Source of the DNA: Woeseiaceae bacterium
GTDB taxonomy: Bacteria > Pseudomonadota > Gammaproteobacteria > Steroidobacterales > Woeseiaceae
Assembly: GCA_021773135.1 (NCBI GenBank)
Contig: JAJFKP010000010.1
Location: 163,857-227,856 of the forward strand
DNA length: 64,000 nt
Reading direction: 5' to 3'
Every line of letters starts with the position of its first letter. Positions within the stretch are counted from its first letter, which is position 1. The translations under genes and the position numbers were made by a program. This document shows positions 1 to 64,000 of the stretch, piece after piece. Below the pieces are notes generated by a model, which saw only the letters and a list, made by a program, of their open reading frames with translations, searched no databases and was not told the origin of the DNA.

Positions 1-115
1 AGCGGCGCTGCAGGGCCACATTCAGTCGAGACGAATTCATTTGTCGTTGCTTGAACAAAAAAGTGTATTTCATCCACACCATTTTGGCTGCATACCGATG
101 CCTTGTTGGCATCTA

Positions 116-281
116 TCAAGCTCGATATTCCTTTTGTCCTTTTTCGACCCAGTCGATCCTGCCATCTTTAGCCAGGTCAGCTATGCGATATCAGCATTCG
201 AATCGCTCACCAATCCACAAATCTTGTGCATCGTCGGCCGCTAAATGCCTGACTTACATCATATTTTGTTTTGGTCGCCAT
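116..281 (-). pseudogene. possible decayed small hypothetical gene
   Basis: Read on the minus strand from an ATG at 281, the sequence gives MATKTKYDVSQAF, then needs a shift into a neighbouring frame that reads AADDAQDLWIGERFEC. One in-frame TGA follows, then YRIADLAKDGRIDWVEKGQ to a stop at 116-118. The composition is protein-like but the frame is broken twice, so this looks like a remnant of a gene of about 50 codons. I recognise no family and see no clear ribosome binding site. Chance open frames remain a real alternative. Confidence 0.3.
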
Positions 282-640
282 TTCTTGTGAGCCAATTCAC
301 ATATATGCACTTTTGGTGTACTTGCACTAGGTTAACCAAAACGTCGCCTAGGCCGCTGAACTCTCGGGGAAATGCACAGAGTGAGAGCCTCCAGAAGATT
401 AGAGTCCAATTTCAGCAGCTAACGGTTCAAAGTTCGGCTGTTGTCGGGGTCACTTGAATTTGGTACCTGTGAAGAACAAGTACTTAGAATCTTTTCGGGT
501 ATTCTTGGGTGCAGGCATCCTGCCGTCGCAAGAGTCTGAATACTTCCGTGCTGCGTATTATTGCCTGTCAAGCAGGCGTCGACAGTGTTTTCCTGCGGAA
601 AACACCTTTACCCTGCACCCATAGAACTGTCGCACTGAGG
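282..640. other. gene-free stretch downstream of RND operon
   Basis: No convincing gene is visible on either strand. The base composition is more AT-rich than in the neighbouring genes. The only structures I see are two adjacent hairpins at 563-605 near the end of the efflux operon. Confidence 0.5.
563..605 (-). terminator. paired hairpins after the RND operon
   Basis: Two perfect inverted repeats lie 36-78 bases past the stop of the minus-strand permease gene. One is a 5-bp stem at 563-577; the other is a 9-bp stem with arms GTGTTTTCC and GGAAAACAC at 585-605. Neither is followed by a T-run on the minus strand, so termination is an inference and the hairpins may only protect the mRNA 3' end. 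Confidence 0.3.
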
Positions 641-3600
641 CTACGCGCTATCCGCAATAATCGAGGCTTTCGTTTCCTTGAATTTCGCCCGGAAGTAGCG
701 CCGTATATCTGCGACGATCATGACATTTGTCGGCACAAGCACCAGCGTGATCATCGTCGCGAACAGGATTCCGAACCCAAGCGAAATTGCCATCGGCACG
801 AGGAAAGTCGCGGTCGACGAGCGTTCCATGAGCAGCGGGATCAGGCCAAAGAAAGTAGTAAGTGACGTTAGCATCACAGGCCTAAAGCGCGCGACGCCGG
901 CGCGCTTGACTGCTGCCAGGAGCTGTCCCCCGTTCCGGTGCTGCTGATTGATGTAGTCGACCAGAACAAGACTGTCGTTGATAACGACGCCCATCAATGC
1001 CATGAGGCCCAGCGAACTTAAGAATGACAGCGGTTGCCCCATGATCCAGTGACCAATGATCGCGCCGATTATGCCGAACGGAATGACCGACATAACGATT
1101 AACGGCTGCACATAGGACTTCAGTGGCAGGGCGAGCAGGGCGTAGATGACAAACAAAAGAATAATCAGGCCTGATTGCAGGCTGCCAAACGATTCTCGCT
1201 GCTGTCGCTGTTCGCCTTCCATCTTGAATGTGATTCCCGGGTATTTGGTTAACAGGGAATTGATGTAGTCATTCAGGTCAGCCTGCAACACCGTCATGTT
1301 GGTGTTGTCCTTGTCAACGTCCGCCGTAACGTTTAACACGCGGAAGCGGTCGATCCGGGTGATCACTGAAGGACCTTTACCCGGTGTTAGCGTAGCAACG
1401 TTCGACAACGGAATGAGTCGGCCATTGGGTGCCGTGATCAGCATTTCGCTGAGTGAGGCCAGCGTATCGCGCTCGTCGATGGGATAGCGCACCAGAACAC
1501 GAATGTCGTCACGCCCACGCTGGATGCGCTGTGCTTCCAGCCCTCTGAAAGCCTGGCCAACCTGGTTGACGATGTCGGATCTCGTCAAACCAACCAGGTG
1601 CCCCTGCGGACTCAGTTCGATGCGCAGCTCTTCCTTGCCATCCGACAGGCTGTCGGCGATCTCGAAGACGCCGGGATATCTTGTCAGCTGTTCCTTGAGC
1701 TCTTCTCCTATGGCACTGAGGCTCTCGAGCGAGTTGCCGCTGAACTGGACGTCAATCGGATCGCCCGGCCTGAAGAATGAAGCGCGATAGTTCATCGTTT
1801 CGGCGCCCGGAACGAAGCCAACAGCCTGGCGCCATTCGTTGATCAGTTCTGTTGTGGAGATGTCCTGGTTACGATCCTGTACGGGCGCTGTTTCAAATCG
1901 CACAGTGGACAGGTGCGTGCCGTTGCTGCGTCCGGATGATCCGGTGCTCGAGAAGATATTGGTAATCAGGCCGCCTTCCGCGTAATCCGCATATTTGTCC
2001 TGCAGGTCAAATGCCGCTTCCAACACCCGCTCCGTGTGCCTGGCAGTGACTTCGAATGGTGTGCCGACCGGCATGACCAGTGTCGCCGTCGCGGTTTCCG
2101 ACTCTGTTACCGGGAAGAATACGAAGCGAGTCCAGCCGCTTGAAACCAGCATCAACATGACGATAAGCACGCCGGTAAACGAGGCGAGCGTCGAATAACG
2201 ATGTTTCAGCGCGAATTTCAGCGCGGGCTGATAATAACGAATAATCTTTTCTTCGAAGCCGTCCGCGAATCTTTGCTGCCAGGCGCTAAACCCGGTCAGC
2301 TCGCTCGTGTCTTTACGCATCTTGACGTGCGCCAGGTGCGCCGGGAGTATGAGTTTCGATTCGACGAGGGAGAACAACAAAACCGGGATGACGACCAGTG
2401 GCACCGGAGCAAACCATGTCCCGAGCCTGCCTTCAATGAAAATCAGCGGCATGAACGCTGCAATTGTCGTCAGGATGCCGAACGTCACCGGGATCGCTAC
2501 CTCCCTGGTGCCATGAATTGCGGCGGACAGACTATTGTCGCCCGTTTGCATATGCCTGTAGACATTCTCGCCCGTCACGATTGCATCATCGACCACGATT
2601 CCGAGTACGATAATGAACCCGAAGGCGCTCATCATGTTGAGACTGATGTCAAAAATCGACATCAGGACAAAAGCACCCAGAAAGCTGATCGGTATGCCGA
2701 GGAATACCCAGAAAGACACCGCGGGTCTCAGGAACAAGGTCAACAGCAGGATTACGAGAACGCTGCCCTGCAATAGACTGTTGCTCAATATCCCCAGGCG
2801 ATCGGCGAGACGTACCGAGGCGTCATCCCATGTGCTGAGTTCAAGCCCGGCCGGCAATGTTTCGCTGCGCTCCGCAATATATTCCTTGACCGCACCCGCG
2901 ACTTCGATATCGCTCTGGGTGCCGGTCCTTTTTACGCCAATAAAGGCGGCGAATTTGCCGTTGAAGCGGGTTTGCAGCGAGCTTTCTTCGAAGCCATCCT
3001 GAACGACAGCGATATCGCCGACCGTCACGATGCTGCCATCGGGATTCGTCTTGACCACGATTTCCTCGAAGTCGCCCCGACGGTAAGCCTGGCCCTTCGA
3101 TCGAATCAGGACGTCGCCCCCTTCCGTGCGCACGTTGCCGGCCGAGATGTCGACCGAGCTGCTACGGATAGCATTGGCAATCTCAGCAAGCGTTACGTTG
3201 AACTCCCGCAACCTGTCCTGCGACGCTTCGATAGCGATCTCGTAACGCCGCACCGAGCGAAGTTCAACCTGCGTGATTTCCTCGCGTCGCAACAGCTCAT
3301 CGCGAATTTGCTCGGCAAAGATACGAATCTCGTCTTCACTGTAGTCGCCCGCGACAACGACTTCGATGACATCAAACGTGCGCACCGCGAGGCTGATGAC
3401 GGGTTTCTCAGTGTCGGCAGGAAAAGTATTGATCGAGTCGACGCGGCCTTTAATATCGTCCAGCAACTCGCGCGGATCGTAGCCGGATTCTATTTCGATC
3501 GAGACGGATGTGCTGCCTTCGACCGAGCGCGACACAATCCGGTCAATGCCTTCCAGGTCCTGGACGGCTTCCTCGATGCGTACTGCAACGCCCAGTTCGA

Positions 3601-3772
3601 TGTCTTCAGGGGTCGCGCCACGCAGCGGCACGCGGACCGACACGGTATCCGTGGCGAAGTCCGGGAATACCTCCAGGCGCACATTGTTGTTTAAGCCGAC
3701 GAGCCCGCCGATGATGATGGCAAACATCAACAGGTTGGCTGCAACCGGGTTCCTGGCAAACCATGAAATCAT
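641..3772 (-). CDS. RND-family efflux permease
   Basis: This is the inner-membrane pump of a tripartite RND efflux system, using the proton gradient to export drugs, metals or other toxic compounds. The 1043 residues have the usual RND layout. TM1 lies near residues 10-30, followed by a large periplasmic loop and a block of TM helices from about 330. A TM4 segment reads GIVVDDAIVTGENVYRHM, with the Asp pair of the proton relay. A second periplasmic loop and a second helical block follow. Its ATG overlaps the stop of the upstream adaptor gene by four bases (ATGA), and an outer membrane factor gene precedes both, so the three form an operon. Substrate cannot be told from sequence. Family assignment is firm. 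Confidence 0.95.
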   Translation of the reverse strand: MISWFARNPVAANLLMFAIIIGGLVGLNNNVRLEVFPDFATDTVSVRVPLRGATPEDIELGVAVRIEEAVQDLEGIDRIVSRSVEGSTSVSIEIESGYDPRELLDDIKGRVDSINTFPADTEKPVISLAVRTFDVIEVVVAGDYSEDEIRIFAEQIRDELLRREEITQVELRSVRRYEIAIEASQDRLREFNVTLAEIANAIRSSSVDISAGNVRTEGGDVLIRSKGQAYRRGDFEEIVVKTNPDGSIVTVGDIAVVQDGFEESSLQTRFNGKFAAFIGVKRTGTQSDIEVAGAVKEYIAERSETLPAGLELSTWDDASVRLADRLGILSNSLLQGSVLVILLLTLFLRPAVSFWVFLGIPISFLGAFVLMSIFDISLNMMSAFGFIIVLGIVVDDAIVTGENVYRHMQTGDNSLSAAIHGTREVAIPVTFGILTTIAAFMPLIFIEGRLGTWFAPVPLVVIPVLLFSLVESKLILPAHLAHVKMRKDTSELTGFSAWQQRFADGFEEKIIRYYQPALKFALKHRYSTLASFTGVLIVMLMLVSSGWTRFVFFPVTESETATATLVMPVGTPFEVTARHTERVLEAAFDLQDKYADYAEGGLITNIFSSTGSSGRSNGTHLSTVRFETAPVQDRNQDISTTELINEWRQAVGFVPGAETMNYRASFFRPGDPIDVQFSGNSLESLSAIGEELKEQLTRYPGVFEIADSLSDGKEELRIELSPQGHLVGLTRSDIVNQVGQAFRGLEAQRIQRGRDDIRVLVRYPIDERDTLASLSEMLITAPNGRLIPLSNVATLTPGKGPSVITRIDRFRVLNVTADVDKDNTNMTVLQADLNDYINSLLTKYPGITFKMEGEQRQQRESFGSLQSGLIILLFVIYALLALPLKSYVQPLIVMSVIPFGIIGAIIGHWIMGQPLSFLSSLGLMALMGVVINDSLVLVDYINQQHRNGGQLLAAVKRAGVARFRPVMLTSLTTFFGLIPLLMERSSTATFLVPMAISLGFGILFATMITLVLVPTNVMIVADIRRYFRAKFKETKASIIADSA

Positions 3773-5031
3773 CGTTCCGCTCCATTCTGTTTGGGCTCGG
3801 CGGGTTTTCGCTCCCCGTCAGCCGGCGGCCGTTTGGCGGCCGGTGGTCCGCCACCGCTGCCGGATCGTTCTGCGCCGGCAATCGCAACGCGCAGGCCTGA
3901 AGTGACCTGTCCAAGTGGCGTCGTCACCAGCTGATCACCATGTTTCAAGCCGTTCGCAATGATCGCGTCATTGTCATTCTGCCAGGCAATCTCAACGTCT
4001 TTCCGGCTGAGCAATCCGTCCTCTACCGTATAGACATAGCTGCCCTGGTAGATCGTGCTGTTCGGAATTACCAGTACGTCGCTCTGCCTGACACCCGCGA
4101 TTTCCGCTGTTACGTACTGGCCAATCTTGAGTGGCGCCCGCCCGACATTTTCGGGGCCAAAGGGATCTTCAATGTGTGCAATGACGTGCAGCTGCCGCGC
4201 GGTGGCATCGATGGCTCCCTCGGTACGAACAAGCTGCGCGTTCCAGGTCTCGTCGCCGATAAGGTCTGAGTGGATGGTGACGGCCGTCTTGGGCTTGCCG
4301 TCGGCATCACCAAAGCGAAAACTCTCCGGCAGATCGATAAAACTAAGATCGCGATTTCGCACCGGTAAGCGAATCTCCACAACATCGGTAGCGTATATTT
4401 CCGCAAGCTGGGTATTTGGCGAAACGACTTGCCCCACGTCGACCAGTTTTCTTAGGACCCGACCCGAAAATGGCGCAACAATTCGCGTTCGCTCGAGATC
4501 AAGGTTGGCTTTCTGCAGCGCAGATTCGGCGGAGCTGACCCTGGCTTTGGCAGCCTCAAGTTGCGGCACACGCAGAACGAGATCCGGTGCATCACCGCTA
4601 TTGCCGAGGCGTTCCCAGTCTTCGCGTGCCTGGTTGGAGCGCGCCTCCGCCTCCGCCAGTGCCTGGCGCGCATCGGCAAGCGCTGCCTCCGCGATGCGAA
4701 CATCCGCTTCATAGTCGCGCGGGTCGATCCGACCCAGGACATCGCCCGCTTCGAAGAAGCCACCGTCGCGAACATTCTCATTGACGGAAATAATCTGGCC
4801 ACTGACCTGAGCGACCAACACGCTTCGTGTTCGTGGCTGAACCGTACCGTAACTCTGCAGCTGAACCTGGTAGTTCTGCCGTTTGACCGTGGTCGTCTCA
4901 ACGACCATCTGCGGCCCGCCGAAATTCCCCCGCTGGGGTGCCTCGGGCGGGTTCATTTTGATGACAACCGCAAGCAATATCAGTCCGCCGAAAATGGCGA
5001 ATGGAATTAGTTTCCTGGATTTAAGATTCAT
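3769..5031 (-). CDS. RND efflux periplasmic adaptor (membrane fusion protein)
   Basis: This adaptor links the RND permease to the outer membrane channel. The 420-residue protein starts with an uncleaved-anchor or signal-like helix at residues 6-24. A lipoyl/barrel-sandwich half follows (TRSVLVAQVSGQIISV), then a coiled-coil hairpin rich in Ala, Glu and Arg (about 100-185), then the returning half (RIVAPFSGRVLRKLVDVGQ) and a beta-barrel. The tail is unusual: a low-complexity Gly/Pro/Lys/Glu segment of about 30 residues (GGGPPAAKRPP and onward). It overlaps the permease start by four bases and begins six bases after the outer membrane factor gene ends. Confidence 0.93.
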   Translation of the reverse strand: MNLKSRKLIPFAIFGGLILLAVVIKMNPPEAPQRGNFGGPQMVVETTTVKRQNYQVQLQSYGTVQPRTRSVLVAQVSGQIISVNENVRDGGFFEAGDVLGRIDPRDYEADVRIAEAALADARQALAEAEARSNQAREDWERLGNSGDAPDLVLRVPQLEAAKARVSSAESALQKANLDLERTRIVAPFSGRVLRKLVDVGQVVSPNTQLAEIYATDVVEIRLPVRNRDLSFIDLPESFRFGDADGKPKTAVTIHSDLIGDETWNAQLVRTEGAIDATARQLHVIAHIEDPFGPENVGRAPLKIGQYVTAEIAGVRQSDVLVIPNSTIYQGSYVYTVEDGLLSRKDVEIAWQNDNDAIIANGLKHGDQLVTTPLGQVTSGLRVAIAGAERSGSGGGPPAAKRPPADGERKPAEPKQNGAER

Positions 5032-5037
5032 ATTGCC

Positions 5038-6423
5038 CTAGAAGTCGGTAGAAAACTCGCCGCCCAGTGAGAGAAAAAGATTGATGCGGTTCTGCAATAG
5101 CTGATTGCGTAGCTGTACAACCGTTGCTTCGGCATCAAAAGCCTGTCGTTGTGATTCCAGGACTGTCGTATAGGTGACCAGTCCCCGCTGATATTGTTCC
5201 AGCGCAAGTGCAAGCGCGGCGCGGGAATTGGTTTCCGCGTCGAGAAAAGAGTCGTACCGCTCCTGCAATGACGTTGAGCGCGATATCGCATTCTCTACAT
5301 CGGCGAACGCCCGATAGAGGAGGTCCAGGTACTGCTGTTCCGCCAGCTGCACACGCCCGCGAGCTTGCTCTTCGAGCGCTTTCAGGCGACCGGCCGCGAA
5401 TACGGGCTGTGTGATGCCGGCTGCCAGTGACCAGACACGATTGTCTCTTTCAAGCAGGGTAGAGAATTCCCTGGTGGTCTGGCCATAACTGCCCACCAAA
5501 GACAGGCTGGGGAAGCGCGCTTTGTGCGCTACTGCGAGGTCCGCATCCGCCGCCAGCAAATTGAGCCAGGACTCCTGCACGTCGGCGCGACGCGTCAGAA
5601 GTTCTGATGGCATGCCGGTCGGAATCGGGGTGCTGATAACCGGCAGATCAATTTCCACTGCCATGCGACCATCAGGATAACGTGCCAGGCTGAGCTGGAG
5701 CGTTGTGACCGCTTCCGCAAAAGACTGTTGTTGCTGAGCGAAACTTGCTTCTTCGCGTTCAACCTGATTCTGCGCAAGGTAGAGATCGAGCGCATCATTC
5801 AGTCCCTGTCGATAGCCGCTGGCAACAATGTCACGACTCTCGCGGGCTATGTCGCGTCTGCGTTCCGCAACCTGCAGCAACTGCTTCGCTTCGGCAACAT
5901 TGAAATAGGCGGTTGCGGTCGACGCGGCGAGATTTCTTTCTGCCGATTCGACTCTGACCCTTTGCGCCTCGAGCGCGAGCTGGGCTGACTGCTGTTGCTT
6001 GCTAAGGCGCCCCCACAGATCAATTTCCATGCGTGCGTCGGCCGCGGTACTGAAAGACTCGGGCAGCGCATTGATGCCAGCCGCAAGTTGCGAAAATCGT
6101 CGTGACGCGTTGAACGATACATTGAGGGTCGGGAAGCGATTCGCGCGCGTAATGATGACCGTCTGTTCAGCCTGGTAAAGACGCGCGCGCTCCTGGTTGA
6201 TCAGGTAATTCGATTCCACCGCCTCGCCGACCAGGGCCGTAAGCGCGGCGTCACTAAAGTCGTCGAGCCAGTTCAGATCCACGGTCCCGGTGTCACCGCC
6301 GCGGGCCCAATCCACGGGAATTGCCGGGTTTTCCGTCTCCGGAGAGATCGCGGAATTGCTGCAGGCTGCGAGTACCAGCACCGCAAGCAACAATAAAATT
6401 CTATTTATCAGCGGGTTACGCAT
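5038..6423 (-). CDS. outer membrane efflux lipoprotein, NodT/TolC family
   Basis: This is the outer membrane channel of the tripartite pump. I start it at the ATG at 6423 because the product then opens with a lipoprotein signal, MRNPLINRILLLLAVLVLAAC, with Cys in the lipobox LAAC. The open frame extends 34 codons further upstream, but that part looks non-coding. The rest has the duplicated alpha-helical repeats of the OMF family, such as LNLLAADADLAVAHKARFPSLSL followed by GSYG and the late LALEQYQRGLVTYTTVLESQ. It is first in the efflux operon. No repressor gene is adjacent, so control is unknown. Confidence 0.92.
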   Translation of the reverse strand: MRNPLINRILLLLAVLVLAACSNSAISPETENPAIPVDWARGGDTGTVDLNWLDDFSDAALTALVGEAVESNYLINQERARLYQAEQTVIITRANRFPTLNVSFNASRRFSQLAAGINALPESFSTAADARMEIDLWGRLSKQQQSAQLALEAQRVRVESAERNLAASTATAYFNVAEAKQLLQVAERRRDIARESRDIVASGYRQGLNDALDLYLAQNQVEREEASFAQQQQSFAEAVTTLQLSLARYPDGRMAVEIDLPVISTPIPTGMPSELLTRRADVQESWLNLLAADADLAVAHKARFPSLSLVGSYGQTTREFSTLLERDNRVWSLAAGITQPVFAAGRLKALEEQARGRVQLAEQQYLDLLYRAFADVENAISRSTSLQERYDSFLDAETNSRAALALALEQYQRGLVTYTTVLESQRQAFDAEATVVQLRNQLLQNRINLFLSLGGEFSTDF

Positions 6424-6525
6424 TCGAGGGGACAGCCGACCAGGATCCAGGGTGGGGAACGAGATTATCCCAAGAACCCGACGGGCAAGAAAGCGTCCTT
6501 GTCCCTTCTTTACAAACTGAAACAA

Positions 6526-8205
6526 TTAGTTGCGTTCGTAAACCACGGTTCCACCAACGATTGTCCGGAGAATTTGAGTGTCGCGAATGGCCTCTGGAGG
6601 GACCGCAGTCAGGTCCCTGTCCAGCAACACGAAGTCGGCCAGCATGCCGGGTTTCAACGTGCCTTTTATGTCTTCCTCGAACGAGGCATAGGCTGCAACG
6701 GTAGTGTATGCATGCAACGCCTGCTCTACGGTCACTTTCTGCTCCGCGACCCAGCCGTCGGGGTTGGCGTCATCGAGAGTTCGCCGGGTTACCGCCGCGT
6801 ATATGCCATCGATTGGCGTTGCCGGTGCAACGGACCAGTCGCTGCCAAACGCAACGCGCGCACCGGCGTCGATCAGGGAGCGAAATGCGTACGTTGTTCT
6901 TGCGCGCTCGGCGCCGATGACCTTTTCCGCCCAGCGACCATCGTCAATCGCGTGATAGGGCTGCATGCTCGCGACCACTTCCTGAATGGCAAATCGCTCG
7001 ATGTCCTCGGGGGCAATATGCTGTGCGTGCTCCATCCTGAAGCGCCGATCGCGTTCGCCATTGGATTCGACAACGTCAAGATAGATATCCAGCAGGTCCC
7101 GGATCGCGCTGTCGCCGATCGCGTGGACCATGACCTGTAACCCCGCTGCGTCTGCGCCTGTTATCCATTCACGCAGGTCGTCGAGTTTGTTGATCAGGAA
7201 TCCCTTGTCGCCAGGTGCGTCGGTAAACGGCTCAAGCATGGCGGCCGTATGTGACCCGAGTGAGCCGTCCATGAATCCCTTCAGCCCGCCAATTCGCAGC
7301 CACTCATCGCCTTTACCCCGACCGTCGATTTCATCGCGCAGACGCTCCCAGTCGCGCAGCGGTACGACCGAAAAAATGCGCGTAATCAGCGCGCCGGAAT
7401 CGTGCCCGCGTCGATAAGTGGCAAGACTTTCCCAGCCCGCCATGTCGTGCACGGAGGTGACACCATTGCCAGCCACGTGCTGCATGGCGGCAGCGGCCTC
7501 GCGATCGAGTTGCGCCGCGACGGCTTCGGGAATGGCCGTTTCGACCGGCATCATCGCGTTGTCTTTGAGGATGCCCGTGGGTCGACCATCCGCATAGCGG
7601 ACAATCGTGCCGCCGTCGATATCCGGCGAATCGGCATCGATCCCGGCCAGCTCCAGCGCCAGTGAATTCGCCAGGGCCATGTGGCCATCGAGCCGGTAGA
7701 CCCAGACAGGATTGTCCGGTGTGAGTGCATCGATCCAGTCACGTCGCGGCAATTCTCCGCCCCACATTTCATGGTCCCAGTCTCCGTGTCTTATCCATTC
7801 GCCCGGCTCGATTGATTTGGCAAATGCACCAATACGGGCCGCGAACTCCTCGGGTGTGGCCGCGTCGCGCAGCTGCACAGATGCCAGGCCCGCACCGCTG
7901 GAAATGAAGTGCACATGGGAATCGATAAAGCCGGGCACCAGCATGCTGCCCGCCACGGAAATCACCTCCGTGTCGCTACCCGTGACCGTGTCAACGTCAG
8001 CATTCGTGCCCACGACTATGATTTGATCGCCGCGACTTGCAACCGCTTCGGCCCAGGGTTGCTCCGAGTTACCCGTCCATACGCGCGCATTTTTTATGAC
8101 CAGCGATGCGTTGCCTGGCGCCTCGGTTTGGGAGCAGGCGGTCATGCTGCAGGCAGCAATCATGGCGACGAAACGGCTGGTTGTGCTTCTATTTAAAGAG
8201 GTCAT
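6526..8205 (-). CDS. exported amidohydrolase-3 family lipoprotein
   Basis: This is a metal-dependent hydrolase of the amidohydrolase 3 (YtcJ-like) group, presumably acting on amide or ester substrates outside the cytoplasm. The ATG at 8205 gives a signal ending in MTAC, a plausible lipobox. The longer open frame upstream (to 8709) runs over the divergent GTPase gene and is rejected. Metal-site signatures include PGFIDSHVHF near residue 90 and the later GLQVMVHAIGDSAIRD and RMEHAQHI with His residues. GSDWSVAP carries the catalytic Asp. It lies about 100 bases downstream of the start of the efflux operon on the same strand. Substrate is unknown. Confidence 0.88.
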   Translation of the reverse strand: MTSLNRSTTSRFVAMIAACSMTACSQTEAPGNASLVIKNARVWTGNSEQPWAEAVASRGDQIIVVGTNADVDTVTGSDTEVISVAGSMLVPGFIDSHVHFISSGAGLASVQLRDAATPEEFAARIGAFAKSIEPGEWIRHGDWDHEMWGGELPRRDWIDALTPDNPVWVYRLDGHMALANSLALELAGIDADSPDIDGGTIVRYADGRPTGILKDNAMMPVETAIPEAVAAQLDREAAAAMQHVAGNGVTSVHDMAGWESLATYRRGHDSGALITRIFSVVPLRDWERLRDEIDGRGKGDEWLRIGGLKGFMDGSLGSHTAAMLEPFTDAPGDKGFLINKLDDLREWITGADAAGLQVMVHAIGDSAIRDLLDIYLDVVESNGERDRRFRMEHAQHIAPEDIERFAIQEVVASMQPYHAIDDGRWAEKVIGAERARTTYAFRSLIDAGARVAFGSDWSVAPATPIDGIYAAVTRRTLDDANPDGWVAEQKVTVEQALHAYTTVAAYASFEEDIKGTLKPGMLADFVLLDRDLTAVPPEAIRDTQILRTIVGGTVVYERN

Positions 8206-8207
8206 AC

Positions 8208-8220
8208 ACGTAGTATACGT
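8208..8220. promoter_or_regulatory. small palindrome in an 18-bp divergent gap
   Basis: ACGTA-GTA-TACGT sits between the divergent starts at 8205 and 8224. It fills most of the gap, so it may be an operator. The length is short and chance occurrence is possible. Confidence 0.25.
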
Positions 8221-8223
8221 AAC

Positions 8224-9717
8224 ATGAAACTGGATAAAGTCCTGCGACTCGTGATCGGCCTCCTGGTTCTGCTCGTGTTTATTATCGCGATCGCCGCAAT
8301 GTTGTTCGTCACGGAATCCGCACTGAACGTTTGGGATCGGCTGCTCGACGGTCCCCGCGTGATCCTTTGGGGGTATGTAACGATTATGAGCGGGCTCGTA
8401 ATCGCAGCAATCTGGCTGGTCATGCGGCTGGTTGTGAAAAGGAAAATAAAAACCAGCAGCAAGCGCGATCGGCCCCTCGACAAACAGGACATAGAATCGC
8501 GCCTGCGCGATGCAGAGAATTCGGGCGTCAAAGTCGTTGCTGCTCAGGCGGAGCTTAAGGAACTCGCAGAGCGGCAGCAAAGCGGTTCCATTCACCTTTG
8601 TTTCTTTGGCGAGATAAGCACCGGCAAGAGCTCGCTGATTAAAGCGCTTATTCCTGATGCCGACGTTGCCATCAATCCTGTAGGGGGCTCGACCATCGAC
8701 ATTCGTCACTATCGCTGGCGTTTTGACAGTGGAACGGAGATTCTGCTGACCGACGTTCCGGGTACCGGAGGTCTGGAAGGAGAGCTTGATGAGATTGCCG
8801 TTGACGAGGCACGACGCGCTCAGCTGGTACTGTTTGTCTGTGACGGCGACCTGACGAGAAACGAGAGCCGCGCGGTCAGGTGGTTGCTCGCGCTGGAAAA
8901 GCCGCTCATTCTCGTCATGAACAAATCGGATCGCTATAACGCGTCCGAGCAGGCAGTGCTCATGGCACGCCTGCTGGACCGTATCGAGGACCTGGGCGGC
9001 GAATTCGCGCGTGATCAGGTGGTGGCTGTAAGCGCGGGCGGCGAGACAGAGGTCATTGAACGGCGCGCCGATGGTGCCGAAACAACCGTTCGACGCCAGC
9101 GACCGGCGGACATCGGCGTGCTGGTCGTTGCAATCAATCGTCTGCTGGAAGGCGGTTCGGTTAACCTGGACTTAAAGCGTGATCGCGCGGTGTTTCGACT
9201 GGCCGCTGAGAAGCTTGCGGAAGCGGAAGGTGAGTATCGGACCGTCCGCGCCGAGCAGATCATTCGCAGTGCGACGCGTCGTGCTGTTGTCGGCGCGCTC
9301 GCGGCAGTTAGCCCGGGAACAGACGTCATAATCCAGGGCTATATTGGCACGCTAATGACGCGCGAGCTTTGCACCCTTTTCGGTGCGGCACCCCGTGATC
9401 TCGATATTGAAGAGTTTCTTAACCTGAGCCAGAGCAGGGTGGGTAAGGCATTGCCGCTCAGTCTTGCCGTTGCCGGCAACGCGCTTAAAGCATTTCCCGG
9501 CGTTGGTACAGTCGCCGGTGGCGTCGTGCATGCGGTAGCCTACGGACTTATATTTGATGCGCTCGGTCGAAGCCTGTTGTTGACCTTGCGCGAGCATGGC
9601 GAGCTCAATCCGGCAACTGCCGCGCAGGCTTTCGAGGAAGGAATCAGTGAGCATATTGAAGCGGGTGTTCGACAGGTTGCCAGGATGGCCGTGGACCCCG
9701 AAAAAGAGTCAGACTGA
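8224..9717 (+). CDS. membrane-anchored GTPase (DUF697-like C-terminus)
   Basis: This protein of 497 residues has two N-terminal TM helices (about 8-30 and 45-67) and then a dynamin/Era-like G domain. The P-loop is GEISTGKSS near residue 130, G3 is DVPGTGG and G4 is NKSD. The C-terminal part (AVVGALAAVSPGTDVIIQGYIGTLM and onward) resembles the DUF697 region of YcjF-like proteins. Members are thought to work at the membrane, but substrates are not known. The next gene encodes a second GTPase of the same plan and overlaps its 3' end. No Shine-Dalgarno is visible before the ATG. Confidence 0.82.
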   Translation: MKLDKVLRLVIGLLVLLVFIIAIAAMLFVTESALNVWDRLLDGPRVILWGYVTIMSGLVIAAIWLVMRLVVKRKIKTSSKRDRPLDKQDIESRLRDAENSGVKVVAAQAELKELAERQQSGSIHLCFFGEISTGKSSLIKALIPDADVAINPVGGSTIDIRHYRWRFDSGTEILLTDVPGTGGLEGELDEIAVDEARRAQLVLFVCDGDLTRNESRAVRWLLALEKPLILVMNKSDRYNASEQAVLMARLLDRIEDLGGEFARDQVVAVSAGGETEVIERRADGAETTVRRQRPADIGVLVVAINRLLEGGSVNLDLKRDRAVFRLAAEKLAEAEGEYRTVRAEQIIRSATRRAVVGALAAVSPGTDVIIQGYIGTLMTRELCTLFGAAPRDLDIEEFLNLSQSRVGKALPLSLAVAGNALKAFPGVGTVAGGVVHAVAYGLIFDALGRSLLLTLREHGELNPATAAQAFEEGISEHIEAGVRQVARMAVDPEKESD

Positions 9718-11008
9718 CCCAATCCCCGACGGCGGATCCTCTCATCTTGACCTTGCCCGCGAAAGCCTGCGCGAACTAATCGAGGATTCCCGACTTCCGG
9801 AGGGCGTGCGCGAGTCACTCGCGCATGACTATGACGCTGTACAGGTGATGCTGGATAAGTTGCAGCATGGCCACCTGCACATTGCGGTTTTCGGCCGCGT
9901 CAGTACCGGCAAGTCATCGCTACTCAATGCATTGATAGGGGAGCAGCGCTTCGCAGTCAGTCCTCTGCATGGTGAAACCAAAAGATCATCAGTCGAAGCC
10001 TGGTCCGAAGTGGAGGCTGCCGGTGTTTTCCTGATCGATACACCAGGTCTTGATGAGGCCGGCGGTGAGGCGCGCGAAGAAATGGCAATAGAGGTCGCGC
10101 ATCGTTCCGATCTTGTGATTTTCGTGGTCGATGGCGACATCACTGACACGGAACTGGGCGCACTGCGCACGTTGCTGCAGCAGGGCCGCCCTGTTGTCGT
10201 CGCACTGAACAAATCCGATTTATACACAGAGACCGAGCTCGCCGCCTTGCTGGAAACGGTGCGCCTCAAAACAGATGGCCTGGTTCAGGAAAACGATGTG
10301 CTGGCTGTCGCTGCGCAGCCACGTGCGCAACAGATCATTGAAGTCGACGAAAATGGCAATGAATCATCATCGGCGCGAGAACGAGAACCCAACATAGAGG
10401 CTCTGCGTGAGCGACTCTGGGAAATATTTGAAAACGAGGGCAAGACCCTGGCCGCGCTGAATGCGAGCCTGTTCGCGGCGGACTTAAGTGACCGGGTTGG
10501 GCAACGCATTCTGCACGCGCGCAGGGAGATCGGTGACAAACTGGTGCGCACCTACTGTGTTGGCAAGGGCATCGCCGTGGCGTTCAATCCCGTCCCGGTG
10601 GCAGATTTGTTTGCGGCGGCATTCATCGACGTCGGCATGGTGGTGCATCTGTCAAAGGTCTACGACCTGCCGATCAGTCGGCGGGAAGCCGGTTCACTGG
10701 TAAGCGTAATTGCCGCCGAGTCCGCGGCGTTGATGGGCACCGTCTGGGCGCTGCATTTCGTGTCGAGCGCACTGAAAGTCGGCACCGCCGGTCTGTCGAC
10801 GATCGTGACGGCCGGCGCACAGGGAGCGATTGCCTATTACAGCACCTACGTCGTCGGCCAGATCGCGGCGGAGTACCTGTCGAAAGGCAAGTCCTGGGGC
10901 GAGGGCGGTCCAAAGCAGGTCGTCAATGAAATACTCGACAGTCTCGATCGGGATACCGTGCTGCGTGAGGCGAGAAAGGAGATCCAGGCTCGCCTGGGAA
11001 CCGGCTGA
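9596..11008 (+). CDS. second DUF697-type GTPase, paired with the upstream GTPase
   Basis: The G domain shows P-loop FGRVSTGKSS, G3 DTPG and G4 NKSD. A C-terminal hydrophobic region follows (IAVAFNPVPVADLFAAAFIDVGMV, then two glycine-rich hydrophobic stretches), typical of DUF697 GTPases. The frame is open from 9596, which would overlap the upstream gene by 122 bases. In-frame TTG at 9656 and GTG at 9665 are more economical starts, and the conserved part only begins at about 9750. Same-strand overlap with a related GTPase suggests co-expression and perhaps hetero-oligomers. Unlike its partner it has no N-terminal TM pair. Confidence 0.8.
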   Translation: MASSIRQLPRRLSRKESVSILKRVFDRLPGWPWTPKKSQTDPIPDGGSSHLDLARESLRELIEDSRLPEGVRESLAHDYDAVQVMLDKLQHGHLHIAVFGRVSTGKSSLLNALIGEQRFAVSPLHGETKRSSVEAWSEVEAAGVFLIDTPGLDEAGGEAREEMAIEVAHRSDLVIFVVDGDITDTELGALRTLLQQGRPVVVALNKSDLYTETELAALLETVRLKTDGLVQENDVLAVAAQPRAQQIIEVDENGNESSSAREREPNIEALRERLWEIFENEGKTLAALNASLFAADLSDRVGQRILHARREIGDKLVRTYCVGKGIAVAFNPVPVADLFAAAFIDVGMVVHLSKVYDLPISRREAGSLVSVIAAESAALMGTVWALHFVSSALKVGTAGLSTIVTAGAQGAIAYYSTYVVGQIAAEYLSKGKSWGEGGPKQVVNEILDSLDRDTVLREARKEIQARLGTG

Positions 11009-11138
11009 GGCCCGGCCGCTACCGGCATGGATCGCGGCGCCTGCTTGCACCCCATTGTCAAACCAGATCAAATCGTGAGCCAACTGCGCTAAAATAAATC
11101 GCTCTATTTATCGCAACCGTTTTTTTAGGAAAGCTGCT

Positions 11139-11780
11139 ATGCGCCGGATTATTCGTGAATTCACAATTATTACAGCGCTGTTGTTAGGCATCGGCCCTGC
11201 ATTCGGCGCAGATTCAGCAAAAGTATTCATGTATGTGACCGAGGGCTCTCGCGATCTGGAGTTGATGCTGACGGAAGAGGTTGGCGTGATGCAGCAAATG
11301 CTCGAGGCGGCGGGCTATTCTGTCGATATTGCCACGCGTGATAACCAGACCATGACCGCGGCGACGACCACCCTGACGCCGACAATCAACCTGGCCGACG
11401 TCGATATCGACAATTACGCTGGCGTCATTCTTCCCTGTATGGCCCCGGCGGCAGAAACAGAGCCTCCTCCGCAAAAGCTCGCGGAAATTCTGGAAGTCGC
11501 AATCGCCCAGCAAAAACCAATCGCCGCTTCCCGGGCAGCGGTTGTGCCGCTCGCGCAGGCCGGCGGTGTGGCAGGCAGGCAATACACGTTTGCCAGCCCC
11601 GTGGATATTTCAAAGCGACCCGAGTTTGCCGGAGGGACATTTCGCGGCATTGGTGTGATACGTGATGGCAACGTCTCAACCGCAGGTATTTGTCCGCTAT
11701 CAGCTAGATCGTTGGGTGAGGAGGACGGTACCGTCGAACTCACACGAAACTTTATCGATAGCCTGGCCGACTCAGGCTAG
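11139..11780 (+). CDS. exported DJ-1/PfpI-like protein
   Basis: The 213-residue product has a signal peptide (hydrophobic IITALLLGIGPAFGA, cleavage near residue 24). A class I glutamine amidotransferase-like fold of the DJ-1/PfpI type follows: VFMYVTEGSRDLELMLTEEV at the start and YAGVILPCMAP in the middle. At the nucleophile elbow, where DJ-1 proteins normally carry Cys, it reads KPIAASRAAVVPLAQAGG, so the usual catalytic Cys appears absent. It may be a binding or structural protein rather than a hydrolase or deglycase. It stands alone; the next gene is about 210 bases away. Confidence 0.7.
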   Translation: MRRIIREFTIITALLLGIGPAFGADSAKVFMYVTEGSRDLELMLTEEVGVMQQMLEAAGYSVDIATRDNQTMTAATTTLTPTINLADVDIDNYAGVILPCMAPAAETEPPPQKLAEILEVAIAQQKPIAASRAAVVPLAQAGGVAGRQYTFASPVDISKRPEFAGGTFRGIGVIRDGNVSTAGICPLSARSLGEEDGTVELTRNFIDSLADSG

Positions 11781-11788
11781 AAAACCAG

Positions 11789-11810
11789 GCTGACTTTGCA
11801 GAAAGTCAGC
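11789..11810 (+). terminator. hairpin after the DJ-1-like gene
   Basis: A perfect 9-bp stem, GCTGACTTT-GCAG-AAAGTCAGC, begins nine bases past the stop. It is not followed by a clear T-run, so intrinsic termination is uncertain. Confidence 0.4.
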
Positions 11811-11992
11811 TACGCCCTTTCGATCACGTCGCCACGACAACGCCTCGCGGGAGGATGTTCGACGCCAGTACCGCCGGAAAACCGGATATTGTTCTTTGCT
11901 TCACTTCACGACAGATCGCTGCGGCGACGCCAGATTATGTGAATATCCGATAATTGCTGAGCTGCTACAATAAAAACAAAAGAGCATAAAAA

Positions 11993-12694
11993 ATGCCATG
12001 CAGTCCTTCGGTCACAACTAAAATTTTACCGCTGCTTTTTGTGATGGCAGCGCAGCAGGCGATGTCTGGGGAAACCGGCGATTCGACCATCCCGGTAACC
12101 GGCGGAGATGCCAGCTATTCCGCCACTGCCGCAATTTTGACGTCGTCAGATCCAGTCGTTGAAAACGAGATATACCGGCTTCTCGAGCTGTATGAAGATG
12201 CGCGAACGGCCGGCATGCTCGACGAAGCGGACATGCTGGCCAAACAGGTCGTCGAGCTTTCCATAAAGTCATACGGACGTGACAGCCGGGGTACCGCAAG
12301 AGCGCTCACGAATCTCGCGACCCTGCAGTCCGAAAACGCAGAGTATATTGCCGCCATACAAAACCTGTCTGCGGCGATCGACATCGTGGAAAGAGTGGAA
12401 AACGGCTTGAGCATGAGCTTGCTTTATCCGCTGAACGAGATGGGACGATTGCAGTTGCAGGCCGGGCAGACTGACCTCGCCCAAAAAACCTGGACGCGGG
12501 CGATACATATAAGCCATGTCAATCTTGGCCCGCATAATTTCGAGCAGGTAGAAACATTACAGGCAATAGAAGGGCTGCTGGTCGCCAATGGGAAAAACAG
12601 GAAAGCGAGAAAGCTGCGCCGGCGAATCAGCGAATTACTGTCCCGCGAACCTGTACCGATCAAAGAATATGCCTTGCAGGCCGGTTACGAGTAG
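11993..12694 (+). CDS. exported TPR-repeat protein
   Basis: The protein of 233 residues has an N-terminal signal (ILPLLFVMAAQQAMS) and about three tetratricopeptide-like helical repeats from residue 60 (LLELYEDARTAGMLDEADML onward). The repeat region closely parallels residues of the TPR/TonB protein at 60060-61673: VVELSI, ALTNLA versus AITNLG, FSASIGIVERI versus LSAAIDIVERV, and AIHISHVN versus AVHVSHVN. It lacks that protein's C-terminal TonB-like domain. It is probably a periplasmic scaffold. Its end overlaps the convergent HNH gene by ten bases. Confidence 0.7.
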   Translation: MPCSPSVTTKILPLLFVMAAQQAMSGETGDSTIPVTGGDASYSATAAILTSSDPVVENEIYRLLELYEDARTAGMLDEADMLAKQVVELSIKSYGRDSRGTARALTNLATLQSENAEYIAAIQNLSAAIDIVERVENGLSMSLLYPLNEMGRLQLQAGQTDLAQKTWTRAIHISHVNLGPHNFEQVETLQAIEGLLVANGKNRKARKLRRRISELLSREPVPIKEYALQAGYE

Positions 12695-14052
12695 GACCCA
12701 CTTTGCATTGATATTTTGCCCCCACGGTCTTCCTGCCAAAGCAATTCAACGGCCAGGATTCTATCCATCTTCTCACCCTGCCATTTCGTCACGCACGTGT
12801 GCGCGTGAATGTGGCGATCTTCGAGCATTTTGCCGAATTGATGCACAGGGTTTGCGAAATTTTTCTGTGGCTCATGTGCTGCATCGCCAAGCTGCTTGCC
12901 CAGTGGGTTCCTGAAAACGACTTCGCCAGCTGATTCTCGCGCGCAACCGAAACCGCCTTCGTGAACCAGCCGATGATGGCGTCGGCACAACAACACCAGG
13001 TTTTCCATACTGGTTTCTCCACCCTCAGCCCAATGCCTGATGTGGTGTCCGTCAATAAAACTGGTGTGTGTACAGCCCGGAAATCGGCATCCGTTGTCTC
13101 TTGCCCGCAAGGCACGCCGCATTGGCGGAGGAATGACCCTCGATTTGCGTCCAATTGCCAGTGGCGCGCCGTGCGCGTCTTCGACGAGCCGAATTACGGA
13201 TGTATCGCAGCACAGCCGCCGCGCTGTTTCCGCGGAAACGTGCGGACCCTCGTCGATGTGGCAGGTTTCGTTCTGCGGAGTTTCCGCGGAAACGTCCGGG
13301 GCCAGTGTTTCCGCGGAAACGTGCACCATGACCTGGTAACGATCAGCGGATGAAGAGGGCCGGTCGCCGCTCTCCAGATAACTTGCAGAGATCCTTGCCA
13401 GCGCATCCGCCCGACGAGTCGCGAAGGTCGGACGTGATTCGACAGGCGTTTCCGCGGAAATGCTTTGCTCGTCGTCTGCCAGAGCGACGGCTTTGTCCAG
13501 TGCTTTGATCAACATCGCTCCCACCTCCGCAGGCAGGCGCCCGTTGAATTTAAGGGAACCATCATCGTCATAGTGATAATCGAATGATCGGGAGCGGAAC
13601 TGCCGGTTTGCACTCTCGACATCATTCAATTGTTTCGCGCGTCGATAGCCGCGCACCACAGTTTCGACATGGTATGCCGTGCCATGCCGGGCAATATGCA
13701 TAAGAAAATCTTCGTTTTCGGGCGTAGCCACACGGGTCATCGCACGGGCCTTCGAATAGCTGATTGCGCCATTCGAAAACGCGTCGCTGATCTTTGGCAG
13801 TGCGGCGAGCGCGTTCGCGACGCGAACTTTCTCTCCTGCTGCATTCATGCCGATGCCACATTTCCAATTGAGCCAATGCGCGCAGGAGCAGGCGCCGTCA
13901 AGTTCCCACAGCTTCTGCTGATCAAATTCGCGAATCAGGACCAGCAGTTCACAGGTCGCTGCCGTGATAAAGCCGAACAGCTCCGTAATCTGATTACCCA
14001 GCGCTGCGGAACGTCGATAGGAGGCATGCAGGCGAGGTGCATTTCCAGTCAT
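12685..14052 (-). CDS. HNH endonuclease with DUF222 domain, carrying VSAET inserts
   Basis: This 455-residue protein of the 13E12/DUF222-HNH family has an N-terminal helical DUF222 region (about 1-190). A linker follows, then an HNH nuclease domain: CRFPGCTHTSFIDGHHIRHW, then NLVLLCRRHHRLVHEGGF, with the two Cys pairs and the His cluster. The linker contains four copies of (V/I)SAET, each encoded by the same 14-bp palindrome. Family members are common, but their biological role (selfish element or defence) is unsettled. A perfect LexA-type box lies 19-34 bases upstream of its ATG. The C-terminal ~75 residues past the HNH core have no recognisable domain. Confidence 0.88.
   Translation of the reverse strand: MTGNAPRLHASYRRSAALGNQITELFGFITAATCELLVLIREFDQQKLWELDGACSCAHWLNWKCGIGMNAAGEKVRVANALAALPKISDAFSNGAISYSKARAMTRVATPENEDFLMHIARHGTAYHVETVVRGYRRAKQLNDVESANRQFRSRSFDYHYDDDGSLKFNGRLPAEVGAMLIKALDKAVALADDEQSISAETPVESRPTFATRRADALARISASYLESGDRPSSSADRYQVMVHVSAETLAPDVSAETPQNETCHIDEGPHVSAETARRLCCDTSVIRLVEDAHGAPLAIGRKSRVIPPPMRRALRARDNGCRFPGCTHTSFIDGHHIRHWAEGGETSMENLVLLCRRHHRLVHEGGFGCARESAGEVVFRNPLGKQLGDAAHEPQKNFANPVHQFGKMLEDRHIHAHTCVTKWQGEKMDRILAVELLWQEDRGGKISMQSGSYS
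13226..13461. repeat. four in-frame copies of palindrome GTTTCCGCGGAAAC
   Basis: Copies lie at 13226-13239, 13280-13293, 13307-13320 and 13448-13461 (the last with one end mismatch). Each is a perfect or near-perfect 14-bp palindrome containing a SacII site. In the HNH gene frame each reads Val/Ile-Ser-Ala-Glu-Thr. Spacing is irregular (54, 27 and 141 bases), and the flanks differ except for a following GT in three copies. Confidence 0.9.
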
Positions 14053-14070
14053 GATGTGAATCTCAATTAG

Positions 14071-14086
14071 CTGTTGTTATATACAG
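14071..14086. promoter_or_regulatory. LexA-type SOS box, HNH/ATL divergent promoter
   Basis: CTGTTGTTATATACAG matches the gammaproteobacterial LexA consensus CTGT-N8-ACAG exactly, with an AT-rich spacer. It lies in the gap between the HNH gene (start 14052, minus) and the alkyltransferase-like gene (start 14143, plus), so it could repress either or both. It is closer to the HNH gene. Confidence 0.7.
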
Positions 14087-14142
14087 TACTATATTCTTAT
14101 CTATATGATTAATAAAGTTAATTTCTGTATGATTCCGTGCAA

Positions 14143-14508
14143 ATGAAAGCGTCCACCGAGAATCGAAATGAGCGAATATGGGCGACCATTCGCGACATTC
14201 CAGAAGGCTTTGTGGCGAGTTACGGACAGATTGCGGAAATTGCCGGCATTCCGCGCGGTGCGCGCCAGGTCGGGTATGCCTTAAGGCACCTGCCGCAGGG
14301 GAGTAAAGTACCCTGGTATCGGGTTATCCAGGCGTCGGGCAACATCGCGTTTGCGCCAGGCAGCGATGCATTCAAAGAACAGAGCAAACGACTGAAGAGA
14401 GAAGGTGTGGCTATTCGGAGTGGGCGCATAGACATGAAAAAGTACCGCTGGCAGCCGGACCTCGACGAGCTGCTATGGAAGCCAACTGCCGCGTGGGATG
14501 ATGAATAA
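14143..14508 (+). CDS. alkyltransferase-like DNA-binding protein (ATL, MGMT family)
   Basis: This protein of about 121 residues corresponds to the C-terminal DNA-binding domain of O6-alkylguanine transferases. The active-site motif PCHRV is replaced by VPWYRVI, with Trp at the Cys position. That is the hallmark of ATL proteins, which bind O6-alkylguanine, flip it and hand the lesion to nucleotide excision repair. The helix-turn-helix segment FVASYGQIAEIAGIPRGARQ with the Arg finger is intact. A GTG at 14137 is an alternative start two codons upstream. A LexA-type box lies 57 bases upstream of the ATG, and the next gene begins right at its stop. Confidence 0.85.
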   Translation: MKASTENRNERIWATIRDIPEGFVASYGQIAEIAGIPRGARQVGYALRHLPQGSKVPWYRVIQASGNIAFAPGSDAFKEQSKRLKREGVAIRSGRIDMKKYRWQPDLDELLWKPTAAWDDE

Positions 14509-15846
14509 ATGAAACAGAAACTGCGGTCGCTGCGTTTCGCCTGGCTGCATGAGCCTCGATTCAACAGCATCAGGCGCAGCAGTTCCGAGTTGTTCCGCAA
14601 ACTAACGTTTAAGAAACACGTTGTGTCAGTTTTTCTGCAGCTCGATGATCCGTACTCCTATTTGCTGAGCCACTATCTGCAGTACGTCAGGCAACGTTAC
14701 GTGGCTGTCGAATTCAGGTTTTATCTTTGCCAGGCGCTGCGCGGCGAATACATGCCGGAGCCCGCAATGCTGGCAGAACATGCACTGCAGGATTGCCAGC
14801 TGTTGGCACAGGAATTCGGCGTGCCATTCCTGGATAAGGGTGACACGCCGGTGGTTGAGTATCGCCTGCCACTCCTGGAATTTCTGGCGGCCGAGCAAAA
14901 CGAAGACGACTTCGCGGACACCCTGACGAGCGCGCTTTCCTGCTACTGGCGCGGTGACGTGGAAGGTGCTGCACGATTGATGGGACGCACCTATGGGGAA
15001 AGTGCCGAGACGAGTGTCCTTATCGGCAAGAACCAGTTGCTGCTGCGCAAGATGGGCCACTACAACTGTGCCACGATGTACTACGCGGGCGAGTGGTACT
15101 GGGGTGTGGATCGCATGCACTACCTGCTCGACCGCCTGGATGCGCTGGGATTGAACCGTTTTGACGAGCCGGTTCCGGAGCTCGCATCGCTTGAACGGGC
15201 CATGCAGTTGAACCTGCCCGCAACGATACCGGCGCGTGCCGAAGCGCTGCCTGCGCTTGAGCTGTTCCATTCTTTCCGCAGCCCTTACTCCTACCTGGCG
15301 TTGCAGAGTGCGTTTGATATCGCTGATGCCTTTGGTCTGAAGCTTGAAGTACGTCCGCTTTTGCCGGGGCAGGGGCAACGTGTGTCTGTTCCGCAGGCAA
15401 AATTACGCTACTTCATCAGCGACGCTGCCAGAGAGGCGCATTTGCGTAAGGTCGAGTTTGGCAGGATTGCAGATTTTACCCGGTTGCAGGCTGAACGGCT
15501 CGTTGCCGCCTACTACTATGCAAAAGATCAAGGTCGCGAACGTGATTTTCTGCTCGAGGTCGGCAAGGCTATATTTGCAGAGGCATGCATGGCGTCGAGT
15601 GACGAAGGCATGCAGATCGTTGCGGAACATGCGGGTTTGTTTTGGCCGGAACTTCAGGAAGCGATGCGACGTGAAGGGTGGCGCAATGAAGTGGATACCA
15701 ATCATCAGCTGCTGGCTGAGACCGGTCTTTGGGGCGTGCCCGTGTTCAGGCTGGGCGAGCAGGTATTCTGGGGACAGGACCGCGCCTGGTTAGTCGCGCG
15801 CAAGATTGAGGACCTGTGTCATGGCGGTGAAGGAATAATGATATGA
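14509..15846 (+). CDS. tandem DsbA-fold protein (HCCA isomerase/kappa-GST-like)
   Basis: The 445-residue protein contains two thioredoxin-like DsbA domains. The first (about 35-220) begins VVSVFLQLDDPYSYLLSHYL. The second (about 245-435) begins LELFHSFRSPYSYLALQSAF and ends TGLWGVPVFRLGEQVFWGQD, the pattern of 2-hydroxychromene-2-carboxylate isomerase and kappa-class GST. Neither has a CxxC motif, so disulfide exchange is unlikely and glutathione-dependent isomerase or transferase chemistry is more probable. It starts immediately after the ATL stop and overlaps the next hydrolase gene by four bases. Physiological substrate is unknown. Confidence 0.82.
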   Translation: MKQKLRSLRFAWLHEPRFNSIRRSSSELFRKLTFKKHVVSVFLQLDDPYSYLLSHYLQYVRQRYVAVEFRFYLCQALRGEYMPEPAMLAEHALQDCQLLAQEFGVPFLDKGDTPVVEYRLPLLEFLAAEQNEDDFADTLTSALSCYWRGDVEGAARLMGRTYGESAETSVLIGKNQLLLRKMGHYNCATMYYAGEWYWGVDRMHYLLDRLDALGLNRFDEPVPELASLERAMQLNLPATIPARAEALPALELFHSFRSPYSYLALQSAFDIADAFGLKLEVRPLLPGQGQRVSVPQAKLRYFISDAAREAHLRKVEFGRIADFTRLQAERLVAAYYYAKDQGRERDFLLEVGKAIFAEACMASSDEGMQIVAEHAGLFWPELQEAMRREGWRNEVDTNHQLLAETGLWGVPVFRLGEQVFWGQDRAWLVARKIEDLCHGGEGIMI

Positions 15847-16346
15847 CCATGCCAACTGTCATTTTTTCCCATGGACAGGAAAGTGGACCATGGGGAACGA
15901 AAATTCGAGCGATGGCGGATGCCGTTAGAGCATTGGGTTGCGATGCCGACAGTATCGATTATCAGGGTATTAGAGATCCGATGGACCGCGTCAGCAAGCT
16001 TCTGGATGCGTGCAGCGGAATCGAGGATCGACTGATCCTGGTTGGCTCGAGTATGGGCGGCTTTGTGGCGACGGCGGCAGCCGCTGAACTTGATATTGCG
16101 GGCCTGTTCGTTCTAGCGCCGGCGTTCTACATGCCCGGGTTCGATGCAGCGACGCCCACTGCCCCTGCCGTGCCGGTCTTTATTGTGCATGGCTGGCACG
16201 ACGACATTGTGCCGGTCGAGAACAGCATTCGTTATGCTGGAAATTGCGCTGCCACATTGCATATTGTTGACGGAGATCACCGTCTGACCAATAACATTGA
16301 TGATATCAATGACTGCCTGGTCCGGTTCATTGACCGGCTATCCTGA
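15843..16346 (+). CDS. small alpha/beta hydrolase
   Basis: This 167-residue cytosolic alpha/beta hydrolase has the nucleophile elbow GSSMGG (Ser near residue 68). Candidate acid and His lie in HGWHDDIVP and DGDHRLTNN. The compact size without a large lid suggests an esterase or thioesterase of the YqiA/UPF0227-like type. The ATG overlaps the preceding stop (ATGA), so it is translated from the same message. Substrate is unknown. Confidence 0.82.
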   Translation: MTMPTVIFSHGQESGPWGTKIRAMADAVRALGCDADSIDYQGIRDPMDRVSKLLDACSGIEDRLILVGSSMGGFVATAAAAELDIAGLFVLAPAFYMPGFDAATPTAPAVPVFIVHGWHDDIVPVENSIRYAGNCAATLHIVDGDHRLTNNIDDINDCLVRFIDRLS

Positions 16347-16363
16347 TTTCATGGAGCGACCCA

Positions 16364-16579
16364 ATGAAGACTCTGCTGTCACTAATAGCGTTGCTGGCGC
16401 TGCTTGGTTGTACTTCCGACGAAAAGGAAGAAGTTAGCAGTACCGTCGGCAAACAAATTGCCGACGACTACAACGCGTCAATGGATAAGGCACGTAACGT
16501 CGAAAACGAGCTGCTTGAACAAAAAAGGAACATCGATGATGCCTTGCAGGAAGCTGAGAACACGTTACAAACGCCCTAA
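16364..16579 (+). CDS. small coiled-coil lipoprotein
   Basis: The 71-residue product has a lipoprotein signal, MKTLLSLIALLALLGC, with Cys in LLGC. A charged helical tail rich in Glu, Lys and Gln follows, likely a short coiled coil. I recognise no named family; the layout resembles small outer-membrane lipoproteins. It follows the hydrolase gene by 17 bases, and its stop overlaps that of the convergent glucokinase gene by four bases. Confidence 0.7.
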   Translation: MKTLLSLIALLALLGCTSDEKEEVSSTVGKQIADDYNASMDKARNVENELLEQKRNIDDALQEAENTLQTP

Positions 16580-17523
16580 ACGGCGTACTTCTCAATGTAG
16601 GCAGCAAGGCCGATCAACCCTGGCTCCGGGGCTGTAATGACCCAGGTTGGTATTGCCTGCATGTAATCGCTATATCGATTCTTGGCCTCAAATCGCGATC
16701 TGAACCCCGAGGCCCGAATTTCGTCGATGCAGGCCGGCACAATGCCACCGGCAATATAAACACCGCCGTAGGCACCGGTGATCAGTGCCAGTTCTGCGGC
16801 GGCTGATCCCAGGAAGCGGAAGAACTGCTCCAGCGTGGCAGCACAGTACTGGTCGCCTGAATTTAGCGTAATTTCTTCCGAAGCGGCGACATCGATGCCG
16901 TGCATGATGCGATGCAGTGTAAGCAGGCCTGGGCCTGACAGAATTCTTTCAGCAGAACAGTGCCCGAAGCGCTCACGAAACGCGCCGACAATCCTGTCTT
17001 CGGCTGCGTCACGACCGGCGACCGTGATATGGCCACCTTCGCCGAACATCGCCGCTGTATTCGTTTCAGTTCTGATCCACGCAGCCATGCCGAGGCCACT
17101 TCCTGGTCCGAGGACAGCGATCGTGCCACTACGGTATGCGGTCGCCTGACCAATCTGCGCCCGATCTTCATCTTGCAACGCGGGCAGGGCGCAGGCGACT
17201 GCGTGAAAGTCGTTAATTATCTTGACCTGCTCAAGCCTGAATCGGGCGCGAATCTCAGCACCACTAAATGCCCAGTCCCGATTCACCATGCGGATATCGT
17301 CGCTGTCCACGGCGGCTGCAACCGCCAGGGCACAGTTCGCCGGTGCAGCTTTGATGTCGCCAAAATACGCGCTCAGCAAACCCATGAGGTCCGAATAATT
17401 GTCGTTTCTGAAAATTCGCACATCACGAGTTGCCTTGTCGTGCGGGAAATAGATTCCGCAGCGACTGGATGTTGCACCGATGTCAGCGATCAGCCACGAA
17501 TCTTGCGCGTCAGTGGTAGCCAT
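16576..17523 (-). CDS. glk: glucokinase (Glk type)
   Basis: This enzyme phosphorylates glucose to glucose 6-phosphate with ATP. The start at 17523 gives MATTDAQDSWLIADIGATSS, matching the family N-terminus; the open frame runs 32 codons further upstream into the divergent plsB start region. Family marks are ADIGATSSRCGIY (phosphate-1 loop), IINDFHA, VLGPGSGLGMA, MFGEGGH, and the late GAYGGVYIAGGIVP. Length (315 residues) is normal for E. coli-type Glk. It is convergent with the small lipoprotein gene and divergent from plsB. Confidence 0.9.
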   Translation of the reverse strand: MATTDAQDSWLIADIGATSSRCGIYFPHDKATRDVRIFRNDNYSDLMGLLSAYFGDIKAAPANCALAVAAAVDSDDIRMVNRDWAFSGAEIRARFRLEQVKIINDFHAVACALPALQDEDRAQIGQATAYRSGTIAVLGPGSGLGMAAWIRTETNTAAMFGEGGHITVAGRDAAEDRIVGAFRERFGHCSAERILSGPGLLTLHRIMHGIDVAASEEITLNSGDQYCAATLEQFFRFLGSAAAELALITGAYGGVYIAGGIVPACIDEIRASGFRSRFEAKNRYSDYMQAIPTWVITAPEPGLIGLAAYIEKYAV

Positions 17524-17601
17524 AGCGCCCGCAGCATTACCGAGCACCCCGGAAAAAGCAATGGTTTGCGACGCTGCGGAAACGGGTAGTATTGGCACCC
17601 A

Positions 17602-20076
17602 ATGAGTGTGACACAGCATCTTTTGCGTCCATGGTATTGGCTTGCGGGCAAGATATTTGGCGTCTGGGCCCGTCCGGTCGTACAGCCCGACGCTCCCGCT
17701 GAGTTACTGGCAGGTACCACTGCCCCGGTCTGTTACGTGCTGGAGACGGGCGGGCTTGCCGACACACTCACGCTCGAGCGAATCTGCCAACAGCACAAAC
17801 TTCCAAGGCCGACCGAGTCCATTGAGTATTGTGGTATTTCAGAACGCCGGATAATTGTCTTGAAGAGTACGCAGGGCTTCATTTTGCGCCGCCTTGGGCC
17901 GCAGGGCTCGGAGCGTCTGAAACGCCTGATCGATGCCAGTATCGAAGCAGGCGGTAAGGAACTGCTGCTGGTTCCGGTTGGAATTTACTGGGGTCGCTCA
18001 CCGAAAAAAGACCATTCCTGGCTGACAGTGCTCTTTTCCGAACATTGGGATGTTGCCGGGCGAACGCGCAAATTCTTTACGACCCTCTTCCAGGGACGGA
18101 ATACTTTGTTGCGTTTTAGTGAACCGCTGCCGCTGAGCACAATTGTGCACAACGGCCAAGTTTCCGAAATGGCATATCGAAAAGTATCGAGAATCCTGCG
18201 CGTACATTTCAGGCAGCGACGCGTTGCGACCGTCGGTCCCGATCTGTCGCATCGTCGCACCCTGTTAAGTGCGGTTGTAGATGATCCCAGCGTGCGCGCT
18301 GTCATCGACGCCGAAGCGGATGGCGATCGTGTCAAGCTGGAACGGGCTACCCAAAAGGCCCGCAGCCAGGCGCAGGAAATTGCCGCGCATATTTCTTACC
18401 CGACGGTGCGGGTGGTGGAGCGTTTTCTGGGCTGGGTGTGGAATCGAATCTACGACGGCCTCGAAGTGCAGCATGTCGAGACCCTGCACGAAGTCGCAAG
18501 GGATAACGAAATCGTTTACGTGCCCTGCCACCGCAGTCACGTCGATTATTTGTTGCTGAGTTACATTGTCTATCACGAAGGCTTGAGCCTGCCGCATGTA
18601 GCCGCCGGGGTGAACCTGAACATCCCCGTCGTTGGCGGCATTCTGCGCCGCGGCGGCGCGTTTTATCTCAGGCGCAGTTTTAAAGGAAACAGGCTTTATA
18701 CCGCCGTCTTCAATTCCTATATGCGCCAGATTCTGGCACGCGGTCATGCCGTCGAGTATTTCGTTGAGGGTGGCAGAAGTCGCACCGGCAGATTGCTGGC
18801 ACCGAAAGCCGGCATGCTGGCCATGACCGTCCGTGCGTACGTTCGCAACCCCCGTATTCCTGTCGTGTTCGTGCCGGTCTATTTCGGCTACGAGAGACTG
18901 ATCGAGGGGAACTCTTTCATCTCGGAGATGGGAGGCGCCAAAAAACAAAAGGAGTCGCTGCTAGGTCTGTTCCGCTCAATAAAGGCATTGCGCGAGCACT
19001 TCGGTAAAGTTTACGTCAATATTGGTCGTCCGATTCGGCTCAATGACATACTCGATCAGCACAGGCCCGGCTGGCGTGAATTCGAACTGGCGGCGGGAGA
19101 AAGGCCCGCGTGGATCGGCGCGATAATCGATGACCTCGGCGGCCGGATCATGGGTGAGATCAACTCGGCGGCAGCGGTAACGCCAATCAGCCTGCTGGCC
19201 TACACGCTCTTGTCGACGCCAAAACAAAGTATGGGCGACAAGGAACTTCGTGCCCAAATAAACCTTTCCAACAGGCTCCTGCGCCGCTTCCGGTATTCGG
19301 ACCAGGTGACCATTCCAGACTGGTCGGCTGACGAAATTATCGATCATGGTGAAAAACTGAAAGTCATCTCGCGCACCGCACACCCGCTCGGCGACGTTGT
19401 CAGCATGAGCGAGCGCGATGCGGTGCTGATGACCTACTTTCGCAACAATATTCAGCACCTGTTCGCTGTGCCGGCCTCGATCGCCTGTTGCTTTATCCAG
19501 GGGCGGCGCCTCGAGCACAGCGAACTGCAAAGATTGGTTGGCATGATCTATCCGTTCATGCGCAAGGAACTGCACCTGCAATGGCCGGAAGAAGACATTG
19601 GTGCCGTGACGACTGCGGCTATCGACGCCTTGATCGATGAGGAAATTCTCATTCGAGACGGAGATTTTCTTGTACGGCCGCCAACCGGTTCCGCGCCCGC
19701 GTTCCAACTGATGATGCTAGGTCAGTCCATGGTGCCAATGTTGCAGCGTTTCTACCTCGTTATTGCGCTGCTGGTCAGGAATGAATCCGGCACCCTGTCG
19801 CGAGCAAAGCTCGAAGGTCTGTGCCAGAAGAGTGCGCAGCGGCTGGCCATGATTTATGGCCTGGCATCGCCCGATTTCTTTGACAAAGCGCTGTTCCAGG
19901 ATTTCATCCGAGCGCTGCGGGAACGAGACGTCGTGCGTCGCAATGACGCCGGCTTTCTTGAGTTTGGCAGCGAGATTAATCGCATCGGCGAAGATGCCCG
20001 GCTGGTGCTCGGCGAGGAGATTCGTCACAGTATTCTGTCACTGACTTTTTCCGGTCCGGGGTTCGAGCGACTGTGA
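17602..20076 (+). CDS. plsB: glycerol-3-phosphate acyltransferase
   Basis: PlsB makes 1-acyl-glycerol 3-phosphate from G3P and acyl-ACP or acyl-CoA at the inner membrane, the first step of phospholipid synthesis. At 824 residues it is close to the E. coli enzyme. The acyltransferase motifs are present in order: HRSHVDYLLLSY (motif I, catalytic His and Asp), GGAFYLRRSF (II), FVEGGRSRTGRLL (III) and VFVPVYFGYERLIEG (IV). The next gene, trhO, starts on its stop codon, so the two are translationally coupled. Confidence 0.95.
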   Translation: MSVTQHLLRPWYWLAGKIFGVWARPVVQPDAPAELLAGTTAPVCYVLETGGLADTLTLERICQQHKLPRPTESIEYCGISERRIIVLKSTQGFILRRLGPQGSERLKRLIDASIEAGGKELLLVPVGIYWGRSPKKDHSWLTVLFSEHWDVAGRTRKFFTTLFQGRNTLLRFSEPLPLSTIVHNGQVSEMAYRKVSRILRVHFRQRRVATVGPDLSHRRTLLSAVVDDPSVRAVIDAEADGDRVKLERATQKARSQAQEIAAHISYPTVRVVERFLGWVWNRIYDGLEVQHVETLHEVARDNEIVYVPCHRSHVDYLLLSYIVYHEGLSLPHVAAGVNLNIPVVGGILRRGGAFYLRRSFKGNRLYTAVFNSYMRQILARGHAVEYFVEGGRSRTGRLLAPKAGMLAMTVRAYVRNPRIPVVFVPVYFGYERLIEGNSFISEMGGAKKQKESLLGLFRSIKALREHFGKVYVNIGRPIRLNDILDQHRPGWREFELAAGERPAWIGAIIDDLGGRIMGEINSAAAVTPISLLAYTLLSTPKQSMGDKELRAQINLSNRLLRRFRYSDQVTIPDWSADEIIDHGEKLKVISRTAHPLGDVVSMSERDAVLMTYFRNNIQHLFAVPASIACCFIQGRRLEHSELQRLVGMIYPFMRKELHLQWPEEDIGAVTTAAIDALIDEEILIRDGDFLVRPPTGSAPAFQLMMLGQSMVPMLQRFYLVIALLVRNESGTLSRAKLEGLCQKSAQRLAMIYGLASPDFFDKALFQDFIRALRERDVVRRNDAGFLEFGSEINRIGEDARLVLGEEIRHSILSLTFSGPGFERL

Positions 20077-20984
20077 ACGTCGTATCTTTCTACCGCTTTG
20101 CGAATGTTGCTGATCCGGACAGCTTGCGCGGCCGACTGCAGGTCCTGTGCGACCGGGAAAAACTGCTGGGTACAATCCTGCTCGCGCGGGAAGGGGTGAA
20201 CGGCACGCTGGCCGGTTCCGCGAACGCGATACAGAAAATATTCGGCTGGCTGGAAGAGTCGCTGGCGTTGTCGAATCCTATCGAGAGCCGCTGGACTGAG
20301 GCGGACGCAGCGCCATTTCGGCGCATGCGGGTGAAGGTAAAGCGTGAAATCGTGACGCTCGGCCGACCCGATATCAGGCCGGATCAACTTACCGGCAAAC
20401 ACGTGGGCGTCGAAGAATGGAATGCACTGATTGCTGATCCGGAGACGCTCGTCATTGATACGCGCAACCAGTATGAGTTCGAGGTTGGCACATTTGATAA
20501 TGCGGTTGACCCGGAGACTGGCAGCTTCAGGGAGTTTCCGCAGTACGCCAGTCGACTCGCAAAAACTGAGACAAGCCGCAAGGTTGCCATGTTTTGCACG
20601 GGCGGCATTCGCTGTGAGAAGGCGAGTGCACTGATGCTGGAACTGGGGTTCAAAGATGTATTTCAACTGCAGGGCGGCATTCTTAAATACCTGGAAGACG
20701 TCGATGACGATAAAAGTCTCTGGCAGGGAGAATGTTTCGTTTTTGATACCCGGGTTGCCGTCGATCGTGATCGCGCAGAAGGCGGCTATGTGCAGTGTCA
20801 CGCCTGTCGCAGACCGCTGGGTTCAGAGGATATTGCGTCCAGCGACTATTCAGAGGGCGTGTCCTGTCCGAAATGCATAGGAACGCTAGAGAAAGATCGC
20901 GCCAGGCGACTCGAGGAACGTCGCAAACAGGTCAAACTTGCGCAGGAACGTGGTGAGGATCACATAGGCGCGACGCTGGACTAA
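20073..20984 (+). CDS. trhO: tRNA uridine 34 hydroxylase (rhodanese family)
   Basis: TrhO (YceA) installs the oxygen of 5-hydroxyuridine at tRNA position 34 in an O2-dependent pathway. The 303-residue protein has the UPF0176 N-terminal domain (LLGTILLAREGVNGTLAGS), a rhodanese domain with catalytic loop MFCTGGIRCEKAS, and a C-terminal Cys-rich region (CHACRRPL, then CPKC) typical of the family. The start is a GTG overlapping the plsB stop (GTGA), as judged by the family N-terminus. A small hairpin (CACCCG-CCTC-CGGGTG, 21048-21063) lies downstream. Confidence 0.92.
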   Translation: MNVVSFYRFANVADPDSLRGRLQVLCDREKLLGTILLAREGVNGTLAGSANAIQKIFGWLEESLALSNPIESRWTEADAAPFRRMRVKVKREIVTLGRPDIRPDQLTGKHVGVEEWNALIADPETLVIDTRNQYEFEVGTFDNAVDPETGSFREFPQYASRLAKTETSRKVAMFCTGGIRCEKASALMLELGFKDVFQLQGGILKYLEDVDDDKSLWQGECFVFDTRVAVDRDRAEGGYVQCHACRRPLGSEDIASSDYSEGVSCPKCIGTLEKDRARRLEERRKQVKLAQERGEDHIGATLD

Positions 20985-21140
20985 GTTACCTTTTGGCCTG
21001 CAGCCAAGCGTTATCTTTCGCTTAGGCAGAACAATCAAATTCAACGTCACCCGCCTCCGGGTGCTACTCCTGCCGCCTGCTATACTCAATTCGTACAATC
21101 TTGAGCTTTCCCAAGTTAACTGACTGAGGATGGTGATGAC

Positions 21141-21908
21141 ATGAAAAGAGTAATGTTGACAGGATTGATCGTAACCCTCGCCGCCGGATCCAGTGCGGTA
21201 CTTGCCCAGGACGGTGACGCGCAAGCAGGATTTGCCTATGTCACCTATTTCGAATGCAACGCGGGTAGGGAATTTCGCGCTGATGAAATTATCGAGCGTA
21301 GTTACCGACCACACTATGACGCAGCAGTAGAAGCCGGGGAGATAGCCCAGTGGAGCTGGATGTCACACTTCGTCGGCGGAAAATGGCGCCGTGCACTCGT
21401 GCTGGCCGCACCGGACATGGACAGTCTGTTAGCAAGCGCAGGCGCGCTCGGTGAGGTTATTGAGGAAGCGACACCCGAGGCCGGTCGCGTATTCACGGAA
21501 ATATGCCCGATCCACGAAGACTACGTCTGGGAGACCGTACCCGGAGTGGGTGGAACGTCTGTCGGAGCAGAGCGCGGTGTCGCAGGACTTTCCATCTACA
21601 TGGACTGCGATATGAACCGCGAGGAGCGACTCGACGAGCTGATGGGAGGCCCTATCGGGGCGGTCTACGATGCCCACGTTGCGGATGGTGAACTGTTCTC
21701 CTGGACCTGGCTGGCCCACACCGTTGGCGGAAAGTATCGTCGGCTGTTGAGCCTGACGGCAAACGACCATAGTTCGATGATGCGCGCGCGTGCTGCGATC
21801 ATTGCAGATCTGAGCACAGGCCGACTGAATCGATCCTATACGCAGATGAATGATATTTGCCCGGACCACGACGACTACATGTGGGACATTAAGATAGCGA
21901 CGCCCTGA
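21141..21908 (+). CDS. secreted protein with two ~100-residue repeats
   Basis: This protein of 255 residues has a signal peptide ending near SAVLAQ (about residue 22). Two homologous domains follow. The first runs from YVTYFECNAGREFRADEI to ICPIHEDYVWE, the second from LSIYMDCDMNREERLDEL to ICPDHDDYMWDI. Shared positions include (C)N/D.., YDA.V..GE..SW.W..H.VGGK.RR and the closing IC-P-x-H-D/E-D-Y-x-W. Each repeat has two Cys residues that could form a disulfide. I do not recognise the family; the size and pattern recall dimeric alpha/beta-barrel-like domains. It stands alone with a GAGG ribosome site. Confidence 0.75.
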   Translation: MKRVMLTGLIVTLAAGSSAVLAQDGDAQAGFAYVTYFECNAGREFRADEIIERSYRPHYDAAVEAGEIAQWSWMSHFVGGKWRRALVLAAPDMDSLLASAGALGEVIEEATPEAGRVFTEICPIHEDYVWETVPGVGGTSVGAERGVAGLSIYMDCDMNREERLDELMGGPIGAVYDAHVADGELFSWTWLAHTVGGKYRRLLSLTANDHSSMMRARAAIIADLSTGRLNRSYTQMNDICPDHDDYMWDIKIATP

Positions 21909-22068
21909 TTCAGGACAACGTTAGTCGGACAGCGTTAATGACCGCAGGGTGAAGCGACCGATGTTATTCGTAAAGTGGTCGCACGCCCCGTGCATTGTTT
22001 GCTGTTGCTAGTCCCAGTTGCGGGAGCGGCTGCGTATAAGGCACGCCGCTGAAACAGCCTGTCACGGT

Positions 22069-22686
22069 TTAAAACCAGAATCTGGCTCCTGCGACAAGTG
22101 ACACATAGTCTTCCCGGCCACTCGTTTGGGTCCAGCTGACTCCGATGTAAGGTGCGATTTCGCGCTTGATTTCGTACCGAACACGCAGATCCAAAGCAGA
22201 TGACTTTGATTCGCTATCGAGTTCGATACGAGGTTGAAGAATCAGACGTTGCGTGAGCAGTAAATCGTATTCAACTTCGAGTCGGGCTGTCAGGTCGCCA
22301 TCGTCGCTGACGAAAGCCGCCAGGTCGATCTCGAACCATTGCGGCGCAAGGCCCTGTAGTCCGATTACCGCGTAGTTCTCCGCGGGTCGCGGCTCCAGGC
22401 TATGGCGCAGCCCCAGCTGCAGGTCCCAGAAAGGCGATATTGCCCTGCTGTAAAGCAACTGGAATTCGGCGTCATCGCCGTCAACCTCGCCCTCCGTCTT
22501 CCACCAGAATTTATGCAGATCAGCACCAATCCAGCCCTGCATGTCCCAAATCCAATCCTCTTCATGCTCCTGATATTCAAACCGGTCCAGTTGCACGAAT
22601 GAAAAAATGGTTGTGTCGTCCGCTGCACCCGGGGCGGCATAGACGATTGCGTTCACGAGCAAAATACAGCGGCTGAGCGTTTTCAT
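22069..22686 (-). CDS. copB: copper resistance outer membrane protein CopB
   Basis: This is a 205-residue outer membrane beta-barrel of the CopB/PcoB family, which partners the multicopper oxidase CopA in handling periplasmic copper. It has a signal peptide and barrel segments such as IGADLHKFWWKTEGEVDGDD and DLQLGLRHSLEPRPAENYAVIGLQG, and it ends with the typical C-terminal Phe. The Met/His-rich N-terminal stretch found in many CopB proteins is missing. Its ATG overlaps the copA stop by four bases, so it is the distal gene of the operon. Confidence 0.9.
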   Translation of the reverse strand: MKTLSRCILLVNAIVYAAPGAADDTTIFSFVQLDRFEYQEHEEDWIWDMQGWIGADLHKFWWKTEGEVDGDDAEFQLLYSRAISPFWDLQLGLRHSLEPRPAENYAVIGLQGLAPQWFEIDLAAFVSDDGDLTARLEVEYDLLLTQRLILQPRIELDSESKSSALDLRVRYEIKREIAPYIGVSWTQTSGREDYVSLVAGARFWF

Positions 22687-24398
22687 GAAATCTCTCCGTC
22701 GGCTTCGCGTACGGCAACTTCACGCATCATCCCGGCTGCCATGTGATAAATCATATGGCAGTGAAACGCCCAGCGTCCGACTGCATCGGCCGTCAGGTTG
22801 ACAGAAAGACGTTCAGCCGGCTTGACCACGACGGTATGTTTTCGCGGATTACGTTTGCCGTTCCCATTGTCCAGTTCCACGAACATGCCGTGTAAGTGAA
22901 TAGGATGGGACATCATCGTGTCATTGACGAGCACGAGCTTTATTCGCTCGCCGTATTGCATTTGAATCGGTCCGGTTACTTCCGAATATTTGATGCCATC
23001 GAATGACCACATGTATCGATGCATGTTTCCCGTAAGATGCAGCTCGATTATTCGCCCCGGTTCTCGCTGATCGCCAATCTCGCCAATATTCCTGAGATCA
23101 GCATAGGTCAGCACGCGGTGAGGAACATTGGACAATCCGATGCCCGGCTCGGCAAGGCGGTCTGCAGGACTGGACGTAAGATTTGCAACGCCTGCCCCAC
23201 GCCTGTGCTTGTGTTCGGCCGGTTGCATCGAGTTCATGTTGTGATGGGACATATTGGCATGCTCCATCGCCATAGGACCATCGTGCATGCCCATATCTGC
23301 CATGGTCAGCAACGGTCGCTCACGCAATTCAGGCACTTCGGCTACTAAGCCAGCCTCGGATGTCAGCGTGCCCCTGGCGAAGCCGCTTCTATCCATGGAT
23401 TCGGCGAACAGCGTGTACGCCATATTTAATTCCGGCTGAACAATCACATCGTAAGTCTCGGCAACGCCGATTTGCAGTTCGTCAACGGTGACAGGTTCGA
23501 CATTCTGACCGTCGGCCTGAACCACCGACATCGACAACCCCGGGATGCGGAAATTGAAAAACGTCATGGCCGAACCGTTAATAATTCGTAATCGAGCTCT
23601 CTGGCCTGGTTCGAATACGCCGGTCCAGTTTGCAGCCGGATCGCTGCCATTCATAAGATAGGTGTAGGAGGTGCCCGTTACGTCAGCGATGTCTGAGGCC
23701 GCCATGCGCATGTTGCCCCACATGCGACGGTCGGCCAGCGTTTCCCGCCGGCCCTTCGTGGTCATGTCCGCAAAAAAATCCGCAACCGTTCGTTGCTGGC
23801 GATTGTAGTAATCGTCCATCTTCTTGAGCTTTGCGTACATTCGTTGCGGATCTTCAAACGTCCAGTCGGACAGCATCACGACGAACTCGATGTCGTAGTC
23901 GACCGGGTCGCCGTCAGCCGGATCAATAATAATCGGGCCATACACGCCCGTTTGTTCCTGGAAACCCGAATGACTGTGATACCAGTAGGTACCACTTTGG
24001 ACGACGTCAAACTCGTATCTGAAACGGGAGCCGGCCCGTATCCCGGGAAAGCTTATGCCCGGCACACCATCCATATCACTGGGCAGAATCAGCCCGTGCC
24101 AGTGAATTGACGAGTCTTCGTCGAGATCATTGGTTACGTCCAATGTCACTCTTTGACCTTCCGTCATTCTGAGCAACGGTCCTGGCACGGTTCCATTGAT
24201 AGCGGTCGCCAGCGCTTTTCTGCCACCGATGACAACCGGCGTTTCGCCAATGGTTAGATTGAACTGACTGGCTCCGTCCTCTGAACCTGCAGCGCCAAAT
24301 GCTGATGTCCACGCCGGCACCGGCAACAAACTGCTCAGTCCAGCCGCGCCGGCCGACTGTACGAAGCGTCGACGCGTCAAACACGCATATTTCTTCAC
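22683..24398 (-). CDS. copA: multicopper oxidase CopA (copper resistance)
   Basis: This periplasmic multicopper oxidase binds or oxidises Cu(I). The 571-residue precursor has a Tat signal (TRRRFVQSAGAAGLSSLLP). All four copper ligand motifs are present: IHWHGLIL, YHSHSGFQEQ, HPIHLHGMFVEL and HCHMIYHMAAGMM, the last with the type 1 Met. A Met/His-rich linker typical of CopA/PcoA (MADMGMHDGPMAMEHANM and onward) sits near residue 370. It lies upstream of copB and downstream of a small Cys-rich exported protein. Confidence 0.95.
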   Translation of the reverse strand: MKKYACLTRRRFVQSAGAAGLSSLLPVPAWTSAFGAAGSEDGASQFNLTIGETPVVIGGRKALATAINGTVPGPLLRMTEGQRVTLDVTNDLDEDSSIHWHGLILPSDMDGVPGISFPGIRAGSRFRYEFDVVQSGTYWYHSHSGFQEQTGVYGPIIIDPADGDPVDYDIEFVVMLSDWTFEDPQRMYAKLKKMDDYYNRQQRTVADFFADMTTKGRRETLADRRMWGNMRMAASDIADVTGTSYTYLMNGSDPAANWTGVFEPGQRARLRIINGSAMTFFNFRIPGLSMSVVQADGQNVEPVTVDELQIGVAETYDVIVQPELNMAYTLFAESMDRSGFARGTLTSEAGLVAEVPELRERPLLTMADMGMHDGPMAMEHANMSHHNMNSMQPAEHKHRRGAGVANLTSSPADRLAEPGIGLSNVPHRVLTYADLRNIGEIGDQREPGRIIELHLTGNMHRYMWSFDGIKYSEVTGPIQMQYGERIKLVLVNDTMMSHPIHLHGMFVELDNGNGKRNPRKHTVVVKPAERLSVNLTADAVGRWAFHCHMIYHMAAGMMREVAVREADGEIS

Positions 24399-24412
24399 GA
24401 TTAATCCTTACT

Positions 24413-24495
24413 GCTTGATTAGTGCAATTCCGCCAGCGGTCGGCGGAATACAGGGGCGCAACTTTGCGTTGCAGTTGAAGTGAACCTAATCAAGC
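24413..24495. repeat. nested inverted repeats upstream of copA
   Basis: An outer 10-bp perfect inverted repeat (GCTTGATTAG at 24413-24422, CTAATCAAGC at 24486-24495) encloses an inner 8-bp stem (ATTCCGCC at 24427-24434, GGCGGAAT at 24442-24449). The right arm covers the stop codon of the upstream gene. It could be an mRNA structure between the two genes, an operator, or a miniature element. Confidence 0.5.
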
Positions 24496-24887
24496 ATCCG
24501 GTCAAAGAAAGTGACCGGCGTTCTCAACCTGTAAAGTCTGTACTGTAAACGAGGGGGCGGCCTGGTGTGGGTAGTCTCTGGCGGCCAGGGTAGCGCGAGT
24601 GGTCCGGATTCTTTTGGGTCAGATTCGAGGTCGTCCGAAAACGACCTGAATTTAGCGGTCAGAACACTCCCGGAGTCGTGTTCCACAGCGTTGAATTCGA
24701 CGCACTTGTCGCAGCAATCGTCATCGCCCTGCGAGCTTGCAACAGCTGCGCCATGCTCACCGTGCTGCATATCGCTGTGCGACTTAACCGGATCGTTCGC
24801 TGCAGCGCTGCCTGATCCCGGGCAAGCGCAGGCGATGCCGCTGACGCCGAATATCAGGATGATTGATTGAAGTATAAACCTGCGCAT
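24486..24887 (-). CDS. small exported Cys/His-rich protein beside copAB
   Basis: This protein of 133 residues has a signal peptide (ILQSIILIFGVSGIACA). The mature N-terminal half has metal-binding character: SDMQHGEHGAAV, then a DDDCCDKC cluster. The tail is basic and proline-rich (PPETTHTRPPPRLQYRLYRL). I cannot assign it to a family with confidence; it recalls the small periplasmic DUF2946-type proteins found next to copper genes. Its position 87 bases upstream of copA on the same strand suggests a copper-binding accessory role. Confidence 0.65.
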   Translation of the reverse strand: MRRFILQSIILIFGVSGIACACPGSGSAAANDPVKSHSDMQHGEHGAAVASSQGDDDCCDKCVEFNAVEHDSGSVLTAKFRSFSDDLESDPKESGPLALPWPPETTHTRPPPRLQYRLYRLRTPVTFFDRMLD

Positions 24888-24894
24888 TGTCGTA

Positions 24895-25110
24895 TTAGGC
24901 GTCCATATCCGGGATCAGTTCACTCTCGAGCTGCGAAATCATGTCCTTTAGCACCAGTCGCTTTTTCTTCAGCCTGCGGAGCCGCAGCTGATCGATGATC
25001 GGATCGTGCGACAGAGTATCGATGAGGTAATCGAGGTCGCGGTGACTGACGCGCAGTTCTCTAAGCCGCTCGAACTGCTTAAAAGACTCTGTGTCTATTT
25101 TGTCGGTCAT
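24895..25110 (-). CDS. YdcH-family (DUF465) small coiled-coil protein
   Basis: The 71-residue protein is predicted all-helical. It matches the YdcH/DUF465 pattern: LRVSHRDLDYLIDTLSHD, then LRRLKKKRLVLKDMISQLE. The family function is unknown; members are small cytosolic coiled coils. It lies seven bases upstream of the Cys-rich protein gene on the same strand, between cysQ and the copper genes. Confidence 0.82.
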   Translation of the reverse strand: MTDKIDTESFKQFERLRELRVSHRDLDYLIDTLSHDPIIDQLRLRRLKKKRLVLKDMISQLESELIPDMDA

Positions 25111-25175
25111 CGATTCGACGTTCCGCCCGTCATTTGCTCAGCAACTGTATGATTCTAACGCAACTTGGCCTCGAA

Positions 25176-25979
25176 TCAGGATTGACCGGCCAGACCGGCC
25201 AGCCAGTCGTTGTCCCGCGGGCCGTGAACCAGGAAGAACGGATTCAGTATGTCCGCCTTGGCGTTGTAGGCGAGCGGTTTCCCGTTTAGCTCAACGACCG
25301 CGCCGCCGGCCTGCTCAACGACCGCCTGCGCCGCCGCGGTGTCCCATTCAGAGGTCGGCCCAAGGCGGGGATAAACATCTGCTTTTCCTTCAGCGACGAC
25401 ACAAAACTTGAGAGAACTGCCCATTGGCAGCATTTCGAAATCTCCCAGCGCGTCCAGGTAATCGTCCAGGCTCGCGCCACGATGCGAGCGGCTGCCGACC
25501 ACCCTGATAGGCGACGCACTGGCGGCCGCGACCTGTATGGGCTCGGGCTCGCCCGCAGCGACAATGACGGTTGATCCTGCGCCCTCACAGCCGGTGTAGG
25601 TCCTGTTTTGCACGGGCACATGCACGATCCCGACTACCGGCCGGTGATGGTCGATCAGGGCGATGTTGACCGTGAACTCGCCATTACGCTTGACGAATTC
25701 CTTGGTGCCGTCCAGAGGGTCGATCAGCCAATAGCGATCCCATTGACTGCGCTCCGCGAATGTCGGCAGCCCCGATTCTTCCGAAATCACCGGAATGTCC
25801 GGCGTGAGGGAGCGCAATCCTGAGTCAATCACACGATGCGAGGCCATATCCGCCTGCGTCAATGGTGAATCGTCGTCCTTCGCTTGAACATCGAAATCGG
25901 TGGCGTAAACTTCAAGAATTGCGTCGCCGGCCTGACGTGCGAGCGCAACCAGCGGTTTAACAAATTCTGTAAGGTTCAT
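25176..25979 (-). CDS. cysQ: 3'(2'),5'-bisphosphate nucleotidase
   Basis: CysQ hydrolyses 3'-phosphoadenosine 5'-phosphate (PAP) to AMP, recycling a by-product of sulfate assimilation. The 267-residue protein has the inositol monophosphatase-fold metal motifs: DDSPLTQAD, SEESG, the diagnostic DPLDGTKEF, and later TSEWDTAAAQAVVEQAGG. It is oriented away from the divergent nucleotidase gene, with 46 bases between the starts. Confidence 0.93.
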   Translation of the reverse strand: MNLTEFVKPLVALARQAGDAILEVYATDFDVQAKDDDSPLTQADMASHRVIDSGLRSLTPDIPVISEESGLPTFAERSQWDRYWLIDPLDGTKEFVKRNGEFTVNIALIDHHRPVVGIVHVPVQNRTYTGCEGAGSTVIVAAGEPEPIQVAAASASPIRVVGSRSHRGASLDDYLDALGDFEMLPMGSSLKFCVVAEGKADVYPRLGPTSEWDTAAAQAVVEQAGGAVVELNGKPLAYNAKADILNPFFLVHGPRDNDWLAGLAGQS

Positions 25980-26025
25980 TCAGCTTCCCTCAGGCGGGCT
26001 GTTTGGGCGCGCAGTATAAAACATT

Positions 26026-26703
26026 GTGACGATTATGAAGCCCGAAAGCCTCGACGCACTCCTCGATTCCTGCGACACGCTGATGCTCGACATGGACGGC
26101 ACGTTGCTCGACCTGGCCTATGACAATTACATGTGGCTCGAGCACATTCCCGCCGAATATGCGCGTCAAAATGACCTGAGCGAAAGCGAAGCAAGAGACC
26201 GCTTGTACGCCATCATGAAGCGAATCGAGGGCAAGTTGTCCTGGTACTGCCTCGAGCACTGGAGTGACGTGCTGGAGCTGGATATCGCCGCATTGCATCG
26301 CGCGGAAAACGACCGCATCGGATTTCTTCCCGGCGCCCGCGATTTTCTTGAAACCGTTTCTGCGCATCATGTCCGCCTGCTCATGGTAACGAATTCTCAT
26401 CAGCACACGCTTGATATCAAGACAGACGTTACCGGCATCACGGAATTCTTCGACGACATCTATACGTCGCACGCACTCGGTCATGCCAAGGAAGACCAAC
26501 CATTCTGGCACGCGTTGCAGGAAGCCGAGGGTTTTGATTGCGCCAAGACCGTGTTTGTCGACGACAATGCGACGGTATTACAGAGCGCCAGGGACTATGG
26601 CGTTGGCACGCTTCTGCATATCACGAAACCAGATACGCGCCGGCCTGAGCGCGATCACAACAGTTTTGTTGGCATCACTGGTGTAGCGGAGCTGCTCAAC
26701 TAG
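26026..26703 (+). CDS. yrfG: HAD-family GMP/IMP nucleotidase
   Basis: This HAD hydrolase of the YrfG (GMP/IMP nucleotidase) group dephosphorylates purine nucleotides. The protein has motif I LMLDMDGTLLDL, motif II (MVTNSH), the Lys in LGHAKEDQPFW, and the motif IV acid pair in VFVDDNATV. A GTG at 26026 and an ATG at 26035 are both possible starts; no clear Shine-Dalgarno decides. Its stop overlaps the stop of convergent rhlB by four bases (CTAG). Confidence 0.85.
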   Translation: MTIMKPESLDALLDSCDTLMLDMDGTLLDLAYDNYMWLEHIPAEYARQNDLSESEARDRLYAIMKRIEGKLSWYCLEHWSDVLELDIAALHRAENDRIGFLPGARDFLETVSAHHVRLLMVTNSHQHTLDIKTDVTGITEFFDDIYTSHALGHAKEDQPFWHALQEAEGFDCAKTVFVDDNATVLQSARDYGVGTLLHITKPDTRRPERDHNSFVGITGVAELLN

Positions 26704-27995
26704 CGTCTCGTTGGCCGCCTGCCGCCGCCGGACTTGCGGCCACCGCCGCCACCCGACTTGCGTCCTCCCCCACTACCGCCGCGGGGCTTGCGCGGTCTGT
26801 AGGGTGGCTTTATTAATTCCGGAAGATCTTCCGGCTTATAGCTCGCCACCGGAATCTTGTGACCGATGTAGTCTTCAATCTCGGGTAATGACATCGCATA
26901 GGACTCACAGCCGAAACTGATTGCGTCACCCGCGGCGCCGGCGCGTGCGGTCCTGCCGATACGATGTACGTAATCCTCGCAATCCTGCGGCAAGTCATAA
27001 TTTATGACGTAGTGGACATCGGGAATGTGGAGTCCGCGCGACGCAACATCGGTACCGATCAATACCGCGAGCTCGCCACCCAGAAAGCGTTTCAACATGT
27101 TCTGGCGTTTCGTCTGCGGCACATCGCCGGAAATTGCCTGCGCGTCGATTCCGTTCGCTTTCAGGTAGTCTTCAACTTTCTCGGCATCGCGCTTCATGTT
27201 CACGAAGACCATGATCCGGCCGGTACCCATTTCACGGATAAGCCCAACCAGCAATGGCAGCTTGTCTTCATTGGACGGAAAGAATATTGCCTGTCGAACG
27301 CGATCCGCAGTGACCTTGTCAGGTTCCACTTGGATAAGTTCCGGTTCATTCATGTGTTCGTAGGCGAGTTCCATGACCCGCTGCGACAGCGTGGCGGAGA
27401 ACAGCATATTCAGTCGTTGGTCCGGTTTCGGCAGGCGACGTAGCAGGTAACGAATGTCTTTTATAAAGCCCAGATCGAACATTCGATCAGCCTCATCAAG
27501 TATTGCAACCTGGACCTGGTCCAGTTTGAAAACACCCTGTTTGAAGTAATCGATGATGCGACCGGGTGTGCCAATTAGCAGATCGACCCCCGCTTCGATC
27601 GTTCGTCGCTGTTGCTCGTAACCCGTGCCACCGTATGCAAGCGCGATCTTCAGCCCGGTATGTTTGCCGAGTTCCTCCGCATCCTTGGCGATCTGGATTG
27701 CCAGTTCGCGGGTCGGCGCGAGAATGAAAATTTTCGGTTGCCGGGGTCGATCATCTGCGGGCGATGCATCGGCTTTGGTCAAAACGTGCTGGATCGCCGC
27801 GATCAGGAAGGCGGCGGTCTTGCCAGTGCCGGTTTGTGCCTGCCCGGCAACATCCCGCCCGGCGAGCGCGATGGGCAGGGTATCCGCCTGTATCGGCGTG
27901 GCGCATTCGAAACCAGCGTCGGCTATTCCCGCCCGAACAGAGTCGTGAAGTTGGAGAGTGTCGAATCTGAGGTCGCTCAGATGGCTGTCAGTCAT
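26700..27995 (-). CDS. rhlB: DEAD-box RNA helicase RhlB
   Basis: This ATP-dependent RNA helicase unwinds structured RNA for the degradosome in E. coli. The 431-residue protein has all DEAD-box motifs: AQTGTGKT (I), PTRELAIQ (Ia), GTPGR, LDEADRMFD (DEAD), SATL (III), and HRIGRTARAG (VI). A C-terminal Arg/Gly/Ser-rich tail (GGSGGGRKSGGGGGRKSGGG) is likely RNA-binding. The divergent rhlB / trxA-rho arrangement is the same as in E. coli, which supports RhlB over other DEAD proteins. Confidence 0.92.
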   Translation of the reverse strand: MTDSHLSDLRFDTLQLHDSVRAGIADAGFECATPIQADTLPIALAGRDVAGQAQTGTGKTAAFLIAAIQHVLTKADASPADDRPRQPKIFILAPTRELAIQIAKDAEELGKHTGLKIALAYGGTGYEQQRRTIEAGVDLLIGTPGRIIDYFKQGVFKLDQVQVAILDEADRMFDLGFIKDIRYLLRRLPKPDQRLNMLFSATLSQRVMELAYEHMNEPELIQVEPDKVTADRVRQAIFFPSNEDKLPLLVGLIREMGTGRIMVFVNMKRDAEKVEDYLKANGIDAQAISGDVPQTKRQNMLKRFLGGELAVLIGTDVASRGLHIPDVHYVINYDLPQDCEDYVHRIGRTARAGAAGDAISFGCESYAMSLPEIEDYIGHKIPVASYKPEDLPELIKPPYRPRKPRGGSGGGRKSGGGGGRKSGGGRRPTRR

Positions 27996-28145
27996 TGAAT
28001 TCAGGCCAGAAAATGTGTGTTAGGGGCTTGCAAAATGCTTCGTGAAGGGGTCAAATTGACTCAACATCGACGCGACAACCGTCGCACCTGCCAGTTTCGC
28101 AATCATCGAAATCCTAGAGAAGCCGCGATAAAGCTGCGACATAGT

Positions 28146-28206
28146 GCCTGAATGAACAGGCAGCGTCATCCATTTTGCAATGTTTGCCTGTGCCCCAGGG
28201 ACAGGC
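28146..28206 (+). other. two GCCTG/CAGGC hairpins in the trxA-rho leader
   Basis: GCCTG-AATGAA-CAGGC (28146-28161) and GCCTGT...ACAGGC (28186-28206) lie 50-110 bases before trxA. They share the same stem sequence. In E. coli rho is autoregulated by attenuation in its leader, so a role here is possible but only inferred. Confidence 0.35.
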
Positions 28207-28257
28207 AGGCGTTATCAAAATCAAAAATCACACTGAATCATTTGGAGGTACTTGCCG

Positions 28258-28584
28258 GTGAGCGATAAAATCGTATACACCAATGACGACAATTTTGAAG
28301 CCGATGTCCTGACATCGGACAAGCCTGTTCTCCTGGATTTCTGGGCTGAATGGTGTGGGCCGTGCAAGATGATTGCGCCGCTCCTCGACGAAGCTGCGGA
28401 TGAATATGCAGACCGCGTAACCGTAGCCAAGATCAATATTGACGAAAATCCGAACACACCGCCGAAATTCGGCATTCGCAGCATCCCGACACTGATGCTT
28501 TTCAAAGATGGCACCGTGCACGCCCAGAAACTTGGCGCGATGTCGAAATCGCAACTAACGGAGTTTCTGGAATCTAATCTGTGA
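28258..28584 (+). CDS. trxA: thioredoxin 1
   Basis: This is the general cytosolic disulfide reductase. The start is a GTG at 28258, eight bases after the ribosome site GGAGG (28244-28248), which gives the family N-terminus [11 protein letters not shown]. The TTG at 28252 is a weaker choice. The active site is [13 protein letters not shown] and the cis-Pro loop is [11 protein letters not shown]. At 108 residues it has normal length. The rho frame opens on its stop codon. Confidence 0.96.
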
Positions 28585-30020
28585 GAGGGTACTTGGGTAA
28601 TCAAACACGAAGCCGACCAAAGCAGTCGACTAAAGCAAACAAGGGCAACAGCAACCAGGGCGGCCGCCGGCGTCGCAGACGTCCACAAAATGACGCGCTT
28701 CCGGATGATGATGGCAGCCTGGAGGTCATACCAGCCGATCAGCTGGAGCAATCGAAAAGTGCGATGAACCTGACGGAGCTTAAAACCCGTCCGGCGAGTG
28801 CATTGGTTGAGCTTGGCGAGTCACTTGGCCTGGATAATCTGGCGCGATCGCGCAAACAGGACATCATTTTCAATATTCTCCGCGCGCATGCGAAGAATGG
28901 CGAAGACATTTATGGTGATGGTGTGCTGGAAATCCTGCAGGATGGTTTTGGCTTCCTGCGTTCCGCAGACAGTTCTTACCTGGCCGGACCGGATGATATC
29001 TATGTTTCGCCCAGCCAGATCCGACGCTTTAACCTGCGCACCGGCGATACCGTTTCGGGACTGATTCGACCACCGAAAGAAGGCGAGAGATATTTTGCTC
29101 TGCTGAAAGTGGGCGAGATCAATCACGATGCGCCCGAGAACGCTCGCAGCAAGGTGCTGTTCGAAAATCTGACGCCACTTTTTCCGAAGGAACGCCTCAA
29201 ACTCGAACAGGGCAACGGCAGTACGGAAGATCTGACTGCGCGGATTATCGATATGGTCGCGCCCATCGGCAAGGGTCAGCGTGGCCTGATAGTTTCGCCA
29301 CCAAAAGCGGGTAAGACGATGTTGCTGCAGAATATTGCGTCAGCAATCGTTGCTAATAGTCCGGATGTTGAGCTCATCGTCCTGCTGATCGATGAGCGCC
29401 CCGAGGAAGTCACCGAGATGCAGCGCACCGTGCGCGGTGAGGTGGTCTCGTCGACGTTTGATGAACCGGCAAGCAGGCACGTTCAGGTAGCCGATATGGT
29501 GATCGAAAAGGCCAAGCGACTGACCGAACACAAACGCGATGTCGTTATCCTGCTCGATTCGATAACCCGACTGGCGCGCGCCTATAACACCGTCGTGCCG
29601 TCTTCCGGCAAGGTGCTGACCGGCGGTGTGGATGCCAATGCACTGCATCGGCCCAAGCGCTTCTTCGGTGCCGCAAGAAATATTGAGGAAGGCGGCAGCC
29701 TGACGATCCTCGCCACGGCACTGGTAGATACCGGGTCGAAGATGGATGAAGTGATTTACGAGGAGTTCAAGGGTACCGGCAATATGGAAATCCACCTGGA
29801 TCGACGCATTTCCGAAAAACGTGTATTTCCGGCGATCAACATCAATCGTTCCGGAACGCGTAAAGAAGAATATCTGACTGACCCTGAAGAGCTACAGAAG
29901 ATGTGGGTGCTGAGAAAAGTGCTGCATCCAATGGATGAGCTGGCAGCGGTGGAGTTTCTGCTGAACAAATTGCAGGATACCAAAACCAATGCCGAATTCT
30001 TCGAAGCCATGAAACGCTGA
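28581..30020 (+). CDS. rho: transcription termination factor Rho with N-terminal extension
   Basis: Rho is the hexameric RNA-dependent ATPase that ends transcription. From residue 62 it matches the E. coli form closely ([20 protein letters not shown]). RNA-binding signatures are DGFGFLRS and [15 protein letters not shown], the Walker A is [12 protein letters not shown], the Walker B region is [15 protein letters not shown], and the R-loop includes SGTRKEE. The frame is open from a GTG at 28581 that overlaps the trxA stop, which adds about 61 basic, Asn/Arg-rich residues ([12 protein letters not shown]). The alternative start is the ATG at 28764. Such extensions occur in Rho of several gammaproteobacterial groups. 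Confidence 0.95.
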
Positions 30021-30062
30021 GCATGATTTAGCCGTCGCCGCTACAGCGGCTGCTGACAGGAA

Positions 30063-30096
30063 TAAAAAAAGCCCCGCTCTAGCGGGGCTTTTTTTG
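30063..30096. terminator. bidirectional intrinsic terminator after rho
   Basis: The stem AGCCCCGCT / AGCGGGGCT (30070-30089) is preceded by a run of A and followed by a run of T, so it should act for rho on the plus strand and for the convergent DoxX gene on the minus strand. Confidence 0.93.
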
Positions 30097-30113
30097 TTCT
30101 GCAAGGCGCGCAA

Positions 30114-30479
30114 TCAGTCTTTGCTGACGCCCCAGATACCTGTGCCTTTCGCAGCAATGTAGAGAAAAGCAAAGGTATACAATGCTGCTGCGTCGCCACG
30201 ATTCATGATGGGCAGATAATTCTCAGCGCTGAAGTGGCCCATCCAGTAAGCCGCGGCACCCATGCCGGCGCAGATAAACGCTGCCGGGCTCGTCATGAAG
30301 CCAACCATGACCAATGCACCGCCAATCAGTTCGACGGGACCGGCAATCCACTGGATATGCATCGGTCGGTCGTCCGGCATGTTCAAAAACTTTGTTGCGC
30401 CGTGGCAAAAGAACATAAATCCGGTTGTGATGCGTAGCAATGCGTACGCCTGACTTTCGTAAGCTTTCATAAATGACAT
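30114..30479 (-). CDS. DoxX-family membrane protein
   Basis: The product of about 121 residues has four TM helices and the DoxX pattern: LLRITTGFMFFCHGATKFLN at the start and IAGPVELIGGALVMVGFMTSP in the middle. The ATG at 30479 has GAGGT 11 bases upstream and gives MSFMKAYESQ; an upstream extension of the frame is rejected. DoxX proteins are linked to redox or sulfur-stress membrane complexes in some bacteria, but function here is not defined. Confidence 0.85.
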   Translation of the reverse strand: MSFMKAYESQAYALLRITTGFMFFCHGATKFLNMPDDRPMHIQWIAGPVELIGGALVMVGFMTSPAAFICAGMGAAAYWMGHFSAENYLPIMNRGDAAALYTFAFLYIAAKGTGIWGVSKD

Positions 30480-30790
30480 AGTGATCGGGACCTCGCTATT
30501 CTCGTTATTATTTATAGGTATGGCTCGGTTCGCTGGCCACCGGTTCGATGCCAGGGTCCTGCACGTCAAGACTACCATTGCAGGCAGCCACCGTATGTCA
30601 ACGGGTTACATCAGGCGTGACACAAACGTGATCTGTTGTCTCTGGCGTGCCATTTCCCACGGCAATGTTCGCCCCGGTCGGCGGTTGCCCTCTAATCATC
30701 GTTTTTGTTACCGCCCGAAAAAAATTGCCGGGATCGCCTATTTGTGTTTCCTTGGGCCAAACGGACCGACACAACCGCGAAGGAGGATTC
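30480..30790. other. intergenic region between DoxX and flavoprotein genes
   Basis: About 310 bases hold the divergent start regions of the two flanking genes. Apart from the AGGAGG ribosome site at 30781-30786 I see no gene, RNA or repeat. Confidence 0.5.
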
Positions 30791-31444
30791 GTGACAGGAA
30801 AACTTCAGCAGACAGACCGAACTACGATAAGCCGGCATTCGGAACGAGCGTCGTACGATCGTGATACGGCCTACGAGATACTCGACGAGGGTATGGTCGC
30901 GCACGTTGGATTTGATGTGGGCAGCGGCGTCACAGTGGTACCGATGACCTATGCGCGCCTGGATGACGCAATTGTTCTGCACGGCGCCATCGCCAGTCGC
31001 TGGTTAGCGGCATTTAAAGAGGGAAGGCCGGTCAGTGTCTGCGTAACCCTGCTTGATGGACTTGTACTCGCCCAGTCTGCTTTCTCACACTCGATGAATT
31101 ATCGTTCCGTCGTTGTTTTCGGAGATGCGCGACTTGTGACCGACAAAGCCTGCAAAGATCGCGCGTTCAAGGCTTTCCTCGATCACCTGGTACCGGCAAG
31201 ATGGGATGATTCGCGGCAGCCTGACGACAAGGAATCAGAGGCGACTATCGTGTTGTCGGTGCCAATCAGGGAAGCGAGTGTGAAAGTTCGTTCAGGGCCG
31301 CCCCAGGATGCTGCCAAAGACCAGGGGCTCGGCTATTGGACGGGCGTTATACCACTCGAACTGACGGCCGGAGAGCCGATTCCGGATCCGGCAATGAAGG
31401 GTAACCTTGCCGTGCCGACTTACGCGTTGAACTACAAACGGTAG
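30791..31444 (+). CDS. pyridoxamine 5'-phosphate oxidase-like flavin-nucleotide-binding protein
   Basis: The protein of 217 residues has the split-barrel fold of the FMN-binding PNPOx-like family: AYEILDEGMVAHVGF, VTVVPMTYARLDDAIVLHGA and LAQSAFSHSMNYRSVVVFGDA. I start it at the GTG at 30791 because AGGAGG lies just upstream. The frame extends 48 codons further, but that part is not protein-like. The substrate is unknown; such proteins often bind FMN, F420 or heme. It is convergent with moeA. Confidence 0.82.
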   Translation: MTGKLQQTDRTTISRHSERASYDRDTAYEILDEGMVAHVGFDVGSGVTVVPMTYARLDDAIVLHGAIASRWLAAFKEGRPVSVCVTLLDGLVLAQSAFSHSMNYRSVVVFGDARLVTDKACKDRAFKAFLDHLVPARWDDSRQPDDKESEATIVLSVPIREASVKVRSGPPQDAAKDQGLGYWTGVIPLELTAGEPIPDPAMKGNLAVPTYALNYKR

Positions 31445-31474
31445 TCTGGTCCAGCGGGTTAGCCGATCTTTACG

Positions 31475-32683
31475 CTAACAAACGCACCAAGGATGCAGCG
31501 GGACAGCCGTGCCGGCAGGAAAGTCTGACTGTTCCCGTGCGAGTTCGACGTAGCCGTAAGTGCCGCTCAGGGCCGAGAAATCGCCGGAAGTATTGGTCCT
31601 GACCGGAATCGCACCGGTTCGACCATCCGCCAGAGCAGTAATACGAACCGGCATGAAGAAAGTCAGGTCCGCACCAAATGTTACCGTCTCAGTCAATGTT
31701 GCCTGCTGCACCTCGGGCATCAAACCGCCACTGGCTGCGCGCAGCGCAGGCAGCACATACTGCCGGCAACAAACCAGGGATGACACCGGATTGCCGGGCA
31801 GCGCAAACACCGCCTGATCGTTAGGGCCGATACCGAACCACATAGGCTTGCCCGGACGTTGGCGTATCTTGTGAAAGACGAGCCGTACGCCGAGATTCTC
31901 CAGCGCCTGCGGTACGAAATCAGCCTTGCCCATCGAAACGCCGCCGCTCAGTACGAGCACCTTGGCATCATCCAGGTGACGGGCAAGTCTTGCTTCGAGC
32001 GCCACAGGCTCATCCGTCAGATGCTCATGAGCGATGTCGCTGAAGCCGTGTTGTTGCAGCAACGCGATGAGTGCCGGGCCATTCGACATGCGAATCTGGT
32101 GCGGCGCAATCGGCTGACCGGCCGGCACGAGCTCATTGCCGGTGGATACGACGCGAATTGCAGGCAGTTCGCTGACCTGCACTGTCTCCAGACCACAGGA
32201 TGCAATCACCGCGATGTCCAGCGGCGACACGGTCGCGTGCGGCTGAAGGACCCGGTGACCTTCCCGGTAGTCCGAGCCTCGGGGATGCACGAATTGGTTT
32301 TTTTCGGCGACGTACCCGTCTTCGATCGTCGCGATTTGATTTTCAATTGTCAGTCTTTCGACAGGAATAATACAGTCGGCGCCATCCGGCAATGCAGCGC
32401 CGGTCATGATCTCAATACAGTTGCTGTGCGAACCAAGTTGCAGGGCAGGGTCGCCTGCATACTGCGTCGCCTCGACGGCGAATTCGCGATTTCCACCGTC
32501 GAGGCTCGCAAAATTTACGGCTATGCCGTCCATTGTGACCCGGTCGAACGGTGGCTGGTCGCGTTCAGCGGCAACGGCCTGGCGCAGTATTCTGCCGGTT
32601 GACTTCGCTACGGGAACCCATTCAACGGTAAATGCCGGCATCGCATCAGCGATGGCCTGCGCAGCTTCCTCTGTGTTCAGCAT
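31475..32683 (-). CDS. moeA: molybdopterin molybdenumtransferase MoeA
   Basis: MoeA inserts molybdate into adenylated molybdopterin to form the molybdenum cofactor. The 402-residue protein has the family marks PPFDRVTMDGIAV, VVSTGNELV, SGGVSMGKADFV, RPGKPMWFG and ALPGNPVSSLVC. Its ATG overlaps the purD stop by seven bases, so it is the last gene of the purine operon here. The window also encodes MsrP, a molybdenum-cofactor enzyme that would need this pathway. Confidence 0.92.
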   Translation of the reverse strand: MLNTEEAAQAIADAMPAFTVEWVPVAKSTGRILRQAVAAERDQPPFDRVTMDGIAVNFASLDGGNREFAVEATQYAGDPALQLGSHSNCIEIMTGAALPDGADCIIPVERLTIENQIATIEDGYVAEKNQFVHPRGSDYREGHRVLQPHATVSPLDIAVIASCGLETVQVSELPAIRVVSTGNELVPAGQPIAPHQIRMSNGPALIALLQQHGFSDIAHEHLTDEPVALEARLARHLDDAKVLVLSGGVSMGKADFVPQALENLGVRLVFHKIRQRPGKPMWFGIGPNDQAVFALPGNPVSSLVCCRQYVLPALRAASGGLMPEVQQATLTETVTFGADLTFFMPVRITALADGRTGAIPVRTNTSGDFSALSGTYGYVELAREQSDFPAGTAVPLHPWCVC

Positions 32684-33969
32684 TCGCCGGCTTCACGTGC
32701 GATTGCACGATGCCCGATATCACGTCGATAGTAGACGTCATTCCACGTTATCTTGTCAGTAGCCGCGTACGCGGCTTTGCTGGCAGCGAGAACCGATGGC
32801 CCCAGTCCCACAACGCAAAGCACGCGTCCACCGCTGGTGACGACGCCGCCGTCGTCCAATGCGGTGCCGGCATGAAATACCATGCTGTCCGCGGCAACAT
32901 TTTCCAACCCGGAGATTGCCTCGCCTTTCGCATAGTCGGCAGGGTAGCCACCCGCAGCCATAACGACACCGAGTGCTGCGCGCTCATCCCAATCGGCGCT
33001 GATCTCTGCAAGATCGCCCGTGAGCGTCGCCTCGCACAAGCTGACGAGATCGGTCCGAAGGCGAGCCATGATGGGTTGTGTTTCCGGATCGCCCAGACGG
33101 CAGTTGAACTCGATCACCTTCGGCGTGCCATCCGGTGTAATCATCAGGCCCGCGTAAAGAAAACCGGTGTAGGTAATGCCATCCTTCTGCAGCCCGGCCA
33201 GAGTTGGGTAGATGACCTGTTTAAGGATCTCCTGCTCCATATCAGAACTGACCACCGGTGCGGGGGAGTAGGCGCCCATACCGCCCGTATTCGGGCCAGT
33301 GTCCCCTTCGTCACGCGCTTTGTGGTCCTGCGAGGTGGCCAATGGGAGCACGTTGGTGCCGTCCGTCATGACAATGAAGCTGGCTTCTTCCCCCTGCAGA
33401 AATTCTTCGATGACAATCCTGCTTCCTGCGGTGCCAAAACTACCGGCTGCGAGCATGCTGGTGGCTGCTGCCTCGGCTTCTTCGAGGGTCTGCGCAACAA
33501 CGACCCCCTTGCCGGCCGCCAGACCGTCAGCCTTTATTACAATCGGGGCGCCACTGGCTCTTATGTAGGCGAGCGCTGGTTCCAGTTGGTCGAAGTTTCG
33601 GTAAGCCGCCGTCGGAATCTGGTGCCGATGCAAAAAATCCTTGGTAAACGCCTTGGAGCCCTCGAGTTGTGCACCGGCGGCATCCGGGCCAAAGCAGGCA
33701 AGACTGGCTGCATGAAACCGGTCGACGATTCCGTTGACCAGGGGCACTTCCGGGCCGACGATCGTCAGGTCTACCGCCTCGGCGAGCGCAAGATCCAGCA
33801 GTGCAGGGATGTCCTCTGCGCTGACCGCGACATTGCGAACGCCAGTTTCACGCGCAGTGCCGGCGTTACCGGGTGCGACGATGACGTCGCTGACGCGTGA
33901 GGATTGCGCGCATTTCCACGCCAATGCATGTTCTCGTCCACCACCTCCGACAATCAATATCTTCATCAT
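32677..33969 (-). CDS. purD: phosphoribosylamine-glycine ligase
   Basis: This is the second step of purine synthesis: it joins glycine to phosphoribosylamine with ATP. The ATP-grasp protein of about 430 residues starts [18 protein letters not shown] (ATG at 33969; a TTG at 33975 is also in frame). It shows [35 protein letters not shown] and [12 protein letters not shown]. It lies between purH and moeA on the minus strand, 38 bases after purH. Confidence 0.95.
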
Positions 33970-34007
33970 TCTCAATCGCAGCTGAAGCTGAGCTTCCGTA
34001 CGTCGTG

Positions 34008-35558
34008 CTAGTGTCTGAAATGTCGCATGCCCGTGAACACCATCGCGAGCCCGTGTTCATTGGCTGCGGCAATTACCTCGTCATCGCGCATCGATCCACC
34101 CGGCTGAATGATGGCAGAAATACCGTGTTCTGCCGCGCTGTCGATGCCATCCCTGAATGGAAAGAAAGCGTCGGACGCCATGACGGAATCGCTTACGCTC
34201 AATCCTTCGTCGCCCGCCTTGATTGCGGCAATCTTCGTCGAATAGACGCGGCTCATTTGGCCTGCGCCAACGCCGAGGGTCATACCGTCCTTGCAGAATA
34301 CGATCGCATTGGACTTGACGAACTTGGCGACTTTCCAGGCAAACAACATGTCCTCTATCTGGTTCTTATCAGGTGCGCGCTCGGTGACTACCTTGAGATC
34401 GGCTTCCGTAATGACGCCGTCGTCCGACGTCTGCACCAGCAGGCCGCCCGATACTTTCTTGAAATCGAATGCGCCGGCGCCGGCTTGCAACCAGTCGCCG
34501 GTTCGCAGAACCCGCACATTCTTCTTTGTAGCCAGTACAGGCAATGCCTCTTCATCGATAGCGGCAGCGACAATGACCTCGACAAACTGCCGTTCGATGA
34601 TACTGCTCGCCGTTGCGGCATCGAGCGGCCGGTTAAAGGCGATGATGCCGCCAAATGCTGACGTCGGATCGGTCGAGAAAGCCCGGTCATAGGCATTGCC
34701 TATGTCGTCTCCAATGGCAACGCCGCAAGGGTTGGCATGTTTGACGATTACGCACGCAGGTGCCGTAAACTGCTTAACGCAGTCGAGCGCCGCATCGGTA
34801 TCTGCAATATTGTTGTAGGACAGCGCCTTTCCCTGCAGTTGTTCCGCGCAGGCCAGCGAGCCCGGCATCGCCATCTGATCGCGATAAAATGCTGCTTCCT
34901 GATGCGGGTTCTCGCCATAACGCAGCTTTTCTCCCTGTCCCCCGGCGTACAGGAAGCGCTCGCCAAGCACGTCCTGATCGAGAGAAGCACGGAGATAGTG
35001 CGATATCGCCGTATCGTAGCTGGCGGTATGGGTAAATGCCTTCGTCGCAAGTCGTCGCCGCGATGCAATATCCATTTCACCGGACGCGATTTGCTCAAGG
35101 ACGCCGGCGTAGTCGCCTGGATCAACGACGACGGCAACGCCGTCGTGATTCTTCGACGCGGCTCTGATCATCGCCGGGCCGCCGATATCGATATTCTCGA
35201 TGGCATCATCGATGGTCGCGTCCGGCTTCCTGATCGTTGCTTCGAACGGATAGAGGTTTACCGCCAGGACGTCGATTGGCTCAATGCCATGCTCAGCCAT
35301 GACAGCTTCGTCCGTGCCGCGCCGACCAAGCAGGCCGCCATGAATAACCGGATGCAGCGTCTTGACACGGCCAGCCATTATTTCAGGGAAGCCCGTTTTG
35401 GCGGACACCTCTGTGACGTCGATGCCGGCCTCCAGGAGCTGGCGACAGGTTCCGCCGGTTGAGAGGATTTCGACGCCCAGGTCCTTAAGACCCCGGGCAA
35501 ACTGAATCACATCACGCTTATCAGAAACGCTGATGAGCGCACGACGAACCTCGAACAT
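34008..35558 (-). CDS. purH: bifunctional AICAR transformylase / IMP cyclohydrolase
   Basis: PurH catalyses the last two steps of IMP synthesis. The 516-residue protein has the MGS-like cyclohydrolase domain first ([28 protein letters not shown], then [15 protein letters not shown]). The transformylase domain follows, with catalytic KHANPCG and later [12 protein letters not shown]. It starts nine bases after the fis gene ends. Confidence 0.96.
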
Positions 35559-35567
35559 GATTTGCCT

Positions 35568-35849
35568 TTATTGAATGAGGGAATAAGTTCTTAACTTCTT
35601 CCGCAATGTGCCTCGATTGATGCCCAGAATGCCGGCTGCCTGGCTCTGGTTACCAGCGGTGTAATCCATTACTGCCTTGAAGAGCGGTTCTTCCACCTCT
35701 CCCAATACAAGGTCGTACAATTCGCCCGGGCGATCGCCGTTCAAGGTTTTGAAATACTGCTGCAGCGCTTCTTCGGTATGTTTGCGAAGCGGCTTCCTGT
35801 TCTTAGGGGCCATTAGATCTTTGTTATCGGCGGTGTCGGTCTTTGCCAC
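35568..35849 (-). CDS. fis: Fis family DNA-binding protein
   Basis: Fis is a nucleoid protein that bends DNA and activates rRNA and other promoters. The 93-residue product has the beta-hairpin/core region (ALQQYFKTLNGDRPGELYDL) and the C-terminal HTH (YTAGNQSQAAGILGINRGTLRKKL). Linkage to dusB upstream matches the classical dusB-fis operon, where expression responds to growth phase. Confidence 0.95.
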   Translation of the reverse strand: MAKTDTADNKDLMAPKNRKPLRKHTEEALQQYFKTLNGDRPGELYDLVLGEVEEPLFKAVMDYTAGNQSQAAGILGINRGTLRKKLRTYSLIQ

Positions 35850-35899
35850 TTTCTAATCATTCCTGAAGTGTGTTGCATCAAACTCGCCGAATACAAATT

Positions 35900-36946
35900 C
35901 TACACGGCCAAAATGTCGTCCCCGGCTGGTTCGCCAAAGAACATCCGCGTTAGTCTAATTTGCTCGGAAGCACTATCTACGCGCACCACCCTTGACCGGA
36001 ATTCTTCTGCTTTTTTAAGACCGGCGCAATACCAGGTAAGGTGCTTGCGAGCCACCCGAACGCCAGTTGTATCCCCATAAAACTGGTACAGGTCGTTAAG
36101 GTGGTCGAGCATGATATCACGGACTTCATTTTTTTCTAGCGGTGTGAGGTGAGTTTCATTATCGAAGTAATGATTCAATTCCCTGAAGATCCAGGGCCGA
36201 CCTCGGGCTGCGCGACCGATCATCAAACCATCCGCACCACTTAGCCGTAATACTTCAAGTGACTTCTCGGCACAGGTGATATCTCCGTTTGCAATAATCG
36301 GAATGTCGACCGCGTTTTTGATGCGTGCGATCGTTGCATACTCTGCTGACCCCTTATACCGACAGGCGCGTGTTCGCCCGTGTATCGCCAGCGCCTGTAT
36401 TCCGTTGTCTGCGGCAATTTTCGCAATCTCGACACCGTTGCGATGATCCGGGTCCCAGCCGGTGCGCATTTTAAGCGTGACCGGGACATCGACCGCGGCT
36501 ACGACGGCCGCGAGAATGCGCTCCACCAGCAGCGGATCCCTGAGCAGTGCAGAACCGGCAAGTTGCTTGCAGACTTTCTTCGCCGGGCAACCCATATTAA
36601 TGTCAATAATATCTGCACCACGTTCGACGCAGAGTGTCGCCGCCAGCGCAAGTTGTGCAGGATCAGAGCCTGCGATCTGGACGACCCGGGGCGTCGCATC
36701 CATATCGAGGTCCAGTCTTCGCTGTGATTTCGCCGTCTTCCACAGGCCAATGTCGGCCGTCGTCATTTCCGAAGTGGTCATGGCAGCGCCAAAACGCCTG
36801 CACAGACGGCGAAACGGGGCATCGGTGATTCCGGCCATCGGCGCGAGCATAAAAGGGTTCGTAATCCGGTAAGGACCGATTTTCAGGAACGTGATCTGAG
36901 TCCCGCTACCGGGAGCGCCCTGTGTCAGGTTGTTTGCTGCAGGCAT
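35900..36946 (-). CDS. dusB: tRNA-dihydrouridine synthase B
   Basis: DusB reduces uridine to dihydrouridine in the tRNA D-loop using FMN and NADPH. The protein of about 348 residues has NPFMLAPMAGITDAPFRRLC, the catalytic Cys loop INMGCPAKKVCKQ, RTGWDPDHRNG and ANGDI. I use the ATG at 36946; the frame also allows one at 36988 that would overlap the preceding gene by 26 bases. The fis gene follows 50 bases downstream. Confidence 0.93.
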   Translation of the reverse strand: MPAANNLTQGAPGSGTQITFLKIGPYRITNPFMLAPMAGITDAPFRRLCRRFGAAMTTSEMTTADIGLWKTAKSQRRLDLDMDATPRVVQIAGSDPAQLALAATLCVERGADIIDINMGCPAKKVCKQLAGSALLRDPLLVERILAAVVAAVDVPVTLKMRTGWDPDHRNGVEIAKIAADNGIQALAIHGRTRACRYKGSAEYATIARIKNAVDIPIIANGDITCAEKSLEVLRLSGADGLMIGRAARGRPWIFRELNHYFDNETHLTPLEKNEVRDIMLDHLNDLYQFYGDTTGVRVARKHLTWYCAGLKKAEEFRSRVVRVDSASEQIRLTRMFFGEPAGDDILAV

Positions 36947-36962
36947 GCCGTTCACCGCATGC

Positions 36963-39413
36963 CTAATTCTTGAAATCTTCGATGGCACAGCGGACGGTCT
37001 CGGGTCCTTCCCGGTAACAGACGTTTAGCTTGAATCCGGTCGCTTCCTCCGCCGGGTTCTCGATCGTAATTACGGCCGTGAAACTCTCACCTGGCCGGAC
37101 CGGCTGGCCGGGATCCACTGCGCCGGCAAGATACTCGCCCGGCTCCAGAATACGGCTGCCCATGACGTCTTCCCAGCGGTCGGTTAAGGATACGTGTACC
37201 AGGGGGTAGGGAAGAGGGCTCGCGTCGCGATTGACCAGCCTGGATACGATAACGAGCGCCGACTCGGCTTCCTCGATGCTGCCGTTGGTAACTTCAAACT
37301 GCCAGCCTTTGATATTCCACGCAGGCGTTATCGGGTCGCCAAGCATTCGGTAGACGGGACCGATGGTCTGGTTAAAAAATCCCGTTGTCGCGAGAATTTC
37401 GCGTGAGTTATGCATGAACTGTGCACCGAGGGCGACCACCAAAACAATCGTTGCTGCTATGGCGGCGTAACCGGGCGGGTCATATTTGCGGCGTCCGCCA
37501 AACAGTTTTTCCCTGCTTGCCGCAAAGGTATCCGCGAGGTCGATTGGACTATCAAGCTGGTTTCTTGCGGCGCTTTCGGCGGCCAGTCGGTCCTCGTCGA
37601 CATCACGCCGAACCTCCTCGCCCTCCATGATAATGGCTTCGACTTCACCGGAATTCTCATTAAACGGAAAATCCTCACTATTCGCTCCAACGAGTGTTGC
37701 CGAGAATTCATCATCCTGTGTCGCAAGTGCCATCAATTCCTGGTCAATCTCCCTGTTGACCGTCAATTCTTCGTCGGATTGCGGCGGTAGAAAATGTCCG
37801 GAATCAATCGATTCGTCGTCAGCCGCTGCAGGCTGGATGTCTTGTGCCTCGTCAGAATCGCTATCGCCAGCCTCGTCGACATCACTGATTCGCTCGGACT
37901 CTGCAACATCGAGCGCAGATGAAATATCGTCGGTATCGAACGCTGACGGATCCCTGTCATCTGCGCTATCGTCGCCGGCGAGCGCACTTGCTGCGGCTTC
38001 GATTTGTGCCTCAAACTCTCCGGTCGATTCACGGATCATGTCGGCGAGGCTCTTGTTTTCACTTACTTCGGCGGAATCGTCACCCGCCTCATCTTCGTGC
38101 TGAGGGTCCGACGCATGGTCGATCTCAGCAATGCTGCCGGCAGGCGAGGATGAAGATTCATGCGCTTCGTTGCTGCCGGATTCGACATCATCGTCGAGCT
38201 CTTCCGCCAGCGTTGCGTTGATTCCGGTCGCAGAATTTTCGTCGAAGTCGTCAGATAATGCCTCGTTGATGCCGGATTCAAAGTCATCGTCGAACGCTCT
38301 GGCCAGCGTTGCGTTGATCCCGGCTTCAGATTCGTCGTCGGGCTCCGCAGATAGCGCCTCGCTGATGCCGGTTTCGGCGTCTGCATCGAACTCCTCCGAC
38401 AACGCGTCCTTGATTCCCGCTTGCGAGTCGTCGCTGCTGGTGTCAAAGCGAGCCTCGTCCGCTGTCGCTTCCCTATCCGCAGCAGCTTCCAGGGCAGTGG
38501 CCAATTGATGGTCCGAAAGCTCGTTCGGGTCAGCGTCAGAAATATCGCCCGAGCTGTGCGTATGTACATTGTCGGCCGCCGCCCCGACATCCGCCGAATG
38601 TTCGCCGGGTACTCTATCTTCAGGCAACAATGGCACTTCGTCCGTCAGGGCGTCCTCGCTGCCGACCCGGTCGAGGCCCAGTGCTTCCGCCTGCAAATTA
38701 AACTGCGTGTCAATATCTGCCGGCTCGCTCCCTTCGGCATCAGGTTCTGCATCAGATTCAGCATCGGCGCGGGTTACAACGGGGTGCCGACCGCTGGCCA
38801 ATTCGGTGTGAATTGAAGCCAGTTCTTCTTCGACCTCGAGTGAACCAGACTCCGCGTCCTGTACTTCATCCAGCACGTCATCCCAATCTTCCGGCTCGGT
38901 CAGCGCAAGGTCGCTCTGCATTTCATTGAATTCAACGCTGAAGTGCGTATCCGTCAGGCGCCGCTGCGGTGGCGTTGCATCGGTCGCGTCCTCGCCGTGC
39001 TGGTCCAGGTCATCAGCCAGTATGACCGGGGCGTCATCTTCTTCGAACTCGTCAGGTAATGGTGAGTTGTCGTCATAGCGGGGTTCGTCGGCATCCCCGC
39101 TTTCTTCGACGTCGATGCCGCTCTCGATGTCTTCCAGCACCCGCCACTCAACGCCGGTATCCTCGATGTGGACTTCATCCGGTCCGGCCAGATCATCAAG
39201 CGTCTCCAGGAGGCGGCGGCTCGTCTCAGCCAGTTCGTCCACCGGCGCTTCCTGTTCATCGCTGACAGGCGATCCCGGCATCACTTCTGACAAGAACTCG
39301 AGCGCATTGAAAGCGTGACTGCAACCGCCACAGCGTACGTTGCCGCGCGCCTGCTGGAGCACTTTCGCCGTGACTCGAAACGCGGTTCCACATTCAGGAC
39401 ATTCGGTATACAT
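36963..39413 (-). CDS. zinc-ribbon / DUF3426 membrane protein with long acidic repeat region
   Basis: The 816-residue protein opens with a four-Cys zinc ribbon of the MJ0042 type (CPECGTAFRVT, then VRCGGCSHAFNALEFL). A very acidic, low-complexity stretch runs from about residue 50 to 620. One TM helix (YAAIAATIVLVVALGAQFMH) and a C-terminal DUF3426 domain follow, ending NVCYREGPETVRCAIEDFKN. Homologues between prmA and dusB are usually much shorter. The acidic part includes five tandem 16-residue repeats of the form I-N-x-x-L-x-x-x-x-D-x-x-x-x-x-G. Function is unknown; the cytosolic zinc ribbon and the far-side domain suggest a membrane-tethered regulator. Confidence 0.85.
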   Translation of the reverse strand: MYTECPECGTAFRVTAKVLQQARGNVRCGGCSHAFNALEFLSEVMPGSPVSDEQEAPVDELAETSRRLLETLDDLAGPDEVHIEDTGVEWRVLEDIESGIDVEESGDADEPRYDDNSPLPDEFEEDDAPVILADDLDQHGEDATDATPPQRRLTDTHFSVEFNEMQSDLALTEPEDWDDVLDEVQDAESGSLEVEEELASIHTELASGRHPVVTRADAESDAEPDAEGSEPADIDTQFNLQAEALGLDRVGSEDALTDEVPLLPEDRVPGEHSADVGAAADNVHTHSSGDISDADPNELSDHQLATALEAAADREATADEARFDTSSDDSQAGIKDALSEEFDADAETGISEALSAEPDDESEAGINATLARAFDDDFESGINEALSDDFDENSATGINATLAEELDDDVESGSNEAHESSSSPAGSIAEIDHASDPQHEDEAGDDSAEVSENKSLADMIRESTGEFEAQIEAAASALAGDDSADDRDPSAFDTDDISSALDVAESERISDVDEAGDSDSDEAQDIQPAAADDESIDSGHFLPPQSDEELTVNREIDQELMALATQDDEFSATLVGANSEDFPFNENSGEVEAIIMEGEEVRRDVDEDRLAAESAARNQLDSPIDLADTFAASREKLFGGRRKYDPPGYAAIAATIVLVVALGAQFMHNSREILATTGFFNQTIGPVYRMLGDPITPAWNIKGWQFEVTNGSIEEAESALVIVSRLVNRDASPLPYPLVHVSLTDRWEDVMGSRILEPGEYLAGAVDPGQPVRPGESFTAVITIENPAEEATGFKLNVCYREGPETVRCAIEDFKN
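38165..38415 (-). repeat. five tandem 48-bp coding repeats
   Basis: Near-regular 48-base units encode ISEALSAEPDDESEAG-like 16-residue blocks. The G-I/S junctions recur at about 38217, 38265, 38313, 38361 and 38409. The units have diverged at third positions and in the acidic residues. Confidence 0.8.
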
Positions 39414-39421
39414 ACGCAGTC

Positions 39422-40306
39422 CTACCCTCTCGTGCCCATCAGGCAGGCCCAGTTTTCCCGTATTGCTGTTGGCTCAAAATCAATGCGGCCCTGATAGGCT
39501 GACCGAACCCTGTCGACCTGCTCATGCAGAATGCCCGAGAGTGCCAACTGGCCGCCTGGTTTGACCCAATCACCAATCCGGGCCGCATTCTCTATCAGTG
39601 TGCCTGCCAGAATATTCGCAATGACGATATCAAATTGTGCGGTTTCAGCCGCCATTGCGGTGCTGGCCGTAAACCGATCGGCAACATTATTTCTTGCTGC
39701 ATTTTGCAGGCTTGCCGTGACTGCCTGCAAATCGATATCGACGCCGTCGGCCGACGCTGCACCCAGTTTACACGCTGCGATTGCAAGAATTCCGGAGCCG
39801 CAACCGAAATCCAGCACAGTCCTGCCGCGCACGTCAATTCGGTCCAGCCACTCGAGACACAGTGCGGTTGTCGCATGCGTGCCGGTGCCAAAGGCCAGTC
39901 CCGGATCGAGCCTGACAACGACGTTGTCCGCTTCTGGTGCAGGCTCGCTGCCGGGAATTATCCAAAGTCTCCGGCCGAATTTCATCGGCCCGAAATCCTT
40001 CAGCCATTCCCGTTCCCAGGCTCGGTCCCGCAGCGTTTCGACGTGGTTTGGCGGCAGCCGCGTGAGTTGCAGTTTTTCGAGCAAGGCGGCTTGCAATGCA
40101 TTCACGTCAACGTTCGCGTCGAATAACGCGGTTACGCGAGTATCGGGCCAGAGCGGTGTGTCGCCCGGGGCGGGTTCGAGCACCGGGGCATCGCCTGCGT
40201 CAGTAAACGTGACAGAGTGAGCGCCGTGATCAACCAGCACTCTTTCGACACGGTCAGCTTCAATGGATTCAAGGTTCATTACAAACTGATGCCATTCGTC
40301 GGGCAC
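39422..40306 (-). CDS. prmA: ribosomal protein L11 methyltransferase
   Basis: PrmA trimethylates ribosomal protein L11 using S-adenosylmethionine. The 294-residue protein has the N-terminal substrate-recognition domain and the methyltransferase core: LDPGLAFGTGTHATTALCLE, VLDFGCGSGILAIAACKLGA, DIVIANILAGTLI. It is four bases downstream of accC in the operon. Confidence 0.95.
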   Translation of the reverse strand: MPDEWHQFVMNLESIEADRVERVLVDHGAHSVTFTDAGDAPVLEPAPGDTPLWPDTRVTALFDANVDVNALQAALLEKLQLTRLPPNHVETLRDRAWEREWLKDFGPMKFGRRLWIIPGSEPAPEADNVVVRLDPGLAFGTGTHATTALCLEWLDRIDVRGRTVLDFGCGSGILAIAACKLGAASADGVDIDLQAVTASLQNAARNNVADRFTASTAMAAETAQFDIVIANILAGTLIENAARIGDWVKPGGQLALSGILHEQVDRVRSAYQGRIDFEPTAIRENWACLMGTRG

Positions 40307-40309
40307 GTT

Positions 40310-41659
40310 TTATAGCCCGAGACGTTTCTCTAAATAATGAATATCCGTGCCGCCGGCCTGGAAGGCCGCATGTTGAAAAATCTCCTGGTGGAGAGGGACG
40401 TTAGTTTTAATGCCCTCGATAACGACCTCCGAGAGCGCATTGCGCATGCGGGCGATAGCAATTTGCCGATCGGCGCCGTGCGCAATGAGTTTGCCGATCA
40501 TTGAATCGTAATAGGGCGGTACTCGGTAACCACTGTATATGTGACTCTCGACGCGGATGCCGGGGCCGCCGGGCGGGTGCCACAGGTGCACGAGTCCCGG
40601 TGAAGGCATGAAAGTCTTGGGGTCTTCGGCATTAAGGCGACATTCGATGGCATGTCCGCTAAACCTCACCTGGTCCTGCGTGAGACTTAAACGCTCGCCG
40701 GCCGCAATGCGCATCTGTTCACGCACGATATCTACGCCCGTGATCATTTCAGTGACCGGGTGCTCCACCTGCAGACGAGTGTTCATCTCTATGAAGTAAA
40801 ACTCATCGTCCTGGTACAGGAATTCGAACGTCCCGGCGCTGCGATAGCCCATTTCCTGGCAGGCGCGAACACAGCGAGCGCCGATCCTGTTTCTTTGCTC
40901 CTCGGTGATGCCTGGCGCCGGCGCTTCTTCGACGACTTTCTGGTGGCGGCGCTGCATTGAACAGTCGCGCTCGCCGAGGTGAATTGCGTTGCCGTGATTG
41001 TCGGCAAGAATCTGGAATTCAACGTGCCGCGGAGTCTCCAGAAACTTCTCCATGTACACCGTTTCATTACCGAACGCCGAGCGCGCTTCGGCCTGGGTTA
41101 CAGTAATCGCGGCAACCAACGATGCTTCAGAATGCACGACACGCATGCCGCGACCACCACCACCGCCGGCGGCTTTGATGATGACCGGGTAACCAATTTC
41201 GCGGCCAATGCGGAGGTTTTCTTCCGCGTTGTCGCCGAGCGGACCGTCGGACCCCGGCACGGTGGGCACACCTGCCTTTTTCATGGCGCGAATTGCCGCC
41301 ACCTTGTCGCCCATTTCACGAATCGCACTCGCGGGTGGGCCCACGAAAACAAAACCGCTCGTTTCGACCCGCTCGGCGAAATCTGCATTCTCCGAGAGGA
41401 AACCGTAGCCTGGGTGGATGGCAACAGAGTCGGTCACTTCAGCAGCGCTGATGATGGCCGGCATATTCAGATAGCTTTCACTGGACGGCGGTGGGCCAAT
41501 GCACACGGTTTCGTCCGCGAGCAGGACGTGCTTTAAGTTGTTGTCCGCCGTCGAATGCACGGCGACTGTCTTGATGCCCATCTCGCGGCACGCTCGCAAG
41601 ATTCGCAATGCGATTTCACCGCGGTTGGCGATAACAATTTTGTCGAGCATATTCGACAA
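40310..41659 (-). CDS. accC: acetyl-CoA carboxylase, biotin carboxylase subunit
   Basis: AccC carboxylates the biotin of AccB with ATP and bicarbonate, the first half-reaction of fatty acid synthesis. The 449-residue protein has [20 protein letters not shown], the ATP-grasp glycine loop [12 protein letters not shown], and [20 protein letters not shown] with the catalytic Glu and Arg residues. It begins five bases after the accB stop. Confidence 0.97.
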
Positions 41660-41664
41660 CCCGC

Positions 41665-42135
41665 CTAGTCTGCGCCGCGCTGGTCGATTACGAACAATAT
41701 CTGTCCATATTCGACCGGTTCGCCGTTCTGCACCCGAATCGACTTAATCGTGCCCGATACATCGGCCTCGATCTGATTCATCATCTTCATCGCTTCAATG
41801 ATGCACAGCGTGTCGCCCTCGTTAACGCGATCGCCGATTTGCACGAAATCGGGAGAGCCAGGAGACGGCGCCGAGTAATACGTGCCAACCATAGGCGTGG
41901 TAATGCAGTGGCCATCTTCTTCCGGCTCAGCCGCTGCCGCAGGTGGAGCAGCCGTGGCCCCAGGAGCCGTCGCGACCGGTGCCGCTGCCGGCATTGGCGC
42001 AAGCATTGCGGGTGCAGAAACATTGGCGGGATATCGGCTGATGCGTACCGACTCTTCCCCCTCCTTGATTTCAATCTCGGCAATGCCGGATTCATCCAGC
42101 AGCTCAATTAGCTTTTTAACTTTCCTGATATCCAT
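41665..42135 (-). CDS. accB: acetyl-CoA carboxylase, biotin carboxyl carrier protein
   Basis: This is the biotin carrier of acetyl-CoA carboxylase. The 156-residue protein has an N-terminal helix ([20 protein letters not shown]), an Ala/Pro-rich linker and a C-terminal biotinyl domain with [12 protein letters not shown], the Lys being biotinylated. It starts exactly at the aroQ stop. Confidence 0.97.
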
Positions 42136-42582
42136 TTATTTTTCCTCGGACAAGAGCCTGGATGCAGCTTGTAGTGCGATTTCGTAGCCATAGGCGCCCA
42201 GGCCAAGAATACAGCCTGCTGCGATATCGCTAAAATAACTTGAATGCCGAAAGTCCTCGCGAGCAAAAACGTTGCTTAGATGGACTTCGATGAAAGGAAC
42301 GCTGACCGCGAGAAGTGCGTCGCGCAGTGCAATGCTTGTATGCGTAAAAGCACCGGGATTTATCAATACAAAACTGGTCCCGTCAGATGCGGTGAGCTGA
42401 ATTCGATCAACCAGTTCATGTTCGGCATTACTCTGAAAACAGCCGAGCTCGTGTCCCAGTTTGGCGGCTACGCTCGACAGGTGTTTTTCCACGGATTGGA
42501 GATCCGTGTTGCCATAGACGCCAGGTTCGCGGGACCCCAACAGATTCAAATTGGGTCCATTGATTAGCAAAATGTTAGCCAT
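42136..42582 (-). CDS. aroQ: type II 3-dehydroquinate dehydratase
   Basis: AroQ dehydrates 3-dehydroquinate in the shikimate pathway. The 148-residue protein has [18 protein letters not shown] with the catalytic region, [31 protein letters not shown] and [17 protein letters not shown]. Head position before accB is the usual gammaproteobacterial order. About 130 bases separate it from the upstream TlpA-like gene, leaving room for a promoter. Confidence 0.97.
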
Positions 42583-42716
42583 TCTGGGCTGATGATTGCC
42601 AATTAGCCGAAGATGGCGGCAATGTTACATCTTTTCGGCGCAGATAGCGCAGATTTCACAATACGGGTTGGCGCTGAGGCCGACCTTGCGTGACCCGGGG
42701 TCGCGTCGCTTCGCTG

Positions 42717-43352
42717 CTACAATTCGTCCAGAGCCGCGCGCGCGCCATCCAGGTCCAGGCGGCCGTCCTCCAGCCCGCGAAAAACGTCAACGATGAGTTC
42801 GATGTGGGATTCCACGATCTCACCTACATGCGTGTTCAGCAGTTCACCACCTGGCGCAACGATCATGGTGAACGGCAAACCGAGAAAATTGACGCCAGCG
42901 TTCTCGGCCGCAGCCATGGCGTCTTCCTGTCCGACGAGTATCGGGTAGTTGAACTGCGCCTCTTCTGCATAGGCCGCGACGTCCTCCAGGAAATCGACCG
43001 CGATGCCGATCACCTGGATGTTGTCGCCTTCGCCATGCGCCTCCTGGGTGCTTTTCAGCAGCGGAATTTCCCGTCGACACGGTGCGCACCATGTTGCCCA
43101 GAAATTTACGAGTCGACCTTTCCCCTGCCATTCAGAAAACTGTCGAGTCTGTCCGTCAATATCATTGAGAGAAAACGAAACAATGTCGCCGCGGTCCGGC
43201 TCCTCGCTGGCAGATGCAGGCACTGCAGCAACCGGCGCAGCGGTGTCGACTTCGGCCACTGTGGTTTGCTGTTCTTTGGTCGTGAAATATCCGACGATGC
43301 CGCCGGCCAGGAGTAACACCAATGCGATCGTAATCGCGACGCTCTTATTCAT
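42717..43352 (-). CDS. membrane-anchored TlpA/ResA-like thioredoxin
   Basis: The 211-residue protein has an N-terminal signal anchor (VAITIALVLLLAGGIVGYF), an Ala/Val linker and a periplasmic thioredoxin domain with LVNFWATWCAPCRREIPLL. The WCAPC active site and added insert are typical of TlpA/ResA reductases. It lies five bases downstream of dsbD, which probably supplies its electrons. Confidence 0.9.
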   Translation of the reverse strand: MNKSVAITIALVLLLAGGIVGYFTTKEQQTTVAEVDTAAPVAAVPASASEEPDRGDIVSFSLNDIDGQTRQFSEWQGKGRLVNFWATWCAPCRREIPLLKSTQEAHGEGDNIQVIGIAVDFLEDVAAYAEEAQFNYPILVGQEDAMAAAENAGVNFLGLPFTMIVAPGGELLNTHVGEIVESHIELIVDVFRGLEDGRLDLDGARAALDEL

Positions 43353-43357
43353 TTTGT

Positions 43358-45619
43358 TTAATTCTTCGCGTTTAGGTTATCGTTTGTTCCCGTTGCCATC
43401 CTGACGTGATTCGCAAATTCCTTTGCTTTCATATATCCGACTACCTCGTAGCCGTTGCGTTGCATGCCGTCGCTTCCAAAGAAGATGATGGTCGGCGGCC
43501 CGAACACGCCGAAGCGCTTCAGGAGTTCCTGATCCTCATCGTCGTTTGCCGTGACATCAGCCTGCAACAAAACTGTATTCGACAGCGCATCCTGAACGCT
43601 GCTGTCCGTGAAAGTATACTCCTCCATCTCAATACATGAGACACACCAGTCAGCATAAAAATCGAGCATAGCCGATTTGCCGCTGGCAGCTGCACTTGCC
43701 AGCGCCCGGTCCAGGTCACCGGTGGTCTTTATGCGCTGAAAATCGAGGCCGCGATGTTCCTCGACGAAGGCGGTGCCGCCGCCCGTATTGAGTGCAGCCA
43801 GCGGTCGTAACATTGAATTGCTGCCTGCCAGCGATCCCACCAGCAACACGGCCCCGTAAATGATGCTCAGCAACCCCAGTCCTTTGCCAAACTTTTGCAT
43901 GCCGAGGGATTCTGGTGTCAGCTGGGTCAGGCCGCCGAGATAGACGCCAGCCATGAAAATCAGGATGCCGTAAGCTGCAAGCGTTACTTCGCCAGGCAGC
44001 ATGCGTGACATCATCCAGATACCCATGCCCAGCATCATGAAACCAAAGGCATTCTTGACGGCGACCATCCACGCGCCGGCCTTGGGAAGTAGTTTGCCCT
44101 GTGCAGCGCCGACGAGAAGCAGTGGCGCACCCATACCGAGACTCATGGCGAACAGCGCGGTACCACCGCGAACCATATCGCCGGTCTGCGCCATAACGGT
44201 CAGGGTGGCGATGAGTGCAGGTGCGACGCATGCGGTAACGACCAGGGACGATAGTGCGCCCATGACGAATGCACCGATTGCGGTGCCACTCTTTTGATTG
44301 CCACTCACGGATGCCAGCCTGGACTGGATAGCGGACGGCATCTGCAAATCGAACATGCCAAACATGCCGAGCGCCAGAATCACAAAGAGGCTCGAGAAGA
44401 GAATCAGGACCCAGGGCTGGTTGAACATGGCCTGCAACTGCAGGCCCGCGGCAGCGGCGGCTACGCCCGCGGCGGTATAAATCAGCGCCATACCCATGAC
44501 GTAACTGAATGCCAGCGAGAAACCGCGGGTGGGACTGATGTTGTCGCCTTCTCCTGCAATAATGCCTGACAGTATCGGCACCATTGGCAGGACGCACGGG
44601 GTAAACGCGAGCAACAGGCCCAGGCCAAAGAAGGTTGCGATCACAGACCCCAGTTTGGCCGTCGTAATAATCTGCGCCAGTCGGCCCTGCTCCGAGACCA
44701 TCGGTGCTGCGCCAGCTGTCGGGGCTGCAACGGCAGCGAGTGCCGAAACCGCGGTGGCTTCCGGCAATGCGACCGACAGTAACCGCGTGACGGGCGGATA
44801 ACAGATGCCGCCATCTGCACAGCCCTGGAATTTCAGTTCGAGGTCAACAACCATCGCTTCCGGTGTTGCGCGGGCGACAGACAGCTTGCCGAATACGTCT
44901 TCGTGGTAGACCTCCATCTCACCGAAGTACTGGTCGGTCTTCAGCTCGCCCTGCGGCAAATCAAGGATGCCGGCTTGAGCTACGTCAGACTGGATGCTCG
45001 CTGCTATCTTGTCTTTGTAAAGGTAATATCCTTCAGTTACCCGAATGGCGACTTCGACATTATTTCCGTCGATCGCGGTCAGTATCGGCTCAAACGCCTC
45101 GTCGACGGGCAGGAAATCGCTGTTCGCACCACCAAACGTGCCGAAGGTCGAGCCCAGGTCAATTTTCCCGCCACTATTCTCGCGTGCGACCAGCTGGATG
45201 GTTTCAGTCCACGTCTGCGGCGGGTAGCAAAGGCCAATGTCGGCACATCCCTGCGACTTTATGACCAACTCGACAGATTCCGGGATGTCGGTCGCAATGG
45301 TGTAGGGAATCGTGACGTAGAAGCGATCGCGATAGACCTGTTGGACACCGAAGAACTCATCTTCATGGTGCTCGCCTTCCGGCAGGTCATAGGCGCTGAG
45401 AACGATCGCGTCCGAGCCGCTCGCATACGACATCTTGTTGCGATAGAGGTAATAGCCTTCCTCGACAACCCAGTCGATTTCAATGGCGCTGCCGGTATCG
45501 GCTACGGCATATCGGTAGGCTTCTTCAGGTCTAAGAATGTCATCTTGCTGAGCCAGGCTTAAGCCTGTCAACAGGACAAGCATCACGGCTATCAGGCTTT
45601 TGCTGAGGGTATTTGGCAT
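43358..45619 (-). CDS. dsbD: DsbD with two tandem N-terminal alpha domains
   Basis: DsbD carries electrons from cytosolic thioredoxin across the inner membrane to periplasmic thiol proteins. The 753-residue protein has a signal peptide, then two DsbD-alpha (immunoglobulin-like) domains in tandem. Each contains a QGCAD.G.CYPP motif with the redox Cys pair (KSQGCADIGLCYPP and KFQGCADGGICYPP). The eight-helix transmembrane domain with its Cys pair (LAFTPCVLPMVPIL and VVTACVAPALI) and the thioredoxin-like gamma domain (DFYADWCVSCIEMEEYTF) follow. E. coli DsbD has only one alpha domain and about 565 residues. Two possible electron exits fit the adjacent TlpA-like partner. Confidence 0.93.
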   Translation of the reverse strand: MPNTLSKSLIAVMLVLLTGLSLAQQDDILRPEEAYRYAVADTGSAIEIDWVVEEGYYLYRNKMSYASGSDAIVLSAYDLPEGEHHEDEFFGVQQVYRDRFYVTIPYTIATDIPESVELVIKSQGCADIGLCYPPQTWTETIQLVARENSGGKIDLGSTFGTFGGANSDFLPVDEAFEPILTAIDGNNVEVAIRVTEGYYLYKDKIAASIQSDVAQAGILDLPQGELKTDQYFGEMEVYHEDVFGKLSVARATPEAMVVDLELKFQGCADGGICYPPVTRLLSVALPEATAVSALAAVAAPTAGAAPMVSEQGRLAQIITTAKLGSVIATFFGLGLLLAFTPCVLPMVPILSGIIAGEGDNISPTRGFSLAFSYVMGMALIYTAAGVAAAAAGLQLQAMFNQPWVLILFSSLFVILALGMFGMFDLQMPSAIQSRLASVSGNQKSGTAIGAFVMGALSSLVVTACVAPALIATLTVMAQTGDMVRGGTALFAMSLGMGAPLLLVGAAQGKLLPKAGAWMVAVKNAFGFMMLGMGIWMMSRMLPGEVTLAAYGILIFMAGVYLGGLTQLTPESLGMQKFGKGLGLLSIIYGAVLLVGSLAGSNSMLRPLAALNTGGGTAFVEEHRGLDFQRIKTTGDLDRALASAAASGKSAMLDFYADWCVSCIEMEEYTFTDSSVQDALSNTVLLQADVTANDDEDQELLKRFGVFGPPTIIFFGSDGMQRNGYEVVGYMKAKEFANHVRMATGTNDNLNAKN

Positions 45620-45772
45620 TTTTCAGACTGCAGTTGGCGGATGACTTATTTGACCCTAAGAAGACACTGTTTGTTACCGGTTATGTGAACAAATAGTGGC
45701 ACGCGGATCGAAAGCATACCGTTGCGTCGGGCCGATGTCATTGAAACAGACCGCAGTTTCGAGCCGGAAGTA

Positions 45773-45799
45773 CTTGATATTTGGCCGGCTGCCCCTATC
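45773..45799 (+). promoter_or_regulatory. sigma-32 (RpoH)-type promoter of groESL
   Basis: CTTGATA (45773-45779), a 12-base spacer, and CCCCTATC (45792-45799) resemble the heat-shock consensus CTTGAAA / CCCCATnT. The predicted start falls inside the CIRCE operator. Confidence 0.7.
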
Positions 45800-45800
45800 A

Positions 45801-45827
45801 TTGGCACTCCCCACGGCCGAGTGCTAA
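45801..45827. promoter_or_regulatory. CIRCE operator for HrcA
   Basis: TTGGCACTC-N9-GAGTGCTAA differs from the canonical TTAGCACTC-N9-GAGTGCTAA at one base and has the exact 9-base spacer. It lies 64 bases before groES and overlaps the predicted start site, so HrcA should repress groESL. Confidence 0.92.
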
Positions 45828-45890
45828 CAGGTCTGGGCCGGGAACCAGATTTAATGGTTATTAATCAATAATTTAGAGGAGATGTAAGCG

Positions 45891-46181
45891 ATGAAGATTC
45901 GTCCGCTACATGATCGGGTCATCGTAAAGCGCATGGAAGAGGAGCGCACTTCCCCGGGTGGGATTGTGATTCCGGATGCTGCAGCCGAGAAGCCGATCAA
46001 GGGTGAAATTGTCGCCGTTGGTAACGGCAAGATCCTTGAGAACGGGGAAACCCGGGCACTGGATATTAAAGCCGGGGACAAGGTTCTGTTTGGCAAGTAC
46101 TCAGGCACCGAAGTCAAAGTCGATGGCGAAGAGCTTCTGGTAATGAAAGAAGACGACATCATGGCCGTAATCGAAGGCTAA
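45891..46181 (+). CDS. groS: co-chaperonin GroES
   Basis: This is the 10-kDa lid of the GroEL chaperonin. The 96-residue protein starts [18 protein letters not shown], has the mobile loop ([14 protein letters not shown]) and ends [13 protein letters not shown]. The ribosome site AGAGGAG lies ten bases upstream. It is transcribed with groL from the CIRCE/sigma-32 promoter region. Confidence 0.98.
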
Positions 46182-46196
46182 TCAGGAACGTGTTGA

Positions 46197-47891
<1,695 letters not shown>

Positions 47892-47920
47892 GTCATTCGC
47901 TTAAGTGCAAGAAACGCTGA

Positions 47921-47948
47921 GGGCGCACGTGAGTGCGCCCTTTTTTTT
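47921..47948 (+). terminator. intrinsic terminator after groL
   Basis: An 8-bp GC-rich stem, GGGCGCAC-GTGA-GTGCGCCC, is followed by eight T residues, 30 bases past the groL stop. Confidence 0.93.
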
Positions 47949-47967
47949 GCAGACGATACAGCTGCGA

Positions 47968-48690
47968 TCACTCTTTCAGGAAAGATACTTCTCTGCCGAT
48001 TTCAGAAATGGCGAAGATGCGGTAGCCCGCTTCGCGCAGGCGCCGAATAATAGCGTAAGTTCTAGCCAGTCCGTCGTCCACAAAACGGTGGTGAAACTCG
48101 ACCAATAGCTGAGTCGGCAATACGGGTGAGTGCAACAGACCTTCGAGTACCTCGTATTCCGCGCCTTCTATATCCATCTTCAGCAGGTCTATACGGTTGT
48201 GCCCCAGCTTGCCGGTGATGGATGTAAGCGAATAGGCCGGGACCTCGATAACACCCGCTTTCGTTTCTTCTTCGGGAATCATCGTAAACATGACGTCCGA
48301 CCTGGAGCCGTCTTTTTTCAAGCGCGGATAAAACTTCAGGCTGCCGTCTGTTGCCATTACCGCCCAGGGATGAAAGTGAAATTGCTCGGGAAGCTTGCTG
48401 CTGTCCAGCAGGTCAATCGAATTAGGAGTTGGATCAAAGGCAAACACTTCAGCACCGAATCGTTTGATCACCGCTAAATCGAAATCGACTTCGTCTCCAA
48501 CGCCCAGGGAGTAAACGATACTGTTTTCGCCAAGACCGTTGGCTGTAAACCACCAGCCGCCATCCTTGATGACCGGAACCTCGATCTCTGTCTTAAGCCG
48601 CAGCTCTTTGCCGGTCAATCTCTTGAGAAAGCGTTTTTTACGCTGCCAGCCGGGCGACTTTTCGAATCTTTTCCAGGCGGCGATGGCCAC
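47968..48690 (-). CDS. FkbM-family methyltransferase
   Basis: The 240-residue SAM-dependent methyltransferase has the SAM loop region VYSLGVGDEVDFDLAVIK, FAFDPTPNSID, and the FkbM signature IDLLKMDIEGAEYEVLEGLL. Members methylate sugars or small metabolites; the substrate here is unknown. It stands alone, convergent with groL. Confidence 0.85.
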   Translation of the reverse strand: MAIAAWKRFEKSPGWQRKKRFLKRLTGKELRLKTEIEVPVIKDGGWWFTANGLGENSIVYSLGVGDEVDFDLAVIKRFGAEVFAFDPTPNSIDLLDSSKLPEQFHFHPWAVMATDGSLKFYPRLKKDGSRSDVMFTMIPEEETKAGVIEVPAYSLTSITGKLGHNRIDLLKMDIEGAEYEVLEGLLHSPVLPTQLLVEFHHRFVDDGLARTYAIIRRLREAGYRIFAISEIGREVSFLKE

Positions 48691-48772
48691 GGCAATTTCC
48701 CAATCTGGTCTGGTTCAATACGTCAGGATGCAACGTTAACAGATAGGTTGTATTGACGGAACGTCGGCTGTT

Positions 48773-49399
48773 TCAGGCAGTGCTGGGGACCGTCGCCTGT
48801 TTGCGGGGTTTTTTCCGCCGCCATATTCTATACCCGAGCAGCGCCGCGAGAATGGCGGCATAAACTGCCGGGTCGCTGGCATCAAGTTTGACCTGCCACC
48901 AGTAATGCCAGACACCCAGAATGGCGGCGACATAAACCCAGTTGTGCAATTTTTGCCAGCGGCTGCCGAGCCGCCGGCGCATGCCGGCCGTCGATGTCGC
49001 AGTCAACGCAAGCAGGATCAACAACGCCGCAAAGCCGATCGTGATGAATGGCCGTTCGACGATGTCTTCGATAATTGCAGAAAGCAGGAGGCCCTGATCG
49101 AGAAAAAGCCAGGTCGCGAAATGCAATAAAACGTAGAAGAAGGCGAACAGGCCGAGCATCCGTCGAAATCGCGCAAGCCAGGGCTTCGCCAAAATGTTCC
49201 GGGCCGGGGTTACGGCCAGCGCAATGAGGACGAATCGAAGCCCCCAGTTGCCGAAGCGGTCCTGTATTTCCTCTATTCGGTTTGCGCCAAGCGTGCCTGT
49301 AATCTCATACAGGTCGCCTACGACCAGTGCAAACGGCACCAGGCTCGCAACAAAAACCAGCGGCTTCCAGACGAAGCGAATTTGTCGCAACGTGTCCAC
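48773..49399 (-). CDS. msrQ: heme-binding membrane subunit MsrQ
   Basis: MsrQ passes electrons from the quinone pool or flavin reductase to MsrP. The 208-residue protein has six predicted TM helices and ferric-reductase-like His residues (LHFATWLFLD, WQKLHNWVYVAAILGVWHYW). The start is a GTG eight bases after the msrP stop. Confidence 0.92.
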   Translation of the reverse strand: MDTLRQIRFVWKPLVFVASLVPFALVVGDLYEITGTLGANRIEEIQDRFGNWGLRFVLIALAVTPARNILAKPWLARFRRMLGLFAFFYVLLHFATWLFLDQGLLLSAIIEDIVERPFITIGFAALLILLALTATSTAGMRRRLGSRWQKLHNWVYVAAILGVWHYWWQVKLDASDPAVYAAILAALLGYRIWRRKKPRKQATVPSTA

Positions 49400-49407
49400 T
49401 ATGAGGG

Positions 49408-50391
49408 TCAGTAGTTCTTTTTCAGGTCCAGACCAGTGTAAAGGTGTGCGACGTGCTCGCCGTAGCCGTTAAACAGTACCGTCGCCTGCTTCTTCGCCGC
49501 GAACAGGCTTTGTAACCCGCTGCCCTGTTCTGCGCCAATGCGGCGCTCACGCGCCTGGCTCCAGCGCGGATGGGCAACCTTGGGATTCACGTTGGCGTAG
49601 AAACCGTACTCATGCGGCGCCGCAAGATCCCAGCTGGTGCGCGGTTGCTGGTCCGTAAAATGCATGCGGACGATGCCCTTGATGCTCTTGAAGCCGTATT
49701 TCCACGGTACGATCAGGCGCAACGGCGCGCCGTTCTGATTCGGCAGGACTTCGCCATATACTCCGACAGCAAGAATAGGCAATGGATTGGTCGCCTCGGC
49801 GATAGTGAGGCCTTCAACGTAGGGCCAGCGCAGCGATCGTGAACGTTGTCCCGGCATCCTGTCCGGGTCCAGGAGTGTCTCAAAGACCACATACTTTGCG
49901 CTTGCAAGCGGTTTGAACTTTTTGATCACGTCGGCAAGCGAAATGCCCACCCACGGAATGACCATCGACCAGGCTTCGACGCACCGCAGCCTGTAAATCC
50001 GTTCTTCGAGCGTATGCGGCTTCACGAAATCTTCCAGCGCAAATGATCCTGTTACCTCCGCATTGCCGCTGACCTCAATCGACCATGGTCGCGGTTCAAA
50101 GCGCTGCGAGTTGCGGTACGGATCTTCCTTGCGGACGCCGAATTCGTAATAGTTGTTGTACGTGGTGATATCTTCGTAACTGTTCGTGGTCTCGTCGGTC
50201 GAGAACCTGCTCGGTACAACGCCTTCGAGTTTCGCCCGCCGCTCGTCGGGGATAATTGCAGGTAGCGCTTCACCGGCAACCATGGTGCCACCAGCCATTG
50301 CCGCCGCTTGCATAAACTGGCGGCGGTTCAGATAGTTTTCCTTGCTGGTAATCTCCGATGGGCGGATATCCGCAGCCTTTTTGATCAGCAC
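49408..50391 (-). CDS. msrP: periplasmic methionine sulfoxide reductase MsrP
   Basis: MsrP is the molybdopterin-dependent catalytic subunit that repairs oxidised Met in periplasmic proteins. The 327-residue precursor has a Tat signal (NRRQFMQAAAMAGGTMVAG) and the family block RLRCVEAWSMVIPWVG, with the molybdenum-ligating Cys. LRLIVPWKYGFKSIKGIVRM and the closing AKKQATVLFNGYGEHV follow. The start is a GTG with GGAGAGAG just upstream. msrQ follows directly. Confidence 0.95.
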   Translation of the reverse strand: MLIKKAADIRPSEITSKENYLNRRQFMQAAAMAGGTMVAGEALPAIIPDERRAKLEGVVPSRFSTDETTNSYEDITTYNNYYEFGVRKEDPYRNSQRFEPRPWSIEVSGNAEVTGSFALEDFVKPHTLEERIYRLRCVEAWSMVIPWVGISLADVIKKFKPLASAKYVVFETLLDPDRMPGQRSRSLRWPYVEGLTIAEATNPLPILAVGVYGEVLPNQNGAPLRLIVPWKYGFKSIKGIVRMHFTDQQPRTSWDLAAPHEYGFYANVNPKVAHPRWSQARERRIGAEQGSGLQSLFAAKKQATVLFNGYGEHVAHLYTGLDLKKNY

Positions 50392-50469
50392 ATCTCTCTC
50401 CGACGGTTTAGACTTATTCTAACAGACCGCAGCACGGCGCCAAATATTGCGCCACGGAGCAAAAATTCG

Positions 50470-50889
50470 ATGTCCGCCCAGGAAACGCCGCATTCTTACC
50501 GCCTGTTGCGTCTCTACTACGCGGCAACGGCCGTATTCCTGCTGCTGGACTACGCGTTTGGCATCAACGTCCGGCTGGCATCGCTGGAGCCATTCCCGGG
50601 CTGGCGCGCACTCTACTATCTCTTTTGCTTCGGCTGCCTTGGCCTCATGTTTTGGCGACCCGCATGGAGTCGGTGGCTTGCCACGCTGGAGTCACTGCTG
50701 ACCCTGTCGATGCTGATTATCGCGATGGGTGTGCGGGTCATGACCGTATCCGACACGATGCTTAGCACCGGACACGGCTTTATCACCACCGAAGAAATAA
50801 TCAATTTCATCATTTCCGGTGGTGCCGCCTGGATCGCCTATACGCGCGGTGCCAAGGCCATTCACCGGGACTTGCAGAACCGACTATAA
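50470..50889 (+). CDS. small integral membrane protein, unknown function
   Basis: This protein of 139 residues has about four TM helices (YYAATAVFLLLDYAFGI, ALYYLFCFGCLGLMFW, LESLLTLSMLIIAMGVRVM, EEIINFIISGGAAWIAY). I do not recognise the family. The ATG at 50470 begins MSAQETPHSYRLLRLYY; the frame extends upstream over the divergent msrP start and is not counted. Confidence 0.65.
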   Translation: MSAQETPHSYRLLRLYYAATAVFLLLDYAFGINVRLASLEPFPGWRALYYLFCFGCLGLMFWRPAWSRWLATLESLLTLSMLIIAMGVRVMTVSDTMLSTGHGFITTEEIINFIISGGAAWIAYTRGAKAIHRDLQNRL

Positions 50890-51054
50890 ACAGTATTTGC
50901 GTCTAATTGCGCTGATATGACGTTAAAATCGCTAAAAAGGCGAATATTTGATCAAACTAAATCCCGTATTTCCACTCCAACTTTAGTAAGCGCCGGTTCA
51001 GGTTGCCGCTGCCAGACTTGAACTTGGACCTTTGGACCCTATTGTGAGTAAACG

Positions 51055-51777
51055 ATGATTGGACCAGGAATAACGAAGATTTCGAACAGTGAGCCGCTCC
51101 GGGCGCCTGCGACCCTGCAGGTGGACGTAATAGCAGACCTCGCGTGCCCGTGGAGCTACCTGGGCAAACGGCGTCTCGATAACGCGTTATCGTCCGTACA
51201 CGGACCGAGTATCGTCACCTGGTACCCCTACCAGGTGAATCCCGATATGCCCGCCGCCGGCATGGCTTTCGAGGAATACCTCGCAACGAAATTCGGCGAC
51301 CCGTCTACCCTGGAGCCGGCGCTGGAGCAACTGAAAGGGGCCGGTAACATCGAAGGAATCGATTTTCGTTTCGACCTGATAACCCACGTACCGAACACAC
51401 TCGACGCGCACAGGCTGATGAACCTGGCGGAAAGCCAGCGTATCGACACGTCATACCTGGCGGACCTGATATTGAAAGCATTTTTCTCCGCAGGCCAGGA
51501 TATTTCCGATGCAGAGGTCCTGACGGAAATCGCGGCGGAAGCCGGGCTGGGCCATAACGAGGTACTGACGACTCTGAAAGACGATCGCTCGAGGAATATC
51601 GTGCTTTCCCAGGAAGCACAGGTTCGCCAGAGCGGGGTGGTCGGTGTACCTGATTTTCTCGTCAACAAGCGCCTTTTCGTCGTCGGTGCGCAGCGCACCG
51701 AAAACCTGGTCAATGTTTTCGACCGCGCGATGTTTGGCGCAGAAAGCGACTTGCCGACGTCAGCGACGCTTCACTAG
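51055..51777 (+). CDS. FrnE-like DsbA-family oxidoreductase
   Basis: The 240-residue thioredoxin-fold protein of the FrnE/DsbA group has VDVIADLACPWSYLGKRRLD near the N-terminus. The active site is CPWS, with a single Cys. It also has NTLDAHRLMNLAESQRIDT and SGVVGVPDFLVNKR with the cis-Pro loop. Lack of a CxxC pair argues against disulfide exchange. Its stop overlaps the convergent hydrolase stop by four bases. Confidence 0.85.
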   Translation: MIGPGITKISNSEPLRAPATLQVDVIADLACPWSYLGKRRLDNALSSVHGPSIVTWYPYQVNPDMPAAGMAFEEYLATKFGDPSTLEPALEQLKGAGNIEGIDFRFDLITHVPNTLDAHRLMNLAESQRIDTSYLADLILKAFFSAGQDISDAEVLTEIAAEAGLGHNEVLTTLKDDRSRNIVLSQEAQVRQSGVVGVPDFLVNKRLFVVGAQRTENLVNVFDRAMFGAESDLPTSATLH

Positions 51778-52793
51778 GTATTCACCGGGTACCGCTTTCC
51801 AAGCCATTCCAGCATAAGGCGGTTAAGTTCCTCCGGTTTTTCCTGTTGCGTCCAGTGTCCGCAATCTGCAATCCAGCAAATTTCCAGGTCGGGAACATGC
51901 GGACGCATCGCTTCCACCTGTTTCGGTGAGGCAACCATTTCCTCGCTAGCGCCGATAAACAGCGTCGGGACCCGCACTATCTGTTCGACACCCCGTGTGC
52001 TCTTCCAGTTATGTTTGAAATTCCTGTACCAGTTGATCGGGCCAGTGAAGCCACCCACGCTAAACGCGTCTGCAAAAACCGCCAGCTCGGCCTCGTCCAG
52101 AATAGGCTCTCCGGTCGGTTCGCTATCGTCCAACATGTGCAGCAGGCTAATCGGGCGGCGTTTTTCGCGCTTGTTACCGGTAGCGGCGACGGGGCGCTTG
52201 CGCCGCCGCATCATGACATCCAGAAACCTGGCCGGATTTTCGGCAAATCGCCGGTCGGCCTCATCAGAGTTCTGAAAATTTACGATGTAGAAATCTTTGC
52301 CAAGCTTACAGCGCATAATAGTCACGGGGTTTATCGGTGGGCGCTTGTAAAACGGGATGTTCAGGTTAATCAGTCCCGCCATTCGTTCCGGTGCCAATAG
52401 CGCCATTTGCCAGGCGACCAGTGCGCCCCAGTCGTGCCCGACGATTAACGCCTTGTCGAGCGACGATATGTCCATTAGCCCGGTAAGGTCGCCGATGAGT
52501 TTCTGAATGGTGTAGTCGCTGACCCGCGTTGGCTTATCCGTTCCGCCATAACCACGCATGTCCGGTGCAATGACCCGGTAGCCCGCATTGGCGAGGGCTG
52601 GTATCTGGTGTCGCCAGGAATAGGCCAGCTCTGGAAAGCCATGCACCAGAATGACTGGCGGGCCAGACCCCGTTTCGTAAACTGCCATATTTATCTCGCC
52701 AACGTTGACGATGCGTGGGGCGGGCAATGTCGAATGCATAAGTAAGTGGCTCTTTGGTCCGGAGAGAAGCGGCACACTGGGTGAGACTAGCAT
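51774..52793 (-). CDS. epoxide-hydrolase-like alpha/beta hydrolase
   Basis: This alpha/beta hydrolase of up to 339 residues has the oxyanion/HGFP region VILVHGFPELAYSWRHQIPAL, DMRGYGGTDKP, and the nucleophile elbow GHDWGALVAW with Asp as nucleophile. That combination marks the soluble epoxide hydrolase group. The catalytic His is in ADCGHWTQQEKPE. Translation may start at 52793 (GGAAG upstream) or at the ATG at 52739 (MHSTLPAPR). Substrate is unknown. Confidence 0.88.
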   Translation of the reverse strand: MLVSPSVPLLSGPKSHLLMHSTLPAPRIVNVGEINMAVYETGSGPPVILVHGFPELAYSWRHQIPALANAGYRVIAPDMRGYGGTDKPTRVSDYTIQKLIGDLTGLMDISSLDKALIVGHDWGALVAWQMALLAPERMAGLINLNIPFYKRPPINPVTIMRCKLGKDFYIVNFQNSDEADRRFAENPARFLDVMMRRRKRPVAATGNKREKRRPISLLHMLDDSEPTGEPILDEAELAVFADAFSVGGFTGPINWYRNFKHNWKSTRGVEQIVRVPTLFIGASEEMVASPKQVEAMRPHVPDLEICWIADCGHWTQQEKPEELNRLMLEWLGKRYPVNT

Positions 52794-52823
52794 CAGAAAT
52801 CCGCTTCCGGACCCGAATTTTGC

Positions 52824-52852
52824 TTGAGTTTTCTGTCTGTCGAGGCTAGTTT
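52824..52852 (+). promoter_or_regulatory. candidate sigma-70 promoter of the T-box/ileS unit
   Basis: TTGAGT (52824-52829) and TAGTTT (52847-52852) are 17 bases apart. The implied start site, near 52859, coincides with the 5' side of T-box stem I. Confidence 0.5.
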
Positions 52853-52945
52853 GCCGTGGAGGACAATGATGGGGACAAGTAAGCGGTGCCCTTCGATCAA
52901 AGCGACCGGGAGATGGTGCGAGCCCCGGATTGAATACCGCCGAAT

Positions 52946-52948
52946 ATC
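52946..52948 (+). promoter_or_regulatory. T-box specifier codon ATC (Ile)
   Basis: ATC lies in the 3' strand of the specifier loop, followed by A. It would pair with the GAU anticodon of tRNA-Ile, in agreement with the downstream ileS gene. Confidence 0.88.
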
Positions 52949-53051
52949 ACCCCGGAGTCGCCGCCCGAAATGTGCTTGATGCAGACTAGGAACGGCCGGC
53001 TGATCCCCGCTACAGGATTTAACGAGGCAGCCGTCGAAAGACTGCTGTGAA

Positions 53052-53085
53052 CCGGGTGGTACCGCGACCAGTTTAATCGCCCCGG
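53052..53085 (+). promoter_or_regulatory. T-box antiterminator with TGGTACC bulge
   Basis: Helix A1 is CCGGG (53052-53056) with CCCGG (53081-53085). Helix A2 is GCG (53064-53066) with CGC (53078-53080). The 7-base bulge TGGTACC (53057-53063) matches the T-box consensus TGGNACC; its TGGT is complementary to a tRNA ACCA end, as expected for tRNA-Ile with discriminator A. The A1 3' strand is also part of the terminator, so the two folds exclude each other. Confidence 0.9.
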
Positions 53086-53112
53086 ACGCAAGCAAGCGTC
53101 CGGGGTTTTTTT
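53080..53112 (+). terminator. T-box-controlled intrinsic terminator
   Basis: A 10-bp stem, CCCCGGACGC-AAGCAA-GCGTCCGGGG, is followed by seven T residues, 17 bases before the ileS ATG. Confidence 0.93.
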
Positions 53113-53128
53113 GTTGCAGGACTTTTAA

Positions 53129-56100
53129 ATGACATTCAAGGAAGTATCAGGTCGATACGACGGGCCAGCACTTGAGAGTGCGGTGCTGGACTTTTGGTGC
53201 GAGCAAGATGTGTTCTCAGAGACGCTGGCCATGTCGAAGGGGCGGCCGCTGTTCACGTTCAACGAAGGCCCGCCGACGGCGAACGGCAAGCCTGGCATTC
53301 ATCATGTCCTGGCGCGCAGTTTCAAGGATGTCTATCCGCGTTACAAAACGATGCGTGGCTATCACGTGCCGCGCAAGGCCGGGTGGGACACCCACGGATT
53401 GCCGGTCGAGCACGAAGTTGAGAAACAGCTCAAGCGCGACAACAAGATCGAAAGCTATGACAAGGAAGAAATAGAAGAGAAAGTTGGCATTGCCGAATTC
53501 AATCGACTGTGTCGCGAGTCAGTCATGCGTTACATCGGCGACTGGGAGAAAATGACCGAGCGCATGGGCTTCTGGGTCAATCTAGATGAGGCCTACTACA
53601 CGCTGCATAACAGTTTCATCGAAAGTGAGTGGTACCTCCTCAAGACCATCTGGGACAAAGGCCTTATATATCGGGGCTACAAAGTTGTGCCGTACGATCC
53701 ACGCATTGGCGCGACCCTGTCGTCGCATGAGTTGGCGCTCGGGTACAAGGATGTCGAAGACCCATCGGTATTTGTACGCTTCAGGGTAGTTGGTGAGGAG
53801 AACACATCGTTCCTGGTGTGGACTACGACGCCATGGACCCTGCCAGCCAACATGCTGCTGGCTGTTCACCCGGATATCGACTACGTCTATGTGGACACCG
53901 GCAGCGAGACACTGATACTGGCCGAAGCCCTGCGTGAATCGGTCCTGCGCGACGTCGAACACAAAGTGATTAAACAGGTTACCGGCGCCGATCTGGTCGG
54001 CGGCCGCTACGAACGGCTGTTCGAATACCTTGAGGTTGAAGGCGATGCATTTCGTGTGGTTGCCGCCGATTTCGTCAGTACCGAATCGGGAACCGGTATC
54101 GTGCACACTGCGCCCGCCTATGGCGTCGACGATCTCGCACTCGGGCAGGAACACGGGCTGCCCGTCGTGCATGCGGTAGGACAGGACGGCAATTTCCTGC
54201 CCGAGATCGAACCCGTAGCCGGGATGTTCTTCAAGGATGCGGACAAAACGTTGATCCGCATACTCAAAGATCGGGGTCTGATGTTTCGTGCAGAGACCTA
54301 TCAGCACAGCTATCCGTTCGGTTGGCGCACGGGAGATCCGATCATCTACTACGCCAAGAATGCCTGGTATATACGTACCTCGGACTACCGTGACCGCATG
54401 GTCGAGCTCAATAAGACGATTAAGTGGGTACCTGAAACTATCCGCGACGGTCGCTTCGGCAACTGGCTTGAGAACAATATCGACTGGGCGCTGTCGCGCG
54501 AGCGTTTCTGGGGTACGCCGCTACCCGTCTGGACAGACGGTGAGGGCGACAGTATCTGTGTCGGCTCCGTCGCCGAACTGGAGAGGCTAACCGGCCGTGA
54601 ACTCAGTGAACTCGATCTGCATCGACCGGCCGTCGATGATGTGACCTTCGAAAAGGATGGGCGCACCTTTCGCCGGGTGCCGGAGGTCATAGACTGCTGG
54701 TTCGACTCCGGTGCGATGTCCTACGCGCAGTGGCATTATCCGTTCGAAAACAAGGACGCGTTCGAGCAGCATTTCCCGGCTGACTACATTTGCGAAGCAA
54801 TCGACCAGACGCGCGGGTGGTTTTACACACTCCATGCGATCGCGACGCTGGTCTCCGACAGCGTTGCCTACAAGAATTGCATTTGTCTCAACCTGATCGT
54901 GGACCAGGAAGGCAAGAAAATGTCGAAGTCGGTTGGCAACATCGTCGATCCGTATGACGTGTTCGATACGGTCGGAGCGGACGCCTTGCGCTGGTACTTC
55001 CTTGCAAGACTAAGCCCGGAGGTTCTGAAACGTATTTCCGTTGACATAGTTCAGGATGTCGCCAGTTCGTTCATCAACACACTGTGGAATACATACAGTT
55101 TTTTCATTCTCTACGCACGAATCGACGAATTCGATCTCGAAGACCGGATTCCCGTTGCGGAGAGACCCGAAATAGATCGTTGGGCTATCGCGTTGCTCAA
55201 CCAAACTGTGCGCACCTGCACAGAGGCACTGGATGACTATGACGCGAAGCGTGCCGGAGACGCCATCGAGTCTTTCGTCGATCAACTCAGCAACTGGTAC
55301 GTGCGCCGCAACAGGAGACGTTTCTGGAAGTCAACCGATGCGGCTGACAAGCGCTCCGCATATTTGACACTGTACGAATGTCTCGAGGGCCTGAACCGGC
55401 TGCTTGCTCCATTCATACCGTTTCTGACCGAAGAGATTTATCAAAACCTTGTGCGCAGTGTGCGCCCCGATGCGCCGCTTAGCGTGCACATGTGTGCGTG
55501 GCCTGCAATCAATGCAGACCATGATGATGCAACCCTGTTGTACGAGATCGGGGTGGTACAGAAAGTGGTGGGTCTCGCCAGGGCGGCGAGAAGTCAGTCG
55601 GGCGTGCGTACCCGACAACCACTGTCACGATTGCTGGTACGCACGCCGGACGACAAAGCTGCCAATGCGCTGGAAGAGCATCGCGACCAGGTGCTCGAGG
55701 AACTCAACGTTAAGACGATAGAATTCATTGCACGTGATGCCGGGTTGGTAAGTTATCGTATCAAGCCAAATCTGCCGCGAATCGGGAAACGCTACGGCAA
55801 GCTGATACCGCACATTCGCAAGGCGCTCGACCAGGCAGACGGTGCCGCGATCGCAAGCGCCGCAGCGAGTGACGAAGAATTTGAAATTAGTGTCCAGGGT
55901 GAAACCATCAAACTCGGCGCCGAGGACGTCCTCATCGAAACGAGTTCCGCTGCAGGCTTTGCGTGCGGGGAAGATGGCGGCTACCTGACCGCGCTGGATA
56001 CCAGCCTGAATGATGAGCTGCTGCGGGAAGGTGTTGCCCGAGAATTGATCAGGACAGTGCAGGAAGCGCGCAAACAGGCGGGTCTCGAGGTCTCGGATCG

Positions 56101-56278
56101 AATTATTTTGGGTGTATCCGGTACCGAAGGCGTCGAATCTGCGCTCGAAGCGTATCGGGATTACCTGATGGCGGAAACGCTGGCGACCCGCTGGGCTGTT
56201 GGCCAGGCGGATCCACACTACACAGAGGACCGGACGCTGGACAATGAGTCGTGGAAAATTGAAATAAGTAAAATGTGA
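53129..56278 (+). CDS. ileS: isoleucyl-tRNA synthetase, type 2, with GxHH signature
   Basis: This enzyme charges tRNA-Ile. The 1049-residue protein has the class I catalytic core, a CP1 editing domain (FLVWTTTPWTLPANMLLAVHPD), KKMSKSVGN near residue 597, and an anticodon-binding region. The sequence style (GWDTHGLPVEHEVEKQLK, WDKGLIYRGYKVVPYDPR) is of the type 2, eukaryote-like group rather than the type 1 enzyme of E. coli. No C-terminal zinc-finger Cys cluster is seen. At residues 56-59 the HIGH element is G-I-H-H. The usual ribF and lspA neighbours are absent and the gene stands alone behind a T-box, which suggests horizontal acquisition. Confidence 0.95.
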   Translation: MTFKEVSGRYDGPALESAVLDFWCEQDVFSETLAMSKGRPLFTFNEGPPTANGKPGIHHVLARSFKDVYPRYKTMRGYHVPRKAGWDTHGLPVEHEVEKQLKRDNKIESYDKEEIEEKVGIAEFNRLCRESVMRYIGDWEKMTERMGFWVNLDEAYYTLHNSFIESEWYLLKTIWDKGLIYRGYKVVPYDPRIGATLSSHELALGYKDVEDPSVFVRFRVVGEENTSFLVWTTTPWTLPANMLLAVHPDIDYVYVDTGSETLILAEALRESVLRDVEHKVIKQVTGADLVGGRYERLFEYLEVEGDAFRVVAADFVSTESGTGIVHTAPAYGVDDLALGQEHGLPVVHAVGQDGNFLPEIEPVAGMFFKDADKTLIRILKDRGLMFRAETYQHSYPFGWRTGDPIIYYAKNAWYIRTSDYRDRMVELNKTIKWVPETIRDGRFGNWLENNIDWALSRERFWGTPLPVWTDGEGDSICVGSVAELERLTGRELSELDLHRPAVDDVTFEKDGRTFRRVPEVIDCWFDSGAMSYAQWHYPFENKDAFEQHFPADYICEAIDQTRGWFYTLHAIATLVSDSVAYKNCICLNLIVDQEGKKMSKSVGNIVDPYDVFDTVGADALRWYFLARLSPEVLKRISVDIVQDVASSFINTLWNTYSFFILYARIDEFDLEDRIPVAERPEIDRWAIALLNQTVRTCTEALDDYDAKRAGDAIESFVDQLSNWYVRRNRRRFWKSTDAADKRSAYLTLYECLEGLNRLLAPFIPFLTEEIYQNLVRSVRPDAPLSVHMCAWPAINADHDDATLLYEIGVVQKVVGLARAARSQSGVRTRQPLSRLLVRTPDDKAANALEEHRDQVLEELNVKTIEFIARDAGLVSYRIKPNLPRIGKRYGKLIPHIRKALDQADGAAIASAAASDEEFEISVQGETIKLGAEDVLIETSSAAGFACGEDGGYLTALDTSLNDELLREGVARELIRTVQEARKQAGLEVSDRIILGVSGTEGVESALEAYRDYLMAETLATRWAVGQADPHYTEDRTLDNESWKIEISKM

Positions 56279-56293
56279 CTGGTGCAAATTGAG

Positions 56294-56323
56294 TTGCGTT
56301 GACTTCCGATTATCTGCTATAAA
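56294..56323 (+). promoter_or_regulatory. candidate promoter for the gene at 56477
   Basis: TTGCGT and TATAAA are 18 bases apart in the gap after ileS. A chance match is possible. Confidence 0.35.
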
Positions 56324-56476
56324 AAACCGACGCAGGTATTTGATACCACTAGAGTAGAAAAGGATATGGGCGCATGCCAATCGCCCGCTGCAGGAGGCAG
56401 CATTGCTCTAAAAGCGTAAGAAGCCGCTCTGAGAGGAAGAAAGCGGCCTGACAATAAAAATAATGCTGGAGTGGAA

Positions 56477-56848
56477 ATGTCCAACCACCTCGATCGGTTT
56501 CACGCCGCCGTGTCCTCGCTTGCAGGACATGGGAATATAAAACAACGACTTATAGTCGCTTTTGAGGACCACCTCGCCAACGTGGAGAGTGACGAGGTCC
56601 CCATTGCGGTCAAGCAGTCCTTCGCTGACCTGCGCAAGATGATGAGCGGCGTTGAGCCCCTGAATGGCGAAGGGCGTATTCGCGCGACCGTGCGCAAAAT
56701 GTCCGTGATTGAAGCAGATGAATGCGCGCAAAAGATGATTGATCTGTATACGGACATAATCCGCTATGAAGATCAGGCTCAGGATTCAGTGCCGCTCCGA
56801 ATCGCCGATCAGCCGCTGTTGCCACCGTTCCTGGTTAAGTCCGGCTGA
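56477..56848 (+). CDS. conserved-looking hypothetical protein
   Basis: This soluble protein of 123 residues is mostly helical and has no signal or TM segment. The ATG at 56477 has GGAG six bases upstream and gives MSNHLDRFHAAVSSLAGHGN. A C-terminal PLLPPFLVKSG tail follows a helical core (ATVRKMSVIEADECAQKMID). I recognise no family. It has its own candidate promoter and lies about 200 bases after ileS. Confidence 0.7.
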   Translation: MSNHLDRFHAAVSSLAGHGNIKQRLIVAFEDHLANVESDEVPIAVKQSFADLRKMMSGVEPLNGEGRIRATVRKMSVIEADECAQKMIDLYTDIIRYEDQAQDSVPLRIADQPLLPPFLVKSG

Positions 56849-56910
56849 GGCACGCTTTTCGGGCGCAAGCTCACGGTTGGCAAGTTCGCCGGCGCGCCCG
56901 CCGGGCAGAC

Positions 56911-56977
56911 CGGCTATTTAAAGGGCACCCGCAGATAAATAGCCGCCGGTGACTGCAGGCCGCGGCTGCTGCCGCGG
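56911..56977. repeat. two inverted repeats between the hypothetical gene and folE
   Basis: CGGCTATTT (56911-56919) pairs with AAATAGCCG (56937-56945). CCGCGGC-TGCT-GCCGCGG (56960-56977) is followed by TTT on the plus strand. The second could be a weak terminator for the convergent pair. Confidence 0.45.
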
Positions 56978-56995
56978 TTTCCCTGGCCCAACGGA

Positions 56996-57598
56996 CTAAC
57001 GGTTTTTGTTGATCATCTGCAGAAACTCGGCCCGGGTCCGGGCATCCCGACGAAACGTGCCAAGCATTTGACTGGTGACCATCGACACGCCGGACTTGTG
57101 AATGCCACGCGTGGTCATGCACTGGTGTACGGCATCGACAACCACGCCAACGCCCTTGGGTTTAAGTACGTCGAGGATGCAATGTGCAATTTGCGCTGTC
57201 ATTTTTTCCTGGACCTGGAATCGACGCGCAAATGCCTCGACCACCCTGGCAAGTTTACTAATGCCGACAACTTTATTGCTTGGCAGGTAGCCAACGTGCG
57301 CAACGCCGATAATCGGCGCCATGTGATGCTCACAATGCGACTCGAACGAAATATCACGTAACACGATCATTTCGTCGTATCCCTCAACTTCCTCGAAAGT
57401 CCGCTGCAGTGCCGCAACAGGATCATTGTTGTAGCCACTGAACCAGTCTTCATACGCCGCTGCAACTCGTTTGGGCGTGTCGACCAGACCTTCACGGCGC
57501 GGATCCTCGCCGGCCCATAAAAGAAGTGTTTCGACTGCCTCTTCTGCTTTCTTGCGACTGGGGCGCCTGGGTTTCCTGCTTGTTTTACGTATGGCCAA
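56996..57598 (-). CDS. folE: GTP cyclohydrolase I
   Basis: FolE converts GTP to dihydroneopterin triphosphate, the entry to folate synthesis. The 200-residue protein has [20 protein letters not shown] with zinc-binding Cys and His, [20 protein letters not shown] and a second Cys region near QIAHCILD. A basic N-terminal tail ([17 protein letters not shown]) is extra. It is preceded on the same strand by the glycosylase gene, 37 bases away. Confidence 0.96.
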
Positions 57599-57635
57599 TG
57601 CTGGTCGCCTGTTGCTTACGGGGCTGGGCAGGATA

Positions 57636-58508
57636 CTACAGCGCGTCGGGCCAGTCGTCCTTCAGCAGGCGAGACAATGACCGGTCTGCGAGAATCTTGC
57701 CGCCGGTCTGGCAAGCCGGGCAGTAGTTTGTCTCATTACTTTTGTAGCGAATGCGGGCAATCGATGTGTTGCAGTCGGGACAAGGTTTGCCGAATTTGCC
57801 GTGAACAGCCATGTCCTCGCGGAACGCGGTTACTTTTCCTGGAACTTCACCACCTGCCGCAGCGCGCAGGCGCTCGCGTGCGTCGGCCAGTGTCGATTTT
57901 GTTGCCGCAAAGAGTCGGCGCCGTTCCTCACCGGTCAACCGGCTCGTCAGCTTGACCGGTGAAAGCCTTGCTGCGTGCAGGATTTCATCCGAATAAGCAT
58001 TGCCAATTCCGCTGAACATGCGCGGATTGGTCAGCGCTCGTTTCATTGTCCGGTTTTCCGCGAGGAGGCGGTCAGAAAACAACGCGAAATCGCATTCCAG
58101 TGGTTCGACACCACCCGGATCGTGTGCATGCAGTGCTTCCAGTCCACGCACGAGGTGCAGGGATGCGCGTTTCCTTGTGCCGGCTTCGGTCAACAACAAG
58201 GTTCCGCAAGAAAAGTCGAATGCCGCCAATTGCTGTTTGCCGCCGATGCTAACCGAGTCCTTACGCCAATGCAGTCTTCCGGCGATCATAAGGTGCACAA
58301 TCAGCCATAGCTCGTCCTCAAGGCCGATCGCAATACGTTTGCCGATCCGTTTCAGGGCAACGACTTTCTTGTTGTGCGCGGCAGACAGTGGCGGGTCGAC
58401 ACTGCGTACGAGGAATGGCTTGCTAACGCGTATCTGCGCCAGGGTCTGTTCGATAATTCGAGTTGCGAGGGTTTCGACGTAGACGTCTATGTCCGGTAGT
58501 TCGGGCAT
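57636..58508 (-). CDS. Fpg/Nei-family DNA glycosylase
   Basis: This base-excision repair glycosylase/AP lyase has 290 residues. It has the N-terminal MPELPD catalytic start (Pro2, Glu3), a helix-two-turn-helix region ([20 protein letters not shown]), and a C-terminal zinc finger with four Cys ([11 protein letters not shown], then [10 protein letters not shown]). The finger's usual Arg/Thr pattern is altered (SNETNY), and about 20 residues follow it, so the specificity (Fpg or Nei type) is uncertain. It ends 37 bases before folE and begins 30 bases after msrA ends. Confidence 0.88.
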
Positions 58509-58538
58509 CGAGCCATCATCCCAGGACGCGGCGCGGGG

Positions 58539-59138
58539 TCACGATGCAGCAGCAACTCCGACCGGGCAGCTAACGCCGGTGCCGCCCAGGCCACAATAGC
58601 CGCCGGGATTTTTTGCCAGGTACTGCTGATGATATTCTTCGGCATACAGGAACGTATCCAGCGGGCCAATCTCTGTCGTGATCTTTCCGAAGCCCGCCGC
58701 ATTGAGCTGCGCCTGGTAGGACAATCGCGACTCGTCCGCGGCGGCGCTTTGAGCAGCCGCCGTCGTGAAGATGGCCGACCGATACTGGGTGCCAACATCG
58801 TTGCCCTGCCGATTGCCCTGAGTTGGGTCGTGGCTCTCCCAGAATACCTGCAACAACTCCCGGTAGCTGACTCGACGTGGGTCGAACACCACGAGTACGA
58901 CTTCGGTATGACCGGTTTGCCCTGTGCAGACTTCCTGGTAGCTGGCCTTGGCACTGTGTCCCCCCGCGTAACCTGCTGCTGTGGCGTAGACGCCCGGCGT
59001 TTCCCAGAATCGCCTTTCCGCGCCCCAGAAACAGCCCATCCCGAATACTGCCTGCTCGAGACCTTCAGGAAAGGGCGGCCTGATCGTATTTTTGTTTACG
59101 AAATGCACGCTGTTTTCGCCGACCACGTTAATCTCCAA
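58539..59138 (-). CDS. msrA: peptide methionine sulfoxide reductase A
   Basis: MsrA reduces Met-S-sulfoxide in proteins. The 199-residue protein has the active site [48 protein letters not shown] and a resolving Cys in [16 protein letters not shown]. It overlaps the start of the neighbouring M23 peptidase gene's end by 11 bases. Its presence with msrPQ gives both cytosolic and periplasmic repair. Confidence 0.96.
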
Positions 59139-60003
59139 CCTGGTTGTGCATCACCGCGAGATAATGACGACCACGTCGCGGCTTGTGGACAACTCCGTCT
59201 GCACTGATAAAACTGAACGGCACGGATTGCGATCGCGCTCTGCTGGTTGCCCGGTATACCGCAAAATGAAGATGCGGCATCGTGGTATGACCGGTATTTC
59301 CCGACAGCCCGATTTTCTGGCCCGCAGTTACCCGGTCGCCAGGTGCTACCAGTGCGCCGTTTTGTTGCAAGTGGTAATACTCGCCTGTCGTACCGTCGTC
59401 ATGCAGCACAACAATGAAATTGGCAAATTTTCCGCAACCGTCTTCCCAACAACCTTTGTTGTGTGACTCAACGGTTCTGGCGACGATTCCGCCGCGTGCC
59501 GCATGCACCGCTGTGCCGACAGGCATGTTGAAATCAATGGCGTACTGTTCGTTACCCCGGTGACTGAAGCGGGAGCCGAATCCCTGCAATACACGATAGC
59601 TGGTGCCATCAGCGTACGGCAACAAATAGCGATAGTCGTCATCGTGCTCGGCATTTTCGCTTCCGATAGTCCAGCGGCAGGAAATCGACAGTTTGGCATC
59701 GTCCAGACTGGCTAGCGGCATATCCAGTAGCGGTCTCGTTTCCTGTGCATCAAGCGATCCCGTCAAAGACCTGGACCCGCTATAGCTCGTGCCGCTATCA
59801 CGGACTCTAATCGCGTAGGTGATTGGATACGCATTGGTGTTTTGGGCGGAGACTGACAACGTGTCGCCTGTGCGGCGCTCGTTGACGGTCAGCCAGTCCT
59901 CTTCACAAGCAGCACTCGCATTATTCTGCATGAGCAGCAGGGTGGCCAAAGCTGAAATTCCGTGTCGCACTGCAGCGTGTTTATTTTCTTGTCTGTTCAT
60001 CAT
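59128..60003 (-). CDS. secreted M23-family metallopeptidase
   Basis: The 291-residue exported protein has a signal region ([16 protein letters not shown]), an N-terminal beta-rich domain and a LytM/M23 domain. The zinc site is H and D in [17 protein letters not shown] with HLHFAV at the end, and GYYH-like [10 protein letters not shown] lies between. These residues predict an active endopeptidase, probably on peptidoglycan. It is transcribed just before msrA. Confidence 0.9.
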
Positions 60004-60059
60004 GCTCCACTGTGCAATTCGGGACCTTCCCCTTCAGGCCACATGATTAACTAAAACTG

Positions 60060-61673
60060 TCAGGATTCGTCCGCCGATGCCGCAGTTTCTTCATCCGAAT
60101 TTTTAGAATCTTCCTGCGGCGAGGCCGCATCAGGTGTCTGCGTTTCCAGATCCGACTGCCTGTAGAAGAAATCATGTGTATAAATAATATCGTTTGTTGC
60201 AACCAACTGGCCGTCCTGCATGCGTGGCCTGTATATAAGTCTTCGCAGGCTACGGGCAACGATCTGGTCGAAATCGCCGATCTCTGCCGGTTGCGCTTCG
60301 ACCAGCCGCATGTTTGAAATTCGGCCATTCGGCTGGACCGTAAATCCAATACTAATCGTACCTGTTTCGAAACTTGGCGGCGCCTCTTTTGGCTCGTCCT
60401 TGCGTTCGCTGTTCAAATACTTCGCCGGATAAACATTCTGTAAAATCACCGGCGCTTCCAGGTGATCTCTGCGATTCCTGAGGCGCTCCGGTTGCCCGCC
60501 GTCGGACAATAGTTGCCATGCCTCTGCATAGATTCTTGCGCCGCGATTGGGGCGACCTGACAGAACGTAATAGTCACCAAGTGCCAGCAAAGTATCTTCA
60601 ACAATCTGCCAGTCGGCGTCGGGATTAGCGTCTGCAATACGATTGGCGCGCCGCAGGTGCGTCTCCCCCGATACGGTCGAGACCTCAGGCTGATAGTCAT
60701 ACTCAGCGGGGCTGACAAACAGATACGACTTGCCGAGATTCTTCAGCGGCGTAATCAGTTCGAGACTTTCCTTGCCCTTGTGTTTTTCGAGGATATTGAT
60801 GATCTGGCGCCAGGTTCCACGCTCGCTTTGAAAACGTTGCAGTCGGTGCTGCCAGTTTGCCCGCTTTCGCAATGCAGGAAGAATGTCCAGGCTCGTAGGG
60901 TCAACGTTGCGCGACTGGATCGCAAAGATATTTTCCTGAATGCCGGTGGCTTCCTTAAATTCACCCATTGACAGGTAGAGCTCCGCCATCGATTCGAGCG
61001 TCTGGACCTGCTCCGAATTGTGCGGGCCGTCATTTACATGACTGACATGAACGGCTCGCTGATAGCTTTTTCTAGCCATGTCCGGACGCCCCAGAGCCGC
61101 CTGAGTGGCGGCGAGTCCCTGCAGTGGATTAATCAGCGCCGGGCTAAGCCGGTTATCAATTCGCTCGACAATCCCGATGGATGCCGAAAAATTCAGGAGG
61201 GCCGCCTCGTAATCCTTATTGTTATGCTGCGCTATTCCTAGGTTCGTGATGGCTTTTGCGGAATCATGGCTATCGAGCCCGTTAATGCTGATCGACAGCT
61301 CTACGACGCGCTTTGCCAGCGTATCGGCTTCCAGGTAATCCTTGTTTTTCAGCGCTTCCCGATACAGTTCGAACAGGCGCGCCAGTTCCTCGGTGTCCTG
61401 CTCAAACTGGGATGGCGGCTCGACCCAGTCGTCGCCCTCGTCGTCTTCCACGAGTCGATAGCTGCCTGTGTCCTCATCCTGAACAAGGTCGTCATTCTGG
61501 TCGTCGTCGACCGTGTCGTTATCTTCGGCGTACCTGTCGTCAATGACGATGGGAGAGAGGACCTCGTCGTCCCCGGCCGTTTGGGCGCGTCCCGGGGCAC
61601 CGTACGCCAAAGCCGTAACTATCGATATTGCCAGCGCAATGTTACGCGAACAGGTATTTTCCAAGAATGCCAT
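60060..61673 (-). CDS. exported TPR protein with C-terminal TonB-like domain
   Basis: The protein of about 537 residues has a signal peptide (IALAISIVTALAYGAPGRA), an acidic segment (NDTVDDDQNDDLVQDEDTG), about eight TPR-like repeats, and a C-terminal TonB-type domain (GTISIGFTVQPNGRISNMRL, then RLIYRPRM). I start it at 61673 because this places the signal near the N-terminus; 61718 is also possible. Its TPR part is paralogous to the protein at 11993-12694. Function is probably periplasmic scaffolding. Confidence 0.82.
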   Translation of the reverse strand: MAFLENTCSRNIALAISIVTALAYGAPGRAQTAGDDEVLSPIVIDDRYAEDNDTVDDDQNDDLVQDEDTGSYRLVEDDEGDDWVEPPSQFEQDTEELARLFELYREALKNKDYLEADTLAKRVVELSISINGLDSHDSAKAITNLGIAQHNNKDYEAALLNFSASIGIVERIDNRLSPALINPLQGLAATQAALGRPDMARKSYQRAVHVSHVNDGPHNSEQVQTLESMAELYLSMGEFKEATGIQENIFAIQSRNVDPTSLDILPALRKRANWQHRLQRFQSERGTWRQIINILEKHKGKESLELITPLKNLGKSYLFVSPAEYDYQPEVSTVSGETHLRRANRIADANPDADWQIVEDTLLALGDYYVLSGRPNRGARIYAEAWQLLSDGGQPERLRNRRDHLEAPVILQNVYPAKYLNSERKDEPKEAPPSFETGTISIGFTVQPNGRISNMRLVEAQPAEIGDFDQIVARSLRRLIYRPRMQDGQLVATNDIIYTHDFFYRQSDLETQTPDAASPQEDSKNSDEETAASADES

Positions 61674-61769
61674 TGTCTGTGCTTTTGCCCGTGACCCCTC
61701 GTTCAGACTCCGTCCCATGAAATTAGTTCTTCAACCAACGTCCGGGATGGACCCATCAACTATACAGGA

Positions 61770-62831
61770 TCAGTCGAATCCGAGAGACATCTGGCGCTGC
61801 CCTGGCGGTCGAAATCGGTCGCAATCGAGCGTCTCGCGCTGCCGTTTCGTGTTCAACTGCAGGCGGCGGCAGGTGGTCTTGAAGCGCCTGTCGATCATCG
61901 CTGCATAGGGGCCGCGGCCGCGCTGGCGAATGCCGAAGCGAGCGTCGTATGCGGCGCCACCGCTGGCCTGGCGCAGCAGGCTCATGATGTGGCCCGCTCG
62001 CAGCGGATAGTGGGACTCCAGCCAGTCCGAGAATATCTGTTTCATTTCATGCGGCAGCCGCAGCAATATCCAACTCGCCTTGCGCGCGCCGCTGGCAGCG
62101 GCACGGGAAAGAATGGTTTCAATTTCAGTGTCGTTCAAAGCGGGTATGACCGGTGCCAGCATTACGCTGACAGGCACTGCCGCCGCCGCCAGTTCCTCGA
62201 TGAGCCGGAAGCGAACCGCGGCCGCTGGTACCCTCGGTTCAAGAATCCGCTTTAGTTCGGAGTTCATCGTCGGCACACTCACGGCGACCGATACCAGCCG
62301 GCGTTGTGCAAGTTCGCCCAGTATGTCCAGGTCACGGGACATCAGTCCGCCCTTGGTTATCAGGCTTACCGGGTGTTCATGTTGCAGGAAGAGCTCGAGA
62401 AGGCGCCTGGTGATTTTCAGCCTTTTCTCCGCCGGCTGATACGGATCAGTATTCGCCCCTATCGTGATCGGCTGCACCACGTAGCCGGGTTTTTGCCAGG
62501 TCTCAAGCAGTCGCTCGGCGGCGTTCGCTTTGTAGAAAATCTGGGTTTCGAAATCCAGTCCCGGAGATAGATCCAGATAGCTGTGGCTCGGTCTGGCGTA
62601 GCAATACACGCAACCGTGCTCGCAGCCCAGGTAGGGGTTGATGGAACGATCAAAGGGGATATCGGGCGATGCATTGCTGCTCACGATGGACTTGGCCTGC
62701 ATGGCCTTGAGGACCGTTTGTGGCGCAGTCTCAGGAGAGAAATCGCCAGCGTCCGGCTCGACCACCCGTTGCTCAAACCGCCCTGGCAGGCGCGACACGG
62801 CGCCTCGCCCGGCGTGTGCTTTCGTGCGCAT
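61770..62831 (-). CDS. PA0069-type radical SAM protein (SplB-like)
   Basis: The protein has the radical SAM cluster motif CEHGCVYCYARPSH (CxxxCxxC), SYLDLSPGLDFETQIFYK and the family block GANTDPYQPAEK. It belongs to the group related to spore photoproduct lyase, whose substrate in Proteobacteria is not established; DNA repair is inferred. I use the ATG at 62831 (MRTKAHAGRGAVSRLPGRFE); ATGs at 62840 and 62855 are alternatives. A LexA-type box is located directly upstream. Confidence 0.85.
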   Translation of the reverse strand: MRTKAHAGRGAVSRLPGRFEQRVVEPDAGDFSPETAPQTVLKAMQAKSIVSSNASPDIPFDRSINPYLGCEHGCVYCYARPSHSYLDLSPGLDFETQIFYKANAAERLLETWQKPGYVVQPITIGANTDPYQPAEKRLKITRRLLELFLQHEHPVSLITKGGLMSRDLDILGELAQRRLVSVAVSVPTMNSELKRILEPRVPAAAVRFRLIEELAAAAVPVSVMLAPVIPALNDTEIETILSRAAASGARKASWILLRLPHEMKQIFSDWLESHYPLRAGHIMSLLRQASGGAAYDARFGIRQRGRGPYAAMIDRRFKTTCRRLQLNTKRQRETLDCDRFRPPGQRQMSLGFD

Positions 62832-62858
62832 GTTCGTCATCAATCGGGTCGCCATATA

Positions 62859-62874
62859 CTGTGTTTACATACAG
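62859..62874. promoter_or_regulatory. LexA-type SOS box before the radical SAM gene
   Basis: CTGTGTTTACATACAG is a perfect CTGT-N8-ACAG box. It lies 28-43 bases before the ATG at 62831 and four bases before an alternative ATG at 62855, which favours the downstream start. No other gene start is near on the plus strand, so it should act on the radical SAM gene. Confidence 0.68.
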
Positions 62875-62913
62875 TATTTTACCCGCACACAGAGGTCAAG
62901 CTTTCCGCGCCGA

Positions 62914-63273
62914 CTAGTTAAGAACCCGGTAGCCGCGGCCGCGCATGCACCGTTTGAATACATCCTGCTGTTCCCGGCTGCCACGCAGCGTAGAACGGGT
63001 CGCCCCCCAGACAGCGCCATAGCCCGCTCCTGGACCGGCGTCGCCACTGATTGCGCCGACCGCAGCGCCTGCGACAGCGCCGCCAGCAGCGCCCTTGGCG
63101 GCACCCCTCGCAATGATGACTTCTTCCGCATAGGCCTCACAGTCGCTCCAGTCATCCTGCATCGCGACCGGATCAACACCTTTCATGTCAATGATCGGAT
63201 CCGGGTGAGACGCACACCCCGCCAGGGTCAGGCCAGACAGGACGACAGCAAAACACGCGAGTTTTATGATCAT
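62914..63273 (-). CDS. glycine-zipper lipoprotein
   Basis: The product of about 119 residues has a lipoprotein signal, MIIKLACFAVVLSGLTLAGC, with the lipobox LAGC. A glycine zipper (GAAKGAAGGAVAGAAVGAIS) and two Cys residues (SDCEAYAEE, FKRCMRGRGY) follow. The ATG at 63273 is chosen because the signal starts there. Such proteins insert in or bind the outer membrane; the exact role is unknown. Confidence 0.82.
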   Translation of the reverse strand: MIIKLACFAVVLSGLTLAGCASHPDPIIDMKGVDPVAMQDDWSDCEAYAEEVIIARGAAKGAAGGAVAGAAVGAISGDAGPGAGYGAVWGATRSTLRGSREQQDVFKRCMRGRGYRVLN

Positions 63274-63407
63274 GACGACTCCTTGGAATTCCACGGCCAT
63301 TACGCTCACGGCCAGCTTGGTCTTATTGCACGAGCACGGGTAAGCTCAGGCCCGACACTATAATAACGTCACGCGAACCAATCGGTTGACCAGGCAATAA
63401 TTCATTT

Positions 63408-64000
63408 ATGGCGAGTTCGAAACACGGCGGTGCCGCAAGAGCAATTCTGTACGCATTTCTGGCCAATGGCGGAATCGCGCTGGCCAAATCCTGGGCAGCG
63501 GTGGTTACCGGATCGGGGAGTATGCTGGCGGAGGCTATTCACTCTTACGCGGATACCGGCAACCAGGTGCTCCTCTACCTAGGTCTGCGGCAATCTACCA
63601 AGCCGCCCGATGCCGAACATCCGCTGGGCTATGGCAAGGTCAGTTATTTCTGGAGTTTTATCGTTGCCCTGATGCTATTTACTCTCGGCGGCCTGTTCTC
63701 GATTTACGAGGGCTTCCACAAATTCAATCACCCTGAGCCGCTGTCGAATATCTGGATTGCCGTAGGTGTCTTAAGTGTGGCAATCATCCTGGAAACATTT
63801 TCATTATTGGGCTGCCTGCGCGAGATTTCGATCATACGAGGCGAGCGACCGTTCAGGCTCTGGTTAAAGCATACGCGCAGCTCGGAACTGGTGGTTGTAC
63901 TCGGCGAAGATATTGCTGCACTGCTTGGTTTGGTACTGGCACTAATCTTCGTTTCCCTGGCGGCGATTACCGGCAACGGAATCTACGATGCGATCGGCTC
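63408..64000 (+). CDS. cation diffusion facilitator transporter (partial)
   Basis: The gene runs off the window's right edge; about 197 codons are visible from the ATG at 63408. The product begins MASSKHGGAARAILYAFLAN, has the metal-site motif AEAIHSYADTGNQVLL (HSxxD), EHPLGYGKVSYFW, and several TM helices. It belongs to the CDF (ZitB/FieF-like) family that exports divalent metals such as Zn or Fe. Its start lies 134 bases from the divergent lipoprotein gene. Confidence 0.85.
   Translation, partial: MASSKHGGAARAILYAFLANGGIALAKSWAAVVTGSGSMLAEAIHSYADTGNQVLLYLGLRQSTKPPDAEHPLGYGKVSYFWSFIVALMLFTLGGLFSIYEGFHKFNHPEPLSNIWIAVGVLSVAIILETFSLLGCLREISIIRGERPFRLWLKHTRSSELVVVLGEDIAALLGLVLALIFVSLAAITGNGIYDAIG

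Follow-up and report, generated by a model that had tools for sequence, protein, structure and literature searches.

Described T-box switches and isoleucyl-tRNA synthetases

T-boxes have been regarded as belonging to Gram-positive bacteria and a handful of other phyla. In the available portions of an early survey they were listed for Firmicutes, Actinobacteria, Chloroflexi and Deinococcus, and only 2 of 125 proteobacterial genomes carried one, in both cases before leuA, in Geobacter and Pelobacter (Wels 2008, PMC2494555). Much the same range, namely Firmicutes, Actinobacteria, Chloroflexi and Thermus/Deinococcus plus Geobacter, is given in the pertinent passages of PMC3766115. No Proteobacteria are named in the accessible text of PMC7778990 and PMC7583486, and the available main text of the TBDB paper does not name them either. 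In isolated Gammaproteobacteria a T-box-like element has been reported upstream of hisS, with transfer suggested as its origin in the available part of the report (Genome Biol 2010, PMC2965389), so the class already has some precedent in these bacteria. According to the relevant section of PMC12452182, 10% of Pseudomonadota riboswitches have a terminator, and fast transcription was suggested as the reason.

Isoleucyl-tRNA synthetases fall into two types, of which IleRS1 is described in the available text of PMC4861432 as the one generally found in proteobacteria, while ileS2 has spread by transfer. A GXHH signature was linked to mupirocin hyper-resistance in work whose available text reports it in no IleRS1 (Nat Commun 2023, PMC10485003).

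The locus described here lies in a 64,000-nucleotide stretch of DNA (the window; contig JAJFKP010000010.1 of assembly GCA_021773135.1) from a member of the Woeseiaceae, which is a gammaproteobacterial family, as the sequence-only reading had judged from the neighbouring genes. A T-box precedes the only ileS found in this genome. It is predicted to sense tRNA-Ile, and we hold it probable that ileS2 and the T-box were gained jointly and that the native ileS1 was lost. The switch is of a known kind and the lineage is unexpected. With the hisS element the leader shares a T-box-like attenuator on a tRNA synthetase gene of Gammaproteobacteria and a suggested transfer; that element concerns hisS in isolated cases, as far as the available text of PMC2965389 describes it, whereas the present leader precedes ileS and is family-wide with gene displacement. 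The leuA T-box of Geobacter and Pelobacter likewise belongs to what were then Proteobacteria, but it precedes a biosynthetic gene in the delta lineage in the available account (PMC2494555). A gammaproteobacterial ileS T-box was not reported in the literature searched, which took in few subscription papers and left aside two key T-box surveys and the TBDB database.

The T-box leader of ileS

A T-box ahead of ileS had been proposed from the letters of the window, and the covariance model, the conserved specifier and covariation together support it. In a scan of 501 bases, the Rfam T-box model RF00230 matched window positions 52857-53087 on the + strand over its full length (model 1-219 of 219) with 90.4 bits and an E value of 1.7e-20. 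This score lies 2.6 bits below the curated gathering score of 93 bits, which is why a default scan against Rfam gave no match in the window. A genome-wide search found one T-box in the source genome (4.55 Mb in 64 contigs, 99.67% complete), with an E value of 3.7e-20, and the same search of E. coli gave no match. Since 93 bits is exceeded by just 10 of the 42 leaders found in the family, screening at the curated cut-off overlooks most of the clade. The parts of the locus, all on the + strand, are as follows.

52824-52852, +: predicted promoter TTGAGT-17-TAGTTT (conserved in the family; none in a generic sigma-70 scan)
52857-53087, +: T-box leader (RF00230, model 1-219)
52863-52958, +: stem I (helices 1-5; 18/21 pairs with both-side changes; 84.9 to 100% of cells paired per helix)
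52878-52881, +: AGTA motif, 5' side of the specifier loop (read in the sequence; AGTA in 25/42 family leaders)
52901-52905, +: AGCGA, which we take to be the AG-bulge side of apical stem I (52901, 52902, 52904 and 52905 invariant in 42/42)
52915-52918, +: apical loop GGTG (GTG at 52916-52918 invariant in 42/42)
52946-52948, +: specifier ATC, an Ile codon, followed by the purine A52949 (ATC in 42/42)
52961-52995, +: stem II (6/6 pairs with both-side changes; 88.9% of cells paired)
53027-53048, +: stem III, pairing register uncertain (43.2% of cells paired as Rfam draws it)
53052-53085, +: antiterminator, helix A1 53052-53056/53081-53085 and helix A2 53064-53067/53077-53080 (the four counted A1 pairs, 53053-53056/53081-53084, invariant in 42/42)
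53057-53060, +: TGGT bulge, predicted partner of the ACCA end of uncharged tRNA (invariant in 42/42)
53079-53112, +: intrinsic terminator, stem 53079-53106 and a run of seven T (found by scan; 99.8% of cells paired; 4/10 pairs with both-side changes)
53129-56278, +: ileS of the IleRS2 type, 1049 aa, with GIHH and KMSKS signatures and a DUF5915 C-terminus (TIGR00392, PF19302)

The elements that had been named beforehand, AGTA, the ATC specifier with its following A, the apical motifs, TGGT and the terminator with its T-run, are all present in the sequence. The leader has the outline of the ileS transcriptional T-boxes covered by RF00230, with a stem I that carries the specifier loop and apical motifs, a stem II, an antiterminator with a UGGN bulge, an AUC specifier and ileS downstream; it differs from them in its gammaproteobacterial host, its G+C-rich helices, its score of 90.4 against the 93 bits of the cut-off and the replacement of AGTA in 17 of 42 family leaders.

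The promoter with a 17-base spacer that had been read at the start of the leader fared less evenly. Its match to the consensus is poor and the generic sigma-70 scan found none, but the site is kept in the family. The pattern TTGN3-16..18-TAN3T occurs in 39 of 42 leaders, 3-4 bases 5' of the point where the Rfam match begins, and in 38 of these the spacer has 17 bases; the pattern turned up in 219 of 8400 shuffled controls (2.6%). From this site transcription would begin at about 52859, where stem I has its foot.

From this anatomy we infer regulation by tRNA-Ile. When uncharged tRNA-Ile accumulates, the AUC specifier would pair with the GAU anticodon, stem I would dock with its apical part on the elbow of the tRNA, and pairing between UGGU and the free ACCA end would hold the antiterminator, so that transcription continues into ileS. 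Charged tRNA could not make this last pairing; the more stable terminator would then form and ileS would be turned down. Strand 53080-53085 is common to the antiterminator and the terminator, which exclude each other, and the energies calculated for 53048-53112 are -24.7 kcal/mol for the terminator vs -10.7 kcal/mol for the antiterminator. Termination would be the default, because the terminator is the more stable of the two. The earlier statement that specifier, TGGT/ACCA pairing and gene all agree on isoleucine stands for the specifier and the gene, but not for the TGGT/ACCA pairing, which is not specific for Ile: TGGT implies only a tRNA that ends in ACCA with A as its discriminator base.

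The tRNA-Ile partner is assumed, as tRNA-Ile(GAU) was not found in the 14 genomes searched by pattern; two of these are IleRS1 controls, which makes that search uninformative. The usual place of tRNA-Ile(GAU) is the rRNA operon, which is presumably missing from the sequences searched. Partly read tRNA matches in three genomes held no tRNA-Ile(GAU). Similarity matches to E. coli tRNA-Ile were rejected, one being tRNA-Val and the other a fragment with no tRNA according to ARAGORN. Tandem tRNA-like repeats were seen in the source genome on the - strand of L161 1-300 (C63), and ARAGORN reports no tRNA in the overlapping L158.

Conservation and covariation in the family

The leader was sought in 80 genomes including the source, 49 from its own family and 31 spread over another 15 families of the order. 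It was found in 42 of the 49 and in 0 of the 31, so that related genomes do share it, with specifier and antiterminator core conserved, as the proposal of a T-box had implied. Among family members with no T-box called, two (G009 and G031) gave no ileS match at E 1e-60, three (G006, G010 and G037) have only pieces of ileS that lack the start, and in another (G041) the contig ends inside ileS. A further one, G003, belongs to the window's own genus and has a complete ileS (L150, about 464-650, - strand). Its leader keeps the promoter, TGGTACC and the terminator, yet a palindromic insert with 24-base arms replaces most of stem I. The T-box is apparently being lost in this genome; the palindrome may also be an assembly artefact. 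In draws from the class and the phylum, made with stricter filters that weak matches could escape, the T-box was found in 2 of 369 genomes, both of the family, and in 1 of 398, the source genome itself. Identical leaders were seen between G002, a member of the window's genus, and L015, and elsewhere in the family between G043 and L003 and between G023 and L001.

To test covariation, the 42 family leaders were aligned with MAFFT and read against a structure derived from Rfam. Both sides had changed in 32 of 46 pairs, against a mean of 22.1 in shuffled alignments (0 of 500 shuffles reach 32) and 11 to 18 in slid registers. For the terminator, too, the 4 of 10 pairs with both-side changes exceed every one of 500 shuffles and every slid register. 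Overall 85.1% of cells are paired, a figure that is favoured by the structure having been drawn on one of the aligned sequences. In helices 1-6, that is stems I and II, 84.9 to 100% of cells are paired and double changes occur in 24 of 27 pairs, and the TGGTACC core is invariant in all 42. RNAalifold recovers stem I and the terminator unaided. It prefers a pairing of stem II with the antiterminator and pairs the 5' strand of stem II otherwise than drawn, and for stem III a register one column off pairs better, so that the register drawn by Rfam, at 43.2%, is not supported.

The specifier is ATC in every leader, 41 by pattern and G016 by direct reading, in alignment columns that are invariant. 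It is followed by A in 39 leaders, G in two and T in one (G018), hence by a purine in 41 of 42. AGTA, at leader alignment columns 21-25 (window 52877-52881), is replaced in 17 of 42 leaders, often by AACA and in others by AATA, for example. Within the window's own genus it is replaced in 6 of 8 leaders.

It could be argued that such a leader is a T-box relic blind to tRNA, its terminator a fixed attenuator or bypassed, and the enzyme level set elsewhere. The G003 leader, with its promoter, TGGTACC and terminator kept and most of stem I gone, would suit that view, as would two related loci without a T-box (L006 and L009) and an AGTA that is not fixed; both-side changes in stems I and II, with an invariant specifier and antiterminator core over 42 genomes, argue instead for selection that acts on the parts for sensing and not on the terminator alone, and we consider a relic improbable. 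If it does sense tRNA-Ile, as we predict, the leader of this family offers a natural test of tRNA-dependent antitermination with a proteobacterial RNA polymerase.

An IleRS2 gene and the empty slot of the native ileS1

The open reading frame at 53129-56278 scores 941.7 bits with TIGR00392, against a cut-off of 621.4, and it is the single ileS above that cut-off in the source genome. The enzyme carries the signature GIHH and ends in PF19302 / DUF5915. By identity, GXHH signature, position in the tree and DUF5915, it is classed as IleRS2 rather than IleRS1. The sole IleRS found therefore has a signature reported for mupirocin-hyper-resistant IleRS2. It shares GIHH and its type with the GXHH enzymes described in PMC10485003, whose available main text has no word in "regulat-"; the window enzyme differs in belonging to a Gram-negative family in which no second IleRS was found.

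With this enzyme as the query, one match each was obtained in 47 of 49 genomes of the family. Of the 31 genomes that belong to the order but not to the family, 28 have an ileS that is 31-33% identical to it, and one (G064) gave no match. Family f8 (G068 = L213 and G055 = L226) has a more distant IleRS2-like gene with 36-43% identity.

The place that ileS1 would occupy was read from the neighbourhood of lspA. In the source genome the order is obg, murJ, ribF, lspA, with 27 bases between ribF and lspA. The neighbourhood was sought in 15 genomes of the family and 15 others of the order; G007 and G019 gave no lspA match. Without an intervening ileS, ribF adjoins lspA in 14 of the 14 family genomes read (13 plus the source), and in G014 the two parts of lspA lie on separate contigs. 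Among the controls of the same order, IleRS1 lies just upstream of lspA in 13 of 15, and the other two are the f8 genomes, which have ribF there instead. The native ileS1 slot between ribF and lspA is empty in the family. In f8, where no T-box was called in either genome, the loss of ileS1 is probably a separate displacement.

Since many of the relatives are metagenome-assembled, a piece of Gram-positive or Chloroflexota contig in a metagenome bin might be suspected, but the same leader recurs in 42 genomes of one family, including one that is a single contig of 4.06 Mb (G017), no ileS besides this gene was found there and the slot of ileS1 stands empty, so that we give assembly contamination practically no weight. 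Vertical descent of ileS2 and T-box since an early ancestor of bacteria, with both lost from almost all other Proteobacteria, would account for a scattered distribution, and an ancient duplication has been argued for ileS1 and ileS2 in the available text of PMC4861432. It is hard to square with IleRS1 beside lspA in 13 of 15 same-order controls and with a phylum draw that, under its strict filters, held no T-box beyond the source genome (1 of 398), and it seems to us very improbable.

We retain the joint gain of ileS2 and T-box and the loss of ileS1. An ancestor of the family would have received an IleRS2 gene and its T-box together, the donor probably being Chloroflexota-like, and would have lost its own ileS1 from the slot between ribF and lspA, a displacement that would have taken place long ago.

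IleRS2 is not confined to this family. In the class draw, 16 of 369 genomes had an IleRS2 match at E 1e-180 or better, 14 of them outside the family with 36-50% identity, and from such sequences IleRS2 is judged to have entered Gammaproteobacteria more than once. A T-box core was found within 700 bases upstream of 0 of these 14 genes; the sole one-mismatch match among them (L265) lies inside a coding region.

Origin of the gene and its leader

For a tree of IleRS2, the best 80 of at least 587 matches were combined with 14 members of the family (94 rows), and the true donor may be unsampled because of this selection. The first tree had long branches meeting at the root, and it was rebuilt after 44 of the 94 rows, both outgroup rows among them, were dropped (50 rows). 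Gammaproteobacterial IleRS2 of the window's kind form one clade, with SH-aLRT 100 in the first tree and 100/100 in the rebuilt one. The clade groups with Chloroflexota and one cyanobacterial row (95 in the first tree, 89/92 in the rebuilt one). Another gammaproteobacterial row, L052, falls elsewhere, with Rhodothermota. A grouping of the gammaproteobacterial rows with Bacillota was not rejected (AU p 0.079). GXHH is found in the window's clade and in the Chloroflexota rows, and HXGH in the Bacillota rows, so the signature, as read in these rows, speaks against a Bacillota link. It does not single out Chloroflexota, because it is also found in rows of Ignavibacteriota, Bacteroidota, Rhodothermota, Balneolota and Actinomycetota. 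The cyanobacterial IleRS2 of L044 (Leptolyngbyaceae), which groups with Chloroflexota, has an upstream T-box-like core, GGTGGCACCGCG.

The loci of the tree were labelled for a T-box core in the 500 bases upstream and then in a wider look, which added L011 and L028. A core was found in 46 of the 79 loci with a readable 5' end, within 500 bases in 44 and further off in L011 and L028. Among Chloroflexota it is present in 17 of 21 loci, no more than 500 bases from ileS in 16 of these, and of the four without it L018 has only 205 bases upstream. RF00230 matched all six Chloroflexota loci that were picked for having the core, one with 76.6 bits and the others with 84.2 to 107.9. The nearest kin of the window's IleRS2 include Anaerolineae (L012, L013, L016, L019, L020 and L024), whose T-boxes likewise have a GXHH IleRS2 downstream and, in the loci examined, a hairpin and T-run after the core. 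They differ in about 50% protein identity, in their phylum and in the letters of helix A1 and the terminator. Within the gammaproteobacterial clade, three loci outside the family carry a T-box (L005 with 99.4, L007 with 61.5 and L011 with 115.8 bits), and two with IleRS2 of the same clade (L006 and L009) had none in the covariance scan.

These data support in outline the earlier proposal that leader and gene moved together; they add that the transfer is old, and they leave the donor phylum moderately supported at 89/92. Leader and ileS were likely acquired together from another phylum, co-transfer being the simplest reading of the sequences. That the transfer is old is judged from its family-wide distribution and from kin in other gammaproteobacterial groups.

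It might be held instead that ileS2 arrived first and the T-box was captured later. None of the 14 IleRS2 genes from outside the family in the gammaproteobacterial draw has an upstream core, but those genes are only 36-50% identical to the query. A glutathione S-transferase (GST)-like open reading frame between T-box and ileS in L011 indicates that leader and gene are separable, and the 50-row tree calls for at least 10 changes in T-box presence, with the original as with the corrected labels, so that the tie between leader and gene is not a tight one in the long run. The core in 17 of 21 Chloroflexota loci, 16 within 500 bases of ileS, and the T-box in the other branch of the gene's own clade (L005, L007 and L011) weigh against a separate arrival, which we rate as unlikely, though less so than the other alternatives considered above.

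Joint acquisition remains the preferred reading. On balance we lean towards its broader form, in which a single ancient event replaced the essential ileS1 throughout the family by a foreign GXHH IleRS2 and the tRNA-sensing switch that came with it, the supply of Ile-tRNA would now be run by a riboswitch, and in Arenicellales kin the same switch would command a GST-ileS operon. If this is true, a tRNA-sensing switch can cross phyla with its gene, displace a native gene and then stay under selection.

The Arenicellales locus L011 (4055-8147) is an unusual T-box operon, with an Ile-specific T-box followed by an open reading frame with a GST domain at 4343-4987 and by ileS2 from 5001. In other gammaproteobacterial loci, SAH riboswitches lie downstream of ileS, at 5732-5814 in L006 and at 9565-9645 in L007.
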